This document shows, in pieces, positions 1 through 64,000 of a stretch of 64,000 nt of DNA. The DNA lies in contig MVQO01000191.1 of NCBI GenBank assembly GCA_002067585.1, positions 1-64,000 of the forward strand, written 5' to 3'. Source of the stretch: Syntrophorhabdus sp. PtaB.Bin027. GTDB taxonomy: Bacteria > Desulfobacterota > Syntrophorhabdia > Syntrophorhabdales > Syntrophorhabdaceae. The stretch's first letter is position 1, and the number at the start of each line of letters is the position of its first letter. Under the pieces are notes generated by a model that was given only the letters and a program-made list of their open reading frames with translations, had not been told where the DNA came from and did no database searches. The position numbers and the translations under genes are program-made.

Positions 1-104
1 CCTGATGTGCCTGGCTGTGTGATGAGGAAAGGGAAATTATGATAAAATAGTTGGGTATGGGACGAAGCAGGTAATAATATAAACAGACATTGACAGAGGA
101 TGAA

Positions 105-257
105 TTGAAGAGCAAATCTGATCTTGCGTTTATAGAACGATACACAATTGAAAACATCCTGATAATCAAGCCCTCAATCCAGATGATCATTAAGATAACT
201 GATGGGTTTGGAATTACACTTGCTGAATACATCAAACGACACATTCTAAAATCATGA
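105..257 (+). CDS. small ORF upstream of metal ATPase, unknown
   Basis: A 50-codon frame opens with TTG behind a GAGG and ends in TGA inside an ATGA overlap with the ATPase start, the usual look of translational coupling. The peptide is Leu/Ile/Lys-rich (RYTIENILIIKPSIQ, then GITLAEYIKRHILKS) and I do not recognise it. An in-frame stop at 75-77 prevents a long upstream extension, so it is either a small gene or the tail of a broken one. The overlap is seen directly; any function is unknown. Confidence 0.35.
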   Translation: MKSKSDLAFIERYTIENILIIKPSIQMIIKITDGFGITLAEYIKRHILKS

Positions 258-2197
258 ACTGTTGTAACAACAATAAAACCAGCAGCACAGAGCCCCCAAA
301 AGAGAACCTTCTTGATAATAAAAAAATACGATGGCTGATCGGAGCCTTCCTCTTAATCCTCCCTTTTGAGATTCTTTCTTTCTTTTCCATCCATTTTCCC
401 ATTTGGGTGAAAGCCCCGCTTTCTCTGTTGATGATTCTGGTCATTGGCCGTAAAGTTATTGTTGATGGCATAAAAAGCATGTTTACACTCCGATTCTCCG
501 ATATTAACCTGCTGATGACCGTGGCTATTGGCGGGGCGATTTATTTATACCAGTTTGAGGAGGCAGTAATCATTGTTGTCCTCTTCACCCTGAGTGAGGC
601 CATGGAAGATTACGGCGTAACACAAAGCAAGAAAGCGCTGGAAGACCTGGTCAACAGGACCCCTAAAACCGCGTTGATCAAAGGCCAAAGTGAAAAAACT
701 GTTATCGATGACATTGATATAAACACCATTATCATAATCAAGCCAGGAGACATCATCCCGCTTGACGGCGTAATCGTTGCCGGCAACTCCTTTCTGGATG
801 AGGCAATGATCACCGGTGAGCCTTTGCCAAAACAGAAATTTACCGGTGACAGTGTCTATGCAGGGTCGCACAACAGTCAGGGATATTTGGAAATAAAAGT
901 TACCAAAAGTTCCAAAGACACAACTCTGGCCAAGATTATCGAACTGACCTATGAAGCCGCAGAAAAAAAATCCCACTCTCAGAAATTCATTGAATCCTTT
1001 GCTAAGTTCTATACTCCGGCAGTTGTGCTAACAGCCACGCTGATAGTAATCATTCCGGTATTCGCCTTTGACAAGGAGTTTAATTTTTGGCTAGTACAGG
1101 CTATAACCGTGCTTATCATTTCCTGTCCGTGCGCTCTGGTGATTTCTACTCCGGTAACAGTTTTTTCTGCTATCGGCAATGCAACACGCAGAGGTGTTCT
1201 GATTAAGGGAGGGAAATTCTTGGAAGGACTGGCCAAAGCCAAGGCCATCGCTTTTGATAAAACCCGCACTCTGACCAAAGGCGAGCCGCAAGTCTCCGAT
1301 GTCTTTGCTTACAATGAATTCTCTACCGACGAAGTACTGGCCTGCGCTGCCGGCCTTGAACTTTTTTCTGAGCATCCAATTGCCAAGAGCATCATCGCCA
1401 AAGCAGAAGATGCCAATTTAGAACCGCACAAATTCTGTAATTTTCGGGCTGTAGCTGGCAAGGGTGTGGAAGGAGAGTGTTTAATCTGCGATAATCCTTC
1501 GCACTACCTCGGCAATCTTCAATTTGTCAGCGACCGGAGTGACGGATCGGTTGAGCAATATGTTAAAGACAGAGTCAGCAAGCTGGAATCGGAAGGTAAA
1601 ACCTCAATTGTTATTAGCGAACAAAAAATGGTCAAAGGTATAATCGGCATAACTGACAAAATCCGCACAGAAAGCGCTAAAATGATTGAAAACATTTCCA
1701 CTCTTGGCCTGACTCCGGTGATGCTCACAGGAGACAATAAAAAGCCAGCCGTGTTCGTGGCCAATCAATTAGGAATAAAAGATGTTCGGGCAGAGCTGTT
1801 GCCTGAGCAGAAAGATGAGGAAATCAGAAAAATGACCGAACAATTTGGTCACGTAATTATGGTTGGAGACGGGGTTAATGATGCCCCAGCATTAGCCAGG
1901 TCGTCAGTCGGTATTGCTATCGGAGCGGTCGGCTCTGATCTGGCAGTAGAAAATGCAGACATTGCCCTGATGAACGACAACATTGCCCTTATCCCTTATC
2001 TTATCTCTTTAGGCCGTAAATGCTCGGCAAAAATTCGGCTTAATATCCTGTCCTCAGTTGGTGTGAAAGCTATCTTTTTGATACTGGCGATTCTGGGATA
2101 TAGCAGTATTGCCTGGGCCATCTTTGCAGATGTCGGAATGACAATGATTGTTGTTTTAAACGGGCTTAGCCTTTTTAGATTTAAGTACGAGACATGA
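254..2197 (+). CDS. heavy-metal P1B-type ATPase (Cd/Zn/Pb class), altered DKTG motif
   Basis: Inner-membrane metal efflux ATPase of 647 aa. Visible motifs are the TGE of the actuator domain (TGEPLPKQ), the metal-binding SCPCALVIS in the membrane, the SEHPIA of the nucleotide domain, and the MLTGDN and GDGVNDAPALA phosphatase-type motifs. No N-terminal heavy-metal-associated domain is present; only a short Cys-containing start (MNCCNNN). The phosphorylation motif reads DKTRTLT at residues 335-341 instead of DKTGTLT, from a CGC codon at 1265-1267. All other motifs are intact, so the gene is not obviously decaying. The CPC class is known for Cu or Cd/Zn/Pb; the lack of a second CxxC and overall feel favour Cd/Zn, which is inference. 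Confidence 0.9.
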   Translation: MNCCNNNKTSSTEPPKENLLDNKKIRWLIGAFLLILPFEILSFFSIHFPIWVKAPLSLLMILVIGRKVIVDGIKSMFTLRFSDINLLMTVAIGGAIYLYQFEEAVIIVVLFTLSEAMEDYGVTQSKKALEDLVNRTPKTALIKGQSEKTVIDDIDINTIIIIKPGDIIPLDGVIVAGNSFLDEAMITGEPLPKQKFTGDSVYAGSHNSQGYLEIKVTKSSKDTTLAKIIELTYEAAEKKSHSQKFIESFAKFYTPAVVLTATLIVIIPVFAFDKEFNFWLVQAITVLIISCPCALVISTPVTVFSAIGNATRRGVLIKGGKFLEGLAKAKAIAFDKTRTLTKGEPQVSDVFAYNEFSTDEVLACAAGLELFSEHPIAKSIIAKAEDANLEPHKFCNFRAVAGKGVEGECLICDNPSHYLGNLQFVSDRSDGSVEQYVKDRVSKLESEGKTSIVISEQKMVKGIIGITDKIRTESAKMIENISTLGLTPVMLTGDNKKPAVFVANQLGIKDVRAELLPEQKDEEIRKMTEQFGHVIMVGDGVNDAPALARSSVGIAIGAVGSDLAVENADIALMNDNIALIPYLISLGRKCSAKIRLNILSSVGVKAIFLILAILGYSSIAWAIFADVGMTMIVVLNGLSLFRFKYET

Positions 2198-2523
2198 CTC
2201 TAATCCATTCTTTGATAGCATGCATCATTATGACATTTCAAACTCACTGCTGTTGAAAACAATCGAATCTGGTATTGTTAAAAAAGCTCATAGGGTCTGG
2301 TTCTCCCGCGTACTTCCCGGAAGGCGCATTCCATAACATTGAAGGTCTCCATTTTTTGGCTCATCTCAAGCAATCTTCAGTACTATAACAGCTTCTTGCC
2401 GGGGGTTCGTGTCGTTGATGTTCCGGGAAATAGGAATACCCTTTTTTCGTACGAGCGATACATGATGCTTATCCCAATTGTGAATTCTGGAATTATTTTG
2501 TTCCGAATGCTTTTTTGTTAGGT
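2198..2523. other. intergenic, nothing clear
   Basis: Spacer between the ATPase and the convergent radical SAM gene. A 60-codon plus-strand frame inside it has no ribosome site and no recognisable features. I see no convincing terminator hairpin. Confidence 0.5.
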
Positions 2524-3666
2524 TTAGATATAGTTCTCAAGGAGCAGTGACAGTGTCTTTTCAACGCTGCCGGGCTCTTTTTCTTCTATCTCCTTGATTG
2601 TCTTCTTGATGCGTAAATAGGTGAGTTCATCATTCAGATCATTTATACTTCGGTACATCCCTGCCCTTCTCCCGAACCGATAAACAAGCCGCTGTTCTTC
2701 ATTCAGCGAAAAATAATCGTCAATAACAGACAGAATACGTTCTTTATCTTCCGGGAGTTTGCCATCCACACCCTCAAGGAGATTCAGGATGTGATCGCTT
2801 TTTATGGTGCTGTTGATCCCTTCGAGCCTCTCTATGAGATGCTTCTCCTCAATCAGTATCTCTTCTTCGTGTAGGATTTCAAAATCTCCGCTTTCTACCT
2901 TCTCATAAAGCGGCATATCCCGCAAAACCTTCAGTGTTCTGAAGCGGATGAAGTCTGGATCAATCCTGTTCAATGCATCTGCAGTTTCTTCAGCATGTTC
3001 CTTCCACCACTTTTTACCCCCGAGGCCGAGGACCACATACTCAGAAAGTTCAATGCCTGATTCTTTCACTTTTCTGCCACACTCTATGTGCTCTTCTTTT
3101 GTCACTCCCTTGTTTATGTATTTCAGGAGGGAGTTGCTTCCCGACTCGAGGCCTATATGGAGCCTTGTTAATCCAGCCTCTCTCATCCTTGTAAGGTCAT
3201 CCACAGTCAGCCTTTTAGCAATTGTGCGGGCACGGGCATAAGAAGTGACCCTGTCGATGGAGGGAAACTGTTGTTTCAAGTATGTCAGGGCTTCGATAAA
3301 ATCAGCAGGTTTCATAGCCAGAGAGTTTGCGTCCTGGATAAAAACATTCTTCCCCCCGAAATAAAGCCAGATTGCAATACCCTTAAAATATTCGTTATAG
3401 GCCGGTGTTGAAAAAATAAGGTCGATCAGCCTGTCGTTGATCTCTCCACCAAAACCTTTTTGCCAGGAGAGCGCAACAATTTCATCCTTGATTTTACGAA
3501 TGATATCAATATCCTCTTTGATTTCTACTACGCTGCGCTTTTCAAATCTCCGCTGCTTGTAAGATCTGCAGAAAGCGCACTTGCCCCAGGGACAGTTCCG
3601 CGTAAACCTCACAAGGAGACTATATGCCTCATTTGGTGGCCTGATGGGTCCTATTTCGTACCGCAT
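2524..3666 (-). CDS. radical SAM protein, CX4CX2C cluster
   Basis: A 380-aa radical SAM enzyme of unknown substrate. The cluster motif is near residue 25 (NCPWGKCAFC), with four residues between the first two cysteines instead of the usual three. The barrel motif GLTRLHIGLESGS (about residues 165-180) is typical of HemN/YgiQ-like families. The C-terminal third is charged and helical. The N-terminus starts at MRYEIGPIRPPNEAYS; no strong ribosome site precedes it, but the 43-aa gene ends only 14 nt upstream, so translation may be coupled. Family placement is secure; function is not. Confidence 0.85.
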   Translation of the reverse strand: MRYEIGPIRPPNEAYSLLVRFTRNCPWGKCAFCRSYKQRRFEKRSVVEIKEDIDIIRKIKDEIVALSWQKGFGGEINDRLIDLIFSTPAYNEYFKGIAIWLYFGGKNVFIQDANSLAMKPADFIEALTYLKQQFPSIDRVTSYARARTIAKRLTVDDLTRMREAGLTRLHIGLESGSNSLLKYINKGVTKEEHIECGRKVKESGIELSEYVVLGLGGKKWWKEHAEETADALNRIDPDFIRFRTLKVLRDMPLYEKVESGDFEILHEEEILIEEKHLIERLEGINSTIKSDHILNLLEGVDGKLPEDKERILSVIDDYFSLNEEQRLVYRFGRRAGMYRSINDLNDELTYLRIKKTIKEIEEKEPGSVEKTLSLLLENYI

Positions 3667-3680
3667 GAGTGCTTTGAATG

Positions 3681-3812
3681 TTATTCGGTTTTGTCCGGGT
3701 GGATCGGGAAGGCCGGCGTTGACATCTTGGACATCACTTTCTTTCGTTTCTTGCCCTGAGCCGCTCTCTTTCTCTTCCTGATAGATTCAGTCTTTTTTGT
3801 GTTTGAAGCCAT
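3681..3812 (-). CDS. 43-aa highly basic small protein
   Basis: Starts at ATG behind a clean AGGAG site, 43 codons. The sequence is dominated by lysine and arginine (SIRKRKRAAQGKKRKKVMSK), followed by a Pro-containing tail. I recall similar lysine-rich mini-proteins annotated as hypothetical in deltaproteobacterial genomes, sometimes suspected of nucleic-acid or ribosome association; that is recollection, not a search. It leads the radical SAM gene by 14 nt and is probably cotranscribed with it. Confidence 0.7.
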   Translation of the reverse strand: MASNTKKTESIRKRKRAAQGKKRKKVMSKMSTPAFPIHPDKTE

Positions 3813-3921
3813 GTATATCTCCTTTCGACTACCATACCATAAAAACCTATGCTGTTCAACAGCAACAGAGGTTGTTGTTTAGGAATCAGGAGGATGTGTT
3901 ACGCATTGAGATACTCGTTTT

Positions 3922-3951
3922 TTGTTGAAATATTTGAAATCATATGATAAT
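3922..3951 (+). promoter_or_regulatory. possible sigma70 promoter for rpsB operon
   Basis: TTGTTG and GATAAT separated by 18 bp, about 105 nt upstream of rpsB. Such a position would leave a leader long enough for S2 autoregulation, which is known in other bacteria. A TTGACA at 3986-3991 lacks a matching -10 at 16-18 bp, so I prefer this pair. Confidence 0.3.
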
Positions 3952-4057
3952 TAATAAAGGCAGTTAAATACACACGCCTTTTCAATTGACAACGTGGTGC
4001 AGAATTCTCTGTCTGTTGTTAAAATGCGAAAAGCGGACGAATAACCAGGAGGAATCA

Positions 4058-4849
4058 ATGTCTAATCTTACCATCAAACAACTTTTAGAGGCCGGTGTTC
4101 ATTTCGGGCACCAGACAAAAAGATGGAACCCAAAAATGAAGCCTTATATTTTTGGTGCACGAAATGGCATCTACATCATTGATCTCCAGAAAACACTCAA
4201 GATGTTCAAGGAGGCGTATAATTTTGTTAAAGATGTAGCTTCCCGCAACGAGTATATTCTTTTTGTTGGGACCAAGAAGCAAGCCCAGGAGGCAATCCAG
4301 GAAGAAGCAAAGCGAGCCGGCTCATTTTACGTGAATTCACGATGGCTTGGAGGAACCATGACAAACTTCCAAACCATTGAAAAAAGTATTGACAGACTGA
4401 GAAAATATGAGGAATTGAAGGAAAGTGACATCTTCAAAGCTTTGCCCAAGAAAGAGGCCCTCGGTATCGATAAGGAAATAGCGAAACTTGAACGAAACAT
4501 TGGAGGCATAAAGGGGATGGATCGCCTTCCGGGCGCTGTTTATGTAGTAGATCCCAAGAAAGAATACATAGCTGTTAGCGAAGCGAAGAAACTGGGTATT
4601 CCTACTATCGGCATAGTGGATACAAACTGTGACCCTGACGATATCGATTTTGTTATCCCTGGCAATGATGATGCTATAAGAGCAATAAAACTGATTACCA
4701 TGAAGGTGGCTGACGCTATCCTTGAAGGAAAAGCGCTTTACGTAGAGGAATTTCAAGGTAAGGAAGAACCCGGAGAAGAACCTAAGCCTTTTGTTGACGA
4801 AAGTGTTCTAGAAGAACGCTACGAAGAATACTATGAGGGCAGTGAATAA
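4058..4849 (+). CDS. rpsB: 30S ribosomal protein S2
   Basis: S2 binds late to the small-subunit head/body junction and recruits S1. The 263-aa product begins [19 protein letters not shown], the canonical S2 start, behind an AGGAGG ribosome site (4048-4053). The longer frame to 3986 is unlikely because it would add a non-conserved leader. The conserved [12 protein letters not shown] and [11 protein letters not shown] blocks are present. First gene of the operon; 14 nt to tsf. The tail is acidic (EEPGEEPKP...). Confidence 0.98.
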
Positions 4850-4863
4850 GGAGGAGATGGAGC

Positions 4864-5469
4864 ATGGAAATAAGTGCTGAACTTGTCAAAAAACTGAGAG
4901 AGAAAACGGGTGTTGGCCTGATGGATTGTAAAGAAGCCCTGAAGAACGCTGCCGGAGACATGGAAAAGGCAATCGAGTATCTTCGTGAAAAGGGACTTGC
5001 GAAACTCCAGAAAAGGATGGGGAGGACAGCATCAGAAGGTGTGATTGCCTCCTATATCCATACCGGTGCAAAAGTAGGCACCATGGTGGAGATCAATTGC
5101 GAGACGGACTTTGTGGCCAACACAAAAGAGTTCCAGGAATTTGCGAAAGACATTGCCATGCAAATCACGGCATCGAACCCTCTTTATGTTAAAAGGGAGG
5201 ATGTCCCTGAAGATGCAAAAGAGGCGGAAAAAAATATTTACCGAAAGCAGGCTATGGAGTCAGGAAAACCAGAAAAAATTATTGACAAGATAGCTGACGG
5301 GAAAATGGAGAAATTCTACGAGGAAGTATGTCTCATTGAGCAGCCCTTCATAAAAAACCAGGACATAACAGTAAAGGAACTTCTTGAAGAACTCATCGTA
5401 AAGATGGGCGAGAAGATTATTGTGAATCGTTTTGTGAGGTTTCAGCTTGGAGAAACCATCGAAGAGTAG
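4864..5469 (+). CDS. tsf: elongation factor Ts, short form
   Basis: Nucleotide exchange factor for EF-Tu. At 201 aa it is the short form common outside the gamma-proteobacteria (E. coli has about 283 aa). The N-terminal UBA-like part contains KLREKTGVGLMDCKEAL, and the core TDFVANTKEF motif that wedges into EF-Tu is present near residue 80. The GGAG ribosome site is well placed. pyrH overlaps its 3' end. Confidence 0.97.
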   Translation: MEISAELVKKLREKTGVGLMDCKEALKNAAGDMEKAIEYLREKGLAKLQKRMGRTASEGVIASYIHTGAKVGTMVEINCETDFVANTKEFQEFAKDIAMQITASNPLYVKREDVPEDAKEAEKNIYRKQAMESGKPEKIIDKIADGKMEKFYEEVCLIEQPFIKNQDITVKELLEELIVKMGEKIIVNRFVRFQLGETIEE

Positions 5470-6175
5470 TGTGGCATTCAAGAAAATCCTCTTAAAACTG
5501 AGCGGTGAAGCACTCATGGGCGGGGAAGGTTACGGCATTGACCCTGCCACTGTAAAAGATGTATGCCTTCAGATCAAGAATGTCAAAGATTTGGGTACGC
5601 AAATAGGTATCGTTGTTGGTGGCGGCAATATCTTCAGAGGAATGAAAGCTGAAAAACAGGGCATGGAGAGGGCAACTGCTGATTATATGGGCATGATTGC
5701 TACCCTACTGAATGCATTAACCCTCCAGGAAACGCTTGAGAAAATCGGCGTACCGGTGAACATCCAGTCGGCGATCAATATAGAAAAGGTTGCTGCACCG
5801 TACGACCGGAGGGAAGCTATCAAAAACCTTGTCGAAGGAAAGGTGGTAATTTTCGCATGCGGCACAGGTAATCCGTATTTTACCACTGATACTGCTGCTG
5901 CACTGAGGGCAGTTGAAATTGGGGCCGAGGCTCTTTTAAAAGCTACAAAGGTCGATGGTGTTTATGACTGTGACCCGGTAACCCACAAAAATGCCTCTTT
6001 ATTTCAGGAGATTACGTACATGGACGTAATTAACAAAAAACTTGGGGTAATGGATCTGACAGCAGTTACCCTTTGCATGGAAAACAGTCTGCCAATAATC
6101 GTATTTAATTTGCGGGGAAAAGATAACATGAAAAAAGCAATCCAGGGAAAACGTGTTGGAACTATGGTGAGGTGA
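5447..6175 (+). CDS. pyrH: UMP kinase
   Basis: Phosphorylates UMP to UDP in pyrimidine nucleotide synthesis. Amino-acid-kinase fold with KLSGEALMG at the N-terminus, GGGNIFRG, and the DYMGMIATLLNA core. Two starts are possible: TTG at 5447 with GAGG seven bases upstream, inside the end of tsf, or GTG at 5471 just after the tsf stop but with a poor ribosome site. I chose the first; the protein is then 242 aa. The rpsB-tsf-pyrH-frr order is a classic bacterial arrangement. Confidence 0.95.
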   Translation: MEKPSKSSVAFKKILLKLSGEALMGGEGYGIDPATVKDVCLQIKNVKDLGTQIGIVVGGGNIFRGMKAEKQGMERATADYMGMIATLLNALTLQETLEKIGVPVNIQSAINIEKVAAPYDRREAIKNLVEGKVVIFACGTGNPYFTTDTAAALRAVEIGAEALLKATKVDGVYDCDPVTHKNASLFQEITYMDVINKKLGVMDLTAVTLCMENSLPIIVFNLRGKDNMKKAIQGKRVGTMVR

Positions 6176-6180
6176 TAAGA

Positions 6181-6738
6181 ATGAAAAATGAAATCATTGA
6201 TGAACTGGAAGATAAGCTAAACAAATCTTTGACAGCATTAAAAAAAGATCTTTCAAAACTGAGGACTGGTGTGGCATCGATTTCACTTCTTGAGGACATC
6301 AAAATTGTTTATTACAATCAGCCCACCCCATTGAACCAGGTGGCCACTATAGCCGTCCCTGACAGTCGAACTATAACTATCCAACCGTGGGACAACTCTG
6401 CCATTGGAGAGATAGAAAAAGCAATTCAGAAATCTGATCTGGGGGTCAACCCGGCTTCGGATGGCAAGATTATTCGCCTTTCATTTCCAAAGCTGACTGA
6501 AGAGCGGAGAAAGGATCTTACAAAACTTGGCGGAAAAATGCTTGAAAACGCTAAGGTATCCATACGAAATGCAAGAAGAGAAATAAATGACAAGCTCAAG
6601 AAGATGGAAAAAGATAAACTTCTGTCAAAAGATGATGCCTTTAAACAGCAGGAAGATGTCCAGAAACTTACTGATAAATTTATAGAAATTGCAGATAAGA
6701 CATATGCAGAGAAGGAAAAGGAGATCCTCGAAATCTAA
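6181..6738 (+). CDS. frr: ribosome recycling factor
   Basis: Splits post-termination ribosomes together with EF-G. ATG at 6181, behind AGGTGAT, gives exactly 185 aa, the usual family length; the GTG at 6172 would add three residues and touch the ribosome site. The conserved KLRTGVAS, PLNQVATI and KLTEERRKDLTKL blocks are present. Confidence 0.97.
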   Translation: MKNEIIDELEDKLNKSLTALKKDLSKLRTGVASISLLEDIKIVYYNQPTPLNQVATIAVPDSRTITIQPWDNSAIGEIEKAIQKSDLGVNPASDGKIIRLSFPKLTEERRKDLTKLGGKMLENAKVSIRNARREINDKLKKMEKDKLLSKDDAFKQQEDVQKLTDKFIEIADKTYAEKEKEILEI

Positions 6739-6747
6739 TCTTACATT

Positions 6748-7467
6748 ATGCATTGCCTTGACAATGAGAAACTTCCCCGTCACGTAGCCATTATTATGGA
6801 TGGTAACGGGAGGTGGGCAAAGACCAAAAATCTCCCACGAATTGAAGGACATGTAACAGGCATTGAATCTGTTCGCGACATAGTAACCGCAACCAGGGAA
6901 TTAGGAATACCGTACCTCACGTTATATGCCTTTTCCAAAGAAAACTGGGTGCGACCCAGGGAAGAGGTACAAAAGCTCATGGGACTTCTCGGGGTTTACC
7001 TCGACAAAGAACTTCCCCTTTTGCTTGAGAAGGGCATACGATTCAAAATGATTGGAGAAATGAAAGATTTTCCCAAAAAGCTCCAGGAAAAAATGTATTC
7101 GGTTATGAAAAAAACAGCAAAAAATAAGGATTTGACCCTCAACCTTGCCCTGAGTTACAGTGGCAGGCAGGAAATCCTTCATGCTATTGTGTCGCTCTTC
7201 GAAGATGTCAAAAAAGGATCGGTGAAAAGAATCAATGAGAATGTCTTCAAAAAATACCTTTATACCGGTACGATACCCGATCCTGATTTCCTTATACGTA
7301 CGAGCGGAGAAATGAGGCTCAGCAATTTTTTACTCTGGCAGACGGCTTACACGGAGATCTATGTTACAAAAGTGCTATGGCCAAACTTCCGAAAAAAACA
7401 CTACCTTTCAGCTCTCAAAGAATACACAAAACGAGAACGGCGATTTGGCCGGGTTGAGGAATATTGA
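6748..7467 (+). CDS. uppS: undecaprenyl diphosphate synthase
   Basis: cis-Prenyltransferase making the C55 carrier for peptidoglycan and LPS. Signatures are IIMDGNGRWAK (catalytic Asp, diphosphate binding), TLYAFSKENW, and the C-terminal RTSGEMRLSNFLLWQ plus AYTEIY. Length 239 aa is normal. Nine nt after frr and touching cdsA. Confidence 0.96.
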   Translation: MHCLDNEKLPRHVAIIMDGNGRWAKTKNLPRIEGHVTGIESVRDIVTATRELGIPYLTLYAFSKENWVRPREEVQKLMGLLGVYLDKELPLLLEKGIRFKMIGEMKDFPKKLQEKMYSVMKKTAKNKDLTLNLALSYSGRQEILHAIVSLFEDVKKGSVKRINENVFKKYLYTGTIPDPDFLIRTSGEMRLSNFLLWQTAYTEIYVTKVLWPNFRKKHYLSALKEYTKRERRFGRVEEY

Positions 7468-8286
7468 TTGAATGATACTAAACAAAGGGTATTGACTACC
7501 CTCTGTCTTGCACCGATCATTGTTGCGCTCTTTTATTTGCTCCCTGCAAGATGGTTTTTTGTTCTCCTGGCGCTTGTAGCCTGTCTCTCAATTTATGAAC
7601 TGATAACCATGTCAGGTATTGGAGAACGTTATCTTGTTCTTTTTCTTGCTATTCTCGGCTTTGTGCCGCTTTATACCCAGTCGATCCATATTTTTCTCAT
7701 GTGGCTGCTCTTCTCCCCTGTCATTTTTCTCATCACACAATTCCTACAAGGGGAGAACATCAAAAAAGATAATGTTAACCTAAATATAATGCGGGGAGTC
7801 TCTACTTTACTCCTCAGTGAGATTTTTATTGTGCTTCCTCTCTTCTATCTTTACCTCCTGAAGGATGTGAATTCTATTTTTCCCCTTTTGCTAATCCTTG
7901 CCCTCTGGGCAAGTGATATTGCTGCATATTTTTTAGGTAAGACATTTGGAAAAAAACTTCTTGTTCCACGTATCAGCCCGAAGAAGACTTATGTGGGGTT
8001 ATTGGGAGCGATAATAGGCCCAATGATCATTATGGCGTTATCGAGTGAATTCATGGGGACCGGGATTGTTGAGTCAACAATAATCGGCGCTTTCATCGGT
8101 GTTCTGGGACAAATAGGAGATATATTCGAATCTGCAGGAAAGAGGGTATGCGATGTGAAAGATTCTTCCTCTCTTTTACCGGGCCATGGAGGCATGCTTG
8201 ACCGCTTAGACAGTTTAATTTTCACAGCGCCTTTTCTCTATCACTACTTTACCGGTATCAAGTTCCTTACAGGTATCAGGGTATGA
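7468..8286 (+). CDS. cdsA: phosphatidate cytidylyltransferase
   Basis: Integral membrane enzyme making CDP-diacylglycerol from phosphatidate and CTP. Multiple hydrophobic helices span the first two thirds, and the C-terminal signature is intact (KRVCDVKDSSSLLPGHGG, then DRLDS). Starts at TTG directly after the uppS stop, with GAGGA upstream; no better start is seen. Overlaps dxr by four bases (ATGA). Confidence 0.95.
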   Translation: MNDTKQRVLTTLCLAPIIVALFYLLPARWFFVLLALVACLSIYELITMSGIGERYLVLFLAILGFVPLYTQSIHIFLMWLLFSPVIFLITQFLQGENIKKDNVNLNIMRGVSTLLLSEIFIVLPLFYLYLLKDVNSIFPLLLILALWASDIAAYFLGKTFGKKLLVPRISPKKTYVGLLGAIIGPMIIMALSSEFMGTGIVESTIIGAFIGVLGQIGDIFESAGKRVCDVKDSSSLLPGHGGMLDRLDSLIFTAPFLYHYFTGIKFLTGIRV

Positions 8287-9434
8287 AAAAGAAAATCCTT
8301 GTTCTCGGTTCCACTGGTTCTATAGGACAGGCCACCCTCGATGTTATACACGAACAAAGCCACTCCTTTGAAGTAGTAGGGCTTGCCTGTAAAGACAACA
8401 TAAGCCTGCTGAACACGCAGATACAGAGATTCAAACCTGCCTATGTCAGTGTTTATGACAATCAGCTCATATCGCACGTCAAATTTCCAAAAAAACGTTT
8501 GCTTCAAGGGATGGGTGGCATTAAAGATTTAGTTGGAATGGATGCTCATATTGTCATAAACGCCATGCCAGGAAGTATTGGTCTTGAACCCACCATTGAA
8601 ACCCTGAAGAATCACAAACTACTTGCTCTTGCCAACAAAGAAAGCATGGTTATGGCAGGAAGACTTGTAAGGAAGATGCTGGGCCAGGGAAATGGTGCCA
8701 TCATACCTGTAGACAGTGAACACTCTGCCTTGTATCAAATCATGAAAACCTCGGGACAGGATGATTTAAAAAGACTCATCATTACTGCATCAGGTGGACC
8801 CTTCAGAAACTACAAGAAGGAAAAACTAAAAACCGTGCAGCCTCGAGATGCCCTCAACCATCCCACGTGGAAAATGGGTAACAAAATCACCCTTGACTCA
8901 GCCACCCTGATGAACAAAGGCCTCGAGGTAATTGAGGCTCGTTGGCTCTTTGATATTGATCCATCCCATATCGATGTTCTAATACATCCTGAAAGTATTA
9001 TCCATGGCATGGTAGAATATATAGATAACTCGTTCATTGCGTACCTTGCATATCCTGATATGAGGATCCCTATTTCATATGCGTTAAATGAAGAAAAGAG
9101 ACGGCCCCTGCCTTTTGCGGCCATCAATACCAACGAAATGTTCAAACTGACTTTCTATCCACCAGATACAGACCGGTTTCCGTCACTGAAAATAGCGCTT
9201 GAAGCACTTGCTGATGGAGATAGCTCGGTAATCGTTATGAATGCAGCAAACGAGGTTGCGGCGCGTGCATTTATTGACGGAAAGATAAGATTTACGGAAA
9301 TCCCTGTTTTGATCGAAAAAACACTTGAGCAACACCATGGTTCAGCGGTAGTGGAAGACATACAGGCAATTCTGGAAATCCATCAGTGGGCAGAACAGGT
9401 TACAGAGGAGAAAATACAAAAAGAATATGAATAG
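8283..9434 (+). CDS. dxr: 1-deoxy-D-xylulose 5-phosphate reductoisomerase
   Basis: Second step of the MEP isoprenoid pathway, converting DXP to MEP with NADPH. N-terminal GSTGSIGQATLDV binds NADPH; the metal and substrate site residues lie in VDSEHSALYQ, TASGGPF and HPESIIHGMVEY. 383 aa, normal length. dxs lies at 48848 in the same window, and uppS upstream uses the pathway product. Confidence 0.97.
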   Translation: MKKKILVLGSTGSIGQATLDVIHEQSHSFEVVGLACKDNISLLNTQIQRFKPAYVSVYDNQLISHVKFPKKRLLQGMGGIKDLVGMDAHIVINAMPGSIGLEPTIETLKNHKLLALANKESMVMAGRLVRKMLGQGNGAIIPVDSEHSALYQIMKTSGQDDLKRLIITASGGPFRNYKKEKLKTVQPRDALNHPTWKMGNKITLDSATLMNKGLEVIEARWLFDIDPSHIDVLIHPESIIHGMVEYIDNSFIAYLAYPDMRIPISYALNEEKRRPLPFAAINTNEMFKLTFYPPDTDRFPSLKIALEALADGDSSVIVMNAANEVAARAFIDGKIRFTEIPVLIEKTLEQHHGSAVVEDIQAILEIHQWAEQVTEEKIQKEYE

Positions 9435-10539
9435 TATTGCCTTTAATATAATACCCGGTATAATTGTTCTTGGTTTTCTGATTTTCGTACATGAACTTGG
9501 CCACTTTCTCATGGCCAAGCTGACAGATGTAAAAGTCATCACCTTTTCACTCGGTTTCGGAAAGAAACTCTGGAAGCGCACCTGGGGCGAGACAGAATAT
9601 GCCCTTTCAGTATTTCCTCTAGGGGGCTATGTAAAATTGCTGGGGGAAGGGACTGAAGATGAAATACGCGCTGAAGAAGCTCACAGGTCCTATTCGAACA
9701 AACCAACAATCGTCAAAATCCTCATCGTTTTCTTTGGGCCCTTCTTTAACATTCTGTGCGCAGGACTCATTTTCTTTGTCATGTTATCAAGCGGTGCAAT
9801 GCTTCCTGCGTCACCATCAGGACCACCCGCAAAAGTTTCCGGAGTGATCAAAGATTATCCGGCTGCTGAGGTCGGTATCCTCCCTGGTGATACCATCACT
9901 GCCGTCAATGGACAAAAGGTCGCGTATTTTGCAGAGGTTCAGCAGTTTATGGCAAAAACTCTTGACAAGCCTTTGCGTATAGAGGTGAAAAGACAGGGAC
10001 AGCTACTCGAATTTTCTGTTACTCCCAAAGAGATTGAGACAACAAACGCTGCAGGCGCTGTTGTGCGGAGAAAAGTAATAGGCATTGAGGCAGAAAAGGC
10101 TTCCGGTGTTCAGGCAAAGAACATCTTTGAGGCAATCCTCCTAACCCCTGCTTATACATACGGCGTTGGGGAAGATACAGTAATTGCACTGTGGAAGATT
10201 ATTACCGGAAAAATGTCAAGAAGGAATGTTGGTGGACCGTTATCAATATTCCAGGCGGCAGGGATAACTGCAAAACAGGGTACAGGCTCCTTTGCATTCT
10301 TTGTTGCCTACATAAGCTTAAGTCTTGCAATAATAAACCTCCTGCCGATCCCGATCCTTGACGGAGGCCATATTATTTTTAGTCTTATTGAGGTTGTGAT
10401 TCGTCGAAAAATTTCACAAAAATGGATCGAAAATGCGCAGAAGGTAGGCCTGGCGCTCTTAATTGCAATTATGGTCTTTGCTTTCTACAATGACTTTGAC
10501 AGATTTTTCGGACTGAGCAAATTTTTCAATGCTAAATAG
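9427..10539 (+). CDS. rseP: site-2 protease RseP
   Basis: Intramembrane zinc metalloprotease that cleaves anti-sigma factors and signal-peptide remnants. HELGH in the first helix and LDGGHI near the C-terminus supply the zinc ligands. A PDZ domain lies between (about residues 125-215), with the AGLIFF-type membrane segments around it. 370 aa, so one PDZ domain rather than the two of E. coli RseP. Overlaps dxr by eight bases. Confidence 0.95.
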   Translation: MNSIAFNIIPGIIVLGFLIFVHELGHFLMAKLTDVKVITFSLGFGKKLWKRTWGETEYALSVFPLGGYVKLLGEGTEDEIRAEEAHRSYSNKPTIVKILIVFFGPFFNILCAGLIFFVMLSSGAMLPASPSGPPAKVSGVIKDYPAAEVGILPGDTITAVNGQKVAYFAEVQQFMAKTLDKPLRIEVKRQGQLLEFSVTPKEIETTNAAGAVVRRKVIGIEAEKASGVQAKNIFEAILLTPAYTYGVGEDTVIALWKIITGKMSRRNVGGPLSIFQAAGITAKQGTGSFAFFVAYISLSLAIINLLPIPILDGGHIIFSLIEVVIRRKISQKWIENAQKVGLALLIAIMVFAFYNDFDRFFGLSKFFNAK

Positions 10540-11218
10540 GCTTGTCCTTGCCCTTGACAACTCGCTGGACTTCTTAAATATTGCCCTTGCCCGTGAGCAT
10601 GTGCTCCTGGAAGAGAGACACATAAAGCCGCATCAGCCTCCATCTCAGATCATCCCTCGTGAGGTTCTCAATATCCTTATAAGCCATGGTTATGGTGTTG
10701 ATGACCTGTCGCTCATTATTACCACCCTTGGTCCAGGATCATTTACAGGGATTCGCGTGGGACTTGCTTTCTGTAAAGGACTTGCATCTGGAAAGAGTAT
10801 TCCCCTTATTGGTGTGCCAACCCTTGATGTACTCGTTTCTTCTTTCTCATTTCTCCGCGGTTATTTTCTCTGTCCCCTTCTCGATGCAAAGAAGGGTGAG
10901 GTCTTTGCCGCGCTATACCGTGTCTCTCATGAAAATATCGAGCAGATTTCAGATTATCAGGCACTGAAACCTGCAGAAGTAGCCCGTATGCTAAAAACAC
11001 CATGCCTCTGTTTCGGATCGGGGGTAAAGATGTGTGTTGATTCTCTCTCATCTGCTGATGGTGTTTATCTTATAAAAGAGGGATTTTCAAGAATCTCCGC
11101 AGAAGCTCTTATTAGGGTTGGTGTTAAGGGGGCCTTGCAAGGCAGACCACACGATCTCAAGCCCATTTATGGTAGGAGGTCAGAAGCTGAAATTAAATTT
11201 GGAGTAAAAGTCTTCTAA
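10529..11218 (+). CDS. tsaB: tRNA threonylcarbamoyladenosine protein TsaB
   Basis: Partner of TsaD in t6A37 modification of ANN-decoding tRNAs. N-terminal ALDNSLDFLNIAL and the GPGSFTGIRVGL motif are diagnostic. 229 aa. Starts inside the end of rseP (11-base overlap), so it belongs to the operon. tsaD is not in this window. Confidence 0.92.
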   Translation: MLNRLVLALDNSLDFLNIALAREHVLLEERHIKPHQPPSQIIPREVLNILISHGYGVDDLSLIITTLGPGSFTGIRVGLAFCKGLASGKSIPLIGVPTLDVLVSSFSFLRGYFLCPLLDAKKGEVFAALYRVSHENIEQISDYQALKPAEVARMLKTPCLCFGSGVKMCVDSLSSADGVYLIKEGFSRISAEALIRVGVKGALQGRPHDLKPIYGRRSEAEIKFGVKVF

Positions 11219-11334
11219 ACCAGTTTGTGCCTGATGGCGTGGTAAAAGAAGGAATCGCAGATATTAACAAGATCTTCAATCTCGGGTGTACAGATTATTC
11301 TGGTTTTACAGGCCAACCTATTCTCGTCAAATAA
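11218..11334 (+). other. short open frame after tsaB, possible remnant
   Basis: A 38-codon frame without stops follows tsaB and reads like real protein (GIADINKIFNLGCTDYSGFT), but has no clear start except an internal GTG with no ribosome site. It could be a decayed gene end. I do not recognise it. Confidence 0.2.
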
Positions 11335-11378
11335 CCCCATGTTTTTTGAAAACCCTTATATTTGGGGCTGAACTATTG

Positions 11379-11384
11379 TATAAT
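11379..11384 (+). promoter_or_regulatory. -10 box upstream of cysK
   Basis: A perfect TATAAT sits 17 bp upstream of the cysK ATG, but no good -35 lies at 16-18 bp. It would give a very short leader that still includes the GGAG ribosome site. Confidence 0.35.
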
Positions 11385-11401
11385 ACTTGCTGGAGATGGC
11401 G

Positions 11402-12337
11402 ATGAAAATAGCAGAAAATGTTACACAACTTGTCGGAAACACCCCTCTGGTTAAAATCAATAAGCTCACGAGGGGTCTTGATGCCAAAATCGTGGCTAAA
11501 CTTGAGTACTTTAATCCATGTGGCAGCGTGAAGGATAGGATTGGCGTGAGTATGATCGAGGCTGCAGAAAAAAGTGGCATCATAAATGAGAACTCAATCA
11601 TTGTTGAGCCCACAAGTGGTAATACAGGAATAGCACTTGCCTTTGTTTGTGCTATAAAAGGATATAAGCTTATCCTGACAATGCCTGAGACTATGAGCGG
11701 AGAGCGAAAAGCCATGCTCAGGGCTTTTGGAGCAGAGCTTGTTCTTACGCCAGGGGCTCAAGGCATGAAAGGCGCTATTGACAAAGCCGAAGACATTATC
11801 AAAAATAACCCAGAGGCTATCATGCTCCAGCAATTTAAAAACGCTGCCAATCCGGAAATCCATCGAAAAACTACTGCTGAGGAGATATGGCGGGACACTG
11901 ATGGAGCTGCAGATGCCATTGTAGCTGGTGTTGGCACTGGCGGGACTATCACAGGAGTTAGTGAGGTTCTAAAAGCGAGAAAACCAACCTTTCAAGCAAT
12001 AGCAGTTGAACCTGAAGCTTCGCCGGTACTCTCAGGAGGTCAGCCCGGGGCCCACAAGATTCAGGGTATCGGTGCTGGTTTTGTGCCGGATGTGCTGAAT
12101 ACAAAGGTCATTGACAGAATTGTTAAGGTAAGTAATGAGGCTGCTTTTCGGACAGCCCGGAGAATGGTTCACGAAGAAGGTATTTTCTGCGGAATATCCT
12201 CTGGTGCTGCAATGTGGGCAGCCCTTGAGGTAGCCAGGGAGCCTGAATACAAAAACAAAATGATCGTTGTAATTGTTCCCAGCCTTGGAGACAGGTATCT
12301 TTCTACTGAACTGTTTCTACCCTACATGAAAGATTGA
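11402..12337 (+). CDS. cysK: cysteine synthase (O-acetylserine sulfhydrylase)
   Basis: PLP enzyme joining O-acetylserine and sulfide to cysteine. NPCGSVKDR carries the PLP lysine, PTSGNTG binds substrate, and [10 protein letters not shown] cups the PLP phosphate; GISSGAA is near the C-terminus. ATG at 11402 has GGAG seven bases upstream, giving 311 aa; the upstream ATG at 11396 overlaps the ribosome site. It heads a run of sulfur-related genes. Confidence 0.95.
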
Positions 12338-12379
12338 AAGGGCTCAGATAAAAAGGATATTAAGAGTAAGGAGGCATTT

Positions 12380-13588
12380 TTGAAATCCATTGATGAAATT
12401 AATGAAAAGATCAAGAAAGGCAAGGTTGTGGTTGTCACCGCCGAAGAGATGATAGGTATAACCAAGGACAAAGGAACAAAAAAAGCATCTGAATATGTGG
12501 ATGTTGTTACAACAGGAACCTTTGGCCCCATGTGTAGTAGCGGTATGTTCGTCAACGTTGGCCATTCAAAGCCACGGATCAAGATTGGCGGAGGGAAATG
12601 TTACTTGAATGACGTTCCTGCTTACTGTGGTATTGCTGCAGTTGATCTTTATATTGGAGCTACAGCATCCCCTGATGATGATCCCAGAAATACTGTTTAT
12701 CCGGGAGCTTTCAAATACGGGGGTGGCCATGTGATTGAAGATTTCATAAGCGGAAAAAATATCAATCTTGTTGCTACGGCATACGGGACAGACTGTTACC
12801 CGAGAAAGAAGATAGAAACATTTATTAATAAAACGAATGTGAATGAGGCGTACCTGTATAACCCAAGAAATGATTACCAAAACTACAATGTTGCAGTAAA
12901 TGCGACCGACAGGGTGATTCACACCTATATGGGTGTCCTGAAACCACATCTGAACAGTGCCAATTATTGTAGTGCAGGCCAGCTGTCACCCCTCTTGAAT
13001 GACCCCAAATACAGGACGGTGGGTATAGGGACGCGTTTGTTCCTGGGCGGTGGTGTTGGATATGTTGCCTGGTATGGTACCCAGCATAACCCTGATGTAC
13101 AGAGAAGCCCTGAAGGAATACCCCGGGCTGGTGCAGGCACCCTTGCTGTTATTGGTGACGCAAAACAAATGAGCGCAGAGTATATAAAAGGAGCAAGCTT
13201 CATAGGATATGGTGCAACCATATTTGTTGGGATCGGCATACCGATTCCAATCATCGATGAAGAAATGGCTTATTTTACGTCGAGAAGTGATGAAGACTTC
13301 TGGGCACAAGTTGTAGATTACGGAAACGATTATCCTAACAGAGAGCCGAGAAGCCTGGGCGAGGTAAACTATGCACAACTAAAATCAGGAGCTATTAGAT
13401 TGAACGGCAAAGAAATTCCAACTTTCCCCATATCGAGCTATTCAAAGGCTGTCTCGATTGCTACGACACTTAAGGAATGGATCCACTCTGCAAGATTTCT
13501 CCTCACTAACCCAGTAGAATCCCTGCCAGGGCTTGATGCAGGGATAAAGATGAATACGCTTGAGGAACGGATACTGGAATATACTTGA
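12380..13588 (+). CDS. HcyBio-family (DUF39) homocysteine biosynthesis protein
   Basis: This family (Pfam HcyBio) is known from methanogens and anaerobic bacteria to form homocysteine from aspartate semialdehyde and sulfide. The 402-aa product starts at TTG behind AAGGAGG. Recognisable blocks are TTGTFGPMCSSG, VPAYCGIAA, NYCSAGQLSPL and FLLTNPVESLPG at the C-terminus; several Cys residues are conserved candidates for sulfur transfer. No separate NIL/4Fe-4S partner, which often accompanies the family, is seen next to it. Forty nt after cysK, so cotranscription is likely. Confidence 0.88.
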   Translation: MKSIDEINEKIKKGKVVVVTAEEMIGITKDKGTKKASEYVDVVTTGTFGPMCSSGMFVNVGHSKPRIKIGGGKCYLNDVPAYCGIAAVDLYIGATASPDDDPRNTVYPGAFKYGGGHVIEDFISGKNINLVATAYGTDCYPRKKIETFINKTNVNEAYLYNPRNDYQNYNVAVNATDRVIHTYMGVLKPHLNSANYCSAGQLSPLLNDPKYRTVGIGTRLFLGGGVGYVAWYGTQHNPDVQRSPEGIPRAGAGTLAVIGDAKQMSAEYIKGASFIGYGATIFVGIGIPIPIIDEEMAYFTSRSDEDFWAQVVDYGNDYPNREPRSLGEVNYAQLKSGAIRLNGKEIPTFPISSYSKAVSIATTLKEWIHSARFLLTNPVESLPGLDAGIKMNTLEERILEYT

Positions 13589-13595
13589 TAGGTAG

Positions 13596-14624
13596 ATGGG
13601 TGAGTATGCTTCCTTTGCTGATTTTACGTTTTCACCTATGAGCAGCAAGGCCATTTCTCTGGTGTCAGGCGGACTTGACAGTGCTATTGCAACCAAATTA
13701 GTCCTCGACCAGGGCATTGAGGTGGTGGGACTTAGCTTCACGTCTCCCTTCTCAAGCAAAAAAGAGAGATCCAAAGGCCTTCAGGCCATCAGAACAGCCA
13801 AAGAGCTGGGAATCCGCCTTATTCTAAAAGAAAAAGGTTATGAATTTATTGATGTTATTAGGAACCCATTGTATGGATACGGAAAACATATGAATCCGTG
13901 TATTGATTGCAGGATTTTCATGCTTCGTAAGGCTAAGGAGGTAATGGCAGAAGAGGGCGCTGGTTTCGTAATTACCGGCGAGGTTCTGGGTCAAAGGCCA
14001 ATGTCTCAGCGAAGGTCTACCATAGACCTTATTGAAAAAAAAAGTGGCCTTACATCGCTCATCCTGAGGCCTTTATCTGCCAAACACTTTGCCCCATCAA
14101 TGCCAGAAGTAGAGGGTATCGTCAACCGGGAATTGCTTTTGGACATTGCCGGCAGAGGAAGAGCGGTCCAGTTTGGCCTCGTTCAAAAATATGGACTTTC
14201 AGCTTTTGGTGACCCTGGTGGTGGTTGCCTGCTCTGTGATGCATTGTACTCGATGAGATTACAGGATCTTCTTACCCATGACAAGAATTTTACCATGCTT
14301 GATATAAATTTGCTGAACACAGGCAGACATTTCAGAATAAACAGAACAACGAAGTTGGTTTTGGGCAGGGACAAAGGGGAAAATGAACGATTACATTCCA
14401 TGTGGATTCCCCCGTATACGCTTGTTTATCCCATAGACTTCCACGGGCCACTTGGCATCATAAAAGGAGAGAACGAAAAGGGAATCATAGCAATCGTTGC
14501 CAATATTATCTCTCATTATGGACGAAACCAGAAATCGATGATTGCAGTAGAGACGAATAATGGTTTAATTTGCCGTCACGAAGTTGAGCGAGCAAACAAA
14601 GATTTTGAAAGATACAAGATATAG
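13596..14624 (+). CDS. PP-loop ATPase, tRNA-thiolation-like
   Basis: A 342-aa protein with the adenylating PP-loop SGGLDS near residue 25. Cys pairs follow: NPCIDCRIF at about residue 105 and GGGCLLCD at about residue 210, plus ITGEVLGQRPMSQRR. This layout resembles ThiI/MnmA-like sulfur transferases that make thiouridine in tRNA. The C-terminal 100 residues form a separate domain that may bind RNA. Start taken at the first ATG, seven nt after the HcyBio stop; M at residue 15 is an alternative. The sulfur-gene neighbourhood supports a thiolation role, which is inference. Confidence 0.75.
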   Translation: MGEYASFADFTFSPMSSKAISLVSGGLDSAIATKLVLDQGIEVVGLSFTSPFSSKKERSKGLQAIRTAKELGIRLILKEKGYEFIDVIRNPLYGYGKHMNPCIDCRIFMLRKAKEVMAEEGAGFVITGEVLGQRPMSQRRSTIDLIEKKSGLTSLILRPLSAKHFAPSMPEVEGIVNRELLLDIAGRGRAVQFGLVQKYGLSAFGDPGGGCLLCDALYSMRLQDLLTHDKNFTMLDINLLNTGRHFRINRTTKLVLGRDKGENERLHSMWIPPYTLVYPIDFHGPLGIIKGENEKGIIAIVANIISHYGRNQKSMIAVETNNGLICRHEVERANKDFERYKI

Positions 14625-14632
14625 GAGACACA

Positions 14633-15286
14633 ATGAAGCTTTTTGATGATTTTTATGTCTATCCCTGGACCTCCTATCAGGAAAACAACTGTAATACAAT
14701 CTTTATCGATGGTCCGGTTCCTACATTAATTGATCCAGGTCATTCGCATCTTTTCAACCATGTAGTGGAGGGTATGGCCAGAGATGGAAAATCTGCTGAC
14801 ACCATCAAATTGATTGTATGCACCCACAGCCATCCAGACCACATTGAAGCTCTGGACCATTTTGACAACGGCGTTCTCCGGGCAATAAGCAGAGAAGAGC
14901 ATGGTTATCTCCAGGAAGAGGGCAAAGAACTTTTTCTCATGTCAGGATGCCAGGCGCCAAAAAAACCTTTTAAACTGTTTCTAAAGGAAGGTCAACTAAC
15001 CCTGGGTGACAAAACTCTTCAGGTTATCCCGACCCCTGGTCATTCTCCAGGGTCAATCTGTCTTTACTGGGAAAAAGAGAGGGTTCTCATTTCCGGAGAT
15101 ACTGCTTTTTATATGGGAGTTGGGAGAACAGACTTGCCGGGAGGGGATATGGCAGCTTTGGGACAAAGCATAAGGCGGTTAGCTAAGTTCCGAATAGAAT
15201 ATCTTATCCCGGGCCATGGTGAAATGGTTAGGGGAGATAAACCTATTAAAAGAAACTTCGAGCTTATCCTTGGCGAGTTCTTTTAA
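14633..15286 (+). CDS. metallo-beta-lactamase-fold hydrolase
   Basis: A 217-aa MBL-fold protein of the glyoxalase II-like group. The metal-binding THSHPDHIE motif (residues 65-73), TPGHSPGS, ISGDTAF and PGHG are intact, so binuclear metal binding is expected. Substrate unknown; a persulfide or thioester would fit the sulfur-gene neighbours, but this is inference. Eight nt after the PP-loop gene, with a GGAG site. Confidence 0.85.
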   Translation: MKLFDDFYVYPWTSYQENNCNTIFIDGPVPTLIDPGHSHLFNHVVEGMARDGKSADTIKLIVCTHSHPDHIEALDHFDNGVLRAISREEHGYLQEEGKELFLMSGCQAPKKPFKLFLKEGQLTLGDKTLQVIPTPGHSPGSICLYWEKERVLISGDTAFYMGVGRTDLPGGDMAALGQSIRRLAKFRIEYLIPGHGEMVRGDKPIKRNFELILGEFF

Positions 15287-15539
15287 TAATGCACCGCTCA
15301 CCACTTTGCTCAATTCCCTATCTTTGGTGCGTGCATTTCTTGCTGATTCATGCTATATTAGAATCACCAACACATGTTATATGAAAGATATCTTGCCTGC
15401 CAGCCTGACAGCATGGCAGGCATCGCAAATAAATAAATTGTACATCGACAAATCTTTTGTGTGCACAGATGTCATTGTACCATCTTTAATAAGTTCACTT
15501 TTGAAGTGTGTTACTTCAGAATGACAAGGAGGAATCAAC

Positions 15540-15719
15540 GTGAAAATTCCCGATGAGTATATATGTAACCTTTGTGGCTATTCCTTCCTTGATGGAGAGG
15601 TACCAGAGAATTTTTGTCCAAATTGTGGGAGCAGCATGGTAGCGAAAGAAATGACATATGATGAGTACCTTGATGAAGAAGCCTTTATCAATATGAGGAT
15701 CGTGAACCTCACCCAGTGA
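15540..15719 (+). CDS. rubredoxin-like zinc-ribbon mini-protein, 59 aa
   Basis: GTG start behind a strong AAGGAGGAATC site. Two CxxC knuckles, CNLCGY and CPNCGS, spaced by about 14 residues, form a rubredoxin-like metal knuckle (too short a linker for classical rubredoxin). The tail is acidic (TYDEYLDEEAF). It could carry iron or zinc. It lies 253 nt after the MBL gene on the same strand; that spacer holds no supported gene. Confidence 0.75.
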   Translation: MKIPDEYICNLCGYSFLDGEVPENFCPNCGSSMVAKEMTYDEYLDEEAFINMRIVNLTQ

Positions 15720-15770
15720 TAGTCAAGACTTCATATTTCCAGTTTTTGTCCACAAGTTTTTACTTTTGTA

Positions 15771-16922
15771 TTACAATGTGGCTCTCGGCAAGCTCACTAT
15801 AACGTTTGTACCTTGACCGGACATGGGTTTTATATCAAGCCGTCCAAGGTGTTTTCTCACTACAACCTGCGCGATGGGAAGCCCAAAACCGGTCCCCTTC
15901 ACTTTTGTTGAAAAAAAAGGAGAAAACAGTTGTTCTGTCTTCTCTTTGGGTGGTTCTCCTGTATTAAAGATTTCAATCCTAACATAGGAAGGAGAGTCTG
16001 GGTCAAGCCCTGATTTAATGACTACCCGCATATTATCTGGTTCTGCAGCTTCCATACTGTTTTGAACAAGATAATAGAAGAGATAGGTCAGTTCCTCTTT
16101 ATCTCCCTTTAGCAATATGCCCTCTTTGTGTGTAGAAATTTCGGCCTGAATGCCTTTACCTGTTCCTTCTTCTTTGAGCTTAAGGAGCACCTCGTTAATA
16201 ATTTCTTCAAAATTTACAGTGTCGATCTCCGGTTCAGTCTCGAAAAGATCCATGTAGACCTTTATATCTCTCACCATTCCTTCAAGCCTCTCGTTTTCTT
16301 CCATGAGCATCTTGTATACCCTGTACTCTTTACTATCTGCATCAGCTTTATCGTGAAGTCTTTTTATATTCCACCCGATGATCATGGCTGGGTTTCTCAC
16401 CCTATCTGCCATTTCACGCATTACCTCAATATTGCAACTGATTGTATTTTCAATATATGCGCTGGTCTCAACAAGGACACAAAGATCAAGAAGCTTATCT
16501 ATTATTGAAAGAACCCGACCCCTTTGTTGGAGGGGCAATTCTTTGAAAACAATTCCATGGCAGAACTGACGGATGACTGCAAAGCCGAGATTTGAAAACC
16601 TTTGATCGAGATTTACTTCTACATGTCTCACACCAATCTTCCAAAGCCAGCTGAGAAATGTATCATCAAAATCAGCCGAAAAGAAGGTCTCAAACCATAA
16701 CGACCAGGTCTTCCTTAAGACGCCCCGGGTTTTTTCACCTTCAAGTATCGTTCTTGTGGCAGGTATCCCCCAAAAGACATTGTAAAAATAATCACCAAAC
16801 TCCTCTTTTCTTTCAGTGAAGAAGTGACGAAATGGGGCTAGCTCTGCCAAATCTGCTGCATCAATTCCTATTTGTTCTTTAAATATGCGTAGCTTGTGCA
16901 GAGGGGTTACATTGTCAGACAT
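15771..16922 (-). CDS. protoglobin-coupled histidine-kinase-like protein lacking the phospho-His
   Basis: 383 aa. Residues 1-165 look like a globin-coupled sensor domain (FFTERKEEFGDYFYNVF, then IGVRHVEVNLDQRFSNLGF with the candidate proximal heme His). Residues 175-245 resemble the dimerisation helix pair, but where kinases have H-E-x-x-N-P the sequence is MADRVRNPAMIIGW, so the phosphoacceptor His is Asp. The C-terminal ATPase domain has QNSMEAAEP (N box) and GTGFGLPIA (G2 box). Possible roles are ATP-binding oxygen/NO sensor or kinase using another acceptor. Alone in its orientation; no response regulator adjacent. Confidence 0.82.
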   Translation of the reverse strand: MSDNVTPLHKLRIFKEQIGIDAADLAELAPFRHFFTERKEEFGDYFYNVFWGIPATRTILEGEKTRGVLRKTWSLWFETFFSADFDDTFLSWLWKIGVRHVEVNLDQRFSNLGFAVIRQFCHGIVFKELPLQQRGRVLSIIDKLLDLCVLVETSAYIENTISCNIEVMREMADRVRNPAMIIGWNIKRLHDKADADSKEYRVYKMLMEENERLEGMVRDIKVYMDLFETEPEIDTVNFEEIINEVLLKLKEEGTGKGIQAEISTHKEGILLKGDKEELTYLFYYLVQNSMEAAEPDNMRVVIKSGLDPDSPSYVRIEIFNTGEPPKEKTEQLFSPFFSTKVKGTGFGLPIAQVVVRKHLGRLDIKPMSGQGTNVIVSLPRATL

Positions 16923-17048
16923 AAATGCCTTTTATGATTTAAATAGTGTATAAAGGTATCACAAGGTTTCCCATTGGTCAAACAGTTGGATGGAAAGTGT
17001 AATATCTTTCTGTGAAGTTCTAATAAAAAATGCTTTATAATAAACGGC

Positions 17049-18614
17049 ATGATCAGGCATAATGGCATACTTCTCATTCATCCTCCAGTTGTAAAACCTT
17101 GCGAACCACCAGCCGGCATCTCTAAACTTTCTGGTGCATTGATAGCCCATGGGATAAACCACAGTGTTCTTGATTTAAATCTTGAATGTCTTCTTGCCGT
17201 TCTATCCGGTCAAGCAAAAACACCGTCAGACACATGGACATTAAGAGCACAGCGCAACCTCCATCAGAATATCAGCATATTAAGGTCATGGAAGGGTTAT
17301 GGTTCCACAGAACGGTACAGGAGCATAGTGACAGATTTGCATCGTATTTTTCAGGTACATGGAGGTTCTCAGATTAAACGCTTATCTTTTTCTGACTACC
17401 AACACATTGATCTTTCCCCTCTGAGGAGTGCTGATCTCCTCAAGGCTGCTGAAGAATATAAACAAAACTTTTTTTACCCCTATTTCAGAGATTCATTGAG
17501 GGCTGCCCTGGAAAAAACTGGAACAGATTTGGTGGGTCTTTCCCTTAACTACCTGAGCCAGGCGTTATGCACCTTTGCGATAATCGGGTTTATAAAGGAA
17601 ACAATGCCTGACGTTCAGGTTGTCCTTGGTGGTAGCCTCGTAACCTCATGGATAAGGGTCAATGTGTGGAAAAACCAATTTCAGGGTATTGTAGATCATG
17701 CAGTGGCAGGCCCTGGCGAATACCCACTTCTTGCCCTGCTTGGTTGTACCACTGAAAAAAATCAGCAGTATTGCCCTTCCTTTCATGACTTTCCTCTCGG
17801 TGAATACCTTGCTCCTGGTCCTATCCTTCCTTATAACGCATCGACAGGTTGTTATTGGAGTAAATGTGCTTTTTGCCCTGAGAATGCTGAAGGCAGCGTC
17901 TACACCGGGCGTTCAAAAAATATTATAGCGAAAGAGCTCCAATCATTATCTTCAGAATTACAGCCTGTTCTCATTCATTTTGTAGATAATGCAATTAGCC
18001 CTGTTGTCATGGCAGGACTTTGCTCCAATTCACCAGGGGTTTCCTGGTACGGGTTTGCCAGACTGACCAACCATCTTGCGAGTTTAGATTTTTGTCGTGA
18101 CCTCAGACGTTCAGGTTGTGTGATGCTTAAACTGGGCTTGGAATCGGGCAGCCAGGCGGTTCTTAATGCCATGAACAAGGGAAACAATCTCGAAAGATCA
18201 TCAAGAGCACTAAAGTCACTGAATAAGGCCGGTATTGCCACATATGTTTACCTCCTTTTCGGTACTCCATGGGAAACTGAGGTTGAAGCCCAGGAAACGC
18301 TCGAATTTGTAGTACGACACAGCCCTTATATTGATTTTCTCAATATGGCAGTCTTTAATCTCCCCAATAATAGTCCTGAGGCGACTCAGCTCAACACCAG
18401 GGACTTCTATGTGGGAGACCTATCACTATATACAGGTTTTTCCCATCCCCGTGGTTGGGATAGAAAGAGTGTAAAAACATTTCTAGATAAAAAGTTCAGA
18501 AGACATCCTGCAATCCAGTCCATTTTAAGACGTCATCCGCCAGGTTTCGGCTCAAACCACGCCCCTCTTTTTTCAATGAGGAATGAGGGGAAACCTATAC
18601 CAAAAAACAGTTAA
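17049..18614 (+). CDS. B12-binding-type radical SAM protein, CX4CX2C
   Basis: 521 aa. The first ~245 residues resemble the cobalamin-binding half of B12-radical SAM proteins (ILLIHPPVVKPCEPPAGI start, VVLGGSLVTSW), though no clear DxHxxG is seen, so cobalamin may not be bound. The cluster motif GCYWSKCAFC (about residue 270) has four residues between the first cysteines, like the protein at 2524. LKLGLESGSQAVLNAMNKG follows. Substrate unknown; candidates are methylation or sulfur insertion chemistry. Divergent from the globin-kinase gene, sharing a 126-bp spacer. Confidence 0.8.
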   Translation: MIRHNGILLIHPPVVKPCEPPAGISKLSGALIAHGINHSVLDLNLECLLAVLSGQAKTPSDTWTLRAQRNLHQNISILRSWKGYGSTERYRSIVTDLHRIFQVHGGSQIKRLSFSDYQHIDLSPLRSADLLKAAEEYKQNFFYPYFRDSLRAALEKTGTDLVGLSLNYLSQALCTFAIIGFIKETMPDVQVVLGGSLVTSWIRVNVWKNQFQGIVDHAVAGPGEYPLLALLGCTTEKNQQYCPSFHDFPLGEYLAPGPILPYNASTGCYWSKCAFCPENAEGSVYTGRSKNIIAKELQSLSSELQPVLIHFVDNAISPVVMAGLCSNSPGVSWYGFARLTNHLASLDFCRDLRRSGCVMLKLGLESGSQAVLNAMNKGNNLERSSRALKSLNKAGIATYVYLLFGTPWETEVEAQETLEFVVRHSPYIDFLNMAVFNLPNNSPEATQLNTRDFYVGDLSLYTGFSHPRGWDRKSVKTFLDKKFRRHPAIQSILRRHPPGFGSNHAPLFSMRNEGKPIPKNS

Positions 18615-18791
18615 GTTAATACCGTTTTCTTCGATAATAACCTTGAGGAATCACTGTGGATGGAGGTTTTCCATTATTACTTTGAGCACTAACATTAATC
18701 CTGAAAACAGTTTTTCTGAACGAAAGGGAAGTTCCCTCGGCCGCTCAAAGAAAGGTTTTAAGTTTGATAAAATCCTCATGAGGAGATAGGT

Positions 18792-19607
18792 ATGCCTAGC
18801 TACTTTATTGGTGAATTGTCCGAGACACGATTGTTTGACCTTGTTAAACCTCTGCTTGATGGAAAAAAGTCCGGCATGATCTCGATAAAGGGAAGAGAGT
18901 ACAGTGAGATTCATATCGAGGGTGGCAAGATCATCCACGCCTGGACAAACTATAACACGGGTGAAGAAGCAATCCTCGCCATGATGGAGTGGCGGGTCGG
19001 CCGAGTCTCTTTTGACTGGGAAGTGACAACTGAAGAAAGAACGGTGAACGAGTCGACAGAGCAACTGCTTGCGAGTTGGAAGAATAGAGAAGAAGAATGG
19101 AAAATAATCCGGGAATCAGTGCCATCTCCAGGTGTGATGTTTCGTATCGCAATGCAAGATGGAGTAGAAGACAGGAGCATTACTGGAGATCAGTGGAAGG
19201 TATTAGCGCTATGCAACGGATCAAAACGTGTTTCGGACATTGCAGCAGCACTCCAGTGGGATATGTATAAAACATCCAACACAATCTTTCAGATGGTTCG
19301 GGGTGGTCTCTTAGAGCGGGCTGGAGAGGCGCCGGAAGAGCAAAAACCCTTGCAGAAAAAGACTGTTGGTGAAGGTTTCTTTCCCATGGTGGAAAATGCA
19401 TTAAAAAAGCTCATGGGCCCTATTGCCCCTATTATTATTGATGATATTATTGCGGAAATCGGCGAATCAAGAGAAGCATTTCCTCAGGAAATGGTTGACA
19501 AACTATTGGAAGCAATCGTTTCTGAAATTCCGGATATGGCAAAAAGGGCAGAGTTTACCAAAGTGGTGCATAATGCCCTTGCCAATGACCATAAGATGAA
19601 ATCATAA
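18792..19607 (+). CDS. DUF4388-domain signalling adaptor
   Basis: 271 aa, cytoplasmic. Residues 1-95 fit the DUF4388 pattern (GELSETRLFDLVKPLLDGKKSG, then GGKIIHAWT), a module found with response regulators and PatA-like proteins. Residues 130-185 look like a winged helix (QWKVLALCNGSKRVSDIAAAL). The last 75 residues (ENALKKLMGPIAPIIIDDII) match a helical tail I know only from DUF4388-associated proteins. GGAG-type site present; 14 nt from the receptor gene downstream. Function as adaptor is inference. Confidence 0.72.
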   Translation: MPSYFIGELSETRLFDLVKPLLDGKKSGMISIKGREYSEIHIEGGKIIHAWTNYNTGEEAILAMMEWRVGRVSFDWEVTTEERTVNESTEQLLASWKNREEEWKIIRESVPSPGVMFRIAMQDGVEDRSITGDQWKVLALCNGSKRVSDIAAALQWDMYKTSNTIFQMVRGGLLERAGEAPEEQKPLQKKTVGEGFFPMVENALKKLMGPIAPIIIDDIIAEIGESREAFPQEMVDKLLEAIVSEIPDMAKRAEFTKVVHNALANDHKMKS

Positions 19608-19621
19608 GCAGGAGGGTTCAC

Positions 19622-20599
19622 ATGGCAAACGATACAAAAGGCGGAATGGGACTATTACCGAGGCTTATTATAGGAATCTTCATACCAATCCTGCTCGCTT
19701 TCTTAATTATCAGTAGCATCCTATTTTTCAGTATCAATATTGGCCTGTTTCAGTTCAAAAGCATAAGAGATATCGGGTTCAGTAGTCTTTCAGACCTCAG
19801 CACCGCAGCCGTGAAAGAGTCTACAACCTCTCTGAACAAACTCGGGGAAAGGATTATTTACGAAAAAGCCCAGGACGTTGCCAAACAAATTGAGATTTTT
19901 GTCAAATCTCAGCCGAATACCTCTCTGGCTGTTCTTTCCAAAAACTCCAGACTCAAGGAAATTGCCATTCAAAAGGTTGGTGAAACGGGCTATACTGCTG
20001 TTCATGACAATCGGGGCATTAATTATTTTCATGTCAATCCACAGATTGTTGGAACAGACTTGCATCAACTTGCAACAAAGCTTCCCGAATTCGTGAAGAT
20101 TCTTGATGCAGGTCTTGCAGGTCCTGCCTCAGGGTATTACAACTGGAAGGATGCAGATGGATCAGTTCGCCCCAAGTTTATGGTAAACATTCCTGTTCGG
20201 GGAACTAATCTTGTTGTTGCCGCAACAACATACATAGATGAATTCTCAAAGCCAGCCAAGAATATTGTGGACAAAATGTCACAAATTGAAAAGGCGTACT
20301 CTTCGCAATACAATAATAAATTTGTGATCTTTTATATAATTGTTCTCATTGATCTGCTTGTCTTGCTTGTTGTCATTTATCTCTATTCACATTCTATAAT
20401 CCGGCCTATTCGTTATCTATCTGATGTTGCTGACAAGATCAGTATGGGTGATTTAAAAACCACAATAAAGGTAAAAGCAAAGGGAGAGGTGGCAGTGCTG
20501 GCTGAATCTATTGAAAGGATGCAGACAAGCGTGAAGGCTGCCATTGATCGCCTGCAGAAAAGACGGGACAATGGAAAGCCCCAGGCAGGCAATGGCTAA
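19622..20599 (+). CDS. Cache-HAMP membrane receptor without output domain
   Basis: 325 aa. TM1 at about residues 12-36 (LIIGIFIPILLAFLIISS), an extracytoplasmic Cache-like sensor (about 60-210, with GETGYTAVHDNRG and GTDLHQL), TM2 at about 235-258, then a HAMP linker (SIIRPIRYLSDVADKISMGD to about 310). The protein stops there: no kinase, methyl-accepting or cyclase domain. It probably signals through a separate protein, with the DUF4388-type neighbours as candidates. AGGAGG site; 34 nt to the next gene. Confidence 0.85.
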   Translation: MANDTKGGMGLLPRLIIGIFIPILLAFLIISSILFFSINIGLFQFKSIRDIGFSSLSDLSTAAVKESTTSLNKLGERIIYEKAQDVAKQIEIFVKSQPNTSLAVLSKNSRLKEIAIQKVGETGYTAVHDNRGINYFHVNPQIVGTDLHQLATKLPEFVKILDAGLAGPASGYYNWKDADGSVRPKFMVNIPVRGTNLVVAATTYIDEFSKPAKNIVDKMSQIEKAYSSQYNNKFVIFYIIVLIDLLVLLVVIYLYSHSIIRPIRYLSDVADKISMGDLKTTIKVKAKGEVAVLAESIERMQTSVKAAIDRLQKRRDNGKPQAGNG

Positions 20600-20633
20600 G
20601 GTCATGAAAAGAATTTAATTCAGAGGATATGAC

Positions 20634-21797
20634 ATGAGATACCCAAAGGGAGAAGTTGTTCATCAAAATCTGTCAACAGAATATACAGATATACCAGAAC
20701 TGTTAGCAACCCTCTCGTCAGAAGGATTTACTGGTGTTGTAGAAGTTGTACTTGCAAAAGAAACAGGCGCCTTCATTGTTATGGAAGGTAAAGCTCTTGG
20801 TGCGCTTATAGAATCCGAGCCTGATCAGTCAACAACTTTTAGCCAAGAGGCCATGGACGAACTCATTGGCATCGCAAGTAAACAGGCTGGCATCTTGAAT
20901 ATCTATAAATTGTCGCCTGCTCAGGTCGATGCAATCGTTAGCAGGTTTTCCGCTGAAATAGTTTTTAAAGGGTTAACAACCGACTTCGTCAAGTTGGATA
21001 AATTCATTCAGAAGTTAGGCGCAGAACACCATACAGGGTATATAGAAGTATTTACAAAAAAGGGCCAGCCAATGGGTACCTTATTCTTAAAGGAAGGGGA
21101 ACTTATCGATCTTCATCTCCGGTCTGGACTTGAAAGTCCTTCTTTATCGGAACCCAAGGCTATCCCAACTTTTCTGGAAGATGTGATCCATCAAGGAGCA
21201 GTCTTTGATGTTTACAGGAGCCTTGTAACAAATATTTCTTCTGAAACACATGGTGATACGAAATCGATTGGTCAGGTTATAAAAAATGAGGATAGTCCTG
21301 CAACAATAATAGACGCGGAAACCATTCAAGAGTTGGCGGAAGTTGAACAAACAAAAGAAATTGCTGGAGAAAGCATCAACAGTCATGAAAGACTAAATTC
21401 AAATGGCCATAAACAAATATTAGCTGCATTGCAAGAAATCATTGCAAGAGTAGAAAAATTTGTTGACGACTTCTCACAGGAAGGAATTTTTCTCAGAGCT
21501 TTTAAACGGGCTCTTATTGAGAAATCAGATACGTATCCTTTCCTTGATCCCTTTACCGAACAATTTGATTACCGACATGGAGAGATTACACTAGACGAAG
21601 AGGTGGAGCTTGAAGATTTCGCTGCAGGAATTGCAGATTGCTTTAACTTGACAGTATCTCATCTAAAAAAGGAATTTCCGAAGAATATGAATTTATCGTT
21701 AAATACGAAAACAGAACTTGAGTCCAAATTTAAACTCTATCAGGAAGCGATGATGCAATCTGGTGTTCAGTCCGTTCCTCCAATGTTGTTTAAGTAA
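20634..21797 (+). CDS. tandem DUF4388-like protein
   Basis: 387 aa, no membrane segment. Two similar blocks are visible in the first 180 residues: LLATLSSEGFTGVVEVV...MEGKALGALIES and FIQKLGAEHHTGYIEVF...KEGELIDLHLRSG, each resembling the strand-turn core of DUF4388. A polar linker (about 195-265) precedes a helical C-terminal domain (FSQEGIFLRAFKRALIEK onward) rich in charged helices. I do not recognise that last part. Cotranscribed with the receptor by spacing. Confidence 0.7.
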   Translation: MRYPKGEVVHQNLSTEYTDIPELLATLSSEGFTGVVEVVLAKETGAFIVMEGKALGALIESEPDQSTTFSQEAMDELIGIASKQAGILNIYKLSPAQVDAIVSRFSAEIVFKGLTTDFVKLDKFIQKLGAEHHTGYIEVFTKKGQPMGTLFLKEGELIDLHLRSGLESPSLSEPKAIPTFLEDVIHQGAVFDVYRSLVTNISSETHGDTKSIGQVIKNEDSPATIIDAETIQELAEVEQTKEIAGESINSHERLNSNGHKQILAALQEIIARVEKFVDDFSQEGIFLRAFKRALIEKSDTYPFLDPFTEQFDYRHGEITLDEEVELEDFAAGIADCFNLTVSHLKKEFPKNMNLSLNTKTELESKFKLYQEAMMQSGVQSVPPMLFK

Positions 21798-21803
21798 AAA
21801 AAT

Positions 21804-21836
21804 GGTGTTCAATGTCGTTGCATATTGCACCTTTTT
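21804..21836 (+). terminator. possible rho-independent terminator
   Basis: GGTG and CAAT pair with ATTG and CACC across a bulged stem, followed by five T. It closes the DUF4388/receptor transcription unit just before the TPR gene. Confidence 0.45.
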
Positions 21837-21942
21837 CCCTGGATAACCACAAAACACAACAAAAAAAGATAAAGCTGTTGTTTTTTGACGATGATTTGGT
21901 TTTTGTATGGCAATTTAAATTTTAGAGTTGGTGCTGCTTACA

Positions 21943-22854
21943 ATGCAATGGCTTAAAACGGACAAAAGAAAGTCAGCTAAAGCCTGGTTCATCAAGGGCT
22001 GCTGGTATGACAGCGATCCGTCGCAAACAGAGAACGCAATTGCTGCATACAGAGAAAGTATTAAAATTGACAACACCTACACCGATGCTTTTGTAAACCT
22101 CGGTTTTATCTATCTCCGCAAAGAAGAATATGAAGAAGCCTTGCAATGCTTTCAACGAGTGGCAGAGCTGGAGACTACAAAACCAGAAGCGTATAATAAC
22201 CTTGGTTATGTTTATGAAAAGATGGAAAGGTTCGGAAGCGCAAAAAAGATGTACGAACGAACCCTTGAGTTTGATCCTAATGATGTGGAAGCAATGATCA
22301 ATATCGCTCACATTGATGATCTAGAAGGTAATTACCATAGCGCTGTTATCCAGTACAAAAAAGCTATTGAGGTTGCTCCAAATGAGGTAGCACCCCATTT
22401 CTGCCTGGCTGTTCTCTATGATCAACATGATATGTTTGACGAAGCAATAGGAGAGTATGAGGCAACGCTTGAAATCAACCCATACCATTTAAAAGCTCTT
22501 TTTAACCTGGGCAATCTTTTTGCACAGGAAGGTCGGTACAAAGAAGCTATTATGTGTTACAAACGGGCTCTGGTATTGGATGGTGATGATATCTCTGCAT
22601 GGAACAACCTTGGCGCTATCTACGAAGATATGAATGAGCTGTCGCGTGCAGAGTCTATTTACAAGCGGGCACAAGCGCTTAATCCTTACAAAGCTGAAAC
22701 AAATTTTAATCTTGCTAGAATACAGCTCCTGCAACACCAAAAAGACCTCAGTGAAGAAATGCGGCAGGATATAATCCGCAGGCTCAACTTCGTACTTTCT
22801 GTCAATCCTCACAACAAAAGTGCAGAAAGGCTACTCACTGGACTCTTAAAATAA
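21943..22854 (+). CDS. TPR-repeat protein
   Basis: 303 aa built almost entirely of tetratricopeptide repeats; about seven 34-residue units can be read (for example AFVNLGFIYLRKEEYEEALQ, AYNNLGYVYEKMERFGSAK, ALFNLGNLFAQEGRYKEAIM). No signal peptide, so probably cytoplasmic scaffold. Start uncertain: ATG 21943 lacks a clear ribosome site and TTG 21928 is an in-frame alternative. Partners are unknown; convergent with the ATPase gene. Confidence 0.85.
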   Translation: MQWLKTDKRKSAKAWFIKGCWYDSDPSQTENAIAAYRESIKIDNTYTDAFVNLGFIYLRKEEYEEALQCFQRVAELETTKPEAYNNLGYVYEKMERFGSAKKMYERTLEFDPNDVEAMINIAHIDDLEGNYHSAVIQYKKAIEVAPNEVAPHFCLAVLYDQHDMFDEAIGEYEATLEINPYHLKALFNLGNLFAQEGRYKEAIMCYKRALVLDGDDISAWNNLGAIYEDMNELSRAESIYKRAQALNPYKAETNFNLARIQLLQHQKDLSEEMRQDIIRRLNFVLSVNPHNKSAERLLTGLLK

Positions 22855-22941
22855 AAGATTGGCCCCTGCAGTACCACCCAGAATTGTTTTGATTTCTAGC
22901 CTGTATTGTGGAATAGAAGTGGTATTAAAAGCAGAAGAAGT

Positions 22942-24234
22942 TTAACCCTGTACGAATGCTTTCCCAGGTTCTTGCTTGAGCTTCAGGAGGATACACTCCC
23001 GTATGTCACTCCAGATTGTAACAGGGTCCATATCAGCTGTACCAGTCAACTGTGGATGTTTTTGCATAGTCTGAGCAGCCAGGACCCCTGCCAGCTTGGA
23101 ACGATGCTCATCTGTGAATGATTGGGCCTGCTCTATGATGTGTGGTGGAATATTGACGTTAATCCCATACTTTCCTATACTTACCTCTTCCCCGTCTTCT
23201 TTGCTTTCGCATGGCGCTGCCTCGGGTAATGGAGGTTGTGGATCAAGGGCTGGTTCGGGCTGTATAGCTTCCTCTTTCATCATTACAACATTCTGTTCTA
23301 CCTTCGGAGGTTCCACAGGAACTTGTTCTTCAAGGATTGCTTCCCCAGGTTCATCAATATTTTTATCGTCGCTGGATCTCAATCTTGGTTTTCTCTTGGG
23401 CATTGCAGGGCCAGTCAGCTTCTGAAAACGTTCAGAGATTTGCTTGACTATGTTTCCGTCAATCTCCTGGAGGTTGTTGGTTTCTCCTGCCTTCATACAA
23501 AGTTTGCAAATCTTATTGATGAGTCTCGGCACTCCATTTTCCGAATAAATCCAGATTGCAGTGATTGCGTCATCTGTAAATATCTTTTTAGTTGCCCCTG
23601 CAAGGGCTAAACGAGTCTCCACATAGGTTTTGACAAGCTCTTCTGACTCGATCCTTTCGATATTACAGTACGTCCCTATCCTCTGAAAAAGGTTTGCCCT
23701 TCTGGGATGCTCAAGCCTTCTTGCCAATTCTATTTGGCCTGCAAGAACAATGGTAAAAAGGTTTCTATTGTCATCCTGCATGTTGGTGAGAAGTCTTAAA
23801 CTCTCAAGGTTCGCAGGGGACATTGCGTTTGCTTCATCAATAAAGATTAAAACCTTTCTTCCTTCATCGGCAGTCTGAAAAAGTAACTTATTGAATATCT
23901 CTAATAGATCAACTTTTCGTTTCTCCTCGCACTGTTGCCCTGTGAGTTGTCCAATAATTTCTCGTAGAAGCTGAATAAAGGGGATATCCGGGTTTGTTAT
24001 GAACGCAATTTTATACTTTGACGGTTCAAGGGAATCAATGACCATCCTTAGTGACATTGTTTTCCCAAGGCCCACATCACCAACAATAACGGCTATACAT
24101 TCATTTCCTTCCTCAATGGCGAAAAGTGTTTCGGCGATTGTATTTTCAACAGATGTATGGGATGCTACATACATTGATGGATCAGGAACATTGTCGAAGG
24201 GTGGTTTTTTAAGTCCCCAATAATCAAAATACAT
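22942..24234 (-). CDS. ExeA/GspA-like AAA ATPase
   Basis: 430 aa. The N-terminus MYFDYWGLKKPPFDNVPDP is typical of the ExeA/GspA/MSHA-biogenesis ATPase family. Walker A GDVGLGKT, Walker B VLIFIDEA, and the LAGQIELARRL sensor region follow. Unlike ExeA there is no membrane helix or peptidoglycan-binding domain; instead a Pro/Glu-rich linker (about 285-350) leads to a small C-terminal helical domain. The family includes secretion-pilus assembly ATPases and transposition-type regulators such as TnsC/MuB relatives. No transposase is adjacent, so role is open. Confidence 0.85.
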   Translation of the reverse strand: MYFDYWGLKKPPFDNVPDPSMYVASHTSVENTIAETLFAIEEGNECIAVIVGDVGLGKTMSLRMVIDSLEPSKYKIAFITNPDIPFIQLLREIIGQLTGQQCEEKRKVDLLEIFNKLLFQTADEGRKVLIFIDEANAMSPANLESLRLLTNMQDDNRNLFTIVLAGQIELARRLEHPRRANLFQRIGTYCNIERIESEELVKTYVETRLALAGATKKIFTDDAITAIWIYSENGVPRLINKICKLCMKAGETNNLQEIDGNIVKQISERFQKLTGPAMPKRKPRLRSSDDKNIDEPGEAILEEQVPVEPPKVEQNVVMMKEEAIQPEPALDPQPPLPEAAPCESKEDGEEVSIGKYGINVNIPPHIIEQAQSFTDEHRSKLAGVLAAQTMQKHPQLTGTADMDPVTIWSDIRECILLKLKQEPGKAFVQG

Positions 24235-24254
24235 GCCTTGCTCCTTTTTTCTTT

Positions 24255-24854
24255 TTACCGGCTGTCAGCCAGTCCTTGCCTGAGAACTTTTTTTGTTTTG
24301 CTTGGAGTGCACTCCCTGGCTTTTTGCAGCACTTCGCTACGGCTTAAATAATCGAGTACATCTTCCAGCAAAAAGCGTCTCAGTCTTCCCATCTTGTAAC
24401 TCCTGATCTGTTCAGCCTTGACAAGCCTTGAAAGAAAGCTCTTGCTAACTTGCAGCATCTTACATACGTTTTTCGAATCAAGCATGTCAGTTCTCTCTAC
24501 ATGCTTTAAATGAAGGTTGAACACAATCTGCCCATCTTCATACCCCTCGAAGTCGACGTCAATGCTGCCAAGGATTTTTCCAATAAAACAGTTGAGAGCG
24601 CCCTTTGCCTGGATAACTGTACATTGGTCTGGAGTTAATTGAATTCTGATAATATTGTCACCATCTCTTACTGCGCCTCTAAATGGATAAATATGTTGCT
24701 TTCCATTTCCATCCGGGGCAAATCTTTCGGGTACAAAGGAATGCGGGTCAGCTAATTCCTGTGTTTTATCCATGCTTTTTTCTTCACAGAAAAACGAATG
24801 ATCCAACAATGTAGGGCTTTGGATTCTTCTTTTTACAATGCATATTTTGTCCAT
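24255..24854 (-). CDS. HTH (excisionase/MerR-like) DNA-binding protein
   Basis: 199 aa. The C-terminal half carries a helix-turn-helix of the excisionase-like type (LDSKNVCKMLQVSKSFLSRL then KMGRLRRFLLEDVLDYL). The N-terminal 120 residues are unrecognised and contain alternating hydrophobic strands. TTT-ATG start behind AGAGGA; a later Met at residue 28 is less likely. Twenty nt upstream of the AAA gene and led by a strong promoter, so the two form an operon. Confidence 0.75.
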   Translation of the reverse strand: MDKICIVKRRIQSPTLLDHSFFCEEKSMDKTQELADPHSFVPERFAPDGNGKQHIYPFRGAVRDGDNIIRIQLTPDQCTVIQAKGALNCFIGKILGSIDVDFEGYEDGQIVFNLHLKHVERTDMLDSKNVCKMLQVSKSFLSRLVKAEQIRSYKMGRLRRFLLEDVLDYLSRSEVLQKARECTPSKTKKVLRQGLADSR

Positions 24855-24957
24855 AAATACGTCCTCTATGCCTGTATTATCGTCCTTACCTGTTTTCTCC
24901 TTAAGTATTTTTTGTTAATGCCAATAACTGTCTACACACATTGTTAAACCTTCAGGT

Positions 24958-24986
24958 TTTATATAAAGTGTGCCAATTAAGGTCAA
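24958..24986 (-). promoter_or_regulatory. strong sigma70 promoter for HTH-ATPase operon
   Basis: Read on the minus strand: TTGACC, 17 bp, TATAAA, about 100 nt upstream of the HTH gene start. Confidence 0.65.
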
Positions 24987-25396
24987 TGATGTGAGTCACA
25001 CGGAAAACTCAGGTCAAAGATTCAGGCCTTAATCTTCCTGGATTTCCTCAATTTTCCAACACAGCCATAGGTAATACATGGTAATTGGCGATGAATCACT
25101 GTTCTGACAGGTCACACCAGGTTTTTATTGAAAATCTCTCAACGTCTCATTGTCAGTCCGGTATGAACACTGGCAAAGAAAAGACCCTGACTATGTTATT
25201 CTCTGAGCGGGTTGCTGCCATAAGACAGGTCGCAGAACTCTGGTGCATCATGGTTAAAGACCTCTCAGGCTCGAAGTAGAAAACCGGTATCAATCACATA
25301 CAATTAAAAAAAGATACCTGGCTTTAAGCTATGCTTCGCCTTCTGGGGAAGAGCAGGCTGGAACAAAAAACCCTGGAAACTTCATATGTTATTGTC
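24987..25396. other. intergenic between HTH gene and hisF
   Basis: Divergent spacer without a convincing gene. A 64-codon plus-strand frame (25085-25279) lacks a ribosome site and conserved features. The hisF promoter lies at its right end. Confidence 0.5.
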
Positions 25397-25426
25397 TTGA
25401 CTTGTGGACGTCAAACATCTGATAAT
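25397..25426 (+). promoter_or_regulatory. sigma70 promoter for hisF
   Basis: TTGACT, 18 bp, GATAAT, followed by a short leader and the AAAGGAGGG ribosome site of hisF. Confidence 0.6.
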
Positions 25427-25462
25427 ATTGACTCATCCTCGTTTATCTGAAAAGGAGGGAAC

Positions 25463-26230
25463 ATGGATTTTGTGAAGATTATGCCTTGCCTTGACATGAA
25501 GAATGGTAAAGTTGTGAAAGGCGTACACTTTGTAGACTTGAAAGAAGCTGGTGACCCTGTACAGAATGCTGCCTTTTACCAAAAGGAAGGTGCCGATGAA
25601 CTTGCCATGCTTGATATAGCGGCTACTATCGAAAACCGAAAGACAAGGCTTGATTGGGTTAAACAGGTTTCTTCAGTCATTAGCATACCTCTCACTGTTG
25701 GAGGGGGGATAAATAGCCTCGAAGATATTCAACTCGTGCTTGATGCAGGGGCAAACAAGATTTCGATGAATAGCGCTGCAGTGCACAATCCCGGTCTTAT
25801 AAAAGAAGCAACAGATCGCTTCGGATCAGAGAGCATTACTATTGCTATAGATGCAAGGAGAAATGCTGCCCTGGCGTCTGGTTTTGAACTTGTTGTGTCG
25901 GGAGGGACAAAGCCAACTGGAAAAGATGCGGTAGAATGGGCAAAGGTATGTGAGGGTCTTGGTGCTGGAGTTATTTTACCAACAAGCATGGATGGCGATG
26001 GAACCCTTGCCGGTTATGATCTTGAATTTACCAGGGCCATTTCTGATGCGGTCAATGTTCCTGTGGTTGCATCCGGTGGCGCAGGGACTCTCGAACATTT
26101 TTATGAAGGGGTTACGAAAGGGGGAGCACAAATCCTACTCGCTGCATCAGTCTTTCATTATCGAACTCTCAGCATTAAACAGGTCAAGACATATTTGTTT
26201 GAAAAAGGGCTTAAGGTGACATTTCACTAA
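25463..26230 (+). CDS. hisF: imidazole glycerol phosphate synthase cyclase subunit, solitary
   Basis: TIM-barrel cyclase that with HisH makes imidazole glycerol phosphate and AICAR from PRFAR. Both catalytic aspartates can be placed: MPCLDMKNG (Asp11) and IAIDARR (Asp130), and the phosphate-binding ASGGAGTL and LLAASVFH loops are present. Some blocks differ from the common form: LDIAATIENR instead of LDITAS-type, and LPTSMDGDGTLAGYD with Pro where Leu-Thr is usual. No hisH, hisA or hisI is adjacent, and it has its own promoter. A second function cannot be excluded. Confidence 0.85.
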   Translation: MDFVKIMPCLDMKNGKVVKGVHFVDLKEAGDPVQNAAFYQKEGADELAMLDIAATIENRKTRLDWVKQVSSVISIPLTVGGGINSLEDIQLVLDAGANKISMNSAAVHNPGLIKEATDRFGSESITIAIDARRNAALASGFELVVSGGTKPTGKDAVEWAKVCEGLGAGVILPTSMDGDGTLAGYDLEFTRAISDAVNVPVVASGGAGTLEHFYEGVTKGGAQILLAASVFHYRTLSIKQVKTYLFEKGLKVTFH

Positions 26231-26775
26231 AATATGGGGACTAAAACGATATCTTTATAAGAGTTACGACCAGATATCGGTGAACCCTGTGCTTCTGTAC
26301 AAACCAGAGAGGTTGCCGGAACCGTATGCAGTGAAGCCCGGGACACCTGTTTTATTTTTTGTGCCTGATGGGCATTAATAGCACAAGACATCTGATAATT
26401 TCCCCGATATGAATAGATTCACAATAATATTTTTTTGTTAACATTCACACGGTTTTCCTGCCAATAGGCTCATTTGGTGTAATGTCTTTGGAGTAAGCCT
26501 TTTTTCTGATTTAAGAATTCTTATGTGATTTGGCTCTGTCAAGTTTTCCATGCCTCCAGCACAACACCTCTTAAAAGTTTTTAAGATCGTAAAAATCGCT
26601 TTCTGGAAACTATACTACTTTCTCATGAACGGACACTGATGCTGGGCTAATAGGGATCAGGGTTTTTGCGGATGTTTTTGAGGTAATTGACGAGTGCTTC
26701 TCCTGAGGTGGTATTGTGTGGCTATTTTAGATCTCTTTTTTAGCATTAAGCCTATTTTTCTCATGACCTTTTGGA
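26231..26775. other. intergenic, mostly featureless
   Basis: 545-bp spacer between hisF and the convergent aminopeptidase. A 22-codon minus-strand fragment around 26648-26716 reads TTSGEALVNYLKNIRK and could be a vestige of a gene end, but nothing around it continues. No hairpin terminator recognised. Confidence 0.4.
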
Positions 26776-27978
26776 TCAGACCTTGAACTGTCCGTCTTCG
26801 TAGATGACAAGCCTTTTACCCGATGTAAGATGGGCAGTTACTGTTTTCCGCTCAGTGTTGACCAGGTCCCAGTGGAGGGCCGAGTCATTAAAACCCAGCT
26901 TTTCCTTAAGCTGCTTGGTCATGTCAGCCTGATTACCGGTGTAAGATTCGGTGTATGACGATCCCACGGCTATGTGGGAGTTGCCATGTCTTCCGCCAAA
27001 ATTCTCATCAAACAGGGTGTCGGCCATAAAACGGTCAATCCGTGAAAAACGCCTGTCAGTCAATGAGAATTCTCCGATTCGGGATGCACCCTTGTCCATG
27101 GCAAGCTGCTTGATGGCGAACTGCTCACCCTCGTCCGCCTCTATTTTAACAACAGCCCCCTTTTGAAAGGTGAGACGGATCCCTTTCACATAATTGCCGC
27201 TTCTGAAAGAGGGAAGATTGGCATAGTAGGTTCCTTCTGTGCCCCGCCAATCAGGGGAGAAAAAGATTTCAAAGCTCGGGATGTTGTGGCCTGAGACGCC
27301 TGACCATTTTCTTTTTTCTCCGGGCGTGATAGTCAAGTCGATGTTCTTAGCCTCTATATGAAGGGTTTTGATCTTGAGGCTGTTCAGCCATTTCTTAATG
27401 CCATGCACGTTGTTAAGGATCGATTCCCATTCCTGAACAGGATTTTCTTTATCGAGATAGCATGCCTTTATTATCTGGGCTGCATAATGTCTGATAGTCG
27501 TTTTTGCCTGCCAGGCCAGTTCATGGGTTGGAAAGGTGCACAAAGTCCAGCTGTAGAATCCCTGTTCCTCTCTCTTGTCGAGAATGTCCTTCAGCGGTTT
27601 TCGTGACACGAGTACCGTGCCGATTCGTGCCGGATCAATGTCTTTCAGGTGGGTGAGTGATTCCGGGGCTCGAAGAAATATCCGTCCGTTTACATTTTCA
27701 TAGAGCTCCTTTTCGCCTGGTGGAATAAAGACAAGCTGTTTGTCATCTGCTTCTTCAAAGAAACCCTTTTCCATACCAAAGGTAAGGCCCATCCGCTGTA
27801 CAGGGTGCATGCCCATGGCAACAATCTTTTTAAAGAGAATCTCGGCAAGGGGCAGTGCAGGGTTTTCATACTGGATGAGGATGATATCTCCCTTTTTGAA
27901 TTTTGATTTACGGGCTGTTTTTAGGCCCCATAGCAAAACATCTGCGTATTTCTCCAGTTCTGCGGTTGTCAGTACCAT
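26776..27978 (-). CDS. M29-family aminopeptidase
   Basis: 400-aa metallo-aminopeptidase of the thermophilic aminopeptidase family (AmpS/aminopeptidase T). Recognised by the N-terminal KYADVLLWGLKTARKSKFKKGD, the mid-region ITPGEKRKWSGVSGHNIPSFE, and C-terminal metal-site blocks IGEFSL, GGRHGNSHIAVGSSY and LHWDLVN. Cytoplasmic; removes N-terminal residues from peptides. Monocistronic by context. Confidence 0.88.
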   Translation of the reverse strand: MVLTTAELEKYADVLLWGLKTARKSKFKKGDIILIQYENPALPLAEILFKKIVAMGMHPVQRMGLTFGMEKGFFEEADDKQLVFIPPGEKELYENVNGRIFLRAPESLTHLKDIDPARIGTVLVSRKPLKDILDKREEQGFYSWTLCTFPTHELAWQAKTTIRHYAAQIIKACYLDKENPVQEWESILNNVHGIKKWLNSLKIKTLHIEAKNIDLTITPGEKRKWSGVSGHNIPSFEIFFSPDWRGTEGTYYANLPSFRSGNYVKGIRLTFQKGAVVKIEADEGEQFAIKQLAMDKGASRIGEFSLTDRRFSRIDRFMADTLFDENFGGRHGNSHIAVGSSYTESYTGNQADMTKQLKEKLGFNDSALHWDLVNTERKTVTAHLTSGKRLVIYEDGQFKV

Positions 27979-28067
27979 GCATCCCCCTCGGTTGATCTTC
28001 GTTAAACCTCTTTTTTATTCGTAGTGTATTGTTGTCAGGGAATCCCCGCAAACACGCTCATTTGCTA

Positions 28068-28096
28068 CAGCGGAGAATTTCGCTCACCTCCGACTG
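28068..28096. other. hairpin in leader of aminopeptidase gene
   Basis: CAG-CGGAG pairs with CTCCG-A-CTG around a 12-base loop, about 90 nt upstream of the M29 start. It is the one structured element in the 27979-28286 spacer. Function unknown. Confidence 0.25.
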
Positions 28097-28286
28097 CGGA
28101 ACTTTTACATACGATAAAGACCAGGCTTCCTTGCCTCACGACAGTTTGCTAAAAGAATGTCCGACACCGTGCTCTCATAAGGTGCCCAAGTTAAGAGTAG
28201 TATAACCCGACCACAACCTGACTGACAAGGTTTTTACTTTAATATGATGGAGGGTATAGAAACATCACGGCCTGCCATGGCTATGG

Positions 28287-28721
28287 TTAGGGCCAGGTGA
28301 AAATGGGGTTCCCTCCTGCATCGTTGACGGTGATCTGCTCGATGTTGGTCACTGTGATGGTTGTTCCGCCACCCGAACCGGTTACTGATAAATGTAGTCA
28401 TTTCCAGTTCAAGCGACTGTATTCGGTTGGTCTACACCGCCCCCTCCATACTGCTCTATCCAGCGTTCTCGACTCTGGTATCGACAGAGAGGGGGTCATC
28501 GGCTGATCCCCCATGCTGAACGATGCGGTTCCTCTGGTCATCACCGAAATAGATCAGGTGTTCGGGGTATCCATCCCCATATCCGTTTTATAGGTATCAA
28601 AGGAGGGAAAAGAGAATGCAAGGGGTATGGTGAGTGGGAAGGAAGAGAGTGTTTTGATGCTGATGGGCCCTATGGAGGCAAGGGTTGTTGTCCCGGGAGG
28701 AAGGGAATAGATTTTCTGGTA
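28287..28721 (-). pseudogene. decayed secreted-type protein gene
   Basis: On the minus strand protein-like sequence continues across all three frames. In order: a first block from 28721 (IYSLPPGTTTLASIGPISIK), a frameshift near 28575 into GYPEHLIYFGDDQRNRIVQH, another shift into RERWIEQYGGGGVDQPNTVA, a TGA, TGNDYIYQ, and a last shift into TVTNIEQITVNDAGGNPIFT up to TAA. Composition (Gly/Thr/Asp-rich, Asp-Gly turns) suggests a surface or secreted protein. It lies just downstream of the CARDB gene in the same direction and may once have been one gene with it. Confidence 0.65.
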
Positions 28722-28764
28722 TTAGTGTAAAAAGAGAAGGAGATGATACTGACGATGATGTGGG

Positions 28765-29166
28765 TTAGGAGTTAAGGCAGTTTTTCGTCCCGCCTTCTTC
28801 TTTGACCTTGTTTACGCCATCGGCACAGGCTACAAGGTAGTAGGTGCCGGAGGGGACGGTGATCTTCACCTTCTTGGTGGTGTTTGCCAGGGGAGCAAGG
28901 CCCTTGACGGAGTGTTTGCTGGTAAGAAGCCAGGTCCCTTCCTTTGAGGTGACAATGGACAGATAGTAGTTGGTCACTGTCGTGGGGGATGCTGCATCGC
29001 CCTGGTTTACCATGGTGGTGGTGAGGGAGAACTTACTTTCCAGAGTAACCGTTGCCGGAGAGCAGGCAACGGTGGTGAATACAAGGGTCGAAGCGGCGTA
29101 GAGATTACCGAAAGCGGAAGAGAGGAGCATTATGATGAATACGCTTTTTGTAAGGAGAGAATGCAT
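28765..29166 (-). CDS. secreted CARDB-domain protein, possibly truncated
   Basis: 133 aa with signal peptide (MHSLLTKSVFIIMLLSSAFG, cut near LYA). One CARDB-like beta-sandwich follows: VTLESKFSLTTTMVNQGDA, YYLSIV, APLANTTKKVKITVPSG, YYLVACADGVNKV. ATG at 29166 was chosen because the AAGGAGG then lies nine bases upstream; ATG 29172 is too near. CARDB proteins are usually long multi-domain surface proteins, so a single short domain followed by a pseudogene suggests truncation. Confidence 0.75.
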   Translation of the reverse strand: MHSLLTKSVFIIMLLSSAFGNLYAASTLVFTTVACSPATVTLESKFSLTTTMVNQGDAASPTTVTNYYLSIVTSKEGTWLLTSKHSVKGLAPLANTTKKVKITVPSGTYYLVACADGVNKVKEEGGTKNCLNS

Positions 29167-29287
29167 GACCATTTTCCTCCTTGTTAGGGTTAAACAGTAT
29201 GGTGACTGTTCAGAGTACATTTGCAGAATACACGGAAAAAGGGCGAAGAGGGGAAATGAATTTTATTTTTCATTCATTGCTATTTTT

Positions 29288-30166
29288 TTAATGAAACAGC
29301 ACGATGAGAGCAAAGCCGATGATCATGAGAAGGGTGCCCACAAACCTTTCCCTGATATTGGTTTCCTTGAAAAACAGGTATCCGAAAAGAACGCCCATGA
29401 GGAGGCTTAATCGTTTTATCGAAATCATGTAGGCTACCTGGGTGAGGCTGATGGCGATCATGTGGGCAACGATGCTCGTGGCATGACAGAATCCAGGAAG
29501 AATGGATGCCTTGATTGCATCTCTGGGAGGTACGTACTTTCTTTCATCACGGCCTCTTAAGAGCGCGATGGGCGTCATGGCACAAGCAAGGGCGCTGTAA
29601 TACGTTATCCCAAAAAAGAGAGGGGAGGAGTGCTGAATCGCCAACTTTCCAAGGGTCGCTGTGACGCTGTAAATGAGAGCCACGCCTATCATAAAAAGAG
29701 AGCCCCGCTCTTTCCTGACAGCGAAGAAAGGGGCAAGAAGCCCCTTTCTTGCCTGACCTATATTCAAGGTATAACCTCCAAAGGCAATCATTGCTACACC
29801 AATTACGCCAAGAACAGATATAGTTTCTCCCAAGATCAAATAGGGAACAACTATGAGAAAAATAGGAGTGAGGGAAAGAAAAGGTACGGTGAGGCTCAGG
29901 GGAGATGTTTTCAGGGCCTTAACGTAAAGGACAGTGGCTGTCACTTCAAGGGGCAGTGCAACCAAGAATGCCAGGAAAAATATGCTATCGATCAATGGTA
30001 TCGGGATGAATGCAAGAGTGACAATGAGAAAGGGGAGAGCCCAGAGAAGCCTGAGCCAGGCAATCAAATATTCGTTGTGAACGGAAAGCGCTTTCTTGGT
30101 GAGGGCGTCATTTGATGCAGCCATAAATGCGGACAGGAGTGCCCACAGTATCCATGGATTTGTCAT
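29288..30166 (-). CDS. EamA/DMT-family transporter
   Basis: 292 aa, about ten hydrophobic helices in two five-helix halves, the drug/metabolite transporter layout. First half starts WALLSAFMAASNDALTKKAL; second half starts GVALIYSVTATLGKLAIQ. Substrate unknown. No clear terminator follows. Confidence 0.88.
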   Translation of the reverse strand: MTNPWILWALLSAFMAASNDALTKKALSVHNEYLIAWLRLLWALPFLIVTLAFIPIPLIDSIFFLAFLVALPLEVTATVLYVKALKTSPLSLTVPFLSLTPIFLIVVPYLILGETISVLGVIGVAMIAFGGYTLNIGQARKGLLAPFFAVRKERGSLFMIGVALIYSVTATLGKLAIQHSSPLFFGITYYSALACAMTPIALLRGRDERKYVPPRDAIKASILPGFCHATSIVAHMIAISLTQVAYMISIKRLSLLMGVLFGYLFFKETNIRERFVGTLLMIIGFALIVLFH

Positions 30167-30262
30167 GAATGCATTGTAAAGCCTTTAATTACTATTAAGC
30201 AATTTAATTTTAGGTGTTTTTTCATCTCAAATAGTTGAACTACTTTTTTCCATTTCATCTCA

Positions 30263-30290
30263 TTGACATGCGGGTGGAATTGATTATGTT
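30263..30290 (+). promoter_or_regulatory. sigma70 promoter for flavin reductase-nrdJ
   Basis: TTGACA, 16 bp, TATGTT, about 55 nt before the flavin reductase start. Confidence 0.5.
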
Positions 30291-30345
30291 ATACAAAAGT
30301 GTCTTTTTGAAGATACTGCCATAAAACATATTAAGGGGGGTTATT

Positions 30346-30831
30346 ATGTCGACCAAAAACACGAAAGTAAGTCGTATTATGCCATGTTCAGTCAACCTGC
30401 TGACAGTAGCATCAAAGACAGAGCGCGAAGCAATGACTGCCACTGCAATGTTTATTTCTGAAGATCCTCCTCTCTTTGTTGTAAGTGTTCAGAAGCATAT
30501 CTTGACTCATAAAATTATTGAAGAAACCGGCCAATTTGTTCTAAACATCCCATCCACGGAGCAGGTTAGACTGGCTAAAAGGCTTGGACATGAGAAATCG
30601 CCTGACAAGTTCAAGGAATTTGATATTGAAACGGAGAGCGCTAAAGCAGTTAGCGCACCATTGATCAAAGGATCTTTCGCCAGCATTGAGTGTAAGGTTA
30701 TTACATCTTTCCCTGCAAGTAATTTCACAGTCTATGTTGTAGAGGCTGTTGATTTCGCCTTTAACGATAATTTATCGCCTGTTGTATGGCATTTGAACAG
30801 GTACTATTCCCTGGGAGATGAATTGAAATAG
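30346..30831 (+). CDS. flavin reductase-like FMN-binding protein
   Basis: 161 aa, flavin reductase-like domain protein (MPCSVNLLTVASKT...MTATAMFISEDPPLFVVSVQ; FVLNIPS). Members bind FMN as a split barrel and act as NAD(P)H:flavin reductases or flavoredoxins; in anaerobes many are electron carriers. AAGGGGG site. Fourteen nt before the ribonucleotide reductase, so possibly a reductant supplier for it (inference). Confidence 0.85.
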   Translation: MSTKNTKVSRIMPCSVNLLTVASKTEREAMTATAMFISEDPPLFVVSVQKHILTHKIIEETGQFVLNIPSTEQVRLAKRLGHEKSPDKFKEFDIETESAKAVSAPLIKGSFASIECKVITSFPASNFTVYVVEAVDFAFNDNLSPVVWHLNRYYSLGDELK

Positions 30832-30845
30832 ATTAGCGGAGATCC

Positions 30846-32486
30846 ATGGTTGATGACAACGCCCTTTTAGTTTTGAAAAAACGATATCTCATCAAGGATG
30901 TCCGTGGTAATGCTGTGGAAACCCCTGACCAAATGTTTGAGAGGGTTGTCGGTTTTGTTGCAGGGGCTGAGGAGATGTATGGTGACAAGGGGCGCGAAGA
31001 GATAGGGTATGACTTCTTCCATATGCTTCGCAACCTTGAGTTTCTCCCAAACTCCCCCACTCTGATGAACGCAGGGAGGGAGCTTGGCCAGCTTGCTGCC
31101 TGCTTTGTTCTTCCCATTGAAGACTCGCTCGATTCGATCTTCGATCAGGTGAAGATGACTGCAAAGATTCATCAATCTGGAGGTGGGACAGGGTTTTCTT
31201 TTTCGAAACTAAGGCCTAAAGACGATGTTGTGGCTTCAACAATGGGTGTTGCAAGCGGTCCCGTATCCTTTATGACAGTTTTTAATATGGTTACAGACGT
31301 TATAAAACAGGGCGGAACCCGGAGAGGAGCAAACATGGGTATCCTCAGGATTGACCATCCTGATATTGAGGAGTTTATCACTATTAAGAATAATCCTGAA
31401 GCAATGAACAACTTCAACCTTTCTGTCTCGGTGACTGATGAATTTATGGCAGCATATGAAAAAGGTATCAGGTTTCCCCTCATCAATCCGAGGACAAAGG
31501 AGGAGACAAAAACTGTCGATCCACGAGAACTGATCCAAATGATCGCTCAATCGGCCTGGAAGTCGGGAGAACCTGGGATGATATTCATTGATACCATCAA
31601 TAGAGAAAACCCAACGCCTCATATCGGCGCTATCGAGGCGACCAATCCTTGCGGTGAACAACCGCTTCTTCCATATGAATCGTGCTGTCTAGGATCGATT
31701 AACCTTGCCAAGTTGGTAAAAAATGGTGAAATCGACTGGAGACGACTGAGGGAGCTGACCCACCTGGGCGTACGGTTTCTCGACAATCTGATTGATATAA
31801 ACAGGTACCCTGCACCGCAGATCGAAGATATTAGCAGAAGGAACCGAAAAATCGGCCTCGGAGTGATGGGCTTTGCCCATTTGTTGATAAAACTGGGAAT
31901 TGCCTATGACTCGTTTGATGCCGTAAAAACAGCTGAAGAAATCATGGCGTTTATCCAGGCTGAATCAAAGGTTGCTTCAAATCTGCTCGCAAAACAACGA
32001 GGGGTATTCCCGAGTTATAAAGGAAGTGTGTGGGAAGCCAGAGGGTTGCGACAGAGAAATGCCACAACTACTACCATTGCGCCAACTGGTACCCTGAGCT
32101 TGATTGCAGGAACATCAGGCGGGATTGAACCCATTTACGATGTCAGATATTCCCGCGTTCTTTTCGGCAACATCAAGGTAGACATTGTAGACCCACTTTA
32201 CAGGAATGCTAGGGAAAAGGATAACAATGAAGAACAAATGAAAAAAATATTCAGAAGGGCTCATGATGTAGCACCATCAGATCACCTGGCCATTCAGAGT
32301 GCTTTTCAAAAGCACGTTGACAATGCAGTCTCAAAGACCATCAATCTTCCTCAGGATGCCACTATTGATACGGTAGTAGATGTTTACCTCAGGGCACACA
32401 GGATGGGCCTAAAAGGGGTCACTATCTTTAGAGACAAAAGCAGGGGCGCACAAGTCCTGTCCTGTGGAACCCAGCAAGCATGCTAA
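30846..32486 (+). CDS. nrdJ: class II (adenosylcobalamin) ribonucleotide reductase
   Basis: 546-aa oxygen-independent ribonucleotide reductase. [22 protein letters not shown] holds the first catalytic Cys, [17 protein letters not shown] binds substrate, [14 protein letters not shown] carries the radical Cys and NxCxE site, and [15 protein letters not shown] is conserved. The protein ends LSCGTQQAC, a short Cys-containing tail that could serve as the internal reducing pair; no ATP-cone precedes. Compact compared with many NrdJ proteins. Confidence 0.92.
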
Positions 32487-32550
32487 TAACCGCCCGCTTT
32501 TTGTCAAAATCTGCTTGGAAAAACCGGTTAAGAAGTGATACCATCATAGC

Positions 32551-33474
32551 ATGAAGCATGATTTCCGCAAGGTTATTGGGTTAAAAGTGGATGTCGATAC
32601 ATATGAAGGCATGAAGAACGGAGTGCCAAAACTCCTTGACTGTTTGAACCAGTTCAATATCAAGGCTAGTTTTTTTGTGCCCATGGGGAGAGATCATACG
32701 GGTTGGACTGTCAAACGGGTTTTCACCAGAAGAGGATTTTTAAAAAAAGCAAACAGGGTGGGAGTATTAGAAACGTATGGTATGCGGACTCTCATGTATG
32801 GTCTTTTACTTCCCGGGCCCAAGATAGCTGAAAAAAACAGGTCGGTTCTCAGAGAAATAGTTGAACAAGGACACGAAGCAGGTATCCATGGTTATGATCA
32901 TGTTATCTGGCATGACCGTGTCAAAAAATGGGATGAGGTAAAAACATCAGCTATACTGATTCGTGCCTGCAGAAAATATGAGGATATTCTCGGCGTAAAA
33001 GCCCATTCTTTTGCCGCTCCCGGGTGGATGATCAACCCTTATGCGCTGCAATTTTTTGAAAATAATGGATTTCTCTATTCTAGCGATACGCGGGGCGTAT
33101 CGCCCTTCTTGCCGATTATGGGGGACAGACCTATTAATATACTTCAGATACCAACCACACTTCCCACGCTTGATGAGGTAGTGGGCATTGCAGGTTCTGA
33201 GCCCCACCTGCTTGCTGGGTATTTTAAAGATTTGTTGAGTGAGAACCTGAATATTCTTACAATACATACTGAGCTTGAAGGTAAGCGGTGGTTGGGTTTC
33301 CTTATGGATTTTATTCGTCTCGCGAATGAACAGGGTTTTACTTTCATGAGGCTCACAGATATTGCACAAATGCTCAAAGGGAAAAACAGCATCCCAAGAT
33401 GCAAAATCTTTTACGGACATGTTGAGGGCAGAGCAGGCGAGGTCTCGTGCCAAAAACCTTCCGATCTATCTTAA
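32551..33474 (+). CDS. ArnD-like polysaccharide deacetylase
   Basis: 307-aa NodB-fold enzyme. GLKVDVDTYEGMKNGVPKLL, IKASFFVPMG, EQGHEAGIHGYDH and SFAAPGW fit ArnD, the deformylase of undecaprenyl-phosphate 4-formamido-arabinose used in lipid A modification. No other arn genes are near, so the substrate may differ. Followed by a membrane methyltransferase on the same strand. Confidence 0.78.
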   Translation: MKHDFRKVIGLKVDVDTYEGMKNGVPKLLDCLNQFNIKASFFVPMGRDHTGWTVKRVFTRRGFLKKANRVGVLETYGMRTLMYGLLLPGPKIAEKNRSVLREIVEQGHEAGIHGYDHVIWHDRVKKWDEVKTSAILIRACRKYEDILGVKAHSFAAPGWMINPYALQFFENNGFLYSSDTRGVSPFLPIMGDRPINILQIPTTLPTLDEVVGIAGSEPHLLAGYFKDLLSENLNILTIHTELEGKRWLGFLMDFIRLANEQGFTFMRLTDIAQMLKGKNSIPRCKIFYGHVEGRAGEVSCQKPSDLS

Positions 33475-33511
33475 ATTACAGTTTATTACGGATTATTACA
33501 CATTGTTAGCA

Positions 33512-34087
33512 ATGTTGGACACCATTGCCTTGCTCGTCCTCGTTCTCTGGCCAATTATTCCACTGTGGTGGATACCCGTACATGGGGCAAATAAAATAGT
33601 GAGGAAGATGGGATTCTTTGTTTGTCCGGTTATTGGTATATTATGGGTTACTATAGCATACATCATATACACGAACAGGGTATTTTTCTTAGGATTTAAC
33701 ATAGATTTCTTCATACTTATCAGAGCAGGAGGGATTCTTTGCGCTGGCGCCGGTGTATTCCTCCAACTATGGACATTAAGGGTACTCAATTTCCTGGTTA
33801 TTACAGGAGCTCCAGAGATATTCGATGGAGTAAAAGCAAAGCTCAGTGTTCATGGCCCTTTTTCTTATATCCGGCATCCTACATACCTGTCGCATACAAT
33901 GTTTTTTCTTGGGGTTTTTTTAATAACTGGCAACTTGGCAATAGGTCTTGTTGCCCTGATTGATTTTTTAACCATGAATTTTATTGTTATCCCTTTGGAA
34001 GAGAAGGAACTCCTGCAACGTTTTGGTATAGAGTACAAGTCCTATATGGCCCGTGTTCCCCGTTTTATTCCGCGATTGAACAGATAA
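33512..34087 (+). CDS. isoprenylcysteine methyltransferase-like membrane protein
   Basis: 191 aa with about five hydrophobic segments. The C-terminal SVHGPFSYIRHPTYLSH and the EEKELLQRFGIEYKSYMARVPRFIP end are the SAM-binding signature of the ICMT/PEMT-like methyltransferases. Start set at ATG 33512 because the upstream frame overlaps the ArnD-like gene with non-membrane sequence. Substrate unknown; lipid or quinol-type acceptors are typical. Confidence 0.78.
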   Translation: MLDTIALLVLVLWPIIPLWWIPVHGANKIVRKMGFFVCPVIGILWVTIAYIIYTNRVFFLGFNIDFFILIRAGGILCAGAGVFLQLWTLRVLNFLVITGAPEIFDGVKAKLSVHGPFSYIRHPTYLSHTMFFLGVFLITGNLAIGLVALIDFLTMNFIVIPLEEKELLQRFGIEYKSYMARVPRFIPRLNR

Positions 34088-34143
34088 CCATAGTCTGTCG
34101 GAAAACGATATCCCAATATTAACGGTAATTCTTTAAAACAAGC

Positions 34144-34171
34144 TTGACAACTTGTTTATCTATGGTATAAA
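34144..34171 (+). promoter_or_regulatory. sigma70 promoter for dodecin
   Basis: TTGACA, 16 bp, TATAAA, about 45 nt upstream of the dodecin ATG. Confidence 0.65.
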
Positions 34172-34215
34172 TAACCGTATATAGAGTTAAAAATAAACAA
34201 ATAAGGAGGGTATTT

Positions 34216-34437
34216 ATGGCAGGAAGTGTATACAAAATCATCGAGATAGTCGGAACGAGCACAAAATCATGGGAAGATGCAGCAAAAGCTGCACTGGAAA
34301 CTGCTTCAAAAACCCTTGAAGATCTGAGAGTCGCTGAAGTTGTAAAACAGGATGTAACTGTGGAAAACGGTAAGGTAATAAACTATCGTGTAAGATTGAA
34401 CATCTCTTTTAAATATCACACTGAAAAAGGTCTATAA
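34216..34437 (+). CDS. dodecin
   Basis: 73-aa flavin-storage protein that assembles as a hollow dodecamer. MAGSVYKIIEIVGTSTKSWE and the VKQDVTVENGKVINYRV strand are typical; the conserved flavin-stacking Trp is at residue 19. AAGGAGG site eight bases upstream. Own promoter and terminator, so monocistronic. Confidence 0.93.
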   Translation: MAGSVYKIIEIVGTSTKSWEDAAKAALETASKTLEDLRVAEVVKQDVTVENGKVINYRVRLNISFKYHTEKGL

Positions 34438-34443
34438 AAGAAA

Positions 34444-34473
34444 AAAAGAGGGGACTTTGGTCCCCTCTTTTTT
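34444..34473. terminator. bidirectional terminator, dodecin/groL
   Basis: GAGGGGAC and GTCCCCTC form a perfect 8-bp stem with a four-base loop. An A-run on the left and a T-run on the right let it end transcription from both convergent genes. Confidence 0.9.
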
Positions 34474-34474
34474 A

Positions 34475-36118
<1,644 letters not shown>

Positions 36119-36131
36119 TTAGCCTCCTTTC

Positions 36132-36422
36132 TTAGTCTTCTACAATTCCGAGAACATCATCTTCTCTCAGGATGAGATGTTCTTCACCGTCAATCTTGAT
36201 TTCAGTGCCGGAATACTTACCGAAGAGAATCTTGTCGCCGACCTTAACTGTTAAAGCTAGTTTCTGGCCGTTTTCGAGAATCTTTCCGTCACCCACGGCA
36301 ATCACTTTGCCTTCTTGAGGTTTTTCTTTAGCTGCATCGGGAATAATGATGCCTCCCTTTGTCTTTTCTTCCTCCTCAAGCCTTTTGACGATGATTCTGT
36401 CTTGTAATGGTTTAATCTTCAT
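36132..36422 (-). CDS. groS: co-chaperonin GroES
   Basis: 96-aa lid of the GroEL chamber. [20 protein letters not shown] and the mobile loop [16 protein letters not shown] are canonical, as is the C-terminal [22 protein letters not shown] ribosome site. Confidence 0.98.
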
Positions 36423-36452
36423 CGTATCACACTCCTTTCAAAAAAATTATAT

Positions 36453-36479
36453 TTGGCAATTGGTAAACCAGAATGCTAA
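36453..36479 (-). promoter_or_regulatory. CIRCE-like operator
   Basis: On the minus strand TTAGCATTC, nine bases, AATTGCCAA. The left arm matches the CIRCE consensus TTAGCACTC at 8 of 9; the right arm matches GAGTGCTAA at 6 of 9. It sits immediately downstream of the -10, as HrcA operators usually do. hrcA is not in the window. Confidence 0.55.
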
Positions 36480-36483
36480 AAAT

Positions 36484-36513
36484 ACTATAATGATAAGAGG
36501 TAGTTTTTGTCAA
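36484..36513 (-). promoter_or_regulatory. sigma70 promoter of groES-groEL
   Basis: Minus strand TTGACA, 18 bp, TATAGT, upstream of the CIRCE-like element. Confidence 0.7.
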
Positions 36514-36523
36514 TAGGGGCAAA

Positions 36524-37303
36524 TTAAATTTTTAACAATAAATTTACCCCTTCTTTATACCATCTTGAAAACTCTTCATTTTCGTTTTTGTTTCTATCTT
36601 TTTCCTGCAGTATTGTTTTCATCAGACTATCCTGGTTGATGGTGATGTTATATTCCCTCAAGGCTTGGGAAGAAAGACGCTCTATCATACCTGAAAGCGC
36701 TTCATGCTCCTTTTTCTTACAACCCCAGAGGCTCCACCATTTCTTGTAAATGTCCTTAATCTCTTTGCTTTTTTTATCATAGTAACTGGCAAGGACAGGA
36801 AGCCATTCTTTGATGCTTTCCTGGGACTCAAACAGAATATCATCAACGAAGGGATACCGTTCTATGATGTCCATTTCAACCCGTATCTTCCGTTCAAAAC
36901 CATGTATGATGCTTGTGGCTCCGTGTTTTTTTGTATATACTTTATTTTTGAGATCATTCCAGACCTCAATAACTGGATATATTTCCATACTCTCTTCGGA
37001 ATAGTTCACAATCTCAATGCTGTCAATGGCATGTTTTCTTTTTCTCGGAACACCAAACATGAGAAGGCCCAATAGATCTGAAACGACATGAAAAAGGAGT
37101 GATCTGTTTTTAGGTCTCTTTGTGGGATGCATGAAACATATAAACTCATTGAGCTCAAGGGCTTCGACAAGATGATCTTTTTTGGACTCCATGTCCAAGT
37201 ATTTTATTGCATCAATGGCGAGGGTAATCGTGGACATGGATAGCAGGTCTTTCTCATCCTTGATGAACTCCCAGACATCAAGGATGTGACGCCGTGGAAG
37301 CAT
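36524..37303 (-). CDS. hypothetical protein, 259 aa
   Basis: Unrecognised soluble protein, helical and charged with several Trp (YKKWWSLWGCKKKEHEALS). The start overlaps the dnaJ stop by one base (TAATG), so it is translationally coupled to dnaJ. Ends about ten bases from the groES promoter. Coupling hints at a chaperone-related task but nothing in the sequence proves it. Confidence 0.7.
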   Translation of the reverse strand: MLPRRHILDVWEFIKDEKDLLSMSTITLAIDAIKYLDMESKKDHLVEALELNEFICFMHPTKRPKNRSLLFHVVSDLLGLLMFGVPRKRKHAIDSIEIVNYSEESMEIYPVIEVWNDLKNKVYTKKHGATSIIHGFERKIRVEMDIIERYPFVDDILFESQESIKEWLPVLASYYDKKSKEIKDIYKKWWSLWGCKKKEHEALSGMIERLSSQALREYNITINQDSLMKTILQEKDRNKNENEEFSRWYKEGVNLLLKI

Positions 37304-38220
37304 TATAATCCCTCTCGCCTCAGCTCCTCGATCAGTGTTTTTTGCTTGTCAGTCAGTTTTTTAGGTATCGCTACCTCTGTCTCGACGTACTGGTCGCCTC
37401 TGTTCCCCTTCATATCGGGAATCCCCAGGCCTCGTAACCTGACTTTTTTGGTGCCTGCAGGAATCTTGACCACCTTCGGCCCGTCAATGGTAGATACTTC
37501 CACAGTGGTACCTAGTAATGCGTCGGTAAGACCTATCTCTTTCGTTATGTGGATATCATTGCCAGCTCTTTTGAAGACGGGATGATCACCAACTTTGACA
37601 GTAATGTATAGATCGCCAACCCTACCAGTTCTCGGATCTCTGTTTCCTTTTCCTTGAAGCCTCAGCTTCTTGCCTGTTGATATCCCTCGGGGTATTTTAA
37701 TGTTAACCTCTTCAGTGCCCTGTTGGGTGGCAAAAGAGATTCTTTTCTCTGTACCTCTGACTGCATCCATGAACGGGATTTCAAGCTCATAGTTGAGGTC
37801 CACGTTTTTTGGTGGCTGCTGTTCTCTCGTTATGTAATCCCCGAAATCGTAGGCCTGAGACCTCTGCCGGCCAGTTCTGCCAGCCTGTCTTCCAAAGATC
37901 ATGCTGAAAATGTCGCCACCTCCGAATCCAAGGTCCCTGAAAAGGTCTCCAAAGTTAGCACCCTTGAATATATCTTCTTCAGAGTAACGCTGCTGGAAGC
38001 CGCCCATACCATATGCGTCATATTCCTTTCTCTTTGCTTTGTCACTTAGCACTGCATAGGCTTCGCTGATGAGCTTGAACTGTTCCTCTGCTTCTTTATT
38101 ACCGGGGTTTTTGTCAGGATGGTATTTCTTTGCAAGCCTCCTGTATGCTTTTTTTATGTCATCCTCTGATGCCCCTTTGGCTACCCCAAGTATTTCGTAG
38201 TAATCTTTTTTTACCGCCAT
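37303..38220 (-). CDS. DnaJ-class co-chaperone without zinc finger (CbpA-like)
   Basis: 305 aa. J domain at residues 1-70 with HPD in [11 protein letters not shown], a Gly/Phe-rich stretch ([13 protein letters not shown]), then the substrate-binding C-terminal beta-domains ([26 protein letters not shown]). The Cys-rich zinc finger of DnaJ is absent, making it CbpA/class II-like. ATG 38220 has GGTGG upstream; the GTG at 38232 adds four residues. Confidence 0.92.
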
Positions 38221-38221
38221 T

Positions 38222-39046
38222 TTATCCACCACCTATGATAGCAATATATTGCCCGACCTTACCGCCCACAGCGCTGGCTACTGTCGGGCACTTCACCTTC
38301 ATGATATGTATGACTGATCTATTGTCACTAAATTCCGATATGGTCTCATAATTCCCCATACCCTTGGCAATTACAATGGCATTATTCTCCCAACATTCCT
38401 TTACCATTCCCCTCAAGTCTTCTCTTCTTATGCCCACTTCGTCAGTTTCTGTTGAGATAATATTCGGGAACATTTTCCTGAAGCCGAATCGCTCAACATC
38501 GGGTATTGAAAGGTCGTTTTGAACAGGGTTCTCCTTTACAGCATAATAAACAGTTTTTCCTGTATCTTCTAGGAACCGTATTAATCCCACATCGAACAAG
38601 AACTCACCAGCGTTGTCAGAAAGCATCAGAACAACATTACTTCTAGTATAAATCTCCTCTGTGATTTTATCTATATCCCCTGAAAAATCAAATCCTTCAA
38701 TTTCGTACTCATGGTGACAAAAAAAATCCGTTGAGTTACCCAGAGCAGAGAATTTGATAAAGCCTTCTAAAGTTTCAGGAAAAGCTGGGCGCAACTCGCA
38801 TATCGCCTTTTGTGCTGCTTCGACCTCCTTTGTTTTGATTGAAAAATACGGGTCAGTAACACCTGTTTTGCTTTTGATGAATCTGTGGAGCTTGTTTGCA
38901 ATATCGGGTGGAGTGCTTCCTGTATTCCAGAGATTGTCAACCATCGAATATGCCTGAAAAGCGATCTCTTCATCACCCTGAGACAAAGCAACAGCTTTCT
39001 CAATGAGGTCTTTCAGGCACCCATAACAGTGATCCATTAGTTTCAT
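38222..39046 (-). CDS. DUF89/ARMT1-like metal-dependent phosphatase
   Basis: 274 aa. DUF89 proteins are metal-dependent damage-control phosphatases acting on sugar phosphates and related by-products. The blocks [13 protein letters not shown] (metal Asp/Asn), AKGMGNYE and KVKCPTVA are diagnostic, and the N-terminal DHCYGC matches the CxxC of the bacterial/archaeal subgroup. Start at MKLMDHC; a longer frame adds 22 unlikely residues. Leads the dnaJ-unknown pair with a one-base gap. Confidence 0.82.
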
Positions 39047-39192
39047 GTTGAACATTATAAGAATATAACGAAACTTATTCCAATTCAACCTGTTGACTTG
39101 AAGAAAAACCAAGAAGATTGGGCTTGCAAGAATTCACCAGGAAGGGTACAATAGTGTAACTATATCCTGGAAATGAATCTGTGGAGAAAGCC

Positions 39193-39477
39193 ATGATAGA
39201 TGAAATTAAGACGGTGGATGATCTTCTAAAGGCAAAAAAAGTAACCCCTGAAGAGCGTGAGCTCCTGAAAGATATCATCGAGGTTGCAAGAACCAACGAA
39301 CGGAAAATTCGGGAATACGCCGAACAGATGAAGGCGAACTTCAACAGATTGTCCCAGGCTTTACAGACTATGGAAGAGAGGACATTCATCTTGAACAAGA
39401 CCTTACAAGGTTTGCTTGACGCAACGGATACGCTTCAACTGAGATTGATGCCAAGTGACAAGTTTTACCGCGAGTAG
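39193..39477 (+). CDS. small coiled-coil protein, 94 aa
   Basis: Almost wholly helical with heptad-like spacing (ELLKDIIEVARTNERKIREY, then QMKANFNRLSQALQTMEERT). ATG 39193 has GGAG eight bases upstream. No known family recognised; divergent from the DUF89 gene. Confidence 0.65.
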   Translation: MIDEIKTVDDLLKAKKVTPEERELLKDIIEVARTNERKIREYAEQMKANFNRLSQALQTMEERTFILNKTLQGLLDATDTLQLRLMPSDKFYRE

Positions 39478-39595
39478 AAAAATAAATAGATATAACCACG
39501 TAGCGTATTGTTCTAGTTTCGTAACATCTTTCCTTTACAGCAAAATTAATAATGATTATGAGATGGGTTAGTCTTTTCCCAAAAGGAGAACGCAG

Positions 39596-39937
39596 GTGCT
39601 TCTTATTTTAAAGTGGCTAATAATGACTGTTTCTGTAATGGTTACAGCCTACGTGATACCAGGGGTTACAGTGCGCAGTTTCATGTCAGCCTTGTGGGTT
39701 GCATTGTTACTCGGTATAGTCAATATGCTCCTGAGACCATTTCTCATTCTCATAACACTTCCTATTAATATCCTGACATTGGGGCTTTTTACCTTTGTAA
39801 TCAATGGGCTTATTATCCTTCTTGTATCATCGGTAGTAAAAGGTTTCCAAGTGAGCGGTTTCTGGATTGCAGTCCTGTTCTCCATTGTGTTGTCAATTGT
39901 CAACTACGTGATGAACTTCTTCATAGGAACGCGATAG
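39596..39937 (+). CDS. four-TM phage-holin-IV-like membrane protein
   Basis: 113 aa with four hydrophobic helices and the family signature LLGIVNMLLRPFLILITLPI, followed by a FTFVINGLIILL helix. Widespread membrane family with no agreed function despite the holin name. GTG start behind AGGAG. Standalone. Confidence 0.85.
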   Translation: MLLILKWLIMTVSVMVTAYVIPGVTVRSFMSALWVALLLGIVNMLLRPFLILITLPINILTLGLFTFVINGLIILLVSSVVKGFQVSGFWIAVLFSIVLSIVNYVMNFFIGTR

Positions 39938-40027
39938 CTTTCAAAGATCTATAGGCTTTGATGGCCTGAAAAATGATTTTGTTTCAGAATACCCCGATTA
40001 TGGGTTCACTGAGTTTGGAGGCATATT

Positions 40028-40975
40028 GTGACCAATAAGAAAAGCCAGGTAGTGTATGTTGACCACACAGTCTTGAGTCTTGTACCTAAGCAGGTGCCAG
40101 ATTCTGACCCTGCCTTTGAGGACTGGTTTGCGTCTCAAGAACTCTGGAGAGAATTCAGAGAAGAAAAGATAAAACTTGTAACCCACGGGAAAGATACAGA
40201 AATGGACATCATTCTCTGGCTCAACAGGCAAGGATGCTGTATTACCGATACTCTCAGGGCAGTTGAGGCAATCAATGAATTTGAAGCCTGGAACAAGATT
40301 GAAAAAAGTCATATTCAACAATACAAGCAAATGCTCATTCATTTTGAAGAGATAGAATCGCTTCACCCACCTCAAGGAAGGTTTGAGGAACATTCAACAA
40401 AGGATGACATTACAAAAGTCTTGAGGCTCAAACCCATGGGGGCGGATAATGTCGAATCCACTGAAGGAGATCAAAACCTCCTGAGACAATGTCTCTCCGA
40501 GGTTGGCAACTGGTACATCGAAGATCGCTGGAAGGACTTGAAGAGAACGGATTATCAATTGAATTGGCAAATCCTCGAGTCGGTACTTATCAGGCAAGGG
40601 GTTGAACCGGTTTTTCATGGTGTTGAAGGAGATCGAAACCGCAATCTCTTTGGATTATTGAACCGAGCAGTAGGACTCACAAAAAAAAGTTGCGGAAGAC
40701 TCCCTGTACCGGATACTCACATCAATTTCGTGATCAACATGGTGCTTCAGAAGTATAGCCATGACCAGGTATTAAGCGGCATAAGCCATCTTTTGCACTG
40801 TATTATGCACAACATCAATTTTTATGTCACAGTTAATCACAGGCTAATACAGGGTTTCAATGAACAAAAAGAAGCACTTGAGAGATATCTTCATCTTACG
40901 GCCCTGGACCTTAAATTAATGACCCCCAAGAGTTTTGTAACTAAAAACCTGAAATCAGGTCAAAGAGCCTGGTAA
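40028..40975 (+). CDS. hypothetical protein, 315 aa
   Basis: Soluble, polar, with many Trp/Gln/His residues; no motif I recognise. Segments LRAVEAINEFEAWNKIEKSH and VLQKYSHDQVLSGISHLLHC are helical. GTG start behind TTGGAGG. No operon partner close enough to suggest a role. Confidence 0.65.
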   Translation: MTNKKSQVVYVDHTVLSLVPKQVPDSDPAFEDWFASQELWREFREEKIKLVTHGKDTEMDIILWLNRQGCCITDTLRAVEAINEFEAWNKIEKSHIQQYKQMLIHFEEIESLHPPQGRFEEHSTKDDITKVLRLKPMGADNVESTEGDQNLLRQCLSEVGNWYIEDRWKDLKRTDYQLNWQILESVLIRQGVEPVFHGVEGDRNRNLFGLLNRAVGLTKKSCGRLPVPDTHINFVINMVLQKYSHDQVLSGISHLLHCIMHNINFYVTVNHRLIQGFNEQKEALERYLHLTALDLKLMTPKSFVTKNLKSGQRAW

Positions 40976-41159
40976 CAATCTTTCAGTTTAGTCATCACTG
41001 GTCGCGTCATAACGGGACTCCACAGCCTGAAATCTTCAGATTTCTTCACATTGTACTAATGACTGCATGCCCCGTTCATCTTTTTTCTGAATGAAAACAT
41101 GGTCTGAGGTGCTTGGAGCATGGAGGATAAAACTGGCCTGTCTAATCCTTGATTCATGG

Positions 41160-41915
41160 TTATGCTGCAAGCTTATCTCTTTTGACTATGATGCCCTTTC
41201 CACTGACGACGACAATTTCTGTGGGAATGTTTTTACCGGCCAGAGCCATGCCCTCCTGGATGATCATAGGCATCTTTGAGCAGCAAGGGACCTCCATAAT
41301 CAGAATGGTAACACTCTGAATATCAGCTATTCGGAAAATTTCGGCGAATTTCTTTATGTATTCTGCAGTGTCATCAAACTTTGGACAGCCAACCAGAACA
41401 GTGCGTCCTTTTAGAAAATCCTTGTGGAAATCCGGATAAGCTACGGGGGTGCAATCAGAAGCTACGAGAAGATGGGCTTTTTGGAGGAATGGAGCAGAAG
41501 CCGGTACAAGCCGGATCTGAACTGGCCAGTGGGTAAGGGCGGAGTCAGCGCATGCATGGGAGACGGGTTGATTTGCCGCATCACAGTGTGAATTGAACAT
41601 TTCCATTTTTGTCGAGGGACAGCCACAGGGTAGGGAGGTTTCAGTTCGGAACCCGAAGTTCTGGGCGCTGAGTTGTCGGAGGTGGTGTTCGACTGCCTCG
41701 GGGTCAAAAGCATCAGCTTCCCGTTCAATAACCTTAATGGCATCGACAGGACATTCGCCCACGCAGGCGGCAAGACCATCGCAGTAATTGTCAGCGATGA
41801 GCTTTGCTTTTCCATTCATAAGCTGTATTGCACCCTCTGCGCACGCCTCTACACACTGTCCACAGCCGTTGCACTTGCTTTCATCTATTTCGATAATTTT
41901 TCTTTTCATCTTCAT
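41160..41915 (-). CDS. 4Fe-4S ferredoxin-type protein with Cys-rich C-domain (hcp partner)
   Basis: 251 aa. Two clusters at the N-terminus: CNGCGQCVEAC, then a second set CDGLAACVGECP whose first spacing is longer. The rest holds more cysteines (LPCGCPS, SDCTPVAYP, VGCPKFDD, VPCCSKMP) that may bind another cofactor. This architecture commonly sits next to hcp in anaerobes and probably delivers electrons to it. 113 nt downstream of hcp, with a large hairpin between. Confidence 0.82.
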   Translation of the reverse strand: MKMKRKIIEIDESKCNGCGQCVEACAEGAIQLMNGKAKLIADNYCDGLAACVGECPVDAIKVIEREADAFDPEAVEHHLRQLSAQNFGFRTETSLPCGCPSTKMEMFNSHCDAANQPVSHACADSALTHWPVQIRLVPASAPFLQKAHLLVASDCTPVAYPDFHKDFLKGRTVLVGCPKFDDTAEYIKKFAEIFRIADIQSVTILIMEVPCCSKMPMIIQEGMALAGKNIPTEIVVVSGKGIIVKRDKLAA

Positions 41916-41962
41916 TGCGTCCCTTCTCCTTTTTTTACTCCGTGAGCTGGCAACCTTTATCA

Positions 41963-42011
41963 GCCCATAGCTCCTGGTAGTATCGGCATTTATCCACCAA
42001 GAACTATGAGC
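41963..42011. repeat. 15-bp imperfect inverted repeat between ferredoxin gene and hcp
   Basis: Arms 41963-41977 and 41997-42011 are complementary at 12 of 15 positions; on the transcribed (minus) strand the three others are G-U, so the RNA can form a full 15-bp stem with a 19-base loop. No T-run follows, so it is more likely a stability or processing element than a terminator. Confidence 0.6.
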
Positions 42012-42028
42012 TATCAGTTATAAACTGT

Positions 42029-43657
42029 TTAGCCTAATATGGCCTTTATGTCTTCGTCCGGACTGGTAATTGGCTTGATCCCATAGTTTTCAACAAGCAC
42101 CTTCAGAACGTTTGGTGTAACGAATGCTGGCAGCGACGGACCGAGCCTCATGTTCTTGATTCCCAGATAGAGAAGAGTCAACAGGATCGCCACAGCCTTC
42201 TGCTCGTACCACGAAAGAATCATTGAAAGAGGCAGTTCATTGACACCTACATTGAAAGCCTTTGAAAGGGCAACTGCCACCTGAATTGCTGAATAGGCAT
42301 CATTACACTGACCAATGTCCAGCAACCTGGGAATACCACCAATATCACCAAGATCTTTATCGAAGAAACGGAATTTCCCGCATGCAAGGGTAAGTACAAC
42401 CGTATCCTTTGGGAGTTTTTCCACAAATTCTGTATAGTAGTTGCGACCTGGTTTGGCACCATCACATCCCGCTACTAGAAAGAAGTGCTTGATCTGCCCG
42501 GCTTTTACTGCATCAATGACTTTTCCGGCCACACCCATAACCGTCTCTCTGGCAAATCCGACCATAACTGATCTTCCGTTGGAATCAGCGGAGAAGCCAG
42601 GAAGAGCAAGGGCTCTGTTGATGACAGGAGTGAAATCTCTGTCTGTTATATGTGTTACTCCGGGCCATCCCACTGTTCCGGCAGTAAAGATGTTGTCCTT
42701 ATAGCTGTCCTGTGGTTTCTGTATACAGTTTGTGGTCATCAGTATTGCGCCGGGAAAAGCGGCAAATTCTTTGTGCTGGTTCTGCCAGGCTGTTCCATAA
42801 TGACCGTAGAAATGAGCATATTTTTTGAGTCCAGGATAGCCATGGCACGGAAGCATCTCGCCATGAGTATAAACAAATATATCCTTACCTTCAGTCTGCT
42901 TGAGCAATTCCTCGAGATCTTTTAGGTCATGTCCAGATACAAGGATTGCTTTTCCTTTTTTTGCCCCAAGAGGTACAGATGTTGGTACAGGATGCCCATA
43001 AGCTCCTGTGTTTGCAGCATCCAGCAATTCCATTGCCCGCAGGTTGATTTCGCCGCACTTAAGAACCATTGCCAGCCAGTCACCAAGCGACATATTTGCG
43101 GTGAGCATAGCATTCATAGCATCATACACAAAATCATAGACTTTCTGGTCTTCCTGCCCTAGTATCTGAGCATGGTCAGCATACGCTGCCACACCCTTTA
43201 ATCCGAAGAGCAGGGTGTGTTTCAAGGAACGTATGTCCGGATCCTCTCCCTGTTTTGCATCAAGGGATACTGCCTCCCCCTGTTTTACCAGACCTTCCAG
43301 GGTTTTCTCTGGGACTGTTGGGCTGCCGTCAGGAAAAGAAACCTTTCCGCCAGCAGCAATGACCTTGTCCTTCAGGGCGTCTCTTAAAGCCACACACTCG
43401 TTGATAAGTTCTACAAACCTGGCAGGATCAAAATCAACATTCGTCAGGGTTGAGAAAAGCGCTTCAACAGTGAACACGTTTGTAGTGCGATCAATATGGA
43501 CGCCAACCTTTCGTCCCTCAACCGCGCAGTGGGAAAGCTCTGCCAGGGTGTGGACAAGAAGATCCTGTAACGCTGCAACGTCAGGCTGTTTCCCACATAC
43601 ACCGCTTTTAACACAAGCCTCACCTTTTGCTGTTTGCTCACACTGATAACAAAACAT
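42029..43657 (-). CDS. hcp: hybrid cluster protein (hydroxylamine/NO reductase)
   Basis: 542 aa with the N-terminal MFCYQCEQT...CVKSGVCGK Fe-S motif of the class I/II type, and the Fe-S-O cluster ligands in MTTNCIQKP, VAGCDGAKPGR, TLACGKFRF and GQCNDAYSAI. Known to detoxify NO and hydroxylamine under anaerobic conditions. AAGGAGG ribosome site. Confidence 0.96.
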   Translation of the reverse strand: MFCYQCEQTAKGEACVKSGVCGKQPDVAALQDLLVHTLAELSHCAVEGRKVGVHIDRTTNVFTVEALFSTLTNVDFDPARFVELINECVALRDALKDKVIAAGGKVSFPDGSPTVPEKTLEGLVKQGEAVSLDAKQGEDPDIRSLKHTLLFGLKGVAAYADHAQILGQEDQKVYDFVYDAMNAMLTANMSLGDWLAMVLKCGEINLRAMELLDAANTGAYGHPVPTSVPLGAKKGKAILVSGHDLKDLEELLKQTEGKDIFVYTHGEMLPCHGYPGLKKYAHFYGHYGTAWQNQHKEFAAFPGAILMTTNCIQKPQDSYKDNIFTAGTVGWPGVTHITDRDFTPVINRALALPGFSADSNGRSVMVGFARETVMGVAGKVIDAVKAGQIKHFFLVAGCDGAKPGRNYYTEFVEKLPKDTVVLTLACGKFRFFDKDLGDIGGIPRLLDIGQCNDAYSAIQVAVALSKAFNVGVNELPLSMILSWYEQKAVAILLTLLYLGIKNMRLGPSLPAFVTPNVLKVLVENYGIKPITSPDEDIKAILG

Positions 43658-43998
43658 ATTCTCCTCCTTTTTGGTTTTGTTCTGAATCGTGAATGAAATA
43701 TAATCATCTTAAAGGCCGATATGTTTGACTTAAATCAAAAAAAGAAGCATTTTTCAAATTTTTTATAATGATGAACGGGATATCATCTTTTCCTTCTCAC
43801 CGGCTCATTAACACCCAAATCGTTAAGTGTTTGAGAAGTTTGCCTGTACAGTGTTGGCCTGTTGAATGACCAATAAGGAAGAGAAGCTCGTAAAAGAGTT
43901 TTCACTCTGTGCTGACACTGTGCCTGTACGTGAACCTGTTTGACAAAACCTGATACTTTAAGTATAGTAACCGAAACATTCAATCTAGGAGGTTTCAT
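43658..43998. other. hcp regulatory region and spacer
   Basis: Divergent spacer between hcp and a secreted-protein gene. It holds the hcp -10 (TATATT on the minus strand, 43697-43702) and the palindrome described separately. The 71-codon minus-strand frame here lacks a ribosome site. Confidence 0.55.
43724..43739 (-). promoter_or_regulatory. FNR/CRP-family (HcpR-type) operator for hcp
   Basis: TTTGACTTAAATCAAA is palindromic but for the central pair and matches the TTGA-N6-TCAA pattern of FNR/HcpR. Its centre is 32 bp from the centre of the -10, i.e. about -41.5 from the start site, the standard class II activator position. HcpR is known to control hcp in related bacteria. Confidence 0.7.
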
Positions 43999-44373
43999 AT
44001 GTTAAAAATTGTCAGGTTTTTCATTGTTTCAGCCACTGCATCCATGCTTTTGTTAGGTTTTACCCTTACTGCGGCGATTGCTGACATGCATTACTGTACA
44101 CCTCACAGTGTTGCGGTTTATGCTGTGAAACCCAACCAGCGCATTCACGTAATGTGCACAGAACCTGCTCCAGGTACTGATTATATATATTTTGCCTATT
44201 ATGGAGCAAAAAAATTCTCTCCAGACTCAGACCGGTTTCTCAACTTGATTACTTTTGCAATGCAGAACAGCAAAACTTTAGCAATACAATTCGATCCTAG
44301 CGATCAGAGCGGTAGTAAGATTGGATGCCTTACCCATGATTGCAGACTTATTCAAAGTTTACATGTGTATTAA
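43999..44373 (+). CDS. small secreted protein, unknown
   Basis: 124 aa with a signal peptide (FFIVSATASMLLLGFTLTAA, cut near AIA). The mature part has four Cys (HYCTPHS, VMCTEPAPG, GCLTHDC), consistent with two disulphides in the periplasm. AGGAGG site nine bases upstream. Family not recognised. Confidence 0.75.
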   Translation: MLKIVRFFIVSATASMLLLGFTLTAAIADMHYCTPHSVAVYAVKPNQRIHVMCTEPAPGTDYIYFAYYGAKKFSPDSDRFLNLITFAMQNSKTLAIQFDPSDQSGSKIGCLTHDCRLIQSLHVY

Positions 44374-44420
44374 AAATGAACTGATGAAATCGAATAAATC
44401 TTACCTTAAAAATCAAACTA

Positions 44421-44456
44421 AAAATACAGACCTGGCTGCAGCCGGGTCTGTATTTT
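44421..44456. terminator. bidirectional terminator
   Basis: AAAATACAGACC pairs with GGTCTGTATTTT through a GC-rich top, with A and T runs at both ends. It separates the secreted-protein gene from the convergent NMO gene. Confidence 0.85.
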
Positions 44457-44664
44457 ATTACGATTATAGACGATTGGCGTGAGAGTTACTGATTCTGATG
44501 GTGTACGCCTTTTGTGAGCGGGCAAAGGTCATTGTTGAAGCGGATGAGGGTATTTGAGGTGAATGCAGTGAGCTGATGGCCATCCTCGCTGGAAACAACA
44601 GGTAAAAAATTAAGACGAAATTGTGTTCAGGTACGGGTAATTTTGACAAAAGATTTGGATTTTT

Positions 44665-45786
44665 TTAATAATTTACAGCAGCAGATGTAGTTTCGCCTGT
44701 CAGCTCGTCCATCAAATCTTTTACCGACACTATTTTATTGAGCCTCCACGCATTGGTGCCAACTGTGTAAAGGGGTTCTTCTATATCAGGATTATAACCT
44801 GCCGAACTCAGAAGACCATTGCATATACAAAAACTTTCCTGGGTTCCTGTTTTGGCGGAGCACTTGCTAAATACCCCATCCCTGTCTTTGAGGAGGACAT
44901 ACCCCTTGTCACATTTTGGTTCTCTCCTGCCCTGAAGAGCTGAAACGAACATGGGAGATTGTTTAATGACCCGGAAGGGCAGACCGCATGGTGAACCTGG
45001 TTTTTCAGCCACCAGAATATCATCCTTGCCAGCACTCAAAACCGCCTCCTTATAGGCTGGAGTTGCACTGCACTCCTCCGTAGCGAGGAACCGTGTTCCC
45101 ATCTGCACTCCATCTGCGCCCAGGGCGAGGAATCTGAGGATGTCGCTCCGATCAAAGATCCCACCTGCAGCTATGACGGGGAAATTGCCGTATTTCATGG
45201 CCACGTCTTTTACCTGGGGGAGCAGGTTCTCGAGTTTATTTGATTCAAGGTCCAACTCGTCAAACCTGAAGCCGAGGTGGCCGCCGGCTAATGGTCCTTC
45301 CAGAACAACAGCGTCAGGTCTGTATCTCCACCGTTCCCATTTCTTGCATATCAACTCGAGTGCTCTCGGTGATGAAACAATTGGTACGAGAGCAGTTGTA
45401 TCCGGAGGGTGGATTGACGGGAGATTCATCGGCAAACCTCCTCCAGAGATTATTATATCCGCTTTTGCATCAATAGCCCCCCGCACCGAATCATCGTAAT
45501 CTCTGGCAAGCGCAACCATGATATTGATTCCTGCATACCCACCGTTTTTTCGTGCAAGGGAGATCTCTTCACAAACAGCTTCGTAGGTGTTCAGTTTTTT
45601 TCCAGTTCTTTTGGAGACGAGCCGATCGAGGGCGGCGCTTGACACAATGCCTATACCCCCCTCTTTAGCTACTGCGCTTGCCAATGGGTGGAGAGAGACT
45701 CCAACGCCCATACCTCCCTGGATAATGGGTATCCTAATGACCTTACCTTTGATGGTAAGCGGTGGCAAATGAATATCAGGATGCAT
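44665..45786 (-). CDS. nitronate monooxygenase-family FMN protein
   Basis: 373 aa TIM-barrel of the NMO/FabK family. IPIIQGGMGVGVS, ISGGGLPMNLP, VVLEGPLAGGHLG and VIAAGGIFDRSDI...GADGVQMGTRFLATEEC are typical of FMN and substrate sites. Later Cys-rich block (SKCSAKTGTQESFCICNG) is an addition seen in anaerobe versions. Actual substrate unknown; could be an enoyl reductase relative. Confidence 0.85.
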   Translation of the reverse strand: MHPDIHLPPLTIKGKVIRIPIIQGGMGVGVSLHPLASAVAKEGGIGIVSSAALDRLVSKRTGKKLNTYEAVCEEISLARKNGGYAGINIMVALARDYDDSVRGAIDAKADIIISGGGLPMNLPSIHPPDTTALVPIVSSPRALELICKKWERWRYRPDAVVLEGPLAGGHLGFRFDELDLESNKLENLLPQVKDVAMKYGNFPVIAAGGIFDRSDILRFLALGADGVQMGTRFLATEECSATPAYKEAVLSAGKDDILVAEKPGSPCGLPFRVIKQSPMFVSALQGRREPKCDKGYVLLKDRDGVFSKCSAKTGTQESFCICNGLLSSAGYNPDIEEPLYTVGTNAWRLNKIVSVKDLMDELTGETTSAAVNY

Positions 45787-45873
45787 TGAACTCCTTTTAT
45801 CCGAACCCTTACCGGGGTGCGAATGAGCGATCTATCGTTCGTTTCGAGCAGGAAAGAATGATAAATGGGTTAG

Positions 45874-46113
45874 TTATGGCGCGAAGCTGGACAGTTGGTA
45901 TGGCGTCTCCTTTTTATCCAGAACATCTTTCTTTTCAAAATATACAAGCTCTTCAGCAATCTCTCTTAATGCAGTGACAATTTCCTTGTTCGAGGATTTT
46001 GTGAGTGGTTTTGTTCCTTTAATCAACTGCTTGGCCCTCTTTGCGGAAAGATGGACAAGCTCAAAGCGGTTCTCTACATAATCCATACAATCTTCAACAG
46101 TGATTCTTGCCAT
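45874..46113 (-). CDS. rpoZ: RNA polymerase omega subunit
   Basis: 79 aa. [20 protein letters not shown] and the RAKQL...TKPL motif are standard. Overlaps gmk by 20 bases, as commonly seen for gmk-rpoZ. Confidence 0.93.
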
Positions 46114-46714
46114 TATCCTCCCTCCTCACATCCTCAATGATTTTAAAGAAATCACGATAAGCCACTTCAAGTTTATCATTAATGATACAATATTGGAAGA
46201 GATATTTTTTCTCCATCTCTTGGCTCACCCTCTTCATCCTCAAAGAAATCTCTTTTTCACCCCTCAGGGCAAGTCGCTTCATGAGATCATCCTGAGAGCG
46301 GGGTTCCACAAAAATAAGACAAGCATTCCTGTAACGCTCTTTGACCTTGAGGGCACCATTTACATCAATATCCAGAAAAAGATCGATACCCTGTTGCAAG
46401 GCATGGAGAACTTCTTTCTGTGGAGTGCCGTACAATTGGCCGTGAACCTCCTCCCATTCAAGAAAGTGGCTTTCTGTAATCATTTTATGAAAGGTATCCC
46501 TGTCGACGAAATAGTATTCCCTTCCATTCACTTCACTTGCTCTTTGTTTTCGAGTTGTGTATGAGATGGAGAATCTGCTGAAAGAATCTTCTTTAAGAAA
46601 TCGCTCAATGAGCGTTGTCTTTCCTACACCTGAAGGCCCAGACACAACAAACAAATGTCCCTTCTTTTTGCTGACCCCTGACCCCTGACTGCTGTCAGCT
46701 TCATTATTCAACAT
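46094..46714 (-). CDS. gmk: guanylate kinase
   Basis: GMP to GDP kinase, 206 aa from ATG 46714. P-loop [11 protein letters not shown], then [20 protein letters not shown] and [11 protein letters not shown]. The start is uncertain: homologues usually begin just before [12 protein letters not shown], and here about 18 extra residues precede it, encoded partly by a short tandem repeat (about 46671-46690). Confidence 0.93.
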
Positions 46715-47573
46715 TCTGTACCTGTTCCCTGATTTTTTCAATTTCAACCTTTATCTTAACAACCCGTTCATTGATAGAAAGATCATTCGATTTGCTTCCG
46801 ATTGTGTTGGTTTCCCGAACCATCTCCTGGATGATGAAATCGAGTTTTCTTCCCATCGAATCAGATGAGCCGAGGGTTTCCCTGAAGTTTGCAATATGGC
46901 CTTTTAGCCTGACAATCTCTTCGGTTATGTCGAGCCGCTCCATATATATGGCAAGCTCCTGAAGAACCCTGACTTCATCAATGGAAGAACATTGAGTAAC
47001 TTCAAGCATCTTATCCCGTAGTTTTTTTTCGTAGACTTTATTTGTTAGAGGGTGTCTTGTTTCGATGTGCTGAATATTAACGTCAATTTCATCCAATCTC
47101 TTGAGAAGGTCAACACTGATCATAAGACCTTCTTTGGATCTTTCCTCGTCAAGTTTTTTTAACAGATTTTCGAAGGAAACGAAGAGTATATCTTCAGTAA
47201 GATTGTTATTCTCTTCGTAGGCTATAATGTCCTTAAAGGCCAATATGTTTTCTATGGAGATATCACCCTTGAGGCCATAATCCCGCTTTAAGGACTCTAT
47301 AATTGAAATGTAATGTTTTACGACTGGTTCATTGATCCTGGGGGTACCTGCATTATTGAAAGGTTTGTCCAGTTTTATCGTAATATCTACTTTACCTCTC
47401 TTCACGTACGTTCTGACCAGCTCTCTTAGCTTTTGTTCGCTTGCATAGTCTATCTTCGGAAGCCTTATGGTGATCTCAAGATAACGGTTATTTAAAGCCC
47501 TTGCTTCACCGTAAAGCCTTCCATCAGCGTATTCCATCTCTACTTTTGCAAAACCTGTCATGCTTTTTGGCAT
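46704..47573 (-). CDS. yicC: YicC-family endoribonuclease
   Basis: 289 aa. MPKSMTGFAKVEMEYADGRL, ALNNRYLEITIRLP at the N-terminus and DFIIQEMVRETNTIGSKSND at the C-terminus are the two conserved YicC regions. E. coli YicC is reported as an RNase. Overlaps gmk by 11 bases; yicC-gmk-rpoZ is a common order. Confidence 0.93.
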   Translation of the reverse strand: MPKSMTGFAKVEMEYADGRLYGEARALNNRYLEITIRLPKIDYASEQKLRELVRTYVKRGKVDITIKLDKPFNNAGTPRINEPVVKHYISIIESLKRDYGLKGDISIENILAFKDIIAYEENNNLTEDILFVSFENLLKKLDEERSKEGLMISVDLLKRLDEIDVNIQHIETRHPLTNKVYEKKLRDKMLEVTQCSSIDEVRVLQELAIYMERLDITEEIVRLKGHIANFRETLGSSDSMGRKLDFIIQEMVRETNTIGSKSNDLSINERVVKIKVEIEKIREQVQNVE

Positions 47574-47589
47574 AGCAACATCCTTCTTC

Positions 47590-48147
47590 TTATTTCAAGT
47601 GAGGCCATTCCTCATACAAGGATTCACCTCTTAGATCTTTTTTATACTCGTTTCGCCATTGGTTTAACAGGGATATCATTTCAGGACTGCCATAGTCTGG
47701 GTAGGTCCATGGGAGAGCTTTAAAGGTCCCATTTGTAAATGTAAGGGTAAGATCAGCAAAAATTCCCGCGCCAAGATAAACACGATGGGTATAGCCTTTG
47801 GTCGTTGCCAGTATTACTTGTTCCAGTGTGATATATCCAGGATCAATATTGATGGTACGCTTGCCTTCTGCTGATGTGCTGGCCTCAAATTCATTTGTTT
47901 TTAGTTTTATGAAGGGAAGCTCTTCTCTGGCTCTCAAAGGTTTAAACAGAAGAAAATACCGCAAGAGACTGGGGCCCATCTCCTTCTCATAATAACCTGT
48001 GTGTAAAAAAGGCACTGGCACTGTTCTTGACAGAATTTTCCCGAAAAAAGAAATAAGCTTTTTTTCCATTTCAGGCATTAGCCCGTTTTCCTGATATATA
48101 ATACTTACAAAGAACCTTACTGGTTTTGGGCTGCCCGGAGTTCCCAT
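47590..48147 (-). CDS. DUF4416-family protein
   Basis: 185 aa. The pattern PVRFFVSIIYQENGL, YYEKEMGPSLLRYFLLF, RTINIDPGYITLEQVILATTK and FTNGTFKALPWTYPDY fits DUF4416, a family of unknown function in delta-proteobacteria and thermophiles. Starts 31 bases inside the tlyA end. Confidence 0.82.
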   Translation of the reverse strand: MGTPGSPKPVRFFVSIIYQENGLMPEMEKKLISFFGKILSRTVPVPFLHTGYYEKEMGPSLLRYFLLFKPLRAREELPFIKLKTNEFEASTSAEGKRTINIDPGYITLEQVILATTKGYTHRVYLGAGIFADLTLTFTNGTFKALPWTYPDYGSPEMISLLNQWRNEYKKDLRGESLYEEWPHLK

Positions 48148-48866
48148 AGAACAAAATATTCCCGATTCTTTTTTTCTTTTTCCCGGGGTGCTTCTGCTTC
48201 GTTTTTGTGGGCTAAACCCAGGCTCTTACCGAAGTCCTTTATTTCGTTTAAAACCTTCCGAATTTTCTGTTCGTCCTTAACAATGCCGCCTTTACCCACC
48301 TCGTATCTCCCAACCTCGAACTGTGGTTTTATAAGGGAGATGACGCATGCACCGGTACTCATAAAGGGTACTACAACCGGCAAAATTTTCTTGAGCGATA
48401 TAAAAGATACATCAATAGTAATAATCTCGAATTTTTTACCAATATCATCAAAGGACATATACCGCGCATTAACATTCTCAAGTGAAGTAACCCGTTCATC
48501 ATTGCGCAGACGCTCATGTAACTGGTGGGTTCCTACATCAATTGCATATACATGAGATGCTCCGTGTTGCAGGAGACAGTCAACAAACCCACCTGTTGAG
48601 GATCCGATATCGAGAGCGCTTTTATTTATCACGTCTATGCCAAATATTTCGAGTGCATGCTCCAGTTTTATTCCGCCATAGCTCACATATGGTATAGAAT
48701 TTCCTTTTACTTCTATGCAGGCATCTTCTGCAACAAGTTTATCCGGTTTTGATACACGCTCCTCGTTGACATATATCTGCCCTGCCATTATAAGCGCTTT
48801 TGCCTTCTCTCTTGAAGAGGCGAGGCCTTTTTTCGCCAGGACTACATCTACGCGGTCCCTAGCCAC
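48117..48866 (-). CDS. tlyA: TlyA-family rRNA 2'-O-methyltransferase
   Basis: 249 aa. N-terminal S4 RNA-binding domain (RVDVVLAKKGLASSREKAK), then a FtsJ-like SAM fold with ALDIGSSTGGFVDCLLQHGA and the catalytic-region TIDVSFISLKKILP and LIKPQFEVGR. TlyA methylates 16S and/or 23S rRNA; often called hemolysin A in older annotation. Overlaps dxs by 19 bases. Confidence 0.92.
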   Translation of the reverse strand: MARDRVDVVLAKKGLASSREKAKALIMAGQIYVNEERVSKPDKLVAEDACIEVKGNSIPYVSYGGIKLEHALEIFGIDVINKSALDIGSSTGGFVDCLLQHGASHVYAIDVGTHQLHERLRNDERVTSLENVNARYMSFDDIGKKFEIITIDVSFISLKKILPVVVPFMSTGACVISLIKPQFEVGRYEVGKGGIVKDEQKIRKVLNEIKDFGKSLGLAHKNEAEAPREKEKKNREYFVLWELRAAQNQ

Positions 48867-50710
48867 TTTTGTATAAACCGTTTGATACCCTCCTTATCGA
48901 TTCCTATCGATTTTCTTAGGTTGTATTGAGAGCCGTGAGGGAGGAATACGTCTGGTATGCCCAGTCTTTTGACCGGGATTGTGATGCCTTCTTCTGAGAA
49001 AAACTCCATTACTGCACTCCCGAAGCCACCTGCAAGAACATTTTCCTCCACTGTGAGTACACGTGGTACCTCACTTGCCAGGGCAACCAGCATTTCCCCA
49101 TCCATGGGTTTGATAAATCTACCATTTACAACGCAACAGTGGATACCATGACTCTCTAACTCCACGGCAGCTGAAAGCGCAGGCCACACAGTATTCCCGC
49201 ACGCAATGACTGCAATGTCCTTTCCCTCTTTCAAGCGCTCCCATCTGCCAAGGGGTATTTCCTTGAATGTCTCATCCATGATAACCCCTTGGGTCTCTCC
49301 TCTAGGATATCTGACGACGGCTGGTTTTTGAAGAAGATATGCTGTGTAAAGCATGTGTCTCAGTTCGTTCTCATCCTTTGGGCTCATTACTGTCACATTC
49401 GGTATGTGTCTGAAATATGATATGTCGAAGACCCCATGGTGCGTTGGGCCATCCTGTCCCACAATACCACTCCTGTCAACAGCGAAGACAACAGGAAGGT
49501 TCTGAAGACAAACATCGAGAATAATCTGGTCATATGCCCTTTGAAGAAAAGTTGAATAGATGGCAACAAAGGGACGGTAACCACCCAGGGCCAGTGCGGC
49601 CGCAAAGGTTATTCCATGCTGTTCGGCAATCCCAATGTCATAAAATCTGTCTGGAAAGAGACTTGAAAACCGATCAAGACCAGTACCAAGACCCATTGCA
49701 GCCGTGATCGCTACAATCTTCTCATCCTTTCTGGCAAGCTCTATAATGGTATCTCCAAAAACATCAGTATATGTGCATGCACTAGCCTTGCACATGCCAG
49801 TCGTTACTTCAAAGGTGGAGATGCCATGGAATCTTGCTGGATTATCTTCTGCGTGATTGTATCCCCTCCCTTTTTTTGTGATGACATGGATCAGTACTGG
49901 ACCTTTTAACCTTCTAATATTTTTCAGATTATCTAAGAGGTGGTTCAGGTTGTGACCATCAACTGGGCCGACATAGGTGAATCCGAGGGTTTCGAAAAGC
50001 ATGCCCGGTGTGATGAGACCCTTAATAACCTCTTCAAGGTGCCTTGCAGCTTTGTAGACCCTGTTTCCAAAGCCAGGAAGATTTTTAATTCTTCCTTTTA
50101 TCTCCTCCCGTATGTTGCTAACGAATTCCCCAGTCATTATCTTGTTGAGATGGGCTGAAAGGGCGCCGATATTTTTAGATATAGACATCTCATTATCATT
50201 GAGGACGACAATAATCCCACTCTTTAAATGACCTGCGTGATTAAGGGCTTCGAAGGCCATCCCACCTGTCAGCGACCCGTCACCAATGACAGCAATAATC
50301 TTGCTGTTGTTATGTGATTTTTTCGTGGCTTCTGATAATCCTACAGCTATAGATATGGAATTGCTTGCGTGGCCTGTATCAAAAACATCATAAGGACTTT
50401 CCTTACGAGAGGGAAAACCACTGATACCTCCATCCTGCCTGAGGGTTTCAAACCTGTTTCTTCTTTCTGTCAGGATTTTATGGGTATAGCACTGATGGCC
50501 AACATCCCAGATTATCTTATCTTCCGGGGTGTTAAAAACGTAGTGCAATGCAATGGTCAATTCAACAACGCCGAGATTGGAGGCGAGATGGCCCCCTGTT
50601 CTGGAGACCACCTCAGTAAGGTATTGGCGAATCTCACCCGCCAGTTGGTTCATCTCAGCAGGGTCCATGTCTCTTAAATCTTTTAAAGTGTTAATTTTTT
50701 CCAGGAACAT
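48848..50710 (-). CDS. dxs: 1-deoxy-D-xylulose 5-phosphate synthase
   Basis: First MEP-pathway enzyme, TPP-dependent, 620 aa. DVGHQCYTHKILTER, the TPP motif GDGSLTGGMAFEALNHAG, and DRSGIVGQDGPTHHGVFD are present. Overlaps ispA by one base (TAATG). Confidence 0.97.
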   Translation of the reverse strand: MFLEKINTLKDLRDMDPAEMNQLAGEIRQYLTEVVSRTGGHLASNLGVVELTIALHYVFNTPEDKIIWDVGHQCYTHKILTERRNRFETLRQDGGISGFPSRKESPYDVFDTGHASNSISIAVGLSEATKKSHNNSKIIAVIGDGSLTGGMAFEALNHAGHLKSGIIVVLNDNEMSISKNIGALSAHLNKIMTGEFVSNIREEIKGRIKNLPGFGNRVYKAARHLEEVIKGLITPGMLFETLGFTYVGPVDGHNLNHLLDNLKNIRRLKGPVLIHVITKKGRGYNHAEDNPARFHGISTFEVTTGMCKASACTYTDVFGDTIIELARKDEKIVAITAAMGLGTGLDRFSSLFPDRFYDIGIAEQHGITFAAALALGGYRPFVAIYSTFLQRAYDQIILDVCLQNLPVVFAVDRSGIVGQDGPTHHGVFDISYFRHIPNVTVMSPKDENELRHMLYTAYLLQKPAVVRYPRGETQGVIMDETFKEIPLGRWERLKEGKDIAVIACGNTVWPALSAAVELESHGIHCCVVNGRFIKPMDGEMLVALASEVPRVLTVEENVLAGGFGSAVMEFFSEEGITIPVKRLGIPDVFLPHGSQYNLRKSIGIDKEGIKRFIQKWLGTA

Positions 50711-51594
50711 TAGGCGACCCTGTTGCCGACAAACCGTGCAATCTCTGCGAGTATTATTGAATCCCTTCCCAAAAACTGGACTGCCTGAACAGCATCTTCA
50801 ACGAGCTGTTCAAGTCTGATTTTGGAAGCGATTGGACCGTAATGCTTCATGTAGGTCTGCTTTGTGCTATCTTTTTTTAAGCGTTTTCCAACTTTCATTT
50901 CCTCACCTTCAGCATCGAGAAGATCATCCCTTATCTGAAAAGCTAGGCCAACTGATTCCCCATATTTTGTAAGTTTTTTTAGCTCGCGAACCTTTGCTCC
51001 AGCAAAGATCGCTCCAACCCTTACAGACGCCCTGAGCAAGGCTGTTGTTTTATGGGTATGGATATAATGAAGAACGTCTCTGGTCCCTTCTTTTCCTTCT
51101 GAGAGGACATCCATGACTTGTCCTCCAACCATCCCCATTGCACCGGCTGCTGATGATATTTCGAAGATAAGCTGTTTTGTTATTCGAGAATTAGTCCTTT
51201 CTGTATAACGATTGTCAGACATTACGCGGAAAGCCTCTGTGAGAAGCGCATCACCGGCCAGAAGGGCAGTGGCCTCGCCAAAAGCTTTGTGGCACGTGGC
51301 TTTTCCCCTTCGCATATCATCATTGTCCATAGTTGGCAAGTCATCGTGGATGAGTGAATAGGAATGGATCATTTCAATGGCACAGGCAAAGGGCAAAATG
51401 TCATCGCAGCTCTTTCCCATGGCCTCACATGTAGTGATCGCAAGAATTGGCCTTATCCTCTTCCCATTGGAGAAAAGCGTATATTCCATGGCATCTCTCA
51501 AAGGAGAGGGGCAATCATGAAAAGATAGCGCTATATCTTTCAGGGAGTTTTCGATAAGTATTTTCTTGTCGAGCAGGTATTTGTTAAGATCCAC
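50710..51594 (-). CDS. ispA: farnesyl/geranyl diphosphate synthase
   Basis: 294-aa trans-prenyltransferase. First Asp-rich motif DDLPTMDNDDMRRGK, second FQIRDDLLDAEG. Product chain length cannot be told from the motif alone; xseB-ispA-dxs order suggests the IspA role. GTG start overlapping the xseB stop (TAGTG). Confidence 0.94.
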   Translation of the reverse strand: MDLNKYLLDKKILIENSLKDIALSFHDCPSPLRDAMEYTLFSNGKRIRPILAITTCEAMGKSCDDILPFACAIEMIHSYSLIHDDLPTMDNDDMRRGKATCHKAFGEATALLAGDALLTEAFRVMSDNRYTERTNSRITKQLIFEISSAAGAMGMVGGQVMDVLSEGKEGTRDVLHYIHTHKTTALLRASVRVGAIFAGAKVRELKKLTKYGESVGLAFQIRDDLLDAEGEEMKVGKRLKKDSTKQTYMKHYGPIASKIRLEQLVEDAVQAVQFLGRDSIILAEIARFVGNRVA

Positions 51595-51815
51595 TATGTT
51601 TCTTCCTGGGGATATTTTGCTTTTTCGTATGATCCGTCCTCTTTTTTGATCAATACCTCAACTTTTTTTTCAATTTCTTCGAGCCTTCTGGAAAGTTCCT
51701 TGGTAAGAGAAAGACCTTCTTTGAAAAGGTTTAACGCCTCATCAAGAGCTATCTTCCCATCACCAAGGGTGTTTACAATTCCCTCAAGTTTTTTTAGCCC
51801 TTCCTCAAATTTCAT
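51594..51815 (-). CDS. xseB: exodeoxyribonuclease VII small subunit
   Basis: 73 aa, FEEGLKKLEGIVNTLGDGKI and the coiled tail LTKELSRRLEEIEKKVE. xseA is not in the window; xseB-ispA-dxs clustering is common. Confidence 0.92.
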   Translation of the reverse strand: MKFEEGLKKLEGIVNTLGDGKIALDEALNLFKEGLSLTKELSRRLEEIEKKVEVLIKKEDGSYEKAKYPQEET

Positions 51816-51858
51816 GTGCCTTTATTATAAAATCGAAGGTTAATTGTTTGCAAGTGGT

Positions 51859-52575
51859 TCAATGGGTAATCCTGTAAAAGACATGATGGTTGATACTTGA
51901 GACAATCAGGTCCGGTCCATGAATATTCTTTAACAGGCCTTTGGCTACTATTCCCCCGCAGCTTCTTTGTCTAAGAACATCATATTTATTTAATACAATG
52001 GTACATTTCCCTGTATCAACTCCTTTGAAAAGGATGGATGGTGAAAAGAAATTCATGAAGACATCTTCTGTCACCACAGCCTGACCGTCAATCCCGGTTA
52101 TATTGCAGAATAGTTCATATCGAAAGACCACCTCTTGTACCTGATGAAAGAGTGCATCTAACCCACTTACAACATAGATTTTCTCGGCTACGGATGGAAC
52201 AACAGGTTCATATGGGGCAGGGAATTTGAGTGGCCTGTGTTTTGCGCCATCTGCCTCGATGAGGACTATGTCATACGATGAGCCAATGCGCTGAATATCC
52301 TCATCATTCACCGCAGTCAGCTTTCCGTTTTCAAGGGTTCTCCCAAACCTGTTCAGGGATGTAACATCTATTTGATCTTTACTGTTTTTTAGTAGCTGAT
52401 AAGGTTCACGTACAAATATTTTTGTTGTAGTTGTAATGGCGACTGTTTTGCCTTCCTTTACCAGCCTCGACGCAAAATATTCGATAAGGCTTGTTTTGCC
52501 ACCTGCTCCCACAAAGGCCACATATTTAAAGGGAATCACAGATTGTACAGGGTCAATCTTTTGAAAATACCACAT
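51859..52575 (-). CDS. yqeC: YqeC-like selenium-dependent hydroxylase accessory protein
   Basis: 238 aa. P-loop-like VAFVGAGGKTSLIEYFA, TVAITTTTKIF, LIEADGAKHRPLKFPAPYEP fit YqeC, which is linked to maturation of selenium-containing molybdenum hydroxylases by comparative genomics. No hydroxylase subunits are nearby. selA occurs at 57539, consistent with selenium use by the organism. Confidence 0.82.
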   Translation of the reverse strand: MWYFQKIDPVQSVIPFKYVAFVGAGGKTSLIEYFASRLVKEGKTVAITTTTKIFVREPYQLLKNSKDQIDVTSLNRFGRTLENGKLTAVNDEDIQRIGSSYDIVLIEADGAKHRPLKFPAPYEPVVPSVAEKIYVVSGLDALFHQVQEVVFRYELFCNITGIDGQAVVTEDVFMNFFSPSILFKGVDTGKCTIVLNKYDVLRQRSCGGIVAKGLLKNIHGPDLIVSSINHHVFYRITH

Positions 52576-52804
52576 AAGGAATGGAACGAATATGTTTGAC
52601 TATGGATTTGGCAGATTCTACATCTTTTTCTCTTACCAGCAGGCTTGCATATCCCTTTTGCAGAACAAAAAGTCCATCATAGGCAGTATCCTTGTACTCT
52701 CTGATGGTGTATTCAATGTCTTCTTTTTCAAGGGCATCTTTTATCATATCCATTTCAAAGATATTCTCGATCACATGAATTTTTTTCCACTTCTCACCGC
52801 TCAT
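52553..52804 (-). CDS. DUF2007-type small protein
   Basis: 83 aa. The pattern KKIHVIENIFEMDMIKDALE, ...LLVREKDVESAKSIV is the DUF2007 putative signal-transducing (PII-like fold) shape. Overlaps folE2 by four bases (ATGA) and yqeC by 23. Confidence 0.7.
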   Translation of the reverse strand: MSGEKWKKIHVIENIFEMDMIKDALEKEDIEYTIREYKDTAYDGLFVLQKGYASLLVREKDVESAKSIVKHIRSIPYVVFSKD

Positions 52805-53613
52805 TTTTTCTCATCTGTTTTGTCCGGTTCTCGTGCAATATTGTTCCTTTCAAGGAAGGCATATGCGCTGTGGTTGTGAATACTTTCGAAGTTCTCTGCT
52901 TCAATTGTGAACCATGTGATATTTGCATCCTTTGACAAGGTTTCAGCAATATCCCGGACCACATCTTCAACAAACTTTGGATTTTCGTAAGCATGCTCAG
53001 TAACAAATTTCTCATCTTCTCTTTTCAGGATGGAATAAATATCACTGCTTGCGCATTTCTCCACTATAGTTATGAGATCCTCGATCCAGAAGAATCTTTT
53101 GAAGCGAACACTAACCTTGGTGATTCCCCGTTGGTTGTGTGCTCCAAATTCACTAATCTCCTTGGAACATGGGCAAAGAGTGTTTATTGGAACAGCTACT
53201 GAGACGATAAATTCTTTCATTTTATCCGTGGCGTCCATGGAGCCGAACATACCGCACTGGTACTCCATGAAGCTCTCAATCTTTGAAACAGGCGCCTCTT
53301 TTTTTATGAAATAAGGGAAACGAATGCTAACATGTGCTGCCTCAGCGTTAAGTCGATATTTCATCTCCCTCAAAATATTCGGGAAATCCTTCATATTGAT
53401 CAGGCTCTTGTTGGTATGGAGGATTTCGACGAAACGGCTCATGTGTGTACCTTTGTAGTGGTGAGGGAGGTTGACATACATATCAATTGTGGCAATGGTA
53501 TGCTGGAGGCCGTTTACTTTATCTAAAACAACGATGGGATATTTTATATTTTTGACACCGACCTTGTCTATCTCGATCATCCGGCCGTCATTCATACTTT
53601 GGACGTCAATCAT
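52801..53613 (-). CDS. folE2: GTP cyclohydrolase I type B
   Basis: 270 aa metal-dependent FolE2/MptA enzyme making dihydroneopterin triphosphate from GTP. PINTLCPCSKEISEFGAHNQ holds the catalytic Cys and metal His; IEAENFESIHNHSAYAF is the C-terminal signature. Together with queD it feeds 7-deazaguanine or folate routes. Confidence 0.93.
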   Translation of the reverse strand: MIDVQSMNDGRMIEIDKVGVKNIKYPIVVLDKVNGLQHTIATIDMYVNLPHHYKGTHMSRFVEILHTNKSLINMKDFPNILREMKYRLNAEAAHVSIRFPYFIKKEAPVSKIESFMEYQCGMFGSMDATDKMKEFIVSVAVPINTLCPCSKEISEFGAHNQRGITKVSVRFKRFFWIEDLITIVEKCASSDIYSILKREDEKFVTEHAYENPKFVEDVVRDIAETLSKDANITWFTIEAENFESIHNHSAYAFLERNNIAREPDKTDEKK

Positions 53614-53734
53614 AAATATATTTCTGCCCTTGGCCGCAACACTCCTGAAACATGTTCATCGATTTATACTTTTGCCGTCTGGATTTTTTTCCTTCTAAGT
53701 CCACAAGCCCCTGAACTCTGGAACCTTGTTTTTT

Positions 53735-54103
53735 TCACTCGCGATAGGATACCCATGCAGTTTCAGACTCCCATATCTTTACTTCAAGTATCTGTACTGG
53801 CCCGTTTTTAATTGCCCTGTTCAGCTCGTCATAGACGTACATGGCAATATATTCAGAAGAACCGGCCCTTTGATTGAAAAAAGAGATATCATTAATGTAA
53901 GTGTGGTCAAGGCTTTTCAGTACGTTCTTGAGATGGTCTTTGAGAATCTTAAAATCGATCACCATGCCGCCACTACTCAACTTCTCCCCTGAAAAAAGGG
54001 CTTCTACAACAAAATTATGTCCATGGAGTTCCTCGCACTTCCCATGATAATCTTCGAGCCTGTGGGCAGCAGAAAAAGAATCTTTTACACAAAGAGTAAA
54101 CAT
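53735..54103 (-). CDS. queD: 6-carboxytetrahydropterin synthase
   Basis: 122 aa. Zinc ligands FSAAHRL and ELHGHNF, the catalytic Cys in GKCEELHGH, LDHTYIN, and the C-terminal WESETAW. Acts directly on the FolE2 product in queuosine precursor synthesis. queC and queE are not adjacent. Confidence 0.92.
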   Translation of the reverse strand: MFTLCVKDSFSAAHRLEDYHGKCEELHGHNFVVEALFSGEKLSSGGMVIDFKILKDHLKNVLKSLDHTYINDISFFNQRAGSSEYIAMYVYDELNRAIKNGPVQILEVKIWESETAWVSYRE

Positions 54104-54179
54104 GTTGGTAGTCTATGTTTATGGGTTATTGAATGTCAACCTTCTCGTTTGAAGTTCCGAATACGAAACATTATGTATG

Positions 54180-54207
54180 AAAAAAGCCCGGTACTGTCCT
54201 GTAACCG
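54180..54207 (-). terminator. possible terminator of rplC
   Basis: On the minus strand CGGTTAC and GTACCG form a bulged six-pair stem with a six-base loop, followed by GGC and six T. Confidence 0.5.
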
Positions 54208-54218
54208 TTGAGTTATTG

Positions 54219-54860
54219 TTACTTTTTAACAGCCTTCTTGACGATTACATATCCGTTTGTCGGGCCTGGGATGGCTCCTTCGACCAGAAGGATATTCGTG
54301 TCTCCTCTGACGTCCACAATCTTGAGGCTCTGGACAGTAACCCTCCTGTTACCCATGTGGCCCGGCATCTTTGTGCCTTTAAATGTTCTGCCGGGTGTCA
54401 TATTTTGACCGATAGCGCCGCCATGTCTAAAAAACTCGTGGGTTCCTCGAGATGCTGGTTGCCCTTTAAAACCGTGTCTTCTGATAACACCAGCAAATCC
54501 CTTTCCTTTAGATGTACCTGTAACATCTACAAACTCGCCGGGTTCAAAGATGTCAACAGTAATCTCTGATCCTATTTCCCTTTCATTCACATCTTCAGGG
54601 GTTACACGAAACTCCTTGAGGAACTTAACCGGTGCTGCAGATGCTTTTTTGAAATGTCCAGTCATGGGTTTGTTGACGCGGCCAATCTTTTGTACCTCTT
54701 CAAATCCAAGTTGAAGTGCATCATAACCTTCCTTAAGGGAGGTCTTTTTTTGAATAACCTTACATGGTCCAGTCTTTATAACAGTAACCGGCACGGCATT
54801 TCCGTGATCATCAAATATCTGTGTCATGCCGAGTTTTTTTCCGAGAAGTCCAAGTCCCAT
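54219..54860 (-). CDS. rplC: 50S ribosomal protein L3, outside the S10 operon
   Basis: 213 aa from MGLGLLGKKLGMTQIF, with a GGAGGTGG site; the longer frame is rejected. The functional loop GFKGQPASRGTHEFFRHGGA and MPGHMGNRRVTVQ are intact. Neither rpsJ nor rplD flanks it: neighbours are queD and a HemN-like gene, and it has its own promoter and terminator. Either rplC was moved out of the S10 operon or this is a second copy. Confidence 0.95.
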   Translation of the reverse strand: MGLGLLGKKLGMTQIFDDHGNAVPVTVIKTGPCKVIQKKTSLKEGYDALQLGFEEVQKIGRVNKPMTGHFKKASAAPVKFLKEFRVTPEDVNEREIGSEITVDIFEPGEFVDVTGTSKGKGFAGVIRRHGFKGQPASRGTHEFFRHGGAIGQNMTPGRTFKGTKMPGHMGNRRVTVQSLKIVDVRGDTNILLVEGAIPGPTNGYVIVKKAVKK

Positions 54861-54885
54861 TTTTCCACCTCCAAAAAAGTCATAA

Positions 54886-54914
54886 AGCATAGTAAAAAAT
54901 TGCTGTGAAGTCAA
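54886..54914 (-). promoter_or_regulatory. sigma70 promoter of rplC
   Basis: Minus strand TTGACT, 17 bp, TATGCT, about 25 nt upstream of the rplC ATG. Confidence 0.7.
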
Positions 54915-54920
54915 GCGATT

Positions 54921-56177
54921 TCAGTTTTTACCCAGAAGCTCTGCCCTGCAGAAGTCCCTGAAGTTATTGACGCCTATGAAAAACTCACGCATCATAAGAA
55001 CCCAGTAGTACTGTCCTCTTTCTGTCAGAACGAGAACATTTCCGAGCTTTTTGAGCCCTCCGACAAGCCGAAAAAAAGTAATCTCTGGCCATAGGTGTTT
55101 ATAGATTTTTATTCTATACCGGGTATTAAGATGATCAAGGTCAAGCTTCATGCCAAAAAGCTTCATGAGAAAATCGTAACGCAGCCTTTCTTTGATGGAA
55201 AACTCTTTTTTTCCTGCTATGGGCATGATGCCGAGATTAATTTTTGCCACATATTCCTGGATGTCGAACGTGTTTGCATAAGCACTTCCAGCAAGGTACC
55301 CTATGGATCCGCTTCCAAGGCCCGCATATTCTTCATAGTTCACCACGTACTCATCGATAGAGGCTTGCGCCCGCGAAAAACACCATGCGGTGCTATGGTG
55401 GTAGCGAGGTAAAAGCATACTGACAATTTTGTTGTAGTAAGACCGTCCTCTATCATAGTTTACTATGCCAAGCTTTCGCTTCATCACAGCCTGGGTCGAC
55501 GTTGATACCATGAGAGGATAATATGTAATCTGGTCTACCTCAAGGTCAATGAGGGTGGAGAGATCCCTTTCGAGGATCGGTATGGTCTGTGTTGGGAAGT
55601 TAAAGATCATGTCTATGTTGAGGGTTTGAAAAATTCCCTGGGCTGCACGAATTCGGTCGACAATCTCTTCTCCGCTTCCATATTTATGATAACGTTCGAT
55701 CGCCTTCAAGAGGTCATTATTGAACGTTTGAACACCTACGGAAAGACGATTTACACCTGACTCTTTCAGGATTTGAAAATTGCTTTCAGTCAGGTGATTG
55801 GGGTTTGTCTCCACGGAAATCTCCTGAATAGGGTAAATCTGTCTGATAAGATCGATCGTCTCTGCCAGTTCGTCTATGAGGACCGTGGGCGTTCCGCCAC
55901 CTACATACAGGCCATTAAAGGCATATCCCAAATCTCTATACATAATGATTTCCTTGCGCAAAGCATCGAAGTATATGCGGGCAAGGTCCTCTCTGAAAAC
56001 CACTCTGTTGAAAGAACAATAGGGACAAAGTTCTTCACAAAATGGAACATGTACGTAAAGCAACATGGGTAAATCAGTCTGTCTCTCAGGTACTACAGGT
56101 GTTTCTGGAGTGAAAAACTGCAAATAGGTTGCGTTCTTTTTTTTGGCTGTATAGGTGATGAACTTTTCAATGAGCAT
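54921..56177 (-). CDS. HemN-like radical SAM protein
   Basis: 418 aa from ATG 56177; a TTG start at 56231 is also possible and neither has a clear ribosome site. HVPFCEELCPYCSFN is the CX3CX2C cluster, then GLYVGGGTPTVL, ISVETNPNHLTE and RLSVGVQTFNNDLLKAI. This is the HemN/HemW-like family; the long C-terminal domain differs from HemN. True coproporphyrinogen dehydrogenase, HemW chaperone or heme-degrading methyltransferase roles all occur in the family. Confidence 0.85.
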   Translation of the reverse strand: MLIEKFITYTAKKKNATYLQFFTPETPVVPERQTDLPMLLYVHVPFCEELCPYCSFNRVVFREDLARIYFDALRKEIIMYRDLGYAFNGLYVGGGTPTVLIDELAETIDLIRQIYPIQEISVETNPNHLTESNFQILKESGVNRLSVGVQTFNNDLLKAIERYHKYGSGEEIVDRIRAAQGIFQTLNIDMIFNFPTQTIPILERDLSTLIDLEVDQITYYPLMVSTSTQAVMKRKLGIVNYDRGRSYYNKIVSMLLPRYHHSTAWCFSRAQASIDEYVVNYEEYAGLGSGSIGYLAGSAYANTFDIQEYVAKINLGIMPIAGKKEFSIKERLRYDFLMKLFGMKLDLDHLNTRYRIKIYKHLWPEITFFRLVGGLKKLGNVLVLTERGQYYWVLMMREFFIGVNNFRDFCRAELLGKN

Positions 56178-56350
56178 AGGTTTACACGTTTCGCGCTCAA
56201 AGAATGTAAAATGGGAGGGACGAAAAATCAAGATGTTGCAGAAAAACCTTTTTAAACCTCACTAGGCTTTCTGATAATGCATGCTGAAGGTTACAGGGCC
56301 CCGCACAAAGGATAACAAGTTATGGGCTGCTTACAGAAAATTCGGAAGCC

Positions 56351-56482
56351 TCATATAGAAAAAGGGAATTTTCTGAGTATGTACCTTATAAGATCGTATC
56401 TTTCCTGAAGGGAAAGATCGAAATAGAACCTGCTACCAATCAGTATTCGAATTATTTTTTTTACTTTCGTACGCTCTGTCAT
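56351..56482 (-). CDS. mini-protein B, 43 aa, tandem paralogue
   Basis: ATG to TGA, 43 codons. The core KKIIRILIGSRFYFDLSLQE continues ERYDLIRYILRKFPFS. It matches mini-protein A (56692-56856) at 29 of 37 aligned residues. The upstream GAGG is only one base from the ATG, so translation may be weak. Amphipathic helical, basic. Unknown family. Confidence 0.65.
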   Translation of the reverse strand: MTERTKVKKIIRILIGSRFYFDLSLQERYDLIRYILRKFPFSI

Positions 56483-56691
56483 GCCTCTTGAACAGCAAAA
56501 TCTATACCATCGGAACCAGGCCTCACGTACTCAGGGTGAATGACAGAGTTTTTTAATGAAAGCCCATATTATTTGCATATTATGGACGTATTTATTGAAT
56601 TGGGTTAAGGTCATTTAACAAAGCAACTCCTTGTGTTGTAATATTGGCTACAAAAGGAGCTAGAAAGCTACAAACTTTGTAGGATTTGTTT

Positions 56692-56856
56692 TTAGAAAGA
56701 AAATGGAAATCTTCTTAAAATGTAACGAATAAGATCGTGTCGTTCCACAAGATTCAAATCAAAGTAAAACTTGCTTCCTATTAGTATGTGAATAATCTTC
56801 TTTGCCCGTTCCCCGTCAAGGCGATGTTTTGTATGATCTGTATTTTTGGTGTCCAT
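56692..56856 (-). CDS. mini-protein A, 54 aa, tandem paralogue
   Basis: ATG behind AGGAG at ten bases; 54 codons to TAA. The first 18 residues are polar (MDTKNTDHTKHRLDGERA), followed by the core KKIIHILIGSKFYFDLNLVE and RHDLIRYILRRFPFSF shared with mini-protein B. The strong conservation against diverged DNA indicates selection on protein. Between the HemN-like gene and a secreted protein on the same strand. Confidence 0.75.
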   Translation of the reverse strand: MDTKNTDHTKHRLDGERAKKIIHILIGSKFYFDLNLVERHDLIRYILRRFPFSF

Positions 56857-56980
56857 GAGTTATGCTCCTGGATAAACCTCATTGTTGTCAATGATTAAAT
56901 CGGCTATTTTCGTGGAAAAGTTAATTCGGCCCTGTTTGCACGCTGTGGGAGGTAGTGCTTAAACTGTTGTAATATGTTTT

Positions 56981-57412
56981 TTAATAATTCACCAGAATTT
57001 CTTCATCGAGCTGTAAATTTCCTTTGGAGTCCTTCCCATAGGAAAGAAAGACCGAATATGATTGCATATTTTCTATATTTTTTCTGAGTCTGTCGTAGGA
57101 TGGCGCTTTCTTAGATAGGTGAACATACTTGTCCGGTTTCTCATTGGCCTCAGCTATTCTTGCCTTTAAGATCCGCTTCAGGTCATTTCTATCAAGAACA
57201 GTAAGGGTTTTCCAAATTTTTTCCTGGACAAGAAAACTCATTCTTGGTTCTTCTGTAGCCGTTCCAGTAATAATAAATTTGCAGCTTTTTGACTTCAGAC
57301 AGCTTGATATTTTGTTGTTGCTAACCCTATTTGCCTTGACCGCATGCAGAACAGTGACATGCGACAGGCAGACAACCATTGCCACAGCAATCAAAACTAA
57401 TGATTTGTTCAT
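56981..57412 (-). CDS. secreted protein of unknown function, 143 aa
   Basis: Signal peptide (LVLIAVAMVVCLSHVTVLHA), then a mature domain with two Cys (SSCLKSKSCKF) and a charged region (DRNDLKRILKARIAEANEKP). GGGG-rich ribosome site. Not recognised. Confidence 0.72.
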   Translation of the reverse strand: MNKSLVLIAVAMVVCLSHVTVLHAVKANRVSNNKISSCLKSKSCKFIITGTATEEPRMSFLVQEKIWKTLTVLDRNDLKRILKARIAEANEKPDKYVHLSKKAPSYDRLRKNIENMQSYSVFLSYGKDSKGNLQLDEEILVNY

Positions 57413-57508
57413 GATACCCCCCCATGATGCTCAGAAGCAATAAAGTGTAATACTATCAAACGTTTTAGTTGATGTCAAATACAATTTTGCGGGATATATA
57501 ATTGATTA

Positions 57509-57514
57509 TATAAT
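57509..57514 (+). promoter_or_regulatory. -10 box upstream of selA
   Basis: TATAAT with weak TTGCGG 16 bp upstream; leaves an 18-nt leader without a Shine-Dalgarno. Confidence 0.35.
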
Positions 57515-57538
57515 GATTTGTGTGTTAAAAATAATCAC

Positions 57539-58939
57539 ATGCCTGGCAAAGAGTTACTGAGGAAAATCCCGAAAGTAGACGAAATCTTAAAAAATCGTGC
57601 TTGGGAAAAGCTTGTTACAGATTATCCCGAAGGGCTTGCAAAGGATGCGCTCCGGGAAAGCCTGGAGATTTTGAGGGAATCTATTAAGACAGGGGAGGCA
57701 GTTTCAATGCCTCTCATAGAGGAGATAATCCTTTCTACCAGACAAAGACTCACCTCTCTGATGAGTCCTCGTCTGAAGAGGGTGATTAATGGGACAGGCG
57801 TCATCATCCATACGAATTTTGGTAGATCGCTCCTTGCTGGGGCAGCGATTGAAGCTGTCAAAAACGCAGCCTCGTATTACTCAAACCTCGAATATGACGT
57901 AGAGCAAGGGATGAGAGGCGATAGATATGGTCATTCTACAGTAATCCTGAAGAGGCTTACAGGTGCCGAGAGCGCTATGGTGGTCAACAACAATGCTGCC
58001 GCAGTAATCCTCGTCCTGAACACACTTGCTGAAGGAAAAGAGGTTATTGTCTCCAGGGGAGAACTCGTGGAGATTGGGGGCTCTTTCCGGATTCCTGATG
58101 TCATGAAAAAAAGTGGTGCAATTCTGAGAGAAGTGGGAACAACAAACAGGACATACAAAGAAGACTATGAAAGGGCAATAGGAGAAAACACAGGACTTCT
58201 GATGAAGGCTCACACGAGCAATTTCAAGGTCAAAGGTTTCACCCATGCAGTAACGTCAGAGGAGCTGGTAGACATGGGAAGACAATTTGGGGCTCCCACG
58301 TATTTCGATGCGGGAAGTGGTTTGCTGTATCCGGCGAATGAAAGATTGCTTGCTGATGAGCCATGCATACCAACAGAGCTGGAGAGAGGCCTTGACGTGA
58401 TATCTTTCAGCGGGGATAAACTTCCTGGAGCCCCCCAGGCCGGAATAATACTTGGGAAAAAAATATATATCAACATGATGAAGAAGAACCCTCTCGCTCG
58501 TGCCTTGCGACCAGATAAACTTACCCTTGCAGGCCTCGAAAGTACGCTCCTTCTCTATCTTGACAAGAAAACTGCAATCCAAGAGATACCAACGTTGCGT
58601 ATGATCCATACCAGTGACGTTGCATTGAAGAAAGATGCACAGAGGATCGCAAGAATTTTACGGTCCCGATGTGCTAATATTACCGTTTCTGTAATTCCGC
58701 TATATTCTGAAGTTGGCGGTGGAACTCTTCCTGACGTTGTAATTCCCTCTTATGGAGTCGGCTTGAGGCCACACCTGATATCTGTAGAAAAGTTCGAGAG
58801 AAGACTTCGCAGTCTTTCGATCCCAATCATCGGCAGGATTGAAAAGGATATGTACCTTCTTGATATGAGAACTTTACACAAGAGCGACAGAGAACCTTTG
58901 ATTTCAGGCATAGAAACTGCTATCGGAGATGCGGAATAG
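57539..58939 (+). CDS. selA: L-seryl-tRNA(Sec) selenium transferase
   Basis: PLP enzyme converting seryl- to selenocysteyl-tRNA(Sec). 466 aa from ATG 57539 (E. coli 463); the upstream TTG adds seven residues. RVINGTGVIIHTNFGRSLL, VNNNAAAVIL, and SFSGDKLPGAPQAGII with the PLP Lys are typical. No ribosome site is visible. selB, selC and selD are not in the window, but the gene shows a selenocysteine system exists. Confidence 0.95.
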   Translation: MPGKELLRKIPKVDEILKNRAWEKLVTDYPEGLAKDALRESLEILRESIKTGEAVSMPLIEEIILSTRQRLTSLMSPRLKRVINGTGVIIHTNFGRSLLAGAAIEAVKNAASYYSNLEYDVEQGMRGDRYGHSTVILKRLTGAESAMVVNNNAAAVILVLNTLAEGKEVIVSRGELVEIGGSFRIPDVMKKSGAILREVGTTNRTYKEDYERAIGENTGLLMKAHTSNFKVKGFTHAVTSEELVDMGRQFGAPTYFDAGSGLLYPANERLLADEPCIPTELERGLDVISFSGDKLPGAPQAGIILGKKIYINMMKKNPLARALRPDKLTLAGLESTLLLYLDKKTAIQEIPTLRMIHTSDVALKKDAQRIARILRSRCANITVSVIPLYSEVGGGTLPDVVIPSYGVGLRPHLISVEKFERRLRSLSIPIIGRIEKDMYLLDMRTLHKSDREPLISGIETAIGDAE

Positions 58940-59867
58940 ATTTTACCTCCGATCAGATGAGCAGGGGAAACGCCTTGATGTATTCCTCACAGAAAAACTC
59001 ACCATCACCAGAAGTAAGGTTAAAGAGATTTTTGAAAGGGGAAGTATCACGATCGAGGGAAGAACCCCGAAACCGTCTCTTAAAGTGAAGAAAGGTCTAA
59101 TCATTGAAGGAGAGATTCCCGAAGAAAAGCCTATAACAGTTACACCACAGAAAATATCTCTCCATATTCTCTATGAAGATAGATACATTCTTGCCGTGAA
59201 CAAACCAAAGGGGATGGTTGTGCATCCTGCTTGCGGCCACAGCGAGGGGACTCTTGTAAATGCAATTTTAGGATACCTGCAAAAGACGGCCAATGGACAA
59301 TGGGCGATAGATGAAGGAAGGCGCTCTGAACCCTACCCGCAAGATGTGCGCCCCGGCATTGTCCATCGACTTGACAAAGGAACAACTGGCGTGATCATCA
59401 TAGCTAAAGATCTCAAGACCCAGGAAATACTGTCTGGCCTTTTTAAAGAACGGAGCGTTCATAAAACATACCGGGCAATTTTGGAAGGGATAGTGCAGAG
59501 AGAAACAGGGACAATTGAAGAAAACATTGGAAGACACCCGGTACACAGAAAAAAAATGGCTGTTATTAAAAATGGAGGCAGAGAATCAGAGACAGCATAC
59601 AGGGTTCTTCAAAAACTTGATGGCTATACATATGTTGAGGCATACCCAAGAACAGGTAGAACCCATCAGATTCGAGTTCATTTTTCTTACATGGGTCACC
59701 CGGTGGTGGGTGATGAAGTCTATGGGAAACACGCTAGACGCTTAACCGATAGACCTTTACTACATGCGCACACTATCTCTTTTCAACACCCGAGGAAAAG
59801 GCTTAAGGTAGTAATCGAAGCGCCCATTCCCGAAGATATGATCGATTTTATTTCAGAGCACCAGTAA
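58929..59867 (+). CDS. rluD: RluD-type 23S rRNA pseudouridine synthase
   Basis: 312 aa. N-terminal S4 domain (KRLDVFLTEKLTITRSKVKE), catalytic GIVHRLDKGTTGVIIIAK, and HQIRVHFSYMGHPVVGDEVYG. RluA/C/D cannot be fully separated by eye; the S4 domain and neighbour pgeF (yfiH) favour RluD. Overlaps selA by 11 bases. Confidence 0.9.
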   Translation: MRNRFYLRSDEQGKRLDVFLTEKLTITRSKVKEIFERGSITIEGRTPKPSLKVKKGLIIEGEIPEEKPITVTPQKISLHILYEDRYILAVNKPKGMVVHPACGHSEGTLVNAILGYLQKTANGQWAIDEGRRSEPYPQDVRPGIVHRLDKGTTGVIIIAKDLKTQEILSGLFKERSVHKTYRAILEGIVQRETGTIEENIGRHPVHRKKMAVIKNGGRESETAYRVLQKLDGYTYVEAYPRTGRTHQIRVHFSYMGHPVVGDEVYGKHARRLTDRPLLHAHTISFQHPRKRLKVVIEAPIPEDMIDFISEHQ

Positions 59868-59952
59868 GCAAAAAAGTATAAATGAGATAGATATAGACCG
59901 TGAGATAAGTGGAGAAAGATATAATTAGAAGGACACAATAAAATAGTGAATC

Positions 59953-60663
59953 ATGAAGTATGAGATGACAAAAAATGCTGACTGGTCATTTTTCAGAGTG
60001 GCAGAACTCGAAGAAAAAGGGATTGTCCACGGGTTTTGTACAGGAGGCACACCATGGGATCTTCTAAGCAGTAAGATAAAGCATGATTTTTTGGATGCGT
60101 TTTTATTAAAAGATGCTGTAGTTTTGACCCAAGAACATGGCAGTGATGTCCATGTGGTATGCAATGGGGAGATGCCGCATTCAGGTGATGGACTGATTAT
60201 TCTTGAAAAAAATGTTGCTGGCATCATCAAAACGGCTGATTGCCTCCCTGTCATACTGTGTGATGCTCTGTATCCCATGGTATCTATTGTCCATGCAGGA
60301 TGGAGGGGAACGGTAAAAAATATTGTAGGCAAAGCAGTCTTATCCATGGTGGAATATGGCAGCAGAACACAAAATATTGTTGCCCTTCTTGGCCCATCAA
60401 TAGGGTCGTGTTGTTACGAGGTTAAAGAGGATGTCTGTGCGGTTTTTAAAAAATGTGGATTTCCGGAACATATCTTTCTCAGGCACAGCAACGCCCTATT
60501 TCTTGACCTGAAGAAGGCAAATGAATGGGTGCTTTCTGGATACGGCATCAACGAGGTTTATAATGTAAACCTGTGTACACAGTGCAATGGCACCCTGTTT
60601 CATTCCTACAGGAGGGGAGACACAGGAAAAAGGCAGATAAACTTTGTTTCTATCAAAGGATAG
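59953..60663 (+). CDS. pgeF: peptidoglycan editing factor PgeF (YfiH)
   Basis: 236 aa, formerly multicopper polyphenol oxidase. LTQEHGSDV, IKTADCLPVIL, VHAGWRGT, GPSIGSCCYEV and YNVNLCTQCNG hold the metal His/Cys residues. Known to hydrolyse mis-made muropeptide precursors; rluD-pgeF adjacency is common. Confidence 0.92.
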   Translation: MKYEMTKNADWSFFRVAELEEKGIVHGFCTGGTPWDLLSSKIKHDFLDAFLLKDAVVLTQEHGSDVHVVCNGEMPHSGDGLIILEKNVAGIIKTADCLPVILCDALYPMVSIVHAGWRGTVKNIVGKAVLSMVEYGSRTQNIVALLGPSIGSCCYEVKEDVCAVFKKCGFPEHIFLRHSNALFLDLKKANEWVLSGYGINEVYNVNLCTQCNGTLFHSYRRGDTGKRQINFVSIKG

Positions 60664-60751
60664 GGTATACTTTAACCAAGAACTCATAATTTATTAGGGT
60701 ATAAAAACAAATATTTTTGTCGCCCATGGTTATGCTCCACGCATCAGCATA

Positions 60752-62887
60752 ATGAAAAAAATCAAAACAAAACTCATCTTTTCTGGTTTCATTCTGTTGA
60801 TATTCGGAGTCCTTGTGTATCTCGAAACAAACCTGCCTTTTTTTAAAAAGTTCCTTCCCATTGGGGAAAACAAGCTCATCATTGTCATCCTGAATATCAA
60901 TCTTCTCTTGATCCTTCTTCTATTATTTTTAGTTTCGAGGACCCTGGTCAAGACGTATATTGAGCAGAAAAGAGGTATTTGGGGCGCAAGGCTGAAGACA
61001 AAGTTAACAATCACCCTAGTTCTTATTTCTATAATACCTTCCTTCACCCTTTACGTGCTTTCTGGGGGATTCTTTCAAATAAGTATGGATAAATGGTTCG
61101 GTCAAAAGATAGAAGACACTTTGGATGATGCCCTTGAATTTTCTCGTTTTTATTATGAGGATCTATTCCAAAGACATGAAAGAGTAGGGGCTATTATTGC
61201 TAACGAGATCAAGAAAAAAAGGCTGTTGGACGATCCCAAAGGGCTGGCAGCTTATGTGCAAAAAAATACCACTTCTCGGATACCCGAGTATTTTACCATA
61301 TATGATGATTCAGGACACCTTCTTCAGAGCGCCAGGAGGCTTACACCGGAAATTGAAAAGAAATTTAGCGCCTTAGCACGCTCGTCGCTAAAGGATAATA
61401 AAATCCGAGCCATTGAACCCCTCAAAAAAGGTGAGCTTATATTGTCTGGGCTGCAGATTGCCAATGAAACAGGGGAATTCAGGGCAATGCTCTTTATTGG
61501 TGAGGAAATTGAAATAGCCGGAACCAAAAGCATGCAGGAGATTGCTATTGCCAGCAGGGAGTTGCAGAAATCAAGGCCCTTTAAAAAGCTACTGAAATGG
61601 AGTTTCTATATTCCTCTCACCCTTGTTACGTTAATGACCGTATTTTTTTCTGTTTGGGTAGGTATCAAAATGGCAACAGAGATTGTAACCCCTATAGAGA
61701 AGGTTAAAGAGGGTGTATCCACAATAGCAAAAGGCTCATTTGATCTGATCAATCTTGAAGATAAAAGCCAGGATGAGATTGGAACACTTGTTATGGCTTT
61801 CAACGCAATGGCAAAAGACCTGAAAATCGCCAAGGATGAGATTGAAGAGAGACGGCGTTACATGGAGATTATCCTTGATAATGTGGCAACAGGTATAATC
61901 TCTACAGACAAAATTGGAACCATACAGTTTATAAACAAGGCCGCACAAAAGATTCTTGGTATTGAAAATGAGCCATGGGCAGGGGCATCCCTCAAAAATA
62001 TTCTGGGTGATGATTTCAAAAAACATATGAAGTTTTTTTTGAAAGAGGCAAGGGAGGTTCGACATGGCAGCGTAACACGTGAAATGAGGCTGAACTTGAA
62101 GAATGATGTAAAGTATATCCGTGCATCTCTAACAACCTTAAAGGATCAGGCCAGAAAAACGGAAGGTTTTGTTATTGCTTTCGATGACATAACCTATATT
62201 GTTCGGGCTGAGCGATTAGCTACATGGAGGGAAGCTGCCAAGAAATTGACCCATGAAATTAAAAATCCTTTGACTCCTATTATGCTGTCAGCGGAGAGGA
62301 TACGACGCAGATTGCTGCCAAATTCGCATGACCAAGAAAAGGAAGTTCTTGAAAACACCACCTCAGTAATAATACAGTCTGTCAATGATATAAAAGGAAT
62401 AGTCAACGAACTCACCAAGCTGACCCATAGCGTGCAGAGTAAGACTATGGAGGATCTGAACAGTATTGTTGATGAAACTGTTTTGCTGTATGAACATCTT
62501 TATCAGAATTTAACCCTCACGTGTGAAAAAAATGCTTTGCCTCCATTCCTTGTGGATAGAGACGGTCTCAAACGGGCAATTATCAATATCATTACAAATT
62601 CGATCAAAGCCATAGGAAACAATCGAGGGGCGATCAAAATCACCACGCGGCATGACAGTGATAAAGGATTTAATATCATAGAGATAGCTGATACAGGCAA
62701 AGGCATCCCAAACGAAGAGAAAAGCAAGATATTTGACCCATATTTTACTAAAGATGCCAATGGAATGGGGCTTGGCCTTGCCATAGTTCACTCCATTATA
62801 CTGGAGCACCATGGCAGGATTCATGTAGAAGACAACTACCCGCGAGGCACAAAATTCATAATAGAACTCCCTACTATAGAAGCGTGA
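60752..62887 (+). CDS. NtrY-like membrane sensor histidine kinase
   Basis: 711 aa. Two N-terminal TM helices, an extra TM near residue 90, an extracytoplasmic part (about 110-285), TM4, HAMP (about 310-365), PAS (MEIILDNVATGIISTD), HisKA with LTHEIKNPLTPIMLSAERIR, and ATPase boxes NIITNSIKAIGNN, ADTGKGIPNEEKSKIFDP and GMGLGLAIV. The NtrY architecture is clear; the NtrX-type response regulator that normally follows is replaced by smpB. Confidence 0.9.
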   Translation: MKKIKTKLIFSGFILLIFGVLVYLETNLPFFKKFLPIGENKLIIVILNINLLLILLLLFLVSRTLVKTYIEQKRGIWGARLKTKLTITLVLISIIPSFTLYVLSGGFFQISMDKWFGQKIEDTLDDALEFSRFYYEDLFQRHERVGAIIANEIKKKRLLDDPKGLAAYVQKNTTSRIPEYFTIYDDSGHLLQSARRLTPEIEKKFSALARSSLKDNKIRAIEPLKKGELILSGLQIANETGEFRAMLFIGEEIEIAGTKSMQEIAIASRELQKSRPFKKLLKWSFYIPLTLVTLMTVFFSVWVGIKMATEIVTPIEKVKEGVSTIAKGSFDLINLEDKSQDEIGTLVMAFNAMAKDLKIAKDEIEERRRYMEIILDNVATGIISTDKIGTIQFINKAAQKILGIENEPWAGASLKNILGDDFKKHMKFFLKEAREVRHGSVTREMRLNLKNDVKYIRASLTTLKDQARKTEGFVIAFDDITYIVRAERLATWREAAKKLTHEIKNPLTPIMLSAERIRRRLLPNSHDQEKEVLENTTSVIIQSVNDIKGIVNELTKLTHSVQSKTMEDLNSIVDETVLLYEHLYQNLTLTCEKNALPPFLVDRDGLKRAIINIITNSIKAIGNNRGAIKITTRHDSDKGFNIIEIADTGKGIPNEEKSKIFDPYFTKDANGMGLGLAIVHSIILEHHGRIHVEDNYPRGTKFIIELPTIEA

Positions 62888-62913
62888 GAAGGAGTCCTGT
62901 GTCTGTTTAAATT

Positions 62914-62929
62914 TGGCATGAAATGTGCT
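62914..62929 (+). promoter_or_regulatory. sigma54-like -24/-12 upstream of smpB
   Basis: TGGCATGAAATGTGCT has the GG and GC dinucleotides spaced by exactly ten bases, with two mismatches to TGGCACG-N4-TTGCW. A sigma70 reading (TTTAAA-17-TATATT) overlaps it and is equally possible. Confidence 0.3.
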
Positions 62930-62945
62930 ATATTAGTGTAGTGTG

Positions 62946-63392
62946 ATGAAGACGATTTGTACGAATAAGAAAGCATATCACGATTTTCATATTGATGAGA
63001 AATTTGAGGTCGGAATAGCCCTTACAGGAACAGAAGTGAAGTCGCTCCGTGAGGGCAGGGCAAACTTGAAGGAGAGCTATGCAAGGATCAAAAATGGGGA
63101 GCTTTTTTTGGTGAATGCCCATATAAGTCCTTATTCATGCGGAAATATATATAATCATGAACCCAAGAGGACCCGGAAACTCCTCATGCACAGACGGGAA
63201 ATTGATAAACTAGTGGGAAAAGTGAAGGAACGGGGTTTTACACTTGTGCCGTTGTCACTTTACTTCAACAAGAGGAATAAAGCAAAGATGGAACTTGCCC
63301 TCGCCAAAGGCAAGACGCTCTACGATAAAAGGGAATCGATTAAGAAAAAGGATGAAAAGCGGGTAGCAGAGCGCGAGGCAAGAATACGATGA
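62946..63392 (+). CDS. smpB: SsrA-binding protein SmpB
   Basis: 148 aa. Delivers tmRNA to stalled ribosomes. AYHDFHIDEKFEVGIALTGTEVKS, NAHISPYSCGNIYNHEPKR, and the basic RESIKKKDEKRVAEREAR tail are typical. ATG 62946 preferred over GTG 62943. Two nt before tmRNA. Confidence 0.96.
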   Translation: MKTICTNKKAYHDFHIDEKFEVGIALTGTEVKSLREGRANLKESYARIKNGELFLVNAHISPYSCGNIYNHEPKRTRKLLMHRREIDKLVGKVKERGFTLVPLSLYFNKRNKAKMELALAKGKTLYDKRESIKKKDEKRVAEREARIR

Positions 63393-63394
63393 AA

Positions 63395-63747
63395 GGGGGC
63401 GATAGGTCTCGACAGGGAAGTTAAGGGCCAGGGAGGCATGCCGGGGTTACTACTTACCCGAAAACAAGTGGAACTAAACATAACTGCAGACTCTCACGAG
63501 TACGCACTGGCAGCCTAGAGCCGCCACGTCATCTGGACTCTCTGCCCGCTTTGAGTCCAACATGGCGTCATAGAAGCGGGATAGCCCTTCTGGACGCCCA
63601 TGCAGGAGGGTGAATCTGAATGGGCTGGGATCAATGATAACCTGTCGGTAGGTGATCTCTGATCTGAGATTAATATACCGACTAAGCATGTAGTCTTTCT
63701 GTATTCTTCTTCTTTGGACGCGGGTTCGATTCCCGCCGCCTCCACCA
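63395..63747 (+). ncRNA. ssrA: tmRNA (ssrA)
   Basis: Transfer-messenger RNA, 353 nt including an encoded CCA. The 5' GGGGGCG pairs with CGCCTCC before ACCA; the T arm GCGGG TTCGATT CCCGC is perfect. The tag frame from GCA at 63486 encodes ADSHEYALAA and ends TAG at 63516-63518, the usual YALAA degron. The resume codon could be slightly earlier. Follows smpB as expected. Confidence 0.95.
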
Positions 63748-63763
63748 AAATATATGAAGTATT

Positions 63764-64000
63764 TCATCCACTTCTAATTATTACCCTCGTTTTATTTGGT
63801 TCTAAATTGGTTCTTTTTACCAATGTAAGAACCTTCTTCCTGGAGTTTGCCGCATCTCTCAGTTTGTCCATCTTCAGGTGCAGATTCATTGTTGTACTTA
63901 TGTCCGAATGTCCCATTAACGCCTGAACTTCGGTCACATCGTTATTCTGAATAAACTGACTGCCAAAACTATGCCTTGTCCCTTCATACAGGCACACATC
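63764..64000 (-). CDS. tyrosine recombinase (integrase), C-terminal part, runs off window
   Basis: Minus-strand frame, open at the window end, encoding the C-terminal catalytic part of a phage-type integrase. GTRHSFGSQFIQNND supplies the second catalytic Arg and His, LMGHSDISTTMNLHL the later His. The nucleophile position (eleventh residue from the Gly-His, usually Tyr) is Leu (CTG). It ends 17 nt from the tmRNA 3' end, the classic attachment site of islands. Either an inactivated integrase or a variant family. Confidence 0.85.
   Translation of the reverse strand, partial: DVCLYEGTRHSFGSQFIQNNDVTEVQALMGHSDISTTMNLHLKMDKLRDAANSRKKVLTLVKRTNLEPNKTRVIIRSG

Follow-up and report, generated by a model that had tools for sequence, protein, structure and literature searches.

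Tandem microprotein genes of Syntrophorhabdus belong to an undescribed family that is probably linked to motility

The window analysed here is the whole stretch of 64,000 nucleotides at positions 1 to 64,000 of contig MVQO01000191.1 from Syntrophorhabdus sp. PtaB.Bin027. Two short open reading frames, A and B, lie in a spacer on its minus strand, as shown in Table 1. A preliminary description had placed frames of 43 and 54 codons on this strand, and both are present at those places. Over the core, 29 of 37 residues are identical between A and B (30 of 38 with the stop), and the nucleotide identity is 70%; the claimed core identity despite drift of the DNA is confirmed. According to the NG86 analysis, pN is 0.167, pS is 0.79 (saturated), and omega is ~0.21. 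The differences fall on 19 of 24 synonymous sites and on 15 of 90 nonsynonymous sites. In neutral simulations with a matched number of base changes (n = 2000), 17 residues were kept on average and 26 at most, and none of the simulations matched the observed conservation. A and B are genuine genes under purifying selection. They had been described as selected and expressed proteins. The first part holds, as omega is not near 1; as to the second, selection and the candidate promoters fit, and we infer expression from these two features of the sequence.

Table 1. Features in and near the spacer that holds copies A and B, and the tmRNA gene of the window
Feature	Position	Strand	Basis or remark
Copy A, microprotein ORF, 43 aa, MTERTKVKKIIRILIGSRFYFDLSLQERYDLIRYILRKFPFSI	56351..56482	-	profile E 1e-20
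Possible ribosome site of A, AAGAGG	56484..56489	-	sequence; 1 nt 5' of ATG (poor spacing)
Candidate sigma-54 promoter of A, TGGTATAGATTTTGCT	56494..56509	-	fits TGGYAYR-N4-TTGCW
Copy B, microprotein ORF, 54 aa, core as in A, N-terminus longer	56692..56856	-	profile E 2e-20
Ribosome site of B, AGGAG	56865..56869	-	sequence; 8 nt 5' of ATG
Candidate sigma-28 promoter of B, TAACTTTT-N11-GCCGATTT	56897..56923	-	4/16 mismatches
Putative secreted protein, 143 aa, upstream of B	56981-57412	-	no family match
tmRNA gene, sole Rfam match in the window	63395-63747	+	Rfam search

The good ribosome site that had been assigned to 'A' is found at the 54-aa copy, but not at the 43-aa copy. The candidate sigma-54 promoter of A is the sole match to its consensus on both strands of the window, and is expected in ~1 in 10,000 shuffles; as a caveat, its predicted start, 12 nt downstream, lands ~1 nt before the ATG. 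The candidate sigma-28 promoter of B is equalled by 2.5% of shuffles, and is weak when taken alone. The family-wide pattern described below is thus firmer than the assignments in the window (A good, B weak). The scans for sigma-70 promoters and terminators detected no terminator between B and A, so that the two genes may be co-transcribed.

A search of the source genome detected four copies, namely A, B, and two dispersed copies at G000:C133:790-900 and G000:C199:30654-30764, the latter two with E values of 5e-9 and 2e-4. In the tree, the four copies form a group that also takes in a single relative (L075) of a different genus. The pattern suggests that the copies expanded in this lineage, although the tree is weakly resolved because the proteins are short. 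Using single-sequence and profile searches, relatives were detected in 22 of 39 genomes and 8 of 13 genera of the Syntrophorhabdaceae-like family. They were also detected in 36 of 297 genomes sampled from Desulfobacterota and in 16 of 148 Nitrospirota genomes. Absence from related genomes had been raised as a test of the two genes; the family is instead widespread there. A collection scan with a narrower alignment set matched six named loci, and the named carriers include Syntrophorhabdus sp. PtaB.Bin047, a Syntrophobacterales MAG, and a Nitrospirota MAG. The proteins have ~40 aa, and their consensus is [KR]EIIxxLMxSxxYFxLxLxERxxLVxxL. In the alignment of 41 members, L14, Y20, and R28 are invariant, and S17 and L23 are nearly so.

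No convincing match was obtained in scans of Pfam, NCBIfam, PHROGs, and PADLOC or in a sequence search of the PDB, in agreement with the preliminary description, which knew no family for these proteins. One marginal library match was to an addiction-module model (E 0.12). A limited literature search found no paper on the family. According to these sequence comparisons, A and B are tandem paralogues in an undescribed family of stand-alone microproteins, which is scattered through anaerobic Desulfobacterota and Nitrospirota. The family was missed by the main libraries searched, across two phyla, because its members are short and stand-alone.

The AlphaFold2 model calculated from the 41-member alignment consists of a helix, a short helix, and a second long helix (mean pLDDT 89.4, pTM 0.62). 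The family is thus predicted to fold as a helical hairpin, which is largely apolar. A fold search against the PDB gave no significant match. The best E value of that search is 4.5, so that its leading entries, archaeal RNA polymerase-bound hairpins, were not taken as evidence.

The frames are short and located in a spacer, and they could in principle be part of an RNA element or have arisen by chance. The single match to Rfam lies elsewhere in the window, and a novel RNA would still be compatible with it. However, the changes between A and B cluster at synonymous positions, conservation across phyla is seen in the protein but not in the DNA, and the residues fit a confidently predicted hairpin. 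In many members, moreover, the start codons are preceded by ribosome sites and promoters. Chance ORFs are excluded by the two further copies in the genome and by the homologues in many other genomes, and we regard a non-coding origin as extremely improbable.

The gene order around the members is shared by genomes of one genus, but differs from genus to genus. In two genera, CheX and two sigma-54-dependent response regulators lie next to the member, and in one further genus flgG, flgI, and flgM are only a few genes away. In Nitrospirota, the member either immediately follows fliA or is flanked by an FlhB-like gene and a flgG-type gene. Flagellar or chemotaxis genes thus adjoin the family in several settings that are independent of one another. 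Such neighbours are missing at many members, and most neighbourhoods are not flagellar. The neighbours in the window are a HemN-like radical SAM gene (NF006385, 498 bits), the putative secreted protein, and selA. None of them recurs beside other members; the linkage to HemN-like or secreted-protein genes proposed in the preliminary description was accordingly dropped, and a link to selA was rejected likewise. A SelB-like gene occurs beside two distant members (L092 and L106), and together with selA here this was judged a coincidence.

Members that are short, stand-alone, and present in several dispersed copies might also be components of toxin-antitoxin systems or other mobile small genes, and the marginal addiction-module match points in the same direction. 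Assignment to a toxin-antitoxin system by an adjacent partner and a family match was rejected, as the neighbours vary and the library matches are only marginal. There is no constant partner gene, and the neighbours differ between genera, whereas within genera the position is conserved. PADLOC and PHROGs gave no convincing match, and the search for viral relatives confirmed no viral contig as carrying a member. A mobile element of this kind is therefore very unlikely.

The upstream DNA of many members shows TAAAGTTT-N11-GCCGATAA or TGGCACG-N4-TTGCW shortly before the start. The former is the textbook promoter of sigma-28 (FliA), and the latter is a sigma-54 promoter. Sigma-28 transcribes late flagellar genes, and sigma-54 transcribes middle flagellar genes and other RpoN genes. 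The upstream DNA of 67 distinct members was scored against these textbook consensus sequences, which were not fitted to the data, and 517 further genes from the loci served as controls. Sigma-28 sites (at most 4 mismatches in 16) were detected in 34 of 67 members and in 16 of 517 controls (p 2e-24), and strong sigma-54 sites (at most 2 mismatches in 12) in 21 of 67 members and 13 of 517 controls (p 2e-13); these cut-offs were chosen after the data had been seen, and the enrichment is large at every lower cut-off too. As a positive control, TAAAGTTT-N11-GGCGATAA or close variants were found at 28 of 30 flgM genes of the Syntrophorhabdaceae-like family. The weak sigma-28 candidate of B is credible because such a site is present in so many members. 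Family-wide, most members thus have a sigma-28 or sigma-54 site directly upstream, at a frequency above background, as in a flagellar regulon.

In several two-copy genomes, one copy is of the sigma-28 type and the other of the sigma-54 type; these are G015, G028, G030, and G036, which belong to one genus, and G423 and G455 of Nitrospirota. In G032, a sigma-54 site precedes the second copy, and the first has 5 mismatches to the sigma-28 consensus; in G463, both copies are of the sigma-54 type. The third and fourth copies of the window genome show no clear promoter site. The DNA upstream of one member (L091, ~5150-5336, minus strand) contains a sigma-28 site as well as a perfect sigma-54 site (TGGCACGCGTATTGCT), which would fit dual control. 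Among the flgM-like genes, two genomes of one genus of the Syntrophorhabdaceae-like family (G003 and G014) have more than one each, with 2 matches in the former and 4 in the latter, of which one is below the cut-off; some of these genes (L183 and L191) do not have the usual sigma-28 site.

All 34 sigma-28-type members are found in genomes with FliA, and none of the seven members examined from genomes without FliA has a sigma-28 site (p 0.005). Four of these seven have a sigma-54 site. Within the Syntrophorhabdaceae-like family, a member is present in 21 of 29 genomes with FliA, as against 1 of 10 genomes without it; the copy of this one exception (G004) is only of the sigma-54 type. In the phylum sample, FliA is present in 35 of 36 genomes that carry a member and in 168 of 261 others (p 1.2e-5), and the p-values of this analysis are optimistic because related genomes are not independent. 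In Nitrospirota, no association with FliA was observed (10 of 16 carriers and 91 of 132 others, p 0.58). Thus, co-occurrence with FliA holds in Desulfobacterota but did not extend to Nitrospirota. About 80% of the genomes with FliA have no member, which indicates that the family is not needed for flagella.

Desulfobacca acetoxidans is described as non-motile (PMC3156406). The genome assigned to it (G250) has a FliA-type sigma factor (264 bits) and a sigma-54-type member (L094). Because of this description and the Nitrospirota result, the main rival to a motility role is a broader sigma-54 role outside motility. According to this rival, the proteins would be small regulators for alternative-sigma regulons in general, such as RpoN-dependent pili, signalling, and metabolism, and flagella would be one setting among them. 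The sigma-54 sites, including those of members in genomes without FliA, are consistent with it, as are the mostly non-flagellar neighbourhoods. On the other hand, half of the members have sites for sigma-28, which serves motility for the most part, and in Desulfobacterota the family is strongly linked to FliA. We consider the general role possible but unlikely.

The explanation that we favour, and hold to be rather likely, is that the family consists of microproteins of the flagellar (middle and late) regulon, which would bind a partner protein as a feedback regulator or a chaperone-like adaptor. The two parts differ in strength. Membership of the regulon is well supported in Desulfobacterota by the sequence data. 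The binding mode is proposed from the size, the predicted fold, and the precedent of DUF1127. In this mechanism, the copies would be transcribed from their own promoters, sigma-28 for B-type and sigma-54 for A-type copies. From these promoters, the protein would be made while the flagellum is built or running. The hairpin may then bind a protein of the motility system and act as the regulator or adaptor. Binding is the most likely mode because there is no room for a catalytic domain and the predicted hairpin is largely apolar. More speculatively, a sigma-54 (middle) copy and its sister sigma-28 (late) copy, here A and B, might form a stage-matched pair that binds a common partner and so provides a checkpoint in assembly; this partner could be an export component, a sigma factor, or the activator of a sigma factor. 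Such a checkpoint, which we advance with considerable doubt, would have been missed so far because the genes are not annotated.

If the partner is named, a special case of the favoured explanation is a FlgM-like anti-sigma factor, that is, a minimal hairpin that holds sigma-28 or a sigma-54 activator and exerts feedback on its own promoter. FlgM likewise belongs to the flagellar regulon; it is small, mainly helical, and encoded behind a sigma-28 promoter, and the LxxSxxYxxL motif superficially resembles the FlgM C-terminal motif. FlgM often occurs in the same genomes as the family, and in one genus it is located ~7 kb away. However, FlgM has ~100 aa as against ~40 aa here, and it is encoded in a flagellar operon, whereas most genes of the new family stand alone, often in several copies per genome. 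Placement in the FlgM family (PF04316) was rejected, since comparisons with 30 FlgM sequences of the same lineage by hhalign (probability 0.15%) and hmmsearch (best E 0.35) and the Pfam scan detected no similarity. Canonical FlgM is also present in most of these genomes. On both grounds, an anti-sigma role is conceivable in function but quite improbable.

The family probably represents small motility-linked proteins overlooked by annotation, to which the promoter signature gives a testable role in motility. A conserved sigma-factor site combined with a conserved short ORF may serve as a discovery route for such proteins. Small proteins of DUF1127 (YjiS and its relatives) are also shorter than 50 aa, stand-alone, present in several copies per genome, and were long unexplained; they act by binding a regulatory protein, the sensor kinase PhoR (PMC12501420). 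Their promoters and distribution differ from those of the new family, and no DUF1127 match was obtained when A, B, and 23 members were compared with Pfam. In enterics, sigma-28-dependent small RNAs tune flagellar synthesis (PMC10578931). These are also small products of the flagellar sigma hierarchy, but they act as RNAs, whereas here the selection is on the encoded protein. The flagellar hierarchy is already known to include small accessory proteins and RNAs, and the sequence family is new to the libraries searched; it adds a candidate regulator to flagellar systems, which have mainly been studied in enterics, Vibrio, and Campylobacter.
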